A DNA stretch of 36,765 bases. Source: an uncultured Candidatus Saccharibacteria bacterium. GTDB lineage: Bacteria; Patescibacteriota; Saccharimonadia; Saccharimonadales; Saccharimonadaceae. The DNA is taken from positions 1 through 36,765 of the forward strand of contig CAMZHH010000010.1 in NCBI GenBank assembly GCA_947306745.1, given 5' to 3'. Positions 1 to 36,765 of the stretch are shown here, in pieces. A program made the translations under genes and the position numbers. Each line of letters begins with the position of its first letter. Positions within the stretch are counted from its first letter, which is position 1. The notes below the pieces were generated by a model. The model ran no database searches and had not been told where the DNA came from. It saw only the letters and a program-made list of their open reading frames with translations.

Positions 1-116
1 TGCCATTTTTCTTCGATTTTTAATGGCTCATAGTGACTCATAATTAAATATTTTACCCTAAATAACAGGGATTGTAAAAAGCTTATGTTTTATAGGACAG
101 ATTGATTTTGATAGTG

Positions 117-122
117 TATAAT
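117..122 (+). promoter_or_regulatory. -10 box of the PBP gene, leaderless type
   Basis: TATAAT lies exactly 6 nt before the ATG at 129, so transcription should start at or next to the A of the start codon. No Shine-Dalgarno site precedes the ATG. No good -35 is visible at the usual distance. Confidence 0.65.
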
Positions 123-128
123 ATAGTA

Positions 129-2858
129 ATGGCGAAAGAAAAAACTGCGAGTAAAAAATCCGCCAAGGCTACCAAGAAGGTTGCAAGGGCTACCAAGTCT
201 AGCAAGTCTTCTAAGTCTGGCATGAGTTTATATTCCAACTTAGCCTATAAACGCCGGGTAAAGGCTGATGAGCGTGCCCGCAAAAAGGCAGAAGAGTTGG
301 CAAAATTACCAAAGAATCCGGTTTTGCGCTTCTTTGCGCGTTTACGTCCGGATCGTGTATTGAAATGGTGGTTCTCAAAAGAGGGTCAGCTGTTCTTTTT
401 GAAATGCATTGCCGCAATCGTATTATTGATGATTATCGGTATCGGCGGCCTATTTCTATACTTTAAGAAGGATTTGGCCGAAATTGATCCAGAAGAGCTG
501 GCTAGTCGCGTCCAAAATACAGTAAATACTTACTTGGACCGCAACGGCGAGTTACTATGGGAAGATCGTGGTAGTGGCGATTATCGTCTCGTTGTAGATG
601 GTAGCGATATTTCCACTTATATGCGCCAAGCTACGGTCGCGATTGAGGATAAGAACTTCTACAATCACCCAGGCGTAGATTTGTCTGCTATTTTCCGCGC
701 CGCCTACGTCACTTTAGTGAAGAAAGGCGCCGTTCAGGGTGGCTCTACCTTGACTCAGCAGTTAATCAAGCAGGTTTACTTCTCCGACGAAGCTGCTAAC
801 CGTGATGCTTCTGGTATTCCACGCAAGATTAAGGAAATTATTCTCGCCATCGAGGTTGAAAAGATGTACGACAAGGAGCAGATTATTACGCTCTACTTGA
901 ACGAATCTCCTTATGGTGGTCGTCGTAACGGTGTCGAATCCGCAGCGCAGACTTACTTTGGCAAGAGTGCAAAAGATCTCAATCTTGCCGAATCCGCCCT
1001 ACTCGCCGCAATTCCAAACAACCCAGCCGTGTTAAACCCATACAACACACTCGGCAACGATGCCTTAGTCGCGCGCCAGCACAAGGTGCTCGATTCGATG
1101 GTCGAAATGGGATACATTACCGAAAGCGAAGCTAAGGAAGCTAAGGATATCGATATCATTGCTCAAATTAAGCCTGAGCAGGGCCAATACGTCGGCATGA
1201 AAGCTCCATGGTTTGTACTTGAAGTTAAGTCTCAGCTTGAAGCTAAATTCGGTATCAAGACGATGCGCGAAGGTGGTTTCATTATTAAAACCACACTCGA
1301 TTTGCGCGCCCAAAATATCGCCGAACAAGCCGTCGCCTCTGGCGTGCCACTAATGCGCTATAACGGCTCTGATAACGCTGCGCTCGTAAGTGTCGACGTT
1401 GAGACCTCGCAAGTTATTTCCATGGTCGGCAGCATCGACTGGAACAAGCAGGGTTATGGCCAGGTAAATGCAACAACATCTCTACTAGAGCCGGGCTCCA
1501 CGATTAAGCCATTACTAGATTATGGCCCACTCTTCATGGAACGTAGTGGCGTCAACTATGGCCCAGGTTCAATTCTTGCGGACGAAAATATCGATAAGAT
1601 TTATTGTCGCGGTACTGTTGGTAGCTGTCGCGTACGCAACGCTTCGAACCGCTTCTATGGCAATGTTACGATTCGCCAAGCCCTCGCTAGCTCATTGAAC
1701 ATCCCTGCCATTAAAGCCCTATATATTAATGGTATCGAAAATAGCTTGCCAGTCGCACATGCACTTGGTGATGTGTCATACTGCGCAAATGGCGAAAGCG
1801 CCGGTCTCTCGATGGCAATCGGTGGTGGCTGTACGGTTCGCCCAGTCGAGCACGCCAACGCTTACGCCTCGCTCGCTCGTGGTGGCGTTTATAAGGATCT
1901 CGCTTACTGGCTTGAAATTAAGAATTCTAACGGCGACGTAATTGATGCATGGACCGATTCTGAAGGTACTCGCGCAATCAACGAACAAGTTGCCTACATG
2001 CTCACAAGCATCCTTTCCGATACGAGCGCTCGTGGCGTAATGGGCGTAAATGGTCGTACGGCTGGTTACTATAGCGCTAAGACTTGGTACGCCGCCAAGA
2101 CTGGTACTTCCGATAACGGTAAAGGTAAAGCAAAAGATGGTTGGATTGCAACTTACTCCCCAGTGCTTGCTACGGTAATTTGGAATGGCAACCACGATGG
2201 TCGCGCGTTGACTAACGGTAACTACTCTGGCGTGAAGTTTACAATTGCCGCTAATTACATGGACCGCGTCCACGCTGAAGTATATGGCGCTGACGGCAAG
2301 TGGAAGAGCGGCGACAAGATTAACCCTCCTGCCGGCATTCAGACTCTTACTATTAATGGAAAGACTGATATTTGGGGTAGCTGGATGACTAAGAGTAAGT
2401 CTAATTATTCATCAGAAGATATGGTCTTTGACCGTATTACCAAGAAGAAGGCTACTGATTGTACTCCAGACGAGACCAAACAGAGCGTAAAGATTACTAA
2501 GATTATTGACCCAATGACCAACAACACGATTTATTCTAGTGGCGAATGGAATACAGACGAGGAAGACACGCTCCATAAGTGTACCGACGCCAGACCAAAG
2601 GTTGGTACGATTAGCTCGACGGTCACAGGTTATGACGAAGACGGCAATGCTAACGAGTGGACTATCACTTCAAGCGCCAACTTCGGTACTTACGAGTTAG
2701 GCACCTACACTGTATCAGTAGCCGGCACACAGGTATGTAGTGGCAGTCTTGGCAGCAATGGCGGTTCGATTACTTGTCCTGGCGTTAAGACTAAGCCGGG
2801 TACGATTACGGTCCGCGTAACCGATAAAGCTGGATATGTCGGTTCGGCCTCAAAGTAA
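129..2858 (+). CDS. class A penicillin-binding protein (PBP1A-like)
   Basis: Bifunctional peptidoglycan synthase of 909 aa that polymerises glycan strands and cross-links stem peptides outside the membrane. A Lys/Ser-rich cytoplasmic tail (about 1-35) is followed by one transmembrane helix near 89-112. The GT51 transglycosylase domain shows EDKNFYNHPG near residue 172 and QGGSTLTQQ soon after. The transpeptidase domain shows all three motifs: STIK near 457, SLN near 522 and KTGTS near 657. A long C-terminal Thr/Ser-rich extension may be a wall-facing Ig-like region. I chose ATG 129 over the in-frame TTG at 102 because the -10 TATAAT lies between them, which gives a leaderless mRNA. The gene converges on the PIN-TRAM gene and shares its terminator. 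Confidence 0.95.
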   Translation: MAKEKTASKKSAKATKKVARATKSSKSSKSGMSLYSNLAYKRRVKADERARKKAEELAKLPKNPVLRFFARLRPDRVLKWWFSKEGQLFFLKCIAAIVLLMIIGIGGLFLYFKKDLAEIDPEELASRVQNTVNTYLDRNGELLWEDRGSGDYRLVVDGSDISTYMRQATVAIEDKNFYNHPGVDLSAIFRAAYVTLVKKGAVQGGSTLTQQLIKQVYFSDEAANRDASGIPRKIKEIILAIEVEKMYDKEQIITLYLNESPYGGRRNGVESAAQTYFGKSAKDLNLAESALLAAIPNNPAVLNPYNTLGNDALVARQHKVLDSMVEMGYITESEAKEAKDIDIIAQIKPEQGQYVGMKAPWFVLEVKSQLEAKFGIKTMREGGFIIKTTLDLRAQNIAEQAVASGVPLMRYNGSDNAALVSVDVETSQVISMVGSIDWNKQGYGQVNATTSLLEPGSTIKPLLDYGPLFMERSGVNYGPGSILADENIDKIYCRGTVGSCRVRNASNRFYGNVTIRQALASSLNIPAIKALYINGIENSLPVAHALGDVSYCANGESAGLSMAIGGGCTVRPVEHANAYASLARGGVYKDLAYWLEIKNSNGDVIDAWTDSEGTRAINEQVAYMLTSILSDTSARGVMGVNGRTAGYYSAKTWYAAKTGTSDNGKGKAKDGWIATYSPVLATVIWNGNHDGRALTNGNYSGVKFTIAANYMDRVHAEVYGADGKWKSGDKINPPAGIQTLTINGKTDIWGSWMTKSKSNYSSEDMVFDRITKKKATDCTPDETKQSVKITKIIDPMTNNTIYSSGEWNTDEEDTLHKCTDARPKVGTISSTVTGYDEDGNANEWTITSSANFGTYELGTYTVSVAGTQVCSGSLGSNGGSITCPGVKTKPGTITVRVTDKAGYVGSASK

Positions 2859-2867
2859 ATAACTTAT

Positions 2868-2896
2868 AAAATCCCCTCAAAGTGAGGGGATTTTTT
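2868..2896. terminator. bidirectional intrinsic terminator
   Basis: AATCCCCTCA and TGAGGGGATT form a perfect stem with a 3-nt loop and a T or A run on each side. It serves the PBP gene (+) and the convergent PIN-TRAM gene (-), whose stop codon overlaps it. Confidence 0.85.
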
Positions 2897-3659
2897 AATG
2901 CTGTTTTGGTTGGCGACCGGTTGGCTTACGGCGCGGATTTTTCTTTTGTTTTGGCTTTGGTTCGGCAAGTTTTGCAAACATCATCTTGCCCGAAGCAGTC
3001 TGCAGATAACGCACGAATTCAATTTCGACTGGGAATTTCTTACCGGCATAGCGCTCCGCATCGTCAATAACCACCATAGTACCGTCAGGCAAATATGCGA
3101 CACCCTGATGCGGATTAGATCCAACATTGACGACTTTTACTGTCAAATGATCACCCGGTAAATATTCACTGCGCAAGCCTTGCGCGAGGTCGTTAATATT
3201 AATGGCATCAACTTTCTCCGTGGCAGCCACCTTAATTAGATTAAAATCGTTGGTTAGAATGGTGCCATGATATTCTTTGGCGAGTTCGATTAGGCGTTCG
3301 TCTACCTTAGTGCGTTCAGTGCTGTCTGGGAAGATTTCTACCTGCGCCATCTCTACGCGTTCGAGTTCATTCGCAACATCGAGCCCAAAGCGAGCGCGCG
3401 AACGCTTGTCGCTATCGGAGCCATCCGCTAATAATTGCAATTCGCGAATTACCGAGCGTGGGATTAATATTTCGTCACCCAAGAATCCAGCCTTGGCAAC
3501 GGATAAAATGCGACCATCCATCAAGGTCGAGGTATCAACGAAGACCTTGCGACGCGCCTTCTGACCAGTTCGCACCGACTTCGAGCCGAAGGTCTTAACC
3601 GTCAACGCCGTCGTTTCGAGCAAAATGGCCGATAATGTAATATAAATAAATAATTCCAT
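2895..3659 (-). CDS. PIN-TRAM domain protein (YacL-like)
   Basis: Predicted membrane-tethered nuclease-fold protein of 254 aa. An N-terminal hydrophobic segment (about 1-20) is followed by a PIN domain at about 38-160 with candidate metal-binding acids D42 (in VFVDTSTLMDG), E73, D120 and D138 (in LTNDFN). A TRAM-like beta domain, a presumed RNA/tRNA-binding fold, covers about 168-232, and the tail is Lys/Arg/Pro-rich. The order matches Bacillus YacL, which has more TM helices; its substrate is not known to me. The start sits 7 nt after a -10 TATAAT, so the mRNA is probably leaderless. The gene lies downstream of ldh but behind that gene's terminator. Confidence 0.85.
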   Translation of the reverse strand: MELFIYITLSAILLETTALTVKTFGSKSVRTGQKARRKVFVDTSTLMDGRILSVAKAGFLGDEILIPRSVIRELQLLADGSDSDKRSRARFGLDVANELERVEMAQVEIFPDSTERTKVDERLIELAKEYHGTILTNDFNLIKVAATEKVDAININDLAQGLRSEYLPGDHLTVKVVNVGSNPHQGVAYLPDGTMVVIDDAERYAGKKFPVEIEFVRYLQTASGKMMFAKLAEPKPKQKKNPRRKPTGRQPKQH

Positions 3660-3666
3660 AGCGCAT

Positions 3667-3694
3667 ATTATAACATCTTTGTCGCAAACATCAA
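3667..3694 (-). promoter_or_regulatory. promoter of the PIN-TRAM gene, leaderless type
   Basis: On the minus strand TTGATG-N16-TATAAT, then 7 nt to the ATG. The -35 overlaps the U-tract of the ldh terminator. There is no Shine-Dalgarno site. Confidence 0.65.
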
Positions 3695-3716
3695 AAAACG
3701 CCCCTGTTACGGGGCG
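3693..3716 (-). terminator. intrinsic terminator after ldh
   Basis: On the minus strand CGCCCC, a 6-nt loop and GGGGCG, then TTTTTT, just after the ldh stop. Confidence 0.85.
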
Positions 3717-3727
3717 CTTTTGATAGT

Positions 3728-4639
3728 CTAGCTTTCGGCTTCTTTGATAGCTTCTTTAAGAGTGGTTGTGCTCTTATTGAATTTCTCTTGCTCTTCAGGC
3801 GTGAGCTTGAGGCCAATGCGGCGAACAATACCATTACGGCCAAGCACGGCTGGATAGCCATTATATGTACCCGTAACTTCATCATAGCTACTGACTGGCA
3901 AAATGCGCATCTCGTCGTTAAGAATGCAGTTAGTAATCATCGCAACACAGGAACCGATACCATAATAAGTGGCACCCTTCTTTTCGATGATAGTGTAAGC
4001 TTCTTTACGTGCATAATCTTCGATTTCTTCGAGTTCTTTTTGATCGATGAGATCAGTGATAGGCTGACAGCCTACATATGCAGTGCTCCAAAGGGCGAAT
4101 TCAGTATCACCATGCTCGCCAACTTGATAAGCGTGAATGTTCTTTGGATGGACGTGGAGGCGTTGGCTCAAGCGGAAGCGGAGACGAGAGCTATCAAGCA
4201 CCGTACCGGAACCAATTACGCGCTCTGCTGGCAAGCCAGAATAGCGCCAGGTGAGGTAAGTTAATACATCCATTGGATTGCTGACGACCAAGAAAATACC
4301 ATTGAAGCCAGCGGCCATAATTTGACCAATCATATCTTTGAAGATAGCGGCGTTTTTCTTGAGGAGATCCATGCGAGATTCGCCTGGCTTCTGTGGAACA
4401 CCAGCAGTGATTACGATTAAATCGCAATCGCCCGCATCGGCATAGGAACCGCTGCGAATTTTAAGATAGCTTGGAGAAACGGCGAGCGTATCGCGCAAGT
4501 CGATTGCTTCGCCTTCTGCATCCTCGGTATTAATATCGACGAGGATTAATTCGTTTACATTGGTACGTTGATGGACCAAAGCGTAGCCGTAGCTCATGCC
4601 TACGTTGCCGGTGCCAACAATCATAACTTTATTTGCCAT
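3728..4639 (-). CDS. ldh: L-lactate dehydrogenase (NAD-dependent)
   Basis: Reduces pyruvate to L-lactate with NADH, the last step of homofermentative glycolysis. The 303 aa show the Rossmann loop GTGNVGMSYG at 9-18 and the NAD-selecting acid D35. The specificity loop PQKPGESR has Gln83, typical of lactate rather than malate dehydrogenases, followed by Arg89. Asp149/Arg152 and the catalytic His176 in GEHGD complete the site. A probable promoter (TTGCCT-N16-TAAAAT, -10 at 4677-4682) lies at the dprA stop, giving a leader of about 30 nt with only a weak Shine-Dalgarno (AAGGG). A strong terminator follows. Malate dehydrogenase is the alternative but the Gln argues against it. Confidence 0.93.
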   Translation of the reverse strand: MANKVMIVGTGNVGMSYGYALVHQRTNVNELILVDINTEDAEGEAIDLRDTLAVSPSYLKIRSGSYADAGDCDLIVITAGVPQKPGESRMDLLKKNAAIFKDMIGQIMAAGFNGIFLVVSNPMDVLTYLTWRYSGLPAERVIGSGTVLDSSRLRFRLSQRLHVHPKNIHAYQVGEHGDTEFALWSTAYVGCQPITDLIDQKELEEIEDYARKEAYTIIEKKGATYYGIGSCVAMITNCILNDEMRILPVSSYDEVTGTYNGYPAVLGRNGIVRRIGLKLTPEEQEKFNKSTTTLKEAIKEAES

Positions 4640-4696
4640 TGTTTTGATGCCCTTTTCTAGACTTTTATCTGTTTTAATTTTAACACAAGCGGAATA

Positions 4697-5659
4697 TTAG
4701 GCAAGTGTCCAAATACCTTTCTCGCGTTTTATTAGGCCTCGAATTTGCATTAAAGTAATATTGCTCGTGATGACCGAGATATCACAATCGAGATATTTTG
4801 CCATTTCGGCCGGCTCAGTAATTTTAGTACGTAAACATGCAATAATACCCAACTGAATCGGCGTACAGCCCGAATAGTCAACCGCAAATTTCTCCGCTTT
4901 CTTACCAGAATCTGGACGTAAATGAAGGCCAACTAGTAAATCATCTACGCCAGTACAGACATTACAATTGCAAGTCTGAATTAAATAGTGACACCCCTCT
5001 GACATGGGGCGCGAAATATCACCCGGCACTGCATAAATCGTCTTGCCCTGCTCCTCGGCGCGTGCGGCCGTATAATGTGTGCCGGAGTGCAAAGATGATT
5101 CGACGACGACAACAATGTCCGACATACCCGAAACGATACGATTACGATAAAGAAAATTCTCCCGATAAATCGGCGCGCCTGGCTCATATTCAGACACAAT
5201 GGCACCCTTTTCCAAAATTCGCTGCGCCAAGCCAAGATTACTACGTGGATAGATTTGATCAATTGGCGTGCCAAGTACGGCAATTGTTGTACCGCCCGCA
5301 TCTAGACAGCCCCGGTGCGCGCAGGAGTCGATGCCGAAAGCCAGGCCACTTACAATTACTACGCCACGCTTTGCAAGCTGAAAAGCAAGGTTATACGCAA
5401 TATTCTCACCATACTTCGTACAGCGCCGTGCACCTACAATGGCGGCCGTTTTGGGCCGCTTGGCGCTATCCGGTAACTTGCCCTGCACATACAAAAACTG
5501 AGGCGGATTTAACTCCTTGGGATAATACTGAAAATACTCTAGATATGGATGATTGATATCGACTTTTTGAAATTGCATTCTCATATCCAAACAGTCAATC
5601 AAGCATCCGACAAGCATAATTGCAATAGAAAAAAATGCGCCACCCCCTCGATGACGCAT
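4697..5659 (-). CDS. dprA: DNA processing protein DprA (Smf)
   Basis: DprA loads RecA onto incoming single-stranded DNA during natural transformation. The Rossmann-like core is clear: VGARRCTKYG, SGLAFGIDSCAHRG, GTPIDQIYPRSN, ENFLYRNRIVSGMSD and EEQGKTIYAVPGD. The C-terminal ~60 aa resemble the winged-helix domain. The start is uncertain. The longest form (320 aa) begins at ATG 5659, which lies a few bases after the predicted transcription start, but adds 25 hydrophobic residues unusual for DprA. ATG at 5584 or 5578 gives a family-like N-terminus. The promoter just after lysS is almost consensus, TTGACA-N17-TACAAT. No terminator separates dprA from ldh. Confidence 0.9.
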   Translation of the reverse strand: MRHRGGGAFFSIAIMLVGCLIDCLDMRMQFQKVDINHPYLEYFQYYPKELNPPQFLYVQGKLPDSAKRPKTAAIVGARRCTKYGENIAYNLAFQLAKRGVVIVSGLAFGIDSCAHRGCLDAGGTTIAVLGTPIDQIYPRSNLGLAQRILEKGAIVSEYEPGAPIYRENFLYRNRIVSGMSDIVVVVESSLHSGTHYTAARAEEQGKTIYAVPGDISRPMSEGCHYLIQTCNCNVCTGVDDLLVGLHLRPDSGKKAEKFAVDYSGCTPIQLGIIACLRTKITEPAEMAKYLDCDISVITSNITLMQIRGLIKREKGIWTLA

Positions 5660-5669
5660 CCATATATCT

Positions 5670-5698
5670 ATTGTATCACATTTTTACTAAAATGTCAA
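5670..5698 (-). promoter_or_regulatory. dprA promoter
   Basis: On the minus strand TTGACA-N17-TACAAT followed by AGATATA. The same 13 nt, TACAATAGATATA, recur in the clpP and clpC promoters, but there is no CIRCE here. Confidence 0.75.
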
Positions 5699-5701
5699 TG
5701 C

Positions 5702-7132
5702 CTACTCTTCGCGACGCATTGGCGGGAACGGCACACCTTCGCGCGCCGAAACACCCTCGAAAAGCCAGAAGTTGCGCTCAGAATTGCCCCAACCGCAGGT
5801 AGGTGGCATGCCATATTCGAGCATTTCAACGAAATCCATATCAAGCATCTGTGCCTCATCATCGCCGGCATCACGCATAGCTTGCTGTTCCTGGAAGCGA
5901 GCGAGCTGATCGAGTGGATCGTTCAACTCGGAATAGCCATTGCCCATCTCGGTGCCAAAAATAACTGGGTGGAAGCGCTCGGTAACGCGTGGGTCAGCCT
6001 CATGTTTCTTAGCGAGTGGCGATAATTCTACTGGCTCATGGATTAGCCAGAATGGGCCAGCCGACTCTTTGCGAATAATCTTCCAAAGATAATCAAGCAA
6101 ACGCCCGACGCCCATCGAATCATCATATTTAACCTTGTTCTCGCGCAAAATAGACTTAATCTTCTCGATGTCAGGATTAAAGACATCGACATCGAATTTT
6201 TCTTTAATGATATCAGCGTAGGCGATGCGTGGCCACTTGCAATCCAAATCAACTTTCATGCCTTCGTGTTCGAATTGAAGCGTGCCCCAAGTTTCCTTGC
6301 AGACATATTTAATCATCTCTTCATAGAGATCCATACCATCTTCATAATCTTGATAGGCTGCGTAGGATTCCATTGCGATATGTTCTGGAAGATGTTCCTC
6401 ATCCATGCCCTCATTGCGGAAGCGGACGCCAATATCATAAACGCGTTCGTAGCCGCCACCAATCAAGCGTTTGAGTGGAAGCTCGTGCGAAATGCGAAGA
6501 TAGAAATCCTGATCGAGCGCATCCATGTGCGTAACGAATGGGTTCGCATCGGCGCCGCCAGTCGTGGTTTCGAGTACTGGAATATTAATCTCAACAAAGC
6601 CATGGTCATTTAAGAACTGGCGCGTAGCGGTCCAGAATTTCGAACGGCGCACGAAACGCTCGCGCACTTCTGGATTAACTGCCATATCGACGTAGCGACG
6701 ACGTAAGCGCTCTTCCTTGTTCGTGAAGCCATCGCGACCTGGAAGTGGACGCAAGGCCTTCGTAAGTAGGCGTGGCATGTCGCAGAAAACGGAAATTTCT
6801 TCAGTCTTGGTCTTGCCAACCTTACCAGCGGCTTCAAGAAAGTCACCAGTATCAAGTTTTTTGGTAAACTTCGCAGCATCGTCCTTCAAGAAGATTTGAA
6901 TTGAACCAGAATCATCGGCAATAACTACAAAGGCTAGCTTACCAAAGCTACGTATGCTCGCAATTCGGCCGGCAACACAAACGTCCTTGTCGGCATACTT
7001 ATCGTAACTCTTAAGGATATCCCCGATTTTAGTATTACGGTTGGAATGTGCTGGATACGGATCAATACCCTCCGTACGGAGTTCGTTTAGTTTGCGAATT
7101 CTTTCATCGCGAAAATCTTTAAGAGTTGCCAT
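5702..7132 (-). CDS. lysS: lysyl-tRNA synthetase, class II
   Basis: Charges tRNA-Lys. The 476 aa have an N-terminal OB-fold anticodon-binding domain (about 45-140) and a class II catalytic core. Motif 1 lies around WTATRQFLNDHGFVEI and motif 2 is FRNEGMDEEH. Motif 3 is atypical: the usual GxGxGIDR is replaced by CGWGNSERN, keeping Gly and Arg, and the protein ends shortly after. I chose the start at 7132 (MATLKDFRDERI) rather than the upstream start at 7159 because a promoter (TCGACA-N17-TATTAT) ends 7 nt before it, giving a leaderless mRNA. No terminator is visible before dprA. Confidence 0.93.
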   Translation of the reverse strand: MATLKDFRDERIRKLNELRTEGIDPYPAHSNRNTKIGDILKSYDKYADKDVCVAGRIASIRSFGKLAFVVIADDSGSIQIFLKDDAAKFTKKLDTGDFLEAAGKVGKTKTEEISVFCDMPRLLTKALRPLPGRDGFTNKEERLRRRYVDMAVNPEVRERFVRRSKFWTATRQFLNDHGFVEINIPVLETTTGGADANPFVTHMDALDQDFYLRISHELPLKRLIGGGYERVYDIGVRFRNEGMDEEHLPEHIAMESYAAYQDYEDGMDLYEEMIKYVCKETWGTLQFEHEGMKVDLDCKWPRIAYADIIKEKFDVDVFNPDIEKIKSILRENKVKYDDSMGVGRLLDYLWKIIRKESAGPFWLIHEPVELSPLAKKHEADPRVTERFHPVIFGTEMGNGYSELNDPLDQLARFQEQQAMRDAGDDEAQMLDMDFVEMLEYGMPPTCGWGNSERNFWLFEGVSAREGVPFPPMRREE

Positions 7133-7139
7133 AAATTTA

Positions 7140-7168
7140 ATAATAACATTTTTCACCACATCTGTCGA
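7140..7168 (-). promoter_or_regulatory. lysS promoter, leaderless type
   Basis: On the minus strand TCGACA-N17-TATTAT, then 7 nt to ATG 7132. It starts right after the terminator of the upstream gene. Confidence 0.65.
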
Positions 7169-7174
7169 GCGCGC

Positions 7175-7199
7175 AAAAACTGGGCCTGTAGGCCCAGTT
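7175..7199 (-). terminator. intrinsic terminator after the DUF2207 gene
   Basis: On the minus strand AACTGGGCC, a 4-nt loop and GGCCCAGTT form a perfect 9-bp stem followed by TTT. Confidence 0.85.
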
Positions 7200-7207
7200 A
7201 AGCAGCT

Positions 7208-9439
7208 TTACCAGGAGGAACCGCCTCCGCCGCCGCCACCGCCGCCGGATGAGCCGCCGCCAGATGACGATCCGCCACCACCGCCGCCGGAGAATCCGCC
7301 GCCACTGCCAGATGATGAAGGCGAGGATGTCATTGCACTCGACGAAGTAGTCATCGTGTGTGAGATAAAGCTATTGAAGTGAGACATCGAGAAGCCTGTA
7401 GCGTAACCGTCATACCAGTCTGGTGGCGACATGGTGAGCGATTCAAACTTCTTCATCCATTTTGTTGATACGCCTAGTACGTATGCATAAGGCAGAATAT
7501 CGTAAGCGTAGTTTGGTTTTTCAGCCATCAAGCGTTCAAGGCGATCTTTTTCGGCTGTTTCGAGGAATTTCTTGAAGCCTTTAATCTTGCCATAAACTTC
7601 TAGGCCGTGCGCCGTGCGTTTTGGCATAAACTTCAAGAAGAGCACCTGAATAACAATACATGCAACGCCGACGAATAGGCCATACACGTAGAAGTCGTCA
7701 GCTTCGAGAATCTCACCAATCGATAAGCCGCCAAGCATCATTGCGCCAAAGTGCAAGGTAGTGAAGCTGAGCCAGACAATACGGAAGCCGAGCGGGACAC
7801 CCTTGGAAAAACCAACCGCAAAGAAAGGCGCATAGAAACAAAGCAACATGATTAGCAAGAACGAACTTTCAAAATCCGCGCTGGCATTGGTCGGAACCGC
7901 AATCAACGTAAAGACCGAAACGATAATACAAATTATCACCATAATAGAGGCGAAGCTAGTATTTGTGAAATACTTCTTGCGATTCTCTTTCTTGTTCATT
8001 GCGCTCGTAATGCGATCAATCGTGCGATAGAAGCTGTAGCGCAAGCGGCTGGAAGTTGTTTCTTCGAGACCTTCTTCATCGTCTTCGAGAGCTTTTTCGA
8101 GATCTTTCTTCGTAAGCGTACCACCATCCTCAACACTCTTAACAATCTCTGCGAGTGTTTTGCTGGACGTACGACGACGGCTCGAACCGCGGAAGAGACC
8201 AGTCATAAACTTCTCTTCATTTTCATCTTTGCCATCGTATTCTTTCATCTTCACAATCTTGAAATTCGAGCGCGAAAGCGAAGACGAAGAAGTCTCTACG
8301 ATTTTAATGTAGCCTTGATTTGCCAAATGTAGCAGCAGCGATACGACATCTTTGCCGTCTACTTTACCTTTGTAAGCGAAAGCCATATCAAGACTATTCA
8401 TGCCTTCTGGTGGATAATACTGCAAGTCATCAATCGCGCGATCATCATTACCAAAGATTAACCAAAGAACAAATGCAATAATCGCACCAACAGCCGGAAC
8501 GATAAAGACCATATATTCGTAAGGCTCAATCAACGACTTTGCACCTACGAAATAACCGTCATCCAAGGTCATGCGAACCGTCAAACCTTCATATTTACCA
8601 AGGATGCCATTATAGCTACCGGAAACATCTTTGTCTTTGATGGTATAGATTACACTATTGTTATCGGTGCTATATTTCGAGCCGCTCGAGAAACCTACTT
8701 TGGCCGCATCAAATTCTTTCGGCATATGAATATTGAAAGTTACGTTACCAATAACTGTATCCCATTCTGTACCGATAATGTTGTAATAGAATTCGTCAAA
8801 GTCGCTATTCTTATCTTCGCCGAAGTTATAGGTGTATTTAATGGTATATTTTTTCGGACCGCGCACATATTCGGAAGCGGAACCGATTTTAATCTTGAGA
8901 TAGCCGTCCTCACGTGATTGCGAATATGCATCACCATCCACGGAAACATTCGAAATTAAAGCGCGCGATTTCGACGAACTGCCGTCAGTGCGTACGAATT
9001 CATTCTTGAGTGGTAAGCTACGAATAATACCATGCTTATATGATGCGAAGAAGTTGGCGGATATCTCCTCGACGACGTCGAAAGTATTATCTTCATGTAC
9101 GGTAATATCCACATCATAAGCGTCAATAACGTAATCATTGGTTTTATAGACGGAATTTTTGCTCGGGGTCTTATTAACGTCGCTGTCGGCAAAATACTCA
9201 GGATCAATTAGATCCTCATCCTGTATATCAATGGAAAAGTCATATTTCTTGATGTTAGCAGCAAGATCAGAAATAGCAGACATTTGTGTGTAAGATGAAG
9301 TCCCGGATGGTGCGGTCTTATTAATTGTCGACGTCGCTACGGTGTGATTGTAGGTGTCATAATAAGTAACCGTGGCGGTATATTTCAAATCGTCAGCAGA
9401 GCTGTTGTAAACCTTTCCAGATAGACCAAAACCTTGCAC
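7208..9439 (-). CDS. DUF2207 family membrane protein, main open part of an interrupted gene
   Basis: Predicted membrane protein with a large extracytoplasmic DUF2207-like domain (DAYDVDITVHEDNTFDVVEEI onward in several short beta motifs), a TM helix (PAVGAIIAFVLWLIFG), a cytoplasmic stretch, and two to four more TM helices. A C-terminal tail of almost only Gly and Ser ends in Trp, typical of the family. This open stretch has only a GTG at 9439 as a nominal start. The natural gene begins at ATG 9628 with a signal peptide and is interrupted by an in-frame TGA at 9481-9479. Full length would be 806 codons. Unless UGA is read through, this part lacks a proper start and export signal. The function of DUF2207 is unknown. 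Confidence 0.8.
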   Translation of the reverse strand: MQGFGLSGKVYNSSADDLKYTATVTYYDTYNHTVATSTINKTAPSGTSSYTQMSAISDLAANIKKYDFSIDIQDEDLIDPEYFADSDVNKTPSKNSVYKTNDYVIDAYDVDITVHEDNTFDVVEEISANFFASYKHGIIRSLPLKNEFVRTDGSSSKSRALISNVSVDGDAYSQSREDGYLKIKIGSASEYVRGPKKYTIKYTYNFGEDKNSDFDEFYYNIIGTEWDTVIGNVTFNIHMPKEFDAAKVGFSSGSKYSTDNNSVIYTIKDKDVSGSYNGILGKYEGLTVRMTLDDGYFVGAKSLIEPYEYMVFIVPAVGAIIAFVLWLIFGNDDRAIDDLQYYPPEGMNSLDMAFAYKGKVDGKDVVSLLLHLANQGYIKIVETSSSSLSRSNFKIVKMKEYDGKDENEEKFMTGLFRGSSRRRTSSKTLAEIVKSVEDGGTLTKKDLEKALEDDEEGLEETTSSRLRYSFYRTIDRITSAMNKKENRKKYFTNTSFASIMVIICIIVSVFTLIAVPTNASADFESSFLLIMLLCFYAPFFAVGFSKGVPLGFRIVWLSFTTLHFGAMMLGGLSIGEILEADDFYVYGLFVGVACIVIQVLFLKFMPKRTAHGLEVYGKIKGFKKFLETAEKDRLERLMAEKPNYAYDILPYAYVLGVSTKWMKKFESLTMSPPDWYDGYATGFSMSHFNSFISHTMTTSSSAMTSSPSSSGSGGGFSGGGGGGSSSGGGSSGGGGGGGGGSSW

Positions 9440-9478
9440 GGTCGTATCGGTAAAGTCTAGAAATTCTACGCCTGTGAA

Positions 9479-9628
9479 TCACAAATCGCCGAAGCTTCGA
9501 TTCAGCTCGTAGCTAGTTGATTGATATTTTACTGACCCTGTAATAGCGCTCACAGGTGCGGCGACATTGGCAGCTAAAACTAGCATCGCCACTGACGCGA
9601 AAAATATTCGTTTAATACCACCTATCAT
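9479..9628 (-). pseudogene. 5' fragment of the DUF2207 gene: signal peptide, then in-frame TGA
   Basis: ATG 9628 opens 49 codons in the same frame as the downstream DUF2207 ORF. They encode an evident Sec signal peptide: MIGGIKR, a hydrophobic core, then AAPVSA as a cleavage site. Codon 50 is TGA, and after it the frame continues without another stop. A -10 TATACT lies 6 nt before the ATG with an upstream TGC (extended -10), so this is the true gene start. Either a nonsense mutation, a sequencing error, or programmed readthrough explains the TGA. Confidence 0.8.
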
Positions 9629-9634
9629 GTCTTA

Positions 9635-9643
9635 AGTATAGCA
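9635..9643 (-). promoter_or_regulatory. extended -10 of the DUF2207 gene, leaderless type
   Basis: On the minus strand TGC-TATACT, then exactly 6 nt to the ATG at 9628. No Shine-Dalgarno site is present. Confidence 0.6.
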
Positions 9644-9667
9644 TAAGTACTTTACGAAAATGACTAC

Positions 9668-9696
9668 AAAAATACTCCCCGCATGGGGAGTATTTT
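9668..9696 (-). terminator. intrinsic terminator after the ABC exporter gene
   Basis: AAAATACTCCCC and GGGGAGTATTTT form a perfect 12-bp stem with a 4-nt loop, ending in TTTTT on the minus strand. Confidence 0.9.
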
Positions 9697-9698
9697 GC

Positions 9699-11501
9699 CT
9701 ACTCGGCGCTATCGAGAAATGCACCAGATTGACGCGACCACAACTTGTGATAGGCGCCATTTTTCTTCTTAAGCAATTCCTCATGTGTGCCCTGCTCGAT
9801 GATTTTGCCATCGTCAAGCACTACAATTCGATCCATGCTAGCAACCGTCGATAAGCGATGTGCTACTACGATGCTAGTGCGACCTTTCATGAGCTTTTCG
9901 AGCGCATCCTGAATCAAGGCTTCAGACTCAGAATCGAGCGCGGAAGTCGCCTCATCAAGTACTAGGATTGGCGCATCTTTGAGGATAGCGCGAGCAATTG
10001 CGACACGTTGACGTTGACCACCAGAAAGCTTGATGCCACGTTCGCCAACTAAGGTCTCGTAACCGTCCGGCAAATCCTTCACGAAGTCGTGCGCATTCGC
10101 AAGTTTAGCGGCACGTTCAATTTCATCACGTGGCGCATCTGGGTGCGCATAGGCGATATTGTCCGCAATTGAGCGATGGAAGAGTGCAGTTTCCTGCGGT
10201 ACGTAAGCAATATTTTCGCGTAAGGAAACTTGGCGTACGTCTTTAATGTTTTGACCATCAATTAAAATCTCACCGGCCTGAACGTCGGCAAAGCGAAGCA
10301 GGAGTTTTGTTAAAGTTGTTTTGCCAGAACCAGAAATGCCAACCAAGCCAATACGTTCGCCCGGCTTAATCTCGAGCGAGAAGTTTTCGAAAATAGCTTC
10401 TTTGGCGTCTTGATGCTGGAATGAAATATCCTGGAATTTGATGCCGCCTTTCTTCACAACGAGATCTTTCGCGTTAGCTGCATCAACGACATCATCCTTC
10501 GTGTCAAGAATGAGCGTCATTTCGCGCGCATCACCGAAGACGCGGTTGATGTGCTTAAAGATGTTGTTGATGTTCCACAATTCGCCCATGATAGACATTG
10601 AATAGTTGACGATGAGAATCAAAGTTGAAACCGAAAGTCCAAAGATTGGCGCACCCGCCATCATGAAAGCTACAATCAATGCGATGATGCCGATATTGAC
10701 AAAGTTGAAAGCTAGGTCACGTTTCATCGTAGCATTCATTTGTGCAATGCCGGCATTGTAACTTGCGCGGTTGAAATTAGCATAGCGATGGCGTTCGTGC
10801 GATTCGCGACCGTAAGATTTTACGGCGAGAATGTTTGAAACGGAATCGGCTAATTGACCAGTCTGCTTATTCTCAGCAGCAGCACGCTCAGAGCTTAAGT
10901 GCGAAATCTTCTTAAACGACAACGCTGAACAAAGTGTATATAGACAGACGAACGCGATTAGACCAACGGCAAAGATTGGCGAACGCGGTATGAGCACCCA
11001 CATGATGAAGAATAACATTGAGATTAAATACAGAATGTCAAAAATCATCACATCAAAGAAACGCTCAAATGCGCCGATGAACTTGTTTGTCTGCGATACA
11101 AGCGAGCCAGAAAAACGATCGCTGTGAAATTGCATCGACTGCGCGCTGATAGTATTGAAACAGAGCGTAGCGAGATCATACATAGCGAGAAGTTCATACT
11201 TCCAGCACCAGTAGACACGGAGCCAACCTAAAATGCCACTGCCGGCAAGATATAAACCGACTAACAGCGAACCTTGCGGCAACAATGTTGGAATGATTTG
11301 CTCGTTTGGAATGCCAGCCGAAATTTTATCAATCATTTCGGCGAAAATTAATGGGATTAATGTAGTCCGAATCAGCACGACAATCGGCGTCGACAATAAT
11401 GAACCGAGAGCGTACCACTTATATTTCTTGGTAGCTTGCCAATAGTAGTACAACGTGCGCCGGACAACGCCGCGTTGCTTGCTATTATTTGATTTTGTCA
11501 T
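9699..11501 (-). CDS. ABC exporter, fused membrane and ATPase domains
   Basis: Half-transporter of 600 aa, expected to act as a dimer exporting lipids, peptides or drugs; the substrate cannot be read from sequence. The membrane domain (about 1-330) carries roughly six helices. The nucleotide-binding domain follows, with Walker A GISGSGKTT, Q-loop YVPQET, signature LSGGQRQR, Walker B LVLDEATSALD and the switch His in VVAHRLST. Only this half is encoded here, so a homodimer is likely unless a partner lies elsewhere. A -10 TATAAT (11509-11514) sits 7 nt before the ATG, indicating a leaderless mRNA. Confidence 0.92.
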   Translation of the reverse strand: MTKSNNSKQRGVVRRTLYYYWQATKKYKWYALGSLLSTPIVVLIRTTLIPLIFAEMIDKISAGIPNEQIIPTLLPQGSLLVGLYLAGSGILGWLRVYWCWKYELLAMYDLATLCFNTISAQSMQFHSDRFSGSLVSQTNKFIGAFERFFDVMIFDILYLISMLFFIMWVLIPRSPIFAVGLIAFVCLYTLCSALSFKKISHLSSERAAAENKQTGQLADSVSNILAVKSYGRESHERHRYANFNRASYNAGIAQMNATMKRDLAFNFVNIGIIALIVAFMMAGAPIFGLSVSTLILIVNYSMSIMGELWNINNIFKHINRVFGDAREMTLILDTKDDVVDAANAKDLVVKKGGIKFQDISFQHQDAKEAIFENFSLEIKPGERIGLVGISGSGKTTLTKLLLRFADVQAGEILIDGQNIKDVRQVSLRENIAYVPQETALFHRSIADNIAYAHPDAPRDEIERAAKLANAHDFVKDLPDGYETLVGERGIKLSGGQRQRVAIARAILKDAPILVLDEATSALDSESEALIQDALEKLMKGRTSIVVAHRLSTVASMDRIVVLDDGKIIEQGTHEELLKKKNGAYHKLWSRQSGAFLDSAE

Positions 11502-11508
11502 ATTGTTA

Positions 11509-11514
11509 ATTATA
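11509..11514 (-). promoter_or_regulatory. -10 box of the ABC exporter gene, leaderless type
   Basis: TATAAT on the minus strand, 7 nt before ATG 11501; -35 weak. Confidence 0.55.
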
Positions 11515-11547
11515 TTCCCTTTAATGCTTATTGTTTATTTGCGTCAT

Positions 11548-11585
11548 AAAAACGCGCTAATTTTGGAAGGTCTTAGCGCGTTTTT
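11548..11585 (-). terminator. intrinsic terminator after greA
   Basis: AAAAACGCGCTAA and TTAGCGCGTTTTT form a perfect 13-bp stem with a 12-nt loop. The minus-strand U-run serves greA. Confidence 0.88.
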
Positions 11586-11594
11586 AGAATTCAA

Positions 11595-12041
11595 TTAGTT
11601 AATGGCGGCAACTTTGAAAGTTTTACCGTTTGGAAGCGTGACTTCCTCACCAACTTTCTTACCCATGATGGCTTTGCCGATTGGCGATTCGTCGCTAATT
11701 TTCCCTTCAAGTGGATTAGCTTCGACGGCGCCAACGAGCGTATAAGTGTTCATCTTGCCCGCAGATTCGAGCGAAACTACACTGCCCATGCTAACTTTTT
11801 GCTTCTTGCCACCCTTAATAATCTTAGCGTGAAGCAAAATATCTTGAATTTCTAAAATGCGCCCCTCAACAACTTTCTGTTCGCCGCGAGCAGCGGAATA
11901 ATCTTCATTCTCGCTTAAATCACCATAAGAACGCGCAAGAGCGATCTTTTCAGCAATTTCTGGACGACGAGCAATTAGTTGCTCTAGTTCTTTTTCTAAA
12001 TCTTTACGACCTTCTTCAGTAATACTAACTGTCTTAGCCAT
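11595..12041 (-). CDS. greA: transcription elongation factor GreA
   Basis: Rescues backtracked RNA polymerase by stimulating transcript cleavage. The 148 aa (slightly shorter than the usual ~158) show the N-terminal coiled coil with the acidic tip (YGDLSENEDYSAAR, containing the Asp/Glu pair that coordinates Mg2+) and the C-terminal FKBP-like domain with SPIGKAIMGKKVGEEV. Unlike many neighbours it has a 35-nt leader and a good Shine-Dalgarno (GGAGG about 6 nt before ATG). Its promoter sits at the 3' end of proS, so proS may also read through into it. Confidence 0.96.
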   Translation of the reverse strand: MAKTVSITEEGRKDLEKELEQLIARRPEIAEKIALARSYGDLSENEDYSAARGEQKVVEGRILEIQDILLHAKIIKGGKKQKVSMGSVVSLESAGKMNTYTLVGAVEANPLEGKISDESPIGKAIMGKKVGEEVTLPNGKTFKVAAIN

Positions 12042-12082
12042 AATATGCCTCCATTTCCCCTCGAAAATAGGATATTGGTAAA

Positions 12083-12111
12083 ATTATATTCTAAGAAAGT
12101 TTACTAGCAAA
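12083..12111 (-). promoter_or_regulatory. greA promoter at the end of proS
   Basis: On the minus strand TTTGCT-N17-TATAAT, overlapping the last codons of proS. It gives a leader of about 35 nt. Confidence 0.55.
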
Positions 12112-13326
12112 CTCCGATAAGGTCAAGAGTTTTGTTTCGCCGGTTTGGCGATTTTTAAGTTCAACTTTATTTTCTGCAAGAGTCTTGTCGCTAATCACGA
12201 CGCGATATGGAATACCCATAAGTTCTGCGTCGGCGAATTTTTCGCCCGTACGAGCATTCTTGCGATCATCAAGGATAATATCCTCTGGAGCCTGATTATG
12301 AAGCTTAGCCGCTTCGGCTTCACCCTGCTCACCAATACCGACAATATAATACTTGTAAGGTGCGATTTCTTCTGGCCAGACGAGGCCTTTATCGTCGCTA
12401 AGCTTCTCGGCAATTACGCCCATAACGCGGCTCGGACCAATACCGTAGCTGCCCATAAAGACTTTCTGGCGTTTGCCGTCTTCATCGTTATAGCAAAGGT
12501 CAAGTGCATCCGAGAAGCGATAACCTAGCGTAAAGATATTACCAACTTCAGCTGCTTTGCATTGCTCGAGTTTAGACTTATCGAGACCGAGGTCTTTCAA
12601 AACTTCATCGTTATAAACTTCTTCGTTAACGGCAATTCCTTTTTTACGGTCGAGATAGATAATATCTTCGCCAACTTCGCAGAGCGTTTGGAACTCGTCG
12701 GAATATTTACTAAAGGCACCACCACTCGCAAAAGTACGGAAAGTATCATTACCGATACCGAGACGATTGAAAATCTTCTTATAGCTTTCGGCGCACTTCT
12801 CGTAAAAGACGTTATGCTCCTCACGGTTCTTACTAAAGCTATATAAATCTTTCATCATAAATTCGCGCGTGCGCATAATGCCGGATTTAGCGCGGAGCTC
12901 ATTGCGGAATTTCGTCTGGAACTGATACGCATAGACTGGAAGATCTTTGTAGCTACTAATGTACGACTTCATTACGTGCGTAAGTGGCTCTTCGTGAGTT
13001 GGAGCAAGGCCAAGCTCGCCGCCGGCGTTCAGTTTCGTCTTAAACCAGACATCCATCACATCGTCACTCCAGCGACCACTCGCGTCCCAAACATCTTTTG
13101 GTTGCAATGCCGTCAAGCGAAGCTCTTCGCCGCCGATAGCATTCATCTCCTCGCGGATAACCTGGATAATTTTTTCCAAAGTGCGCATGCCGAGAGGTAA
13201 GTAATCATATACTCCGGCCATCTCTTTATAAATATAACCGGCACGCAAAAGATACTTCGCACTACGGCTAGTTTCATCAGCTGGTGCGGTCTTGGTGGTT
13301 TTAGTAAATGATTGACTTAGTTTCAT
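12091..13326 (-). CDS. proS: prolyl-tRNA synthetase, short form
   Basis: Charges tRNA-Pro. The 411 aa contain class II motif 1 (YDYLPLGMRTLEKI), the TxE-containing loop APTHEEPLTHV, motif 2 (FRNELRAKSGIMRTREFMMKDLYSF), motif 3 (GSYGIGPSRVMGV) and the C-terminal anticodon-binding domain. The ~180-aa INS editing domain normally between motifs 2 and 3 in bacterial-type ProRS is absent: only about 110 residues separate them. Post-transfer editing of Ala-tRNA-Pro would need a separate factor, not seen here. Upstream TTGTGT-N18-TAGGAT lies 7 nt from ATG; AGGAT could alternatively act as a Shine-Dalgarno. Confidence 0.94.
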   Translation of the reverse strand: MKLSQSFTKTTKTAPADETSRSAKYLLRAGYIYKEMAGVYDYLPLGMRTLEKIIQVIREEMNAIGGEELRLTALQPKDVWDASGRWSDDVMDVWFKTKLNAGGELGLAPTHEEPLTHVMKSYISSYKDLPVYAYQFQTKFRNELRAKSGIMRTREFMMKDLYSFSKNREEHNVFYEKCAESYKKIFNRLGIGNDTFRTFASGGAFSKYSDEFQTLCEVGEDIIYLDRKKGIAVNEEVYNDEVLKDLGLDKSKLEQCKAAEVGNIFTLGYRFSDALDLCYNDEDGKRQKVFMGSYGIGPSRVMGVIAEKLSDDKGLVWPEEIAPYKYYIVGIGEQGEAEAAKLHNQAPEDIILDDRKNARTGEKFADAELMGIPYRVVISDKTLAENKVELKNRQTGETKLLTLSEFASKLS

Positions 13327-13396
13327 AATTATTATCCTATCACAAAAATTACACTTTACACAATAAAGTTTTCAAATTTTAAAGTTTATGTTCAAA

Positions 13397-15691
13397 TTAA
13401 TCTTCCGGATATTGATCCATCGACTGAATCAAGACTTCACGACCGCGGTTACCGCCGCCGGAATCACCTACGACACCTTTTTCGACGAGCTCATCGATGA
13501 TTGAAGCAGCGCGTCCATAGCCCACATGCAAGCGACGTTGCAACAAGCTGGTAGATATCTTACCATCGCGAATCGCAATTTCGGCTGCTTGACGAACAAT
13601 GTCGCCACCACCGGTGCCAAAATCGTCAACGCCACCCATCGAGCTAGCGCCACGACCACCAATTTGGACGGCCTGCGAAGTAACTTCGTCGACATAGACA
13701 GCTGGACGTTGATTGCGCAAGAAATCGGTGACGTCATTAATTTCCTTGTCGCTCACGAAGGCACCCTGAACGCGAACTGGTTTACCCTGCATCTCCTGTG
13801 TGAGATAAAGCATATCGCCAGTGCCGAGCAACTTTTCGGCGCCGCCACGATCGAGCATGACGCGGGAGTCCATATTAGTATTCACCGCAAAAGCGATACG
13901 GCCTGGAATGTTTGACTTAATCAAACCGGTAACGACCTTGACTTCTGGACGTTGCGTAGCAAGAACGAGGTTTAAGCCAGCGGCGCGGCCCTTCTGTGCG
14001 ACACGCACAATACGGCTTTCAAGCTCCTTGCCGGCCATCATCATAAGGTCCGCCATCTCATCGATGATAATAACGATATATGGGAGTTTCTCATGACTAT
14101 TCTTTGGTTTTTCGGGAGCCTCTTCGCCATCTTCGCCTTCGGTTTCAGGAGCTGGAGCAGCAGCATCCTTAGCGGCCAACTCATCCATCTTGGCATTATA
14201 ATCGTCAATCTTCTTGACGTGCGCATCACGCATGAGCGTATAACGACGTTCCATTTCCATTACTGACCATTGCAAAGCCGAAAGCGCCTCATTAGTATCG
14301 GTAATAATTGGCGCGAGCAAATGTGGAATACCTTCATAAGCGGCCATTTCCACCTGCTTCGGGTCGACAATAATAAACTTCAATTCGGATGGCGAGTTAT
14401 GATAAATCATCGACATGATCATCGTGTTCGTCATGACAGATTTACCAGAACCGGTCGTACCAGCAATCAGCAAGTGTGGCATCTTGGCCAAATTACCAAT
14501 CACGACATGACCAGAAATATCTTTACCGACTGCAAACGCGAGTGGCTTGTCGACAATCATCTTGTTCCATTCGGAAGATTTTAAAAGTTCGTGCAAGCTG
14601 ACACTAGCAGCGCGCTTATTTGGCACCTCGACACCCACCGAACGAGTGCCAGGAATTGGAGCCTCAATACGAATCTTCTCTTCACCGAGATTCAATGCAA
14701 GCTCTTTATCGAGCGTAGCAATCTTGCTAATCTTCACGCCTTGCGGTGGACGAAGCGTGTATTGCGTAATACGTGGACCAACGTTAGCACCTTCGACATC
14801 TACATCGATACCGAATTGCTCAAGCGTGTCCTTAATAATGGCGGCATTGCCATGCGTATCGCCTGGATCGGCTGGAGATTGTTTTTTGTTTAAAAGTCCC
14901 ATTGGAGGCATCTTCCAATCTGGATCGCTCGTAGTCAAGAGGGCTGCAGGCTCCACAACGGGGGGCTTTTCTGCCTTTTCTTCTTTGTCGGCCCCGCCAC
15001 GCCTAAATAAACCGCCACGCTTTTCACCTTCGTCGACAATTTCGACGTTCGGATTAACCTTGAAGTTCTTCATGCCGTCATGCTCTGGCTCTTCATCGTC
15101 GCCACGGCCAGCTTTCATGGTATTGCGACGCATGATTCTAGCATTGTCGACATCTTCACTATCTTTGCTGGTTTTGAAAATAGAACCAATTTTGCGGAAT
15201 AGCGCGGCCGGAGTCTCGGCATACATGAAGAGCGCGGTAATGATAATTAATACGCCATAAACAATATACGAAACGCCTTGATCAAGATTCTTTACGACAA
15301 TACTATTAAGCCCGTCGCCGACATAGCCACCAGTAGACGGTTTTGCACCAAAAGTTGGCACGCCAAAAATGCCCGAGAACCAACAAATCATCAAGACGGA
15401 AGCAATCCAAACGCTCGGATCGAGCTTGTTGTTTGGCGCACGGAAGATAAGTACTGCGAGATAAGTCAAAATAAATGGCAAAAGATACGTAGTATAACCA
15501 ATAATATTCAAACAAACGCTATTGACCGTAGCGAGCGCAATACCGCCCTGCTTAAACCAAGCCAATACAAACATTAATGCTACTACAATCATCAAAAACG
15601 CCATAATTTGGCGCCAAAAACCACCTGGAAGCTCGTGCGTTCGTTCGACTTCCTGAGATTTCTTCCTTCTGCCTCGCTTTTTATTTGCCAT
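13397..15691 (-). CDS. ftsK: DNA translocase FtsK/SpoIIIE
   Basis: Septal, ATP-driven DNA pump that clears chromosomes from the division plane. The 764 aa comprise a basic N-terminus (KKRGRRKK), about four TM helices in residues 25-165, a charged linker (about 170-270), the motor with Walker A GTTGSGKS near 411-418 and Walker B IVIIIDEMADLMM, and a C-terminal gamma winged helix (TSLLQRRLHVGYGRAASIID) that would read KOPS-like sequences. An acidic Ala/Pro/Glu insert lies between the Walker motifs (AAPAPETEGEDGEEAPEKPK). The -10 TATAAT sits exactly 6 nt before ATG, so the mRNA is probably leaderless. Confidence 0.95.
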   Translation of the reverse strand: MANKKRGRRKKSQEVERTHELPGGFWRQIMAFLMIVVALMFVLAWFKQGGIALATVNSVCLNIIGYTTYLLPFILTYLAVLIFRAPNNKLDPSVWIASVLMICWFSGIFGVPTFGAKPSTGGYVGDGLNSIVVKNLDQGVSYIVYGVLIIITALFMYAETPAALFRKIGSIFKTSKDSEDVDNARIMRRNTMKAGRGDDEEPEHDGMKNFKVNPNVEIVDEGEKRGGLFRRGGADKEEKAEKPPVVEPAALLTTSDPDWKMPPMGLLNKKQSPADPGDTHGNAAIIKDTLEQFGIDVDVEGANVGPRITQYTLRPPQGVKISKIATLDKELALNLGEEKIRIEAPIPGTRSVGVEVPNKRAASVSLHELLKSSEWNKMIVDKPLAFAVGKDISGHVVIGNLAKMPHLLIAGTTGSGKSVMTNTMIMSMIYHNSPSELKFIIVDPKQVEMAAYEGIPHLLAPIITDTNEALSALQWSVMEMERRYTLMRDAHVKKIDDYNAKMDELAAKDAAAPAPETEGEDGEEAPEKPKNSHEKLPYIVIIIDEMADLMMMAGKELESRIVRVAQKGRAAGLNLVLATQRPEVKVVTGLIKSNIPGRIAFAVNTNMDSRVMLDRGGAEKLLGTGDMLYLTQEMQGKPVRVQGAFVSDKEINDVTDFLRNQRPAVYVDEVTSQAVQIGGRGASSMGGVDDFGTGGGDIVRQAAEIAIRDGKISTSLLQRRLHVGYGRAASIIDELVEKGVVGDSGGGNRGREVLIQSMDQYPED

Positions 15692-15697
15692 AGCTGT

Positions 15698-15706
15698 ATT
15701 ATACCA
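15698..15706 (-). promoter_or_regulatory. extended -10 of ftsK, leaderless type
   Basis: On the minus strand TGG-TATAAT, 6 nt before ATG 15691. It overlaps the terminator of the upstream gene. Confidence 0.6.
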
Positions 15707-15743
15707 TAAAAATAGAGAGCAAGCATAAGCCTGCTCCCTATTT
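15706..15743 (-). terminator. intrinsic terminator after the 16.1-kb membrane protein gene
   Basis: On the minus strand AAATAGGGAGCAGGC, TTAT loop and GCTTGCTCTCTATTT (15 bp including G-U pairs), then TT. Confidence 0.8.
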
Positions 15744-15761
15744 ATTTCTATTCGACTACAA

Positions 15762-16457
15762 CTATTTTAGAAGATCTAGAAGACCACTATAATCTTCGAG
15801 CATATCCTCATATTTACTAGTGCTGGACTTGCCATAGAAGGATACCATACTTTGGATGAAGACCAAGATTAATGCAACGCCAGCGATACAGACCGAGACA
15901 ATGCTCATGACACGCAAGAGCGAAGTCTTGCCGTGAGCAATTGCTTTAGCGATGAAGTGCATACCTACGGATGCGCCAAAGAGGATTACAGTTGGCAAGA
16001 AGCTGCTGAGCCAGAGAGGACCCTGATCATAGCGCTTGCGGCCGATTGACATAAGGGAGTAGATGATAATACCAATCATATCGATGGCATAGACAATTGC
16101 GAAAGCCAAGAAGGTCTTTGCAATGCAAGCCCAGGTATTCTTGGTAGTTTCAGCATCGGTCACCTTGTTGATGGTAACGATAGCGAAAATAGAAAATGCT
16201 ACTGCAAACAATGCTACGAGCAATGCAGTCGAAATGAAGGAAGTTGCGTTAACGCCGAGAAGGGCGGTAAAGATTGGGAATGAGAAGATCCATTTACCCT
16301 TAGTGAAGCCAGCAATAGCAACAAAGATGGCACAGAAACCAAAGAAGGTAGCACCTGCAATGGCCCACGCGTTCATCTTCGCGAGTGCTGAACTTGACAT
16401 TTTCATTTTTGGCATTTTAACCGGATCCACAACCGGTTTGTCTGTTGTTTCTGCCAT
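15762..16457 (-). CDS. polytopic membrane protein, unknown
   Basis: I do not recognise the family. The 231-aa product has a soluble N-terminus of ~28 residues, about five or six hydrophobic segments between 30 and 209, and a short acidic C-terminal tail (KYEDMLEDYSGLLDLLK). The gene is monocistronic. The -10 TATAAT lies about 30 nt upstream, and a GGAG Shine-Dalgarno sits about 5 nt before the ATG, so it belongs to the leadered class rather than the leaderless one. It lies between ftsK and pnp, with terminators on both sides. Confidence 0.8.
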   Translation of the reverse strand: MAETTDKPVVDPVKMPKMKMSSSALAKMNAWAIAGATFFGFCAIFVAIAGFTKGKWIFSFPIFTALLGVNATSFISTALLVALFAVAFSIFAIVTINKVTDAETTKNTWACIAKTFLAFAIVYAIDMIGIIIYSLMSIGRKRYDQGPLWLSSFLPTVILFGASVGMHFIAKAIAHGKTSLLRVMSIVSVCIAGVALILVFIQSMVSFYGKSSTSKYEDMLEDYSGLLDLLK

Positions 16458-16496
16458 ATAAACTCCATTTATGTTTAATTAATTTCATTATACACC

Positions 16497-16527
16497 AAAA
16501 ATGCCTAGACAATACTAGGCATTTTTT
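16497..16527 (-). terminator. intrinsic terminator after pnp
   Basis: AAAAATGCCTAG and CTAGGCATTTTT form a perfect 12-bp stem with a 6-nt loop. Confidence 0.9.
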
Positions 16528-16542
16528 GATTATTTTCAGCTT

Positions 16543-18732
16543 TTAAGCTTTTTGGTCGACACCCTTCATTGAAAGACTGAGACGACCTTTTTCGTCGATT
16601 GCATCAAGGCGAACGTTAATCTCATCACCGACCTGCAATGCGTCAGTTACTTTCGCAAGACGCTTGTCGCTAATCTGTGAAATGTGGAGCATACCGTCGA
16701 TGCCTGGAAGAATATTTACGAAGGCACCGAAGTCTTTAATTGTAACAACTTTACCTTTGTAAATCTTACCTGGTTCCGGCTCCTCGACGAGCGACTTAAT
16801 CCAGTTCAAGGCTTTCTCGATCTTTTCATTATCAGCTGCGGAAACCGTAATGAGACCATTTTCCTCAATATTAATTTCGGCACCAGTTTCGGTCGTAATC
16901 TTGTTAATAGTTTCCCCGCCCTTGCCAATAACCGTACCGATTTTGTCTGGATTAATCATCAATTTCTCAATGCGTGGAGCATATGGGCTGAGATGATCAC
17001 GTGGGCCAGCTAATACGCTGAGCATATGCTTCATAATGAACATGCGGCCATCGTGAGCTTTCTTAATTGCCTCGGAGAGCACGCTAACTGGAAGGCCATG
17101 AACTTTCATATCCATCTGCAAAGCTGTAATACCTTCAGTCGTGCCGGTAACCTTGAAGTCCATATCACCAGCGAAATCTTCAGCATCCATCAAGTCAGTC
17201 AAGACATACGGTTTATCACCATCCATCATTAAGCCCATTGCGACACCAGCTACTGGGCGCTTCAAAGGCACGCCAGCATCCATCAAAGCAAGACAAGAGC
17301 TACAAGTGGCGGCCATTGAGGTGGAGCCGTTTTGAGACATAATTTCAGTGACGCTACGGATTGCGTATGGGAATTCTTCCTCGCTTGGCAATACTGGCAT
17401 CAAGGCGCGTTCAGCAAGATAACCGTGGCCGATTTCGCGACGACCTGGACTGCCAATGCGGCTAACTTCACCAACCGTATAACCTGGTGCGTTGTAGTGA
17501 TGCATGTAACGACGAACGCCATCAGTTACTTCCATCGTATCGACAAGCTGCGCATAGCTAAGTGGAGCCAAGGTCACAATGTTCATCGCCTGAGTGACAC
17601 CACGGGTAAAGAGGCTGGAGCCGTGCGCACGTGGCAAAATGCCAACTTGCGAGCTGAGTGGGCGTACTTCATCGAGCTTGCGGCCGTCTGGGCGAACACC
17701 TTTTTCAATAATATTCTTGCGAACATCACGCTTAACGGCTAATTCGAAAGCTTCGCCGTAATCGGCGCGGAAGTGCTCATCGTAGAACTCGGTGCGAGTG
17801 GTCATCTTCTCTTCTTCGCTCATCTTGTCGCTGATGCCGCATTCTTCATCGCTCAACTCCTGAGCAAATTCATCATGCATGGCATACTTGAGCTCGTTAA
17901 GAAGCTGACCGCGCTCAATAGTGTTCTGAGTGTGATACTTGTCATCATCAAGTTTGCCAGCCATCCAAGCATCAACCTTAGCTTGAACTTCTTCGCTAGG
18001 CAAAATCAAAGTATACTCAAGCTCTTCGACGCCAACTTTTTCGCGGAGTTCGTTCTGAAGTGCAATAGCTGGCTGAATCATCTTGAGGCCCCATTCGAGA
18101 CCGCCAATAATAACATCTTCCGGAACTTCATTGGCGCCAGCTTCGACCATCGTAATGCCAGATTCTTTACCGGCTACAACGAGATCGAGATCGGAAGCTT
18201 CGCGCTCCTCTGGGGTCAAGAAGGCCTTATATTCACCATTGACGCGACCGATGCGAAGACCAGCGATTGGGCCATCGAATGGTACACCTGCGAGCATTAA
18301 GGCGCTCGAAGCGGCAATCATAGCGATAACATCCGGGCGGAAGCTAGGATCCATAGAAAGGACCGTTGCAACGACCTGAATTTCCTGGCGGTATCCCTTC
18401 GGGAACAATGGGCGAATTGGACGGTCAATTAAGCGGCCGATCAAGACAGCATTGTCGGAAGGTTTACCTTCACGTTTAATAAATTTGCTCGAAGAAATCT
18501 TGCCAGAGGCATAATATTTTTCTTCGTAGTCGATTGATAGCGGGAAGAAATCCTGCATCACTGGCTTATTACCAACAACTACCGAGCCAAGTACTACGGT
18601 ATCACCGTAGGTAACAAGGACGGAAGAAGTAGTACGGAAGCCGACGCGGTTTACTTCAAGGCCGAGTTTGCGACCACAAAAATCAGTCTCCACCTTGAAA
18701 GTTTTCTTTCCGCTGGGGTTTATAATATCCAT
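16543..18732 (-). CDS. pnp: polyribonucleotide nucleotidyltransferase (PNPase)
   Basis: Phosphorolytic 3'-5' exoribonuclease that acts as a trimer in mRNA decay. The 729 aa contain two RNase PH-like domains (FFPLSIDYEEKYYASGKI early; TSMAATCSSCLALMDAGVP in the second), the intervening helical domain, a KH domain (IGTVIGKGGETINKI) and a C-terminal S1 domain (GAFVNILPGIDGMLHISQI). I chose the start at 18732 (MDIINPSG) because GAGGAAAGGA is a good Shine-Dalgarno; the frame stays open to 18783 but that part lies in the leader. The leader is about 90 nt, long enough for autoregulation as known for pnp elsewhere, though I see no clear structure. It is separated from rpsO by a plus-strand gene. Confidence 0.95.
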   Translation of the reverse strand: MDIINPSGKKTFKVETDFCGRKLGLEVNRVGFRTTSSVLVTYGDTVVLGSVVVGNKPVMQDFFPLSIDYEEKYYASGKISSSKFIKREGKPSDNAVLIGRLIDRPIRPLFPKGYRQEIQVVATVLSMDPSFRPDVIAMIAASSALMLAGVPFDGPIAGLRIGRVNGEYKAFLTPEEREASDLDLVVAGKESGITMVEAGANEVPEDVIIGGLEWGLKMIQPAIALQNELREKVGVEELEYTLILPSEEVQAKVDAWMAGKLDDDKYHTQNTIERGQLLNELKYAMHDEFAQELSDEECGISDKMSEEEKMTTRTEFYDEHFRADYGEAFELAVKRDVRKNIIEKGVRPDGRKLDEVRPLSSQVGILPRAHGSSLFTRGVTQAMNIVTLAPLSYAQLVDTMEVTDGVRRYMHHYNAPGYTVGEVSRIGSPGRREIGHGYLAERALMPVLPSEEEFPYAIRSVTEIMSQNGSTSMAATCSSCLALMDAGVPLKRPVAGVAMGLMMDGDKPYVLTDLMDAEDFAGDMDFKVTGTTEGITALQMDMKVHGLPVSVLSEAIKKAHDGRMFIMKHMLSVLAGPRDHLSPYAPRIEKLMINPDKIGTVIGKGGETINKITTETGAEINIEENGLITVSAADNEKIEKALNWIKSLVEEPEPGKIYKGKVVTIKDFGAFVNILPGIDGMLHISQISDKRLAKVTDALQVGDEINVRLDAIDEKGRLSLSMKGVDQKA

Positions 18733-18829
18733 TTTTTCCTTTCCTCGAGAAAATAATAAATATCTGTAGCCGTAGCAAACCACTACCGCGACGGGTATCT
18801 ATCATTTTCCCGATTTATTGACTCCATCT

Positions 18830-18838
18830 ATTATACCA
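18830..18838 (-). promoter_or_regulatory. extended -10 promoter of pnp
   Basis: On the minus strand TGG-TATAAT, giving a leader of about 90 nt. It diverges from the promoter at 18872. Confidence 0.6.
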
Positions 18839-18871
18839 CAATTTACCGCTTATGTGGGATTGTGCCCTGGT

Positions 18872-18900
18872 TTGACTTTTTACCTCGTTTATGCTAAAAT
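18872..18900 (+). promoter_or_regulatory. promoter of the plus-strand unit at 19 kb
   Basis: TTGACT-N17-TAAAAT with the extended form TTGACTTTTT and TATGC before the -10. It is nearly identical to the promoter at 23492. Confidence 0.85.
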
Positions 18901-18966
18901 ATACAGCGAGTCGACAAAAGGTCGGCTAGTATTCCCATTATTTTTTGAGAGGAGTGTGATGTGTAG

Positions 18967-19650
18967 ATGGGAAATTTTAACGTGGTAAAGGTCGATAGGA
19001 CCAAAATCGTCATCAATGGTGAGTTTTCACTGGAGGTGGCAAACAAGCTTTTTGGCGAGGTCTGCAAGACTCGCTTAGCGTCTATGAAGGTGGACTACGA
19101 CGAGGATGCGAATACTACGACGCTACAATTCTTCCCTTGCGTGATTCAGAACGTCGATAGCGTAGTGGAATACGCTGGATACAAGGGACAGCATCAGGAG
19201 CGCCGAATCGTACTAATCGAAACTATTCCGGAATTCGTGAACTTCGTCGATGGCTGCTGGAAGCCGGTTCGCAGCAATGCGAAGAGGAAGAAGTCAGACG
19301 TGCAGTGGGTTGTAATGCTCATCAAGCGCGTCTCTACGCCACATGGCGAAGATGCTACTGAGCTTAGCTTTATCGTGGACTCGCGCTGCAATAGTAAGAA
19401 CGTCGGCGCAGCGCTCGATACAGCTACGCAAATCATGGCCGAGAAGTTGCAGTTAATCGTGCAGGATGTTAACCCGGGTTTAATGTCTTCCGCCCGCTTA
19501 CTGGACGATATCAGCATGAACATGGCCGATCGTATCCACAAGCTGGAGGACGATGCCACTGCCGCCCGTTACGAGAGGTTGGGATTAAGGAAGTTCGACA
19601 CGGATGACCTGATCTTTGGCGACAAGCCTGGAACTTGCAGTGCGCGCTAA
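18967..19650 (+). CDS. unknown soluble protein, plus-strand unit
   Basis: Product of 227 aa, no recognised family, no signal peptide or TM segment. It is of mixed alpha/beta character with a charged C-terminal helix (DRIHKLEDDATAARYERLGL). It is a self-contained unit: consensus promoter, ~60-nt leader with a small stem (AGTCGAC/GTCGGCT), GAGAGGAG Shine-Dalgarno, gene, terminator. An alternative ATG at 18959, closer to the Shine-Dalgarno, opens a 9-codon ORF overlapping the start out of frame; a stop lies directly upstream in frame, so 18967 is the earliest start. The unit is inserted between rpsO and pnp. Confidence 0.8.
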   Translation: MGNFNVVKVDRTKIVINGEFSLEVANKLFGEVCKTRLASMKVDYDEDANTTTLQFFPCVIQNVDSVVEYAGYKGQHQERRIVLIETIPEFVNFVDGCWKPVRSNAKRKKSDVQWVVMLIKRVSTPHGEDATELSFIVDSRCNSKNVGAALDTATQIMAEKLQLIVQDVNPGLMSSARLLDDISMNMADRIHKLEDDATAARYERLGLRKFDTDDLIFGDKPGTCSAR

Positions 19651-19676
19651 TCCTATCAACTGAAACCTGCATATAT

Positions 19677-19713
19677 GAGCCTGGCGGCTCCTCTTATCGC
19701 CGGGCTCTTTTTT
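19677..19713 (+). terminator. intrinsic terminator of the 19-kb unit
   Basis: GAGCCTGGCG and CGCCGGGCTC form a 10-bp stem with one G-U pair and an 11-nt loop, then TTTTTT. Confidence 0.9.
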
Positions 19714-19728
19714 ATGGTTTTTTGACAT

Positions 19729-19755
19729 AAAAAATTCGCCCCGGATAGAGGCGAA
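19729..19755 (-). terminator. intrinsic terminator after rpsO
   Basis: On the minus strand TTCGCC, loop and GGCGAA, then TTTTTT. It ends rpsO before the inserted plus-strand unit. Confidence 0.8.
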
Positions 19756-19766
19756 CTTTGTAATGC

Positions 19767-20033
19767 TTATTTGCGAAGACCAAGCTTTGCTACGGTAGCT
19801 TTGTAGGCTTCGAAATCGGTGCGTTCAAGATATTTCAAGAGCTTCTTGCGTTGGCCGACCATTTGGATAAGACCGCGCTTTGCCATGAAATCATGCTTGT
19901 TAGCCTTGACGTGCTCGGTAACTTCCTTGATGCGCTCGGTTAAAATAGCAACCTGAACCTCTGGAGAACCGGTATCTTTGTCGCTGCGGGCAAGCTTCTT
20001 GATAGCTTTAGCTTTGTTATCTTTAGTAATCAT
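19767..20033 (-). CDS. rpsO: 30S ribosomal protein S15
   Basis: Binds the central domain of 16S rRNA early in 30S assembly. The 88 aa are the normal length, with the family signature TGSPEVQVAILTERIKEVTEHV and HDFMAKRGLIQMVGQRKKLLKYL. The promoter TTGCAT-N17-TAAAAT (20043-20071) predicts a 5' leader of only about 3 nt, too short for a Shine-Dalgarno or the rpsO leader pseudoknot known in E. coli. It normally pairs with pnp; here a terminator and a plus-strand gene lie between them. Confidence 0.96.
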   Translation of the reverse strand: MITKDNKAKAIKKLARSDKDTGSPEVQVAILTERIKEVTEHVKANKHDFMAKRGLIQMVGQRKKLLKYLERTDFEAYKATVAKLGLRK

Positions 20034-20042
20034 ATTGAGTGA

Positions 20043-20071
20043 ATTTTAGCATAAAAATAGATAAGATGCAA
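20043..20071 (-). promoter_or_regulatory. rpsO promoter
   Basis: On the minus strand TTGCAT-N17-TAAAAT with TATGC before the -10, then 9 nt to the ATG. Confidence 0.7.
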
Positions 20072-20089
20072 CATCTCTAAAGTGTTAGC

Positions 20090-20530
20090 CTAGATTTTCT
20101 TTTCTTTCGTATGTTTGAAAGATTTGATAATTAGGTAAATATGCCCGAAGACAAAGAAAAGCTGCGCAAACCCAAACGAAATTCCGAACTGACTAACAAA
20201 ATCAGCTTTATTGCACGCATCGGCGCACGCAATAAGAACTCCATTATTGCTGGCCATAATTATAGCCATGCTGGCCAAAATAACAGCAGCTTCGCCAATG
20301 AGGAAGAATAATAGTAATAACATCGGATGAAGATTATATTTTTCATATACACTCTTCGCTAAGAAAACGTTAAAGATGTTAAGCGGAATACTAGCAAAAT
20401 AGAGCCCAAGGATGAAAACCCAGACATTCTGCGGGCCGCTAAAAAGCAAAATCGCATCACCGAGCAGAGCGAGAAAGGTAAAAAATCCGCCCACTATTCG
20501 CCCAAAAGTGCTTTGCTCTTTAATCTCCAT
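20090..20530 (-). CDS. four-helix membrane protein, unknown
   Basis: Product of 146 aa with four predicted TM helices at about 12-31, 36-57, 70-94 and 115-136 and a basic C-terminus (KSFKHTKEKKI). Family not recognised. The -10 TAAAAT (20537-20542) lies 6 nt before ATG and overlaps the radA stop region, so a separate leaderless transcript is likely. It is only 12 nt downstream of radA and could also be co-transcribed with it. Confidence 0.75.
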   Translation of the reverse strand: MEIKEQSTFGRIVGGFFTFLALLGDAILLFSGPQNVWVFILGLYFASIPLNIFNVFLAKSVYEKYNLHPMLLLLFFLIGEAAVILASMAIIMASNNGVLIACADACNKADFVSQFGISFGFAQLFFVFGHIYLIIKSFKHTKEKKI

Positions 20531-20542
20531 ATGCTTATTTTA

Positions 20543-21904
20543 TCATTTATTGTTCATGTATTTAACTAGCGCCGAACGTAGATCTTTCACTGGCAGCACG
20601 AATTTATCTTTGATGGTTGCCGGAGCAATAGCGTGGTCAAAACCGAGTTTCTTTGCTTCGGCGATACGACGATCTGGCGCAATTACGCTACGAATTTCTC
20701 CGCCGAGGCCAACCTCGCCAAAGACCACGATTTTATCGTTCAACTTGCGTCCAGCGGCGGCACTAGCGATTGCCATACAGATTGCTAAGTCAGCCGCAGA
20801 ATCATTCAGGCGCATTCCGCCTACGACATTAATGAAGATATCCTTATCTTGCAAACTTAGCTTTGTGCGTTTCTCGAGTACGGCAATTAACAGGTTAAGA
20901 CGATTTAAATCAAAGCCAGAAGCTGTGCGTTTTGGGTAGCCAAAGTTCGTCGGATTTACTAAAGCTTGAATTTCAACCAAAAGCGGACGCGCACCCTCAA
21001 TAGTAGCCATAATAATACTGCCATCAGTATTTTGGCGCTCAGACAATAGCGCTTCAGACGGATTCTTAACCTCTACTAAGCCCTGGGCAGCCATCTCAAA
21101 AATCGCCACTTCTGTCGTAGAACCAAAGCGGTTCTTTACGGCACGCACGGTCTTGAAACCGCCGTAACGATCGCCTTCAAAATTACAAACTACATCTACG
21201 AGATGCTCGAGCACCTTCGGGCCAGCCAGGGTGCCTTCCTTAGTAACGTGGCCAACGATAACGACGGCCGTATCGCTCGCCTTTGCGGCGCGAATAATCA
21301 AATTGCCACAGTTGCTTACCTGACTAACCGTGCCAGGAGCAGAGCTAATTTCAGCCAAACTCAGAGTTTGAATCGAATCGACAATGACTAAGTCATAGTC
21401 GCCCTCCTCAATCGTCTTTGCAATATCATTACCAGATGCAGAACTGGCAAAATGCAACAAATCCGACGAAGCGCCAAGACGCACTGCGCGAAGTTTAACC
21501 TGGCCGGCCGACTCCTCGCCTGAAACATATAAAACTTTGTGTCCACTCGCGGATATATATGAGCAAATCTGCATCAAAAGCGTAGACTTACCAATACCCG
21601 GCTGACCAGCTAACAGGCTGACCGATCCCAACAAAATACCGCCACCAAGCACAATATCTAAATCAGCAAAACCAGTATGCAGACGACTACCCGCATCAGA
21701 TGGCTCGATGGTGTTAATTGAAACTGCTTGGAGTTTTTTGCCAGACACTGCACCTTTTGCTAAGGCTGATTTAGCCTCGGCTTCTGTTGGCGCTACCTGC
21801 TCCAATAAAGTATTCCATTCGCCACAATTCTCACAACGCCCCGCCCATTTAGCGAAGCTATTACCGCAATTTTGACAGATAAACCTAGATTTTGCTTTTA
21901 CCAT
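20543..21904 (-). CDS. radA: DNA repair protein RadA (Sms)
   Basis: RecA-related helicase that drives branch migration in recombination and transformation. The 453 aa show an N-terminal zinc ribbon (CQNCG...CENCG), Walker A GQPGIGKST, the RadA signature KNRFG and a C-terminal Lon-protease-like domain. With dprA it suggests a DNA-uptake/recombination route. The -10 TAAACT preceded by TGC lies 6 nt before the ATG: leaderless. The gene ends in TGA followed at once by in-frame TAA, one of only two TGA stops in the window. Confidence 0.95.
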   Translation of the reverse strand: MVKAKSRFICQNCGNSFAKWAGRCENCGEWNTLLEQVAPTEAEAKSALAKGAVSGKKLQAVSINTIEPSDAGSRLHTGFADLDIVLGGGILLGSVSLLAGQPGIGKSTLLMQICSYISASGHKVLYVSGEESAGQVKLRAVRLGASSDLLHFASSASGNDIAKTIEEGDYDLVIVDSIQTLSLAEISSAPGTVSQVSNCGNLIIRAAKASDTAVVIVGHVTKEGTLAGPKVLEHLVDVVCNFEGDRYGGFKTVRAVKNRFGSTTEVAIFEMAAQGLVEVKNPSEALLSERQNTDGSIIMATIEGARPLLVEIQALVNPTNFGYPKRTASGFDLNRLNLLIAVLEKRTKLSLQDKDIFINVVGGMRLNDSAADLAICMAIASAAAGRKLNDKIVVFGEVGLGGEIRSVIAPDRRIAEAKKLGFDHAIAPATIKDKFVLPVKDLRSALVKYMNNK

Positions 21905-21910
21905 ACTTCT

Positions 21911-21919
21911 AGTTTAGCA
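21911..21919 (-). promoter_or_regulatory. extended -10 of radA, leaderless type
   Basis: On the minus strand TGC-TAAACT, 6 nt before ATG 21904. It diverges from the synthetase promoter at 21954. Confidence 0.5.
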
Positions 21920-21953
21920 CGCGCCGTTTGAGCCCCAAGCATAAGCGTGACCT

Positions 21954-21982
21954 TTGACAAAATACGCCTCTTATGCTATAAT
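21954..21982 (+). promoter_or_regulatory. promoter of the alarmone synthetase gene
   Basis: TTGACA-N17-TATAAT with TATGC before the -10: a perfect consensus promoter. Confidence 0.9.
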
Positions 21983-22030
21983 AGAAGGGTTGGTTAATTT
22001 ATTTCCCAAAGCACACCGTCAGGAGGGGAT

Positions 22031-22645
22031 ATGATGGGAGAATTACAAATGGATGACTACAGTCAGTACGCAGCCCTCTGCGAATGTGGCATGAGAATCG
22101 TGCTAGCGAGGGTGGAGAATTTGCGCCAAGAGGCCACAATTTCTGGGGAACGTTCCCCGTACGCGGCAATTCAGATTCGCATCAAGAGCTTCGATTCTAT
22201 CGAGGAAAAGTGCAATCGCAAGGGCCTTCCGTTCACTATCGAAGGCATGCGCAAGCTTCACGATATTGCAGGTATTCGCATTATCACGCTCTATGAGGAT
22301 GACATTTATCGCATCCGCGATGCCCTGGTCCGCCAGCCGTCAATGGAGCTGATCGAAGAACGCGATTATGTAAAGAATCCGAAAGAAAACGGTTATCGTA
22401 GCTTACATCTGATCGTGTCGATGCATGTCTACTTCTGCGAGACAACCAAGTCCGTGCCCGTTGAAATCCAGATTCGCACCAAAGCGATGGATCTGTGGGC
22501 TAGCGTCGAACACGACTGCAACTACAAAAACGACACGCCGAGCGCCGAAGCCCCGAAAATGTTTGCGGAAATCGCGAGAATCCTAGAGGATTTCGATAGC
22601 AACGCTATGCGTATTCGCGATGCAAGCATCGGTTCAAGCAATTAA
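22031..22645 (+). CDS. small alarmone synthetase (RelQ/YjbM-like)
   Basis: Predicted (p)ppGpp synthetase that transfers pyrophosphate from ATP to GDP or GTP. The 204 aa hold only the RelA/SpoT synthetase domain: RIKSFDSIEEKC (ATP-binding basic loop), HDIAGIRI (catalytic-domain Asp), YVKNPKENGYRSLHLIV (the G-loop YxxxPKxNGYRSLH), VEIQIRT and AMDLWASVEHDCNYK. There is no hydrolase (HD), TGS or ACT domain, so control must be by transcription or allostery. The leader is about 40 nt with an AGGAGGGG Shine-Dalgarno; ATG 22031 or 22034 both fit. It is a monocistronic unit with a perfect promoter and its own terminator, followed by two lipoprotein-type units. Confidence 0.9.
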   Translation: MMGELQMDDYSQYAALCECGMRIVLARVENLRQEATISGERSPYAAIQIRIKSFDSIEEKCNRKGLPFTIEGMRKLHDIAGIRIITLYEDDIYRIRDALVRQPSMELIEERDYVKNPKENGYRSLHLIVSMHVYFCETTKSVPVEIQIRTKAMDLWASVEHDCNYKNDTPSAEAPKMFAEIARILEDFDSNAMRIRDASIGSSN

Positions 22646-22661
22646 CTGTAGTCACATCAGC

Positions 22662-22685
22662 GCCGCCCTTCACGGGGCGGCTTTT
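22662..22685 (+). terminator. intrinsic terminator of the synthetase gene
   Basis: GCCGCCC and GGGCGGC, then TTTT. It abuts the next promoter. Confidence 0.85.
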
Positions 22686-22687
22686 CA

Positions 22688-22716
22688 TTGACTTTTTTAA
22701 GCATATGTGGTATAAT
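22688..22716 (+). promoter_or_regulatory. promoter of the lipoprotein gene
   Basis: TTGACT-N17-TATAAT with the TTGACTTTTT form and TGG before the -10. Confidence 0.88.
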
Positions 22717-22802
22717 GTATTTATTGCAGTGTTGCAAAGTTCCTTAAGATTCTATCCGGAGAATATGACGGAATTTTTTGCGGCGCAAAAGGAGGTGTTG
22801 CG

Positions 22803-23432
22803 ATGGGAAAGAAATTTCCAATTTTTATCCTAGCTGTAGTAGCATGCTTCATTGCATGCGGATGTAACAGAAAGGATGTTTCAACGGCAGCGATCAACGT
22901 TACCGCTGAAGAGGCACCACAGAGTACCACAGACAAAACTGACCTGTTGAAGGAGCTTAGTTTCAAAAATTTCGAAGGCAAGACAATGGGGGATATTCTT
23001 GCAGACGAGGTCGGCGACTATACGCTAGATTTCGATGAATTCTTCAACTTGGCAGGACTCGACTACGACATGATCGGCGACGATATTGTCGTGACTCCAA
23101 TTGAATACAACAAAGCATCAGATTTCGCTATTCAAATACACATCAGTCAGCCTTACGGAATCGTAAGCGGTTACACCGTTAATAAGATTCGCGAAGCCGA
23201 CGGAACGTGGCGCGAAACTCATGAGTTCAACTCTGCTACCGATTTTATCTTTGATATGACCTTGAATGGTAATAAATATCTAATCGGTGCAGACGCTATG
23301 GATTCACTTTGGCGCGAGATTCGCGTACTCACTGCCCCAGAAGATAAGGTTGAGGTTGTAAATGCAGCTGTAGATGCCGAATTGGCATCATATTACGACT
23401 TCCCTGACGACGCTATTCTTCCGGAAGAATAA
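22803..23432 (+). CDS. predicted acidic lipoprotein, unknown
   Basis: Product of 209 aa. MGKK and a hydrophobic core lead to cysteines at 19 and 21 in FIACGC, a lipobox-like site for lipid anchoring. The mature part is acidic and hydrophilic, without recognised domains. It has its own promoter, an ~80-nt leader, a strong Shine-Dalgarno (AAAGGAGGTG) and a terminator. A 22-codon ORF from ATG 22765 overlaps the start in another frame and may be incidental. It lies between the alarmone synthetase and another lipoprotein-like ORF. Confidence 0.8.
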   Translation: MGKKFPIFILAVVACFIACGCNRKDVSTAAINVTAEEAPQSTTDKTDLLKELSFKNFEGKTMGDILADEVGDYTLDFDEFFNLAGLDYDMIGDDIVVTPIEYNKASDFAIQIHISQPYGIVSGYTVNKIREADGTWRETHEFNSATDFIFDMTLNGNKYLIGADAMDSLWREIRVLTAPEDKVEVVNAAVDAELASYYDFPDDAILPEE

Positions 23433-23437
23433 AAATA

Positions 23438-23467
23438 CCCCCGAGGGACCGGACCCGCGGGGGTTTT
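23438..23467 (+). terminator. intrinsic terminator of the lipoprotein gene
   Basis: CCCCCGAGGG, loop and CCCGCGGGGG with one mismatch, then TTTT. Confidence 0.85.
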
Positions 23468-23491
23468 CTCATGCTTAATACTCTTACCGAA

Positions 23492-23520
23492 TTGACTTTT
23501 TAATGCGTTTATGCTATAAT
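23492..23520 (+). promoter_or_regulatory. promoter of the 23.6-kb lipoprotein-like ORF
   Basis: TTGACT-N17-TATAAT with the TTGACTTTTT form and TATGC before the -10. Confidence 0.88.
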
Positions 23521-23572
23521 TAATATTATGTAGTGTATTCGCCCGCGCAAGCGGAGAAACCGGGAGGTCTAT

Positions 23573-23736
23573 ATGATCACTACGATCCTTGCAGTTGTTG
23601 GAATCTTTACCGGATGGCTTTTAGTCGGCTGTGCACCGCTGTTTTATCAGCAGAACGTTAATTCGTTATTGCCGCCCGTCTATGAGCCTGTCCAGCATTC
23701 CGCAACATCGATCCCTTCCGAGGGGTCTCTTTTTTT
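23573..23736 (+). pseudogene. lipoprotein-like ORF without a stop before its terminator
   Basis: A consensus promoter, a leader with a CCGC-GCAA-GCGG tetraloop hairpin and a strong Shine-Dalgarno (GGGAGG) precede ATG 23573. The product starts with a hydrophobic segment and LVGC lipobox (Cys20), then a short Pro/Ser-rich stretch. The frame has no stop before the intrinsic terminator at 23710; on paper it would run to 24307, antisense to clpP. The likely mRNA is therefore non-stop. It may be a gene that lost its 3' end next to clpP, or a tiny secreted peptide rescued by tmRNA. Function unknown. Confidence 0.5.
23710..23736 (+). terminator. intrinsic terminator inside the 23.6-kb ORF
   Basis: GATCCC and GGGGTC (one T-G pair) with a 6-nt loop, then TCTTTTTTT. 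It overlaps the end of clpP on the other strand. Confidence 0.8.
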
Positions 23737-24325
23737 ATTTCTCGATAACTTCGTCGATGATACCGTAATCCTTGGCTTCTTGGGCAGACATCCAATTATC
23801 ACGGTCCATATCTTTCTCAATTTCTTTGGCGGATTTGCCTGTATTCTTTGCCATCATATCAATGAGGACTTTCTTGAGGTAAATGCCTTCTTTAAGAGCA
23901 ATTTCCTGATCCGTAATCTTGCCCTCTGTGCCGGAGCTTGGCTGATGAATCATAATACGAGCATTTGGCAAGGCGAAACGTTTACCCTTAGCGCCAGCCG
24001 AAAGCAGCATTGCGCCCATCGAAGCCTGCAGACCAATACCGATTGTCTGTACATCTGGTTCGATATAATTCATCGTGTCAATAATAGCGAGGCCATCATA
24101 AACAGAGCCACCAGGCGAGTTGATATAGAGTTTAATATCTTTCTTTGGATCTTCGTATGCGAGGTGCAAAAGCTGCGCAATTACGATATTGGCAGTTTCT
24201 GGCGTAACTTGGTCACCCAAGAACACGACACGCTCTTTCAAAAGACGGGAATAAATATCGTAAGCGCGCTCACCGCGGTTGGTTTCTTCTACTACAGTTG
24301 GAACTAAATAATCTTTCATGTTCAC
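23735..24325 (-). CDS. clpP: ATP-dependent Clp protease proteolytic subunit
   Basis: Tetradecameric serine protease that degrades proteins unfolded by ClpC or ClpX. The 196 aa are normal length. The catalytic Ser is in [11 protein letters not shown], the His in [10 protein letters not shown], and the Asp in the C-terminal part. The start is set by AAGGAG 5-6 nt before ATG. The promoter is overlapped by a CIRCE operator identical to that of clpC, so both should be repressed by HrcA and induced on heat or misfolding. Confidence 0.97.
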
Positions 24326-24338
24326 TCCTTATATATCT

Positions 24339-24367
24339 ATTGTAGGTAATTAGCACTCGCAAGTCAA
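24339..24367 (-). promoter_or_regulatory. clpP promoter overlapped by CIRCE
   Basis: On the minus strand TTGACT-N17-TACAAT. The -35 lies in the CIRCE spacer. Confidence 0.85.
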
Positions 24368-24376
24368 GAGTGCTAA
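24350..24376 (-). promoter_or_regulatory. CIRCE operator (HrcA) of clpP
   Basis: TTAGCACTC-N9-GAGTGCTAA, a perfect match to the CIRCE consensus. It overlaps the -35 and part of the spacer, so bound HrcA would block RNA polymerase. Confidence 0.95.
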
Positions 24377-25369
24377 TTACAAATTTGTAGGCTGCGTAAT
24401 TTTACTATCGATACTTTCGTAAAGCTTATTGCTACGCATGCGATTTTCGTTGTACTCGTTGATTAATTTGTTTGTATTATCTATCAGCTCGGAAATCTCC
24501 TGGTAAGTCGCTTTTAGTCTTGTCTGGCGTTCAACAAGTACAGCACGCTCGCTATCAAAAGCTTCGCGACTAGCAAAACCGTTTGGTATTTTTGCGCGGG
24601 CATTAAATTCTTCACAATCTTTATTAAATGCACTTAAATCGGCCATATATCGCTGGTTTAATTCGTTGATATGTGCCAAATTCTGTTGAATCGTGCTAGC
24701 AAGTTCTCTGCTATTGTTTTCGATTTTTTCAAATTTATCATTATATTGATTGTAAAATCCAATAATGCGACTCTGCTGCCTGAAATAGCGTGCGTAATGC
24801 TTTTTTAACTTTTCCGGATAATTATCAACCGACAGTTCAGTACCAATAACCGAATGTAATTCATCAACGCGCGTTTCTTCACTATAGTTTTCCATGTGTG
24901 AAGAAAACTTTTCGAGATTCTGCTCATAAATTGACACCAAAATCGGCGTCAGCTCATTCTTTTCGCCGTCGCTTAAACGCTCCCACGCCGCGTGCAATAA
25001 TTCATGCGCCATCACGGCCTGTTTAATGCCTTCAAGGTTGCTATTTTGCACATCATAAACATAAATGCGCTGAAGGTGGTAACATCCTAAAGTAGCAGTA
25101 TCCGCGTCGATTGGACAGTTTTCATTAAAATCTTCCGATGATTGGAGTTCCGGACGCGAAGCAAACAGAATACGCTCACCTAAGTCTGTCAGTTGCAAGT
25201 CTTTTATGATCGATTCAACTTCTGCAGTTGGCTGATAGCCAATTGCTAAAATACGATCCGAGATCAAGTCCCGATTAAGAATCAGTACAATCGCAATCAC
25301 TGCGAAGAGGCCAAGCAGAACAGCTCTGACGATGACCTTCTGGTTTTTCGAATTCTTTTTCGACTTCAC
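24377..25369 (-). CDS. membrane-anchored zincin-like protein with coiled coils
   Basis: Product of 330 aa. A basic N-terminus and one TM helix (about 14-34) anchor an outside domain containing HELLHAAWE, an HExxH zinc-metallopeptidase motif, around residue 130. After it come long helical, coiled-coil-like stretches (about 165-315). Downstream E/D ligand residues cannot be assigned with confidence, so activity is an inference. The start is GTG 25369, exactly 6 nt after a -10 TATACT (25376-25381), so it may be a leaderless GTG gene. It sits between clpC and clpP but has its own promoter signal. Confidence 0.75.
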   Translation of the reverse strand: MKSKKNSKNQKVIVRAVLLGLFAVIAIVLILNRDLISDRILAIGYQPTAEVESIIKDLQLTDLGERILFASRPELQSSEDFNENCPIDADTATLGCYHLQRIYVYDVQNSNLEGIKQAVMAHELLHAAWERLSDGEKNELTPILVSIYEQNLEKFSSHMENYSEETRVDELHSVIGTELSVDNYPEKLKKHYARYFRQQSRIIGFYNQYNDKFEKIENNSRELASTIQQNLAHINELNQRYMADLSAFNKDCEEFNARAKIPNGFASREAFDSERAVLVERQTRLKATYQEISELIDNTNKLINEYNENRMRSNKLYESIDSKITQPTNL

Positions 25370-25375
25370 TCTTTA

Positions 25376-25381
25376 AGTATA
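25376..25381 (-). promoter_or_regulatory. -10 box of the zincin-like gene, leaderless type
   Basis: TATACT on the minus strand, 6 nt before GTG 25369; -35 weak. Confidence 0.45.
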
Positions 25382-25383
25382 AC

Positions 25384-27858
25384 TTATTCTTTAGCGATGC
25401 TTAAGCTAAATTCATCATTCTTAAAGTCAACTTTAGCGATGTCGCCCTTGTTTAGCTTACCGGTCAAAATCGCATCAGCAATCAAAGTCTCAAGCTCGTC
25501 TTCAATTTCGCGACGCAACGGACGAGCGCCATTCTTCGTGTCGTAGCCCTTTTCGATCAAGCGCTTCTTTGCGTTATCGGTTAATTGCAAACCAATCGAC
25601 TTGCCAGCCAAACGCTTCTTGAGATCTTCAATCATGTTCGTAAAGATGCGGTCCACATCCTTCTCACTCAAGGCATTGAAGGTAATGATGGAATCAAAGC
25701 GGTTTACGAGTTCTGGGCGCATCAATTTGCGCAAAGCTTTCATCGCGGAAGCCTCATTCGCAGCATGCTCCACTTCAAGCGCCTTAGCATCTTTCTTTGT
25801 TTTGACCGAAAAGCCCATTTCAGACTCGCGATACATTTCTTCGGCGCCAAGGTTGCTAGTCAAAATCACAATTGAGTTATTGAATTTAACTTTCGTGCCC
25901 TGGCCGTCAGTCAACGTACCATCCTCGAGAATTTGAAGCAGGATATTAAAGACGTCTGGATGCGCTTTTTCAATCTCATCAAACAAGACCACAGAATATG
26001 GCTTGCGACGGATTTGCTCAGTGAGTTTACCGCCGTCTTCGTAGCCTACATAGCCAGCCGGCGCGCCGACAAGACGAGCAACGTTATGCTTCTCACCAAA
26101 TTCAGACATATCAATTTTAATCAACGAATCATCACCGCCGAAAACTTCGCGTGCGATAGTTTTTGCGAGTTCAGTTTTACCGACGCCAGTTGGGCCCATA
26201 AAGATGAACGAACCAATTGGGCGACGTGGGTCACTAATACCGGAACGACCACGACGAATAGCCTTACTGACGGCTTTAATCGCCTCGTCTTGGCCGATAA
26301 TCTCTTTGCTTAAATGTTTTTCAAGATTAACTAGAATCTCCTGTTCGGAACCATGTACACGACTGACTGGAATACCAGTCTTAAGGCTAATAGCCGTAGC
26401 AAGATCTTCTGAAGTGACGGCCGGCGCTTTATCGACGTCTTTATTGGCCTTTTCGAGCTTTTTAATTTCCTCTTCAACCTGCGCAGCGCGTGTCTTATAC
26501 ATGGCAGCCTTTTCGTAATCTTCTTTTTCGGCTGCAGCCTCGATTTTATTTTCTAGGTCGGCGAGTTCGATTTTACATTTCTTGTATTCGCCACCACCTT
26601 TTTTGTCGAGCGAAACGCGTGCAATTGCGGACGCTTCATCAATCACGTCAATCACTTTGTCTGGCATGAAACGATCCGAAATATAACGTTGTGAAAGCGT
26701 AATAGCTTCTTCCAAAATTTCATCCGACAAAACGACTTGATGATAATTTTCGTAATGTTTTTTAATACCCTTCAAAATACGGAGCGTAATTGTCGGCGAA
26801 GGTTCATTTACCATGACAGTCTGGAAACGACGCGCAAGAGCTTTGTCTTTTTCGATATTCTTGCGATATTCATCAAGCGTCGTTGCACCAATTAAACGCA
26901 TCGAATTGCGCGCAAGGGCTGGCTTTAGAATATTTGCTGCATCCATGCTACCTTCAGCCGAACCGGCACCAGCAAGCAAATGCAACTCATCGATAAATAG
27001 AATTACCGAATCATCGTTTACGGCTTCATCAATAATACCTTTAATGCGTTCCTCAAATTCGCCACGGAATTTTGTGCCCGCCACGACTGAGCTTAGGTCG
27101 ACTTGGAAAATCTTTTTGCCAATCAACTTACCAGGCACATCGTTTTTCGCAACACGCATCGCGAGGCCTTCTACAATAGCAGTCTTGCCCACGCCGGCTT
27201 CACCAATCAAAACTGGGTTTGATTTGGTGCGGCGACAAAGAACAGTTATGGCGCGTTCGATTTCTTGTTCGCGGCCAATTACAGTATCAAGCTTGCCATC
27301 CTTTGCCATCTGTGTCAGATCGGTACCAAACTTCGATAGCCAACGATAGCTACCGCGCTTACCAGCCTTACGCTTCTGCGCCTCAACCTTTGCTTCGCTA
27401 GCTTGCTGTTCGACGAGGCTTTCAATATTCTCTGCCAATTCGTCTGTATTTACATCAAGCTGGTTAAGCAATACGGCTGCGCGGGAATTTGGCTGGCGAA
27501 TCATCGCATAAATAATATGTTCTGTACCGACGATATCGAGACCGTTCTCGCGAGCGTAGTTCAAAGACATGCGCAAAGTTAATACCGTAGCTTCCGACAA
27601 GGACATCATTGCCATTGGAGCAGCTGGAACATCCACCGCGACTTTTCCTTGGGCGCGTTCGAGTTGATCAATGTCAATTCCCTGTTCTTGGAGAAGCTTG
27701 GCGCCAGTACTCGTATCTTGCGCCATAATGCCCATCAAGAGATGCTCGGTGCCCATATAGCCTTGATTGTAGCGTTTGCTAAACAAATCAGCTTTCTGGA
27801 GCGCAAAGCGAGCGTTCTCACTCAAGTGGCTCATAATTTCATTAAATTCGTCTACCAT
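25384..27858 (-). CDS. clpC: ATP-dependent Clp protease ATPase subunit ClpC
   Basis: Hexameric AAA+ unfoldase that feeds ClpP. The 824 aa show the double Clp N-domain repeat (about 1-150), the first AAA module with Walker A GEAGVGKT, a UVR-type coiled M-domain ([20 protein letters not shown]), and the second AAA module with Walker [10 protein letters not shown] and the C-terminal D2-small domain. The UVR-like middle domain makes it ClpC rather than ClpA or ClpB. It has a ~60-nt leader, an AAAGGAG Shine-Dalgarno and a CIRCE-controlled promoter. Confidence 0.96.
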
Positions 27859-27920
27859 TTTTCTCCTTTAAGCTACGACTTTAAACGGAATTTTGCGGGA
27901 TTGGTTGCGTAACTATATCT

Positions 27921-27949
27921 ATTGTAAGCATTTAGCACTCGCAAGTCAA
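27921..27949 (-). promoter_or_regulatory. clpC promoter overlapped by CIRCE
   Basis: On the minus strand TTGACT-N17-TACAAT, the same arrangement as clpP. Confidence 0.85.
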
Positions 27950-27958
27950 GAGTGCTAA
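27932..27958 (-). promoter_or_regulatory. CIRCE operator (HrcA) of clpC
   Basis: TTAGCACTC-N9-GAGTGCTAA, identical over 27 bp, spacer included, to the clpP copy. Confidence 0.95.
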
Positions 27959-28039
27959 TTTAGATTTTTAGACTTGTTTTATTTTTACGCTTATGCTCGC
28001 GTTTTGACAGAGATGAATATATTATAAGGACAGAATTTT

Positions 28040-28045
28040 TATAAT
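28040..28045 (+). promoter_or_regulatory. possible -10 of the 28.1-kb unit
   Basis: TATAAT about 30 nt before the ATG would give a ~24-nt leader. A TTGACA at 28004-28009 is too far from it and too close to the other AT-rich candidates, so the promoter is unresolved. Confidence 0.35.
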
Positions 28046-28075
28046 TCGCAACTTATACAGGAAGGGGGTCCATTC

Positions 28076-28387
28076 ATGTTTGGACATCGTAGTTATAGAG
28101 GCGAACGCCTTGAACTCCTGCGCTGGCTATTGGTCGAGAATGATCGTTCTGGATACAAAAGCTACCAATTCTCTCAGTTTCTCGACGGCGCCACCTGCGT
28201 TGACGCCGATTTCATCGCCATGCGCTTCACTACTAATAATGGCCACACGATTCACCTGGGTAACCCCGTCACACATTTTCAGCTCGGCCGCGAGCTCTGC
28301 TATGCCTTACAATATGTCGACGATTATTACCCTCCGCGTTTTTCTCGCCCCTCCAAAGTTCAGCGGCGCAATCCTCTGCTCTGCTAG
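28076..28387 (+). CDS. small unknown protein, plus-strand unit
   Basis: Product of 103 aa, basic, with no TM segment or recognised family. The Shine-Dalgarno is strong (GGAAGGGGG). GGAC (28028-28031) and GTCC (28068-28071) could pair and enclose the Shine-Dalgarno region. The gene lies between clpC and ligA with its own terminator, matching the other plus-strand single-gene units. A competing ORF from 28080 in another frame overlaps ligA and lacks a matching Shine-Dalgarno, so I prefer this frame. Confidence 0.65.
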   Translation: MFGHRSYRGERLELLRWLLVENDRSGYKSYQFSQFLDGATCVDADFIAMRFTTNNGHTIHLGNPVTHFQLGRELCYALQYVDDYYPPRFSRPSKVQRRNPLLC

Positions 28388-28390
28388 AAC

Positions 28391-28422
28391 AAAAAGCCGA
28401 CCCTTTCTTGGGCCGGCTGTTT

Positions 28423-28424
<2 letters not shown>
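28391..28424. terminator. bidirectional intrinsic terminator
   Basis: AGCCGACCC and GGGCCGGCT (one mismatch on this strand, a wobble pair on the other) with T-runs on both sides. It ends the 28.1-kb gene (+) and ligA (-). Confidence 0.85.
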
Positions 28425-31480
<3,056 letters not shown>

Positions 31481-31498
31481 ATATTTACTTTATGCTTT

Positions 31499-32377
31499 TT
31501 ACTTAGAATTTTCTAGACGTTCGATGCGTGATTCGATTGGCGGATGCGTCGAAAATAGCCTACTCAATACAGATTTGCGCAATGGGTTTGCAATATACAT
31601 CGCCTCAGACGCAACATTTTGCTGACGCATTGGACGAGCATGCTCATCAAGTGCGCGCAAAGCATCAATCATACTATCTGGGTCGCCTGTAAGCGCCGCC
31701 GACGAAGCATCGGCTAAATATTCACGTTGACGCGAAATACCCATCTGCGCCAAGCTCGCAACAATTGGCGAAAGAATCAATGTTACTAATACAAACAATG
31801 CGCCGATTGGCGAATTATTTTCTTCGTCGCGATCAGAATAAAATAATACGCGAATACCAAAATCTGCAATGAAACCAACTAGCGAAACGAGACCAAAAGT
31901 AATCATACTAATGCGAATATCGTAATTTTTAACATGTGACATTTCGTGCCCCATCACGGCGCGCAATTCACGATCATCCATCACGTCTAATAGTCCCGTA
32001 GTGGCGGCCACGCTGGCGTGCTCAGGATTACGGCCAGTCGCAAAAGCATTTGGCGCAGAATCATTAATAATATATACGCGCGGCATCGGGAGTTTGGCGT
32101 CTTTAGCAAGTTTTTGAACGATTTTGTAATAACGCGGATTATCCGATTCGGAGATTTCGCGCGCACCCGCACTTGCAATTGCGATTTTATCAGCTAAGAA
32201 ATACTGGAATAATGCATATCCCGCCGAAACAGCAATGAACCAGGCCAAAATCGTATAGTCATTATGAAGCCAAGCAAAAAGCCAGCCAATTAAAGCGATA
32301 AAGGCGATAAACACCAACATAATCAAAATGGTGTTGCGTTTGTTTTGCGCGATTTGTTTGCGCATAGAAACTGCCAT
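31499..32377 (-). CDS. htpX: membrane zinc protease HtpX
   Basis: Membrane metalloprotease involved in quality control of membrane proteins. The 292 aa show two N-terminal TM helices (about 18-60), the zinc motif GHEMSHVKNYD with HExxH, two further TM helices, the downstream Glu in REYLADASSAALTGDP, and a C-terminal FSTHPPIESRI typical of HtpX. The -10 TACAAT preceded by TGC lies 8 nt before ATG, so the leader would be about 2 nt. ATG at 32365 is an alternative start. Confidence 0.94.
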   Translation of the reverse strand: MAVSMRKQIAQNKRNTILIMLVFIAFIALIGWLFAWLHNDYTILAWFIAVSAGYALFQYFLADKIAIASAGAREISESDNPRYYKIVQKLAKDAKLPMPRVYIINDSAPNAFATGRNPEHASVAATTGLLDVMDDRELRAVMGHEMSHVKNYDIRISMITFGLVSLVGFIADFGIRVLFYSDRDEENNSPIGALFVLVTLILSPIVASLAQMGISRQREYLADASSAALTGDPDSMIDALRALDEHARPMRQQNVASEAMYIANPLRKSVLSRLFSTHPPIESRIERLENSK

Positions 32378-32397
32378 ATGTAATTATTGTAGCACAT

Positions 32398-33681
32398 TTA
32401 GACCTTTCTCAGATAATCACAGCCATGGCGCAGATTTGAGCAATAGTAAAAATCACCGCGCGGCCCATGTTTGAGTTTTAATTCCCCACTTTCACATTTT
32501 GGACATAGTTCGTTACGCGTGTTTCGTAATTCAGATGAGATTTCGTACAAAAATGGCGACGGGTTCTGATAGTTTGCAATTAGATAAGTAGCTTCGCGCG
32601 CCCGCGTGATAGCGACGTAAAACAATCTGCGCTCTTCTGCAAATGCAAATGGTTCCGAATGCGCAAGCATACTATCAATAATCGGATCCGTCTCGCGCTG
32701 CGCCGGCATACCCATCAAATCGTCATTCAGATTAAGCACAATCACAATGTCACGTGTAATGCCCTTCGATTTATGCATCGAACAGAATTCTAGTTTTAAT
32801 ATCTGCGTAGCGTCGGCTGGATTGCGCCAATAAATTGTGCCGTCGCGAATACGAAAATATGCACTGTTTTTAATGCGGCGCAAATCATGATTATAACGCG
32901 AGATAATTTGAAATTCTTTCGTCTTAACTATATCGTAGCCCTGCGTCGCAATGAGTTGCTGTAAAATTTTCGTGATTGAATTCGAATCGTCGTTTTTGTC
33001 TTCGGGCGCATTCAGAATAATATTAATTGGCGTACTTTTGTCCGCACTGCCGCGAACATCCTTGATCTTTTGCAATGGATTACGCTGAATAAAATCGGTA
33101 CTAGTCCTAATCGTAGGATTGCCAAAACGATGCGTAGTTTCGATTAGACTTTGGCGAGTTTTAAGCTGAAAATATTGCTCAAAATCCTGAATTAAAGTTA
33201 AATCACTGCCAGCGAAACGATAAATTGATTGCCAATCATCGCCTACGGCAAATAATTTGCAATTTGCATTACGACGCAGCAATTCTCGAATTAAATGGAA
33301 GCGGTTTTGTGATAAATCTTGCACCTCATCAACGAGAATATATTGATATTTAAATTGACCAGTACGGTCTTCGCTCACAATGCGCGTAGCGTCATTAATC
33401 ATGTCCGCAAAATCATACATGCGCTGATCGTTTAAATACTCCTCATATTTTTCGTAACAGGCAAAATAAATACGAAGAAATAATTCGGCACGATGCTTCG
33501 CAAATTCGTCTGGCTGAGCATTTAAGACTTTTGTTTGCACCTGCTCGGATGACAATTCGGAATTTTTATGAAGCGATAAAAAAGTTATTAATTTATTTTG
33601 CAAATCAATATAATCGTCTGGCGAAACTAATGTAAAGATTTCGGCTTCTTGAAGGCGGGGTGAATTAAATTGCTGCGCCAA
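32398..33681 (-). CDS. helicase IV-like protein, C-terminal part after an in-frame TGA
   Basis: The 427-aa C-terminal part of a UvrD/Rep-family (HelD-like) helicase. It contains motif II VDEVQDLS (117-124), motif III AVGDDWQSIYRFAGSD (146-160), motif V HKSKGITRD (303-311), motif VI YVAITRA (355-361) and a C-terminal zinc ribbon with Cys393, 396, 414 and 421 (topoisomerase type). The only start candidate is TTG 33681. The frame is the same as that of the upstream part, separated only by TGA 33708-33706 plus eight codons. Without the N-terminal Walker A it cannot be a complete ATPase. Confidence 0.85.
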   Translation of the reverse strand: MAQQFNSPRLQEAEIFTLVSPDDYIDLQNKLITFLSLHKNSELSSEQVQTKVLNAQPDEFAKHRAELFLRIYFACYEKYEEYLNDQRMYDFADMINDATRIVSEDRTGQFKYQYILVDEVQDLSQNRFHLIRELLRRNANCKLFAVGDDWQSIYRFAGSDLTLIQDFEQYFQLKTRQSLIETTHRFGNPTIRTSTDFIQRNPLQKIKDVRGSADKSTPINIILNAPEDKNDDSNSITKILQQLIATQGYDIVKTKEFQIISRYNHDLRRIKNSAYFRIRDGTIYWRNPADATQILKLEFCSMHKSKGITRDIVIVLNLNDDLMGMPAQRETDPIIDSMLAHSEPFAFAEERRLFYVAITRAREATYLIANYQNPSPFLYEISSELRNTRNELCPKCESGELKLKHGPRGDFYYCSNLRHGCDYLRKV

Positions 33682-33705
33682 AATTGCATAAATTTCATCC
33701 CCGTT

Positions 33706-34635
33706 TCACTGGTAGCTATATAGCGCTATTAAATGAGTGTTATATTTATGATGTATTCTCTCGCGCCATTTAATGTCGCGCAAATATTCCCGACCGCGAA
33801 AACTTTTGCCCATCTTTGTCATGTCAAAAAATTCTAAATACGTCAAGTCGGCCATGCTAAATGTGGGGCAATATTTAGCATTATGCGGATACGGTTGCTT
33901 TAGTTTGTATTTGATGCCATGCATGCGAAGCCATGTGGCGATTAACTGCTCGGAAACATGACGCAATTGCTCAGTATCTTTTTGGCGTAAATAGCGCCGA
34001 TTGTAATCAATCCAATCACGAAAAGTCTCCGCGCCGCCTGGGCTACGTGGACTGGGCGCATACAGTAACAAATAATCATTAATAATGCGCGCAAAGTCGT
34101 CAGTCGCACGAAGGTCATCAAGTGTGCAACTAAAAATCCGGCGCACCTCATCCTCGTCGATTAAAGTCTTACTACCCAAATCAGATTTTTGGCTCTGTAA
34201 TATATAATTGCCAAGGCTATGAAAAGTACGGATATCAGCGTCCTTCACACTGCACCGTTCCTTCAGTTCGGCGACGGTCTTTTGCGTAAATGAAATGACC
34301 AAAATTTGACGAGGCGGAATGCGCAATTCGTGCGCTAAGTATTCAATCTTCGCAAGCAGACTCAAAGTCTTACCCGAACCAGCCGAGGCTAAAACCAATT
34401 GCGCATCTTCACAAGCAACCACGGCTTCTATCTGTTGCGGATCGAGCGTACAGCCAGCGCAAGCCACTCCACGCTTCTGCGCCCGACGAATCACGTGGCG
34501 GTTATAGTATCGACACAAATATGACCACAATCCACCAAACGGGAACATCCGCCAGGCCACATAGTGCCGCCCATCAAAAACCGAGCGAAGTTGGCGCCAA
34601 ATTGTTGATATTTTCGTCAACATATCGACCAACAT
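33706..34635 (-). CDS. helicase IV-like protein, N-terminal part ending in an in-frame TGA
   Basis: N-terminal part (about 309 aa) of the same helicase. It has a basic N-terminal region, Q-motif LDPQQIEAV, Walker A ASAGSGKT, motif Ia ILVISFTQKT and the linker up to YSYQ, where a TGA interrupts. Reading through, the frame goes on as NGDEIYAILAQQF into the C-terminal part; the whole would be about 745 aa, close to helicase IV. I chose ATG 34635, which lies 7 nt after a -10-like TAAATT. TTG 34644 and ATG 34623 are alternatives. As it stands the gene is probably inactive unless UGA is read through. Confidence 0.82.
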   Translation of the reverse strand: MLVDMLTKISTIWRQLRSVFDGRHYVAWRMFPFGGLWSYLCRYYNRHVIRRAQKRGVACAGCTLDPQQIEAVVACEDAQLVLASAGSGKTLSLLAKIEYLAHELRIPPRQILVISFTQKTVAELKERCSVKDADIRTFHSLGNYILQSQKSDLGSKTLIDEDEVRRIFSCTLDDLRATDDFARIINDYLLLYAPSPRSPGGAETFRDWIDYNRRYLRQKDTEQLRHVSEQLIATWLRMHGIKYKLKQPYPHNAKYCPTFSMADLTYLEFFDMTKMGKSFRGREYLRDIKWRERIHHKYNTHLIALYSYQ

Positions 34636-34679
34636 AACAGTCAATTTAGATTTTTCGAAGCATAAGGATTTTAGTTTGC

Positions 34680-34685
34680 TACAAT
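34680..34685 (+). promoter_or_regulatory. -10 of the 34.7-kb unit
   Basis: TACAAT preceded by TGC (extended -10); -35 weak. It gives a leader of about 25 nt. Confidence 0.55.
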
Positions 34686-34716
34686 AGTAATTAATCTACA
34701 CGAAGGAGGTGGGACT

Positions 34717-35151
34717 ATGGTAGATTACATGATTTTCGATGTTGTACGTAATGTCATTTCCGATGCGCTTGCGTACGGAAAAGAACACGACTTCGGAGAC
34801 GGAGCGATTGCAGTCGAAGTCAAGAACCTTCCAAAGGCAGACAGTGTTACTAAAGTCCATTCATTCATCTTCTGTGAGGTGATAACAACCGACGGCTTTA
34901 ATCATCACGACAAGGAAGAATTCTTGCGTGGTCACGTGCATTCGGCGCACGAGCGTCATTTGCGTGGAGAGAGTGTTGCCCCAACTGGCTGGGGTCCAGC
35001 GGCTATTACATTGGGCTTCAAAAAGTTGGTTTTTCCCGCAGAACCGAGTGATTATTCTATCGTCGTCGGCGTGATGGGTGACCATTCTGCAACCAACCAG
35101 CAGGTGCTGGACGAAGTACTAAAAGATCTGCCGCAACCGAACGGCGCGTAA
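34717..35151 (+). CDS. unknown soluble protein, plus-strand unit
   Basis: Product of 144 aa, His-rich in the middle (GHVHSAHERHLRG), without TM segment or signal; family not recognised. The His/Asp/Glu cluster could bind metal, which is speculation. The Shine-Dalgarno is near-perfect (AAGGAGGT, 6 nt from ATG) and a strong terminator follows, so it is a single-gene unit diverging from the helicase. Confidence 0.75.
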   Translation: MVDYMIFDVVRNVISDALAYGKEHDFGDGAIAVEVKNLPKADSVTKVHSFIFCEVITTDGFNHHDKEEFLRGHVHSAHERHLRGESVAPTGWGPAAITLGFKKLVFPAEPSDYSIVVGVMGDHSATNQQVLDEVLKDLPQPNGA

Positions 35152-35169
35152 TAAAATACGCTTCACCCC

Positions 35170-35199
35170 GCCCTGGCCAAACCGGCCGGGGCACTTTTT
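35170..35199 (+). terminator. intrinsic terminator of the 34.7-kb unit
   Basis: GCCCTGGCC and GGCCGGGGC form a 9-bp stem (one T-G pair) with a 5-nt loop, then ACTTTTT. Confidence 0.9.
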
Positions 35200-35216
35200 G
35201 TGGCGCCGGATAAGCA

Positions 35217-35245
35217 TTGACTTTTTGGCTAATCTGTGATATAAT
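35217..35245 (+). promoter_or_regulatory. promoter of the small ORF and MFS leader
   Basis: TTGACT-N17-TATAAT with the TTGACTTTTT form. The predicted transcription start is 35252, the A of an ATG. Confidence 0.85.
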
Positions 35246-35251
35246 GGACTT

Positions 35252-35353
35252 ATGAACAGTTATATCTGTGCATACTGGCTTATGGTCATAAAAACCGTCC
35301 TTCTTAACGGTTTTGTTGTCATGCCACAAGTCATTTACGCAGAAACTGTCTAA
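35252..35353 (+). CDS. leaderless 33-codon ORF upstream of the MFS gene
   Basis: ATG lies exactly 6 nt after TATAAT, the window's leaderless spacing. The 33-aa product is hydrophobic (VIKTVLLNGFVVMPQVIYA) and looks like a signal peptide followed at once by a stop. It could be a small membrane peptide, a regulatory leader peptide for the MFS gene, or the remnant of a truncated secreted protein. A perfect 8-bp hairpin (35291-35314) lies inside it. Confidence 0.5.
   Translation: MNSYICAYWLMVIKTVLLNGFVVMPQVIYAETV
35291..35314 (+). terminator. terminator-like hairpin inside the small ORF
   Basis: AAAACCGT, 8-nt loop and ACGGTTTT form a perfect stem ending in TTTTGTTGT. It could act as an attenuator for the MFS transcript. 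The stem is weak and the U-run is inside it. Confidence 0.35.
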
Positions 35354-35363
35354 TTCTTGTAAA

Positions 35364-35447
35364 TCTAGATAAGTTTCAAAAGCGGACTTATCTAGAAATA
35401 AACATCTCGCCTTTGAAATTTATCTAGCCGTATAAAAAGATGGCTAG
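35364..35447 (+). ncRNA. candidate structured leader RNA of the MFS gene
   Basis: TCTAGATAAGT (35364-35374) and ACTTATCTAGA (35386-35396) form a perfect 11-bp stem. Its loop (TTCAAAAGCG, 35375-35384) can pair with CGCCTTTGAA (35408-35417) at 9 of 10 positions, making a pseudoknot. A second TTATCTAG (35420-35427) can replace the first as partner of CTAGATAA, and CTAGCC (35424-35429) can pair with GGCTAG (35442-35447). This switch-like layout lies in the ~238-nt leader before a strong Shine-Dalgarno. The ligand, if any, is unknown. A DNA operator is the main alternative. Confidence 0.5.
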
Positions 35448-35489
35448 TACTTTAAGACTTTTTCGCAATTTTTGAAGGAGGGATGTTTG

Positions 35490-36656
35490 ATGCGAAAAAA
35501 TAATCCTGTGCGCAATATGTGCTTGGTGATTCTGGAGTCAGCTGCGACGGCAGGCATCCTGGCCGTGCCAATCATGACTCCGTTTTACCTCAGTATCGGA
35601 CTCAATCAGGAGCAAATTGCCATGTCGCAGATGGCCTTCACGGTCGTAGCGATGGTATTAAATTTGCCACTTGGCTGGGTAGCGGACCACTTTAGCCGTA
35701 AGTGGGCGAACGTAGTCGGCGACGCGATGGTTGCCTTGGCGCTCTTACTCTACTCAACCGCCAACAGTTTTTGGTTCACAGTAATGTGCGAAATTATCTG
35801 CGGCGTCGGTTGCGCTTTGTCACAGGGCGTAGACTCGACTCTGCTAAAACATTTCGCCGAAAAGACCGACAAAACCGGCAGGCTCTTCAAGGATCAGTAC
35901 GGCAAGATGACCTCGATTAATCAAATCGCGTCATTAGTTGTAATGTTGCTTGGCGGGCCGATTGGCGCAATTGATTTTCGCTTAGCAATAGCCATCTCGG
36001 CAATTCCGCACGCTTGTGGCGCCATCTTAAGTATGCTTATTCAAGACGACAGCGAAAGGTTAGCCGCCGAGAGCAACCCGCTCCGCGATATCGTCAATCT
36101 CGTAAAACGTAACGTGAGCAACCGTAAACTGCGTTGGCGTTTAGCCGCTTTTGCGGTGGCACGAGAGGTAACACACGGCATCATTTGGGTTTTTACACCT
36201 TTAATGTTAGCCGTCGGCGTACCTTTAGCGATAGTTTCAATGGGTTGGGTTATTAATTATATCGCGGCCTATTGTGGCACTCGCTTGGCGCGTCGCTTCG
36301 CCACTAAGTTGCCACCTTGGGCGCTATTTATTACGCCAATCACATTAGTTAGTTTCGCGAGCCTTACGATGTTCTGGCATTTGAGTATTGTCACGGTCTG
36401 CCTATATGCCTGCTTCGGCTTAGCTCAAGGTTGGAGCGCGACAACCATGATGCCGCTAATCAAAGAACAAGTTAAAGCTGCCGAGCAAAGCTCTATTGAA
36501 TCATTGGCGCGCGTAATCGCTCAAGCTCTATACATTGGCGCCGTATGGGCAATCAATCGCGCCGCGGATTACGATGTGCGCTTTGCTCTGCTCGCAACCG
36601 TCGTCATCTTCGTGCCGCTTGCGATTCCGATTGCATTAAAATTGCGCAAAGAGTGA
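35490..36656 (+). CDS. MFS transporter
   Basis: Major facilitator superfamily permease of 388 aa with about 11-12 TM helices. It contains the loop 2-3 signature GWVADHFSRKWANVVGD (GxxxDxxxRK). The long central cytoplasmic loop is charged (QDDSERLAAESNPLRD). Substrate cannot be told; drug efflux is possible. The start at ATG 35490 is fixed by AAGGAGGG 7 nt upstream; the TTG at 35472 precedes the Shine-Dalgarno and is not real. It ends in TGA just before its terminator, so UGA is a real stop here. The unusual leader suggests regulation after transcription initiation. Confidence 0.88.
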   Translation: MRKNNPVRNMCLVILESAATAGILAVPIMTPFYLSIGLNQEQIAMSQMAFTVVAMVLNLPLGWVADHFSRKWANVVGDAMVALALLLYSTANSFWFTVMCEIICGVGCALSQGVDSTLLKHFAEKTDKTGRLFKDQYGKMTSINQIASLVVMLLGGPIGAIDFRLAIAISAIPHACGAILSMLIQDDSERLAAESNPLRDIVNLVKRNVSNRKLRWRLAAFAVAREVTHGIIWVFTPLMLAVGVPLAIVSMGWVINYIAAYCGTRLARRFATKLPPWALFITPITLVSFASLTMFWHLSIVTVCLYACFGLAQGWSATTMMPLIKEQVKAAEQSSIESLARVIAQALYIGAVWAINRAADYDVRFALLATVVIFVPLAIPIALKLRKE

Positions 36657-36661
36657 AAATT

Positions 36662-36693
36662 GCCCCGACTTTTCTAAGGCTGGGGCTTTTTCT
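36662..36693 (+). terminator. intrinsic terminator of the MFS gene
   Basis: GCCCC and GGGGC with a partly paired interior, then TTTTT. It overlaps the next promoter. Confidence 0.8.
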
Positions 36694-36704
36694 TATGCTA
36701 TAAT
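36694..36704 (+). promoter_or_regulatory. extended -10 promoter of tRNA-Cys
   Basis: TATGC-TATAAT. The start predicted 7 nt after the -10 is 36711, 2 nt before the mature tRNA end. Confidence 0.75.
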
Positions 36705-36712
36705 AAATCCAT

Positions 36713-36765
36713 GGCGCGTTGGCGGAGCAGTTACGCGGAGGTCTGCAAAACCTTATAGACCAGTG
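36713..36765 (+). tRNA. tRNA-Cys (GCA), partial at window end
   Basis: The 5' acceptor strand GGCGCGT, the D-arm, and the anticodon arm GAGGT-CTGCAAA-ACCTT with anticodon GCA are present. The T-arm and 3' acceptor lie beyond the window. The start closely matches bacterial tRNA-Cys (GGCGCGTT). Confidence 0.9.

Follow-up and report, generated by a model that had tools for sequence, protein, structure and literature searches.

A candidate ribosome-mediated attenuator in the leader of an MFS transporter gene of Saccharibacteria

The locus and its structured leader

The window (the whole 36,765-nt stretch of DNA analyzed here) comes from a gut Saccharibacterium, a member of a group of very small bacteria, and carries near its 3' end a gene (35490-36656, + strand) for a 388-aa MFS transporter (Pfam MFS_1, E 1.3e-21). 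The protein is a putative exporter, and a role in drug export is plausible because it is an MFS_1 protein whose closest curated models (NCBIfam) are tetracycline-efflux types, with scores far below cut-off; a PDB sequence search with it gave no match. The gene upstream (34717-35151, + strand, 144 aa) matched no Pfam or NCBIfam model and has a strong terminator on its 3' side (35170-35192). Beyond it lies a UvrD/Rep-type helicase gene (32398-34644, - strand) interrupted by one in-frame TGA (33706-33708), which leaves two ORFs in a common frame that match successive parts of PF00580; a nonsense mutation, an assembly error and recoding are the candidate causes.

Transcription of the transporter gene is predicted to start from a promoter at 35217-35245 (+ strand; TTGACT-17-TATAAT with a TG extended -10, 11/12 matches), whose position places the first nucleotide at about 35251-35252, that is, at the ATG of a 33-codon ORF (35252-35353, + strand; MNSYICAYWLMVIKTVLLNGFVVMPQVIYAETV followed by a stop codon). 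This ATG begins 6 nt 3' of the extended -10, and because of this very short distance we call the ORF leaderless. The transporter gene itself has a Shine-Dalgarno (SD) sequence, AAGGAGGG (35475-35482, + strand), upstream of its ATG at 35490, as claimed in a first-pass annotation of this DNA. The 241-nt leader is predicted to fold much more stably than its dinucleotide shuffles, with a minimum free energy (MFE) of -74.8 kcal/mol versus -45.8 +/- 4.5 for 200 shuffled sequences (z = -6.4; 0/200 as good).

All the helices listed by the first-pass annotation are indeed present where it placed them. Its 11-bp perfect hairpin is found at 35364-35374/35386-35396; the loop TTCAAAAGCG (35375-35384) is, by direct reading of the sequence, 9/10 complementary to CGCCTTTGAA (35408-35417); a second, competing copy, TTATCTAG, occurs at 35420-35427; and CTAGCC (35424-35429) can pair with GGCTAG (35442-35447), which with flanking bases makes an 8-bp hairpin (35424-35431/35440-35447). 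The annotation missed the leader ORF, which is the key part, and also the promoter, a third competitor (A, below) and the anti-SD region.

All switch elements lie on the + strand. The central one is segment B (CTAGATAAGTTTCAAAAGCG, 35365-35384), which has three possible partners. Segment A (GAAACTGTCTAA, 35342-35353) lies upstream, within the ORF, and comprises its last codons and stop; it pairs with B as GAAACT:AGTTTC plus GTCTA:TAGAT, with one bulged A, over 11 bp. Segment C (ACTTATCTAGA, 35386-35396) forms the perfect hairpin with B, and segment D (CGCCTTTGAAATTTATCTAG, 35408-35427) pairs with B along its full length, the 5' arm and the loop of the hairpin together pairing along 35408-35427. 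Segment A can also pair with segment 0 (35256-35270), located in the 5' part of the ORF, through ACAGTT (35256-35261) with 35344-35349 and TCTGTG (35265-35270) with 35338-35343, a pairing present in the MFE structure; segment 0 would be an anti-antiterminator. Hairpin E (CTAGCCGT...ATGGCTAG, 35424-35447) overlaps the 3' end of D. The anti-SD stretch (35400-35421), complementary to the SD region at 35467-35488, likewise overlaps D, and hairpin G (35459-35499, arms 35459-35467/35491-35499) encloses both the SD and the start codon of the MFS gene. The pseudoknot that the first-pass annotation had proposed between the loop of B:C and D found no evidence in its favor: the contact of the loop with CGCCTTTGAA is inseparable from one long B:D helix and is better taken as part of it. 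A pseudoknot is also disfavored by species of genus g2 that lack C, where B:D is a plain hairpin.

Conservation of the leader ORF and of the helices

A DNA search retrieved 22 further leaders, 21 from the same genus and one from another, and a covariance model built from the leaders of this search was positive in 29 of 394 genomes of the family. Owing to the palindromes, covariance model R1 gives scores on the reverse strand as well, and those matches were ignored. Widening the set by MFS protein searches and by reading upstream regions yielded 53 tabulated homologous leaders, spread over at least 11 genera of a single Saccharibacteria family and each located before an orthologous MFS gene. 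The near relatives with named records are metagenome-assembled genomes of Candidatus Saccharibacteria, several of them of rumen or faecal origin. Orthologues devoid of the leader are rare (L088, genome G045); the MFS gene of L088 has lost it altogether and is served by a promoter-like sequence close by and an SD of its own. On inspection, no such leader was seen before distant MFS homologues of other families (L099, L101-L103), nor before a second MFS gene in one genome (L100). Among the homologous loci, the orthologous MFS gene of a near relative, L008 (genome G031), is interrupted by one in-frame TGA. An insertion of ~150 nt separates C from D in the leader of L071 (positions 1555-1740, genome G390), where a further copy-like stretch, TCTAGATAAAAACTATTTTGAAAC, is present. 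In genome G246, the MFS gene is followed downstream by a SAM riboswitch (RF00162, 63.5 bits; L074:2904-2999, + strand).

The leader ORF accompanies the helices throughout. The frame from its ATG to segment A is open in 52/52 scored leaders and the other two frames in 5 and 3, a comparison that favors frame 0 since the chosen ATG was required to have a frame reaching A. Its length varies between 29 and 41 codons, and its stop sits inside or just past segment A. The gap between the -10 and the ATG is exactly 6 nt in 41/52 leaders and 7 nt in five; none of the 52 leader ATGs is preceded by an SD, which all 52 MFS genes possess, with the reservation that the starts of both were partly picked with gap and SD features in mind. 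Among close relatives of the window, pN/pS is 0.62 in frame versus 0.95 and 1.04 in the other two frames, which suggests weak purifying selection on the leader peptide. Regulatory codon runs are absent, the longest run of a single residue in the 52 scored leaders being three, in three leaders only. Given this weak selection (0.62), the variable amino acid sequence and the lack of a regulatory codon run, no stall signal is evident; features of a T-box or of an amino-acid codon attenuator were likewise missing, with neither such a run nor an Rfam match.

Pairing between the segments persists despite sequence change. In hand-aligned 13-column segments, D:B is 92.7% paired over 13 aligned pairs in 37 distinct variants, with double compensatory changes at 11/13 positions (a level reached by 0/1000 shuffles on each of the three measures), and A:B and C:B are paired at 80.6% and 82.8%, respectively (0/1000 shuffles on percentage paired). 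The homologous leaders thus carry the compensatory changes on which the first-pass annotation had made its reading depend. To guard against bias from related rows and from segments picked by hand, we also compared the duplex energies of cognate and partner-swapped segments with a single leader per genus (11 genera), a choice that partly handles kinship between leaders from these metagenome-derived genomes. Segments A, C and D of the distant leaders had first been chosen by eye, and with them the swapped partners did as well as the cognate ones in 0 of 20000 permutations for 0:A, A:B, D:B and the two arms of hairpin E, and in 2 for C:B; six control pairs (C:D, zero:B, A:D, zero:D, mid:A and mid:B) gave no signal in the same one-per-genus set. 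When regions were delimited by the ORF boundaries, B still being anchored by eye, zero:ORF end, ORF end:B and B:downstream each gave 0/20000, and the controls zero:B, ORF end:downstream and zero:downstream gave no signal. A partner for the arm of the start-codon hairpin was sought among the loop of B, C and D, and nothing convincing emerged; an apparent pairing between the 5' arm of G and the 3' arm of E is void because the two segments overlap.

Terminators in the relatives and their loss in the clade of the window

The B:C hairpin of more distant genera is a classical intrinsic terminator with a U-tract (for example GTCTCCGGCCTACGGAGAC-TTTTTATT in L090). In the genus-g2 species without C, this role falls to B:D (CCCGAAGCAAACGTTTCGGG-CTTTTTCT in L108), whose tail is weaker in several of these species. 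Intrinsic terminators begin at B+8 to B+10 in 22/30 hand-tabulated leaders and in 0/23 of the leaders first found, and a second scan confirmed them in 4/4 relatives having one. The B:C hairpin of the window lacks a U-tract, and two scans found no intrinsic terminator in the leader. Hairpin E was also considered as a terminator and rejected, with marginal tails only (flagged in L017-L019 by one scan and in L092 by another) and separate scans finding none for L017 or the window. Many genera have a short A/U-rich stretch such as CTTTTACA or AATTAACA after hairpin E (35424-35460 in the window), its position being conserved with E.

The MFS tree places the window in a supported clade of 20 members without U-tract (97/92), surrounded by a mostly terminator-bearing set. 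In this clade, cognate pairing is retained both for the anti-SD stretch with the SD (12/20000) and for the start-codon hairpin G (1/20000), whereas in the terminator set neither gives a signal; with ten deep lineages only, the values are 31/20000 and 327/20000, respectively. The simplest reading, if the root lies among terminator-bearing leaders, would be a single conversion from transcription termination to control of the ribosome-binding site (RBS). The read-out in the clade of the window is thus probably translational, given the loss of the U-tract and the co-evolving structures over the SD and start codon of the MFS gene. Folding predictions agree with this in part. Enforcing B:D raised the accessibility of the SD from 0.17 to 0.26 in the window, from 0.06 to 0.58 in L003 and from 0.22 to 0.95 in L010; enforcing A:B or B:C left the SD closed in the sub-clade of the window, and in L015 and L017-L022 accessibility was the same across the states of B. 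As for sequestration of the ermC kind, the clade thus has co-evolving structures over the SD and start codon, with an SD that responds only partly to the state of B, and the leader peptide with its own SD that characterizes that kind is found in 0/52 leaders.

This unevenness between relatives, together with the conservation of hairpin E and the lack of an intrinsic terminator in the window, would also suit a structured, conserved leader whose read-out in this clade is mRNA stability or Rho-dependent termination and not access to the RBS. We consider that alternative rather improbable, in view of structures over the SD and start codon that co-evolve precisely in the terminator-less clade.

A proposed attenuation mechanism and its alternatives

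We regard it as highly probable that the leader is a ribosome-mediated attenuator controlling the MFS gene. The RNA most likely senses ribosome stalling on the leaderless ORF, in the manner of the trp attenuator, the ribosome being taken as sensor because both the start and the end of the conserved ORF are strands of the switch. The trp-type attenuator of enteric bacteria follows a four-strand logic with a 1:2 helix, a 2:3 antiterminator and a 3:4 terminator, to which 0:A, A:B (antiterminator) and B:C (terminator) would correspond here; the Saccharibacteria leaders differ from it by their leader peptide free of regulatory codon runs, their leaderless start, the extra strand D and the transporter as target.

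According to the proposed scheme, RNA polymerase would start at or beside the AUG of the leaderless ORF and a ribosome would translate it co-transcriptionally. With no ribosome (state 1), 0:A would form and leave B free for C. A ribosome at the stop codon (state 2) would cover A, and B would pair with C. A ribosome delayed early in the ORF (state 3) would block segment 0, leaving A free to form A:B and preventing B:C. In most genera, where B:C (in the genus-g2 species, B:D) is an intrinsic terminator, states 1 and 2 would be OFF and state 3 ON. In the clade of the window, OFF would correspond to B held by C, with the D region paired with the SD and hairpin G closed over the start codon; ON would require that B be kept from C and that D, entering at the exposed 3' end of B, invade A:B, so that the long B:D helix forms and the SD is released. 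Because only enforced B:D opens the SD, we propose that A:B guards B from C until D displaces A. The likely cue would be slowed translation of the leader, caused for example by a compound that targets the ribosome and is a substrate of the MFS exporter. Plain thermodynamics favors B:C together with D:SD whatever the leader ribosome does, so that this model needs co-transcriptional kinetics; MFE folding with 5' truncations mimicking ribosome positions, in which B:C was mostly dominant in all cases, is uninformative on a co-transcriptional choice. The comparative evidence shows the leaderless ORF, the helices 0:A, A:B, B:C, B:D and E and the terminators of the relatives, as well as the terminator loss in one clade and the RBS-sequestering structures there; we infer the translation of the ORF, the order of events, the polarity in the clade of the window, the invasion by D, the inducer and the substrate of the pump. 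Hairpin E and the sequence 3' of it, both conserved, lie outside this account.

An opposite polarity in the clade of the window, in which a finished ORF would give ON and a stalled ribosome, through A:B, would free D to sequester the SD, seems to us unlikely. It would suit the closed SD predicted for the window when A:B is enforced (0.17 unpaired, only B:D opening it somewhat, to 0.26), and the logic of the terminator no longer applies in this clade, but it needs a flip while the same gene stays under control; moreover, the 3' part of B remains accessible in A:B, and D might displace A more easily than C could.

Ribosome-mediated attenuation is an already known kind of regulation, and the terminator-bearing relatives fit its transcriptional form, judging by their sequences, on every testable feature, the leader of the window being a derived variant. 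As in the trp and bmrCD systems, a short leader ORF, open in all scored leaders and at a fixed distance from the -10, precedes mutually exclusive helices that share strands, one of them within the ORF, with controls negative; the intrinsic terminator, absent from the window, is present in most relatives outside its clade. The Bacillus subtilis bmrB-bmrCD leader is a ribosome-mediated transcription attenuator with a small ORF before a drug exporter and predicted anti-antiterminator, antiterminator and terminator, where stalling leads to read-through (PMC4191407). The resemblance extends to the small ORF before a (here putative) exporter, the three-helix layout and the proposed role of the ribosome as sensor. 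By contrast, BmrCD belongs to the ABC transporters and bmrB has its terminator within the ORF, whereas here the protein is an MFS transporter and the ORF leaderless, with an additional competitor D, hairpin E and, in the window, no U-tract. In B. subtilis tlrB (yxjB), a terminator and SD sequestration coexist in one organism after a 9-codon, SD-led ORF with an RYR stall motif (PMC6851288); here the two occur in different clades and no stall motif was recognized. Leaderless upstream ORFs have been proposed as candidate cysteine-responsive attenuators in mycobacteria, whose translation system is rich in leaderless genes (PMC4633059). These are likewise small upstream ORFs, with cysteine-codon clusters and biosynthesis genes where we find no such cluster and an MFS gene. 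The novelty appears to lie in the host group, in a sensor ORF that is leaderless, in the competition between B, C and D and in the transcriptional-to-translational conversion.

We found no description of a leader-peptide attenuator in Saccharibacteria in the literature searched, and the evolutionary support is strong enough for direct testing. If correct, the proposed mechanism would mean that ultra-small, probably host-dependent bacteria sense the trouble of their own ribosome to regulate a putative exporter, and would offer a phylogeny-resolved case of a transcriptional attenuator turned into a probable translational one. Genetic work on this group, for which inducible expression systems have been called for (PMC11665869), would also gain the natural inducible leader that it lacks. 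A broader version is possible, and we put it forward tentatively: a family-wide drug- or stress-sensing attenuator, its leaderless ORF read by 70S initiation, would have been converted once from termination to RBS control with the sensor helices kept and with A:B as the kinetic chaperone that passes B on to D.

The first-pass annotation had left the choice between a riboswitch and an attenuator open. The alternative helices with compensatory changes across genera uphold the second; the first, a metabolite- or drug-binding aptamer formed by the A-B-C-D-E core with an incidental short ORF, is very unlikely. Switch-like alternative helices before a transporter and stretches nearly invariant within the genus beyond what pairing needs, TTGTA in the gap between A and B and CCGTATAA in E, would be expected of it. 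Between genera, however, the sequence of the core is mostly unconserved and only its mutual complementarity persists, and a riboswitch would leave unexplained an ORF open in every scored leader, at a fixed distance from the -10, whose two ends are strands of the switch. Nor did the Rfam search give any match above gathering score in the window or in the leaders of 8 relatives; the earlier remark that no described class has this motif thus agrees with Rfam release 15.

That the perfect palindromic arms near the promoter (CTAGATAAGT) serve at the DNA level, as a protein operator or transposon end, is scarcely credible, given that A, B, C and D change in compensation as RNA helices without preserving a binding sequence and that the element sits >100 nt 3' of the promoter, at a constant position ahead of a single gene family. 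The recurrence of this inverted repeat at unrelated loci, which the first-pass annotation had named as a sign of such a function, was not found: the palindrome occurs a single time in its own genome, where the leader element is also the sole strong match of the covariance model.
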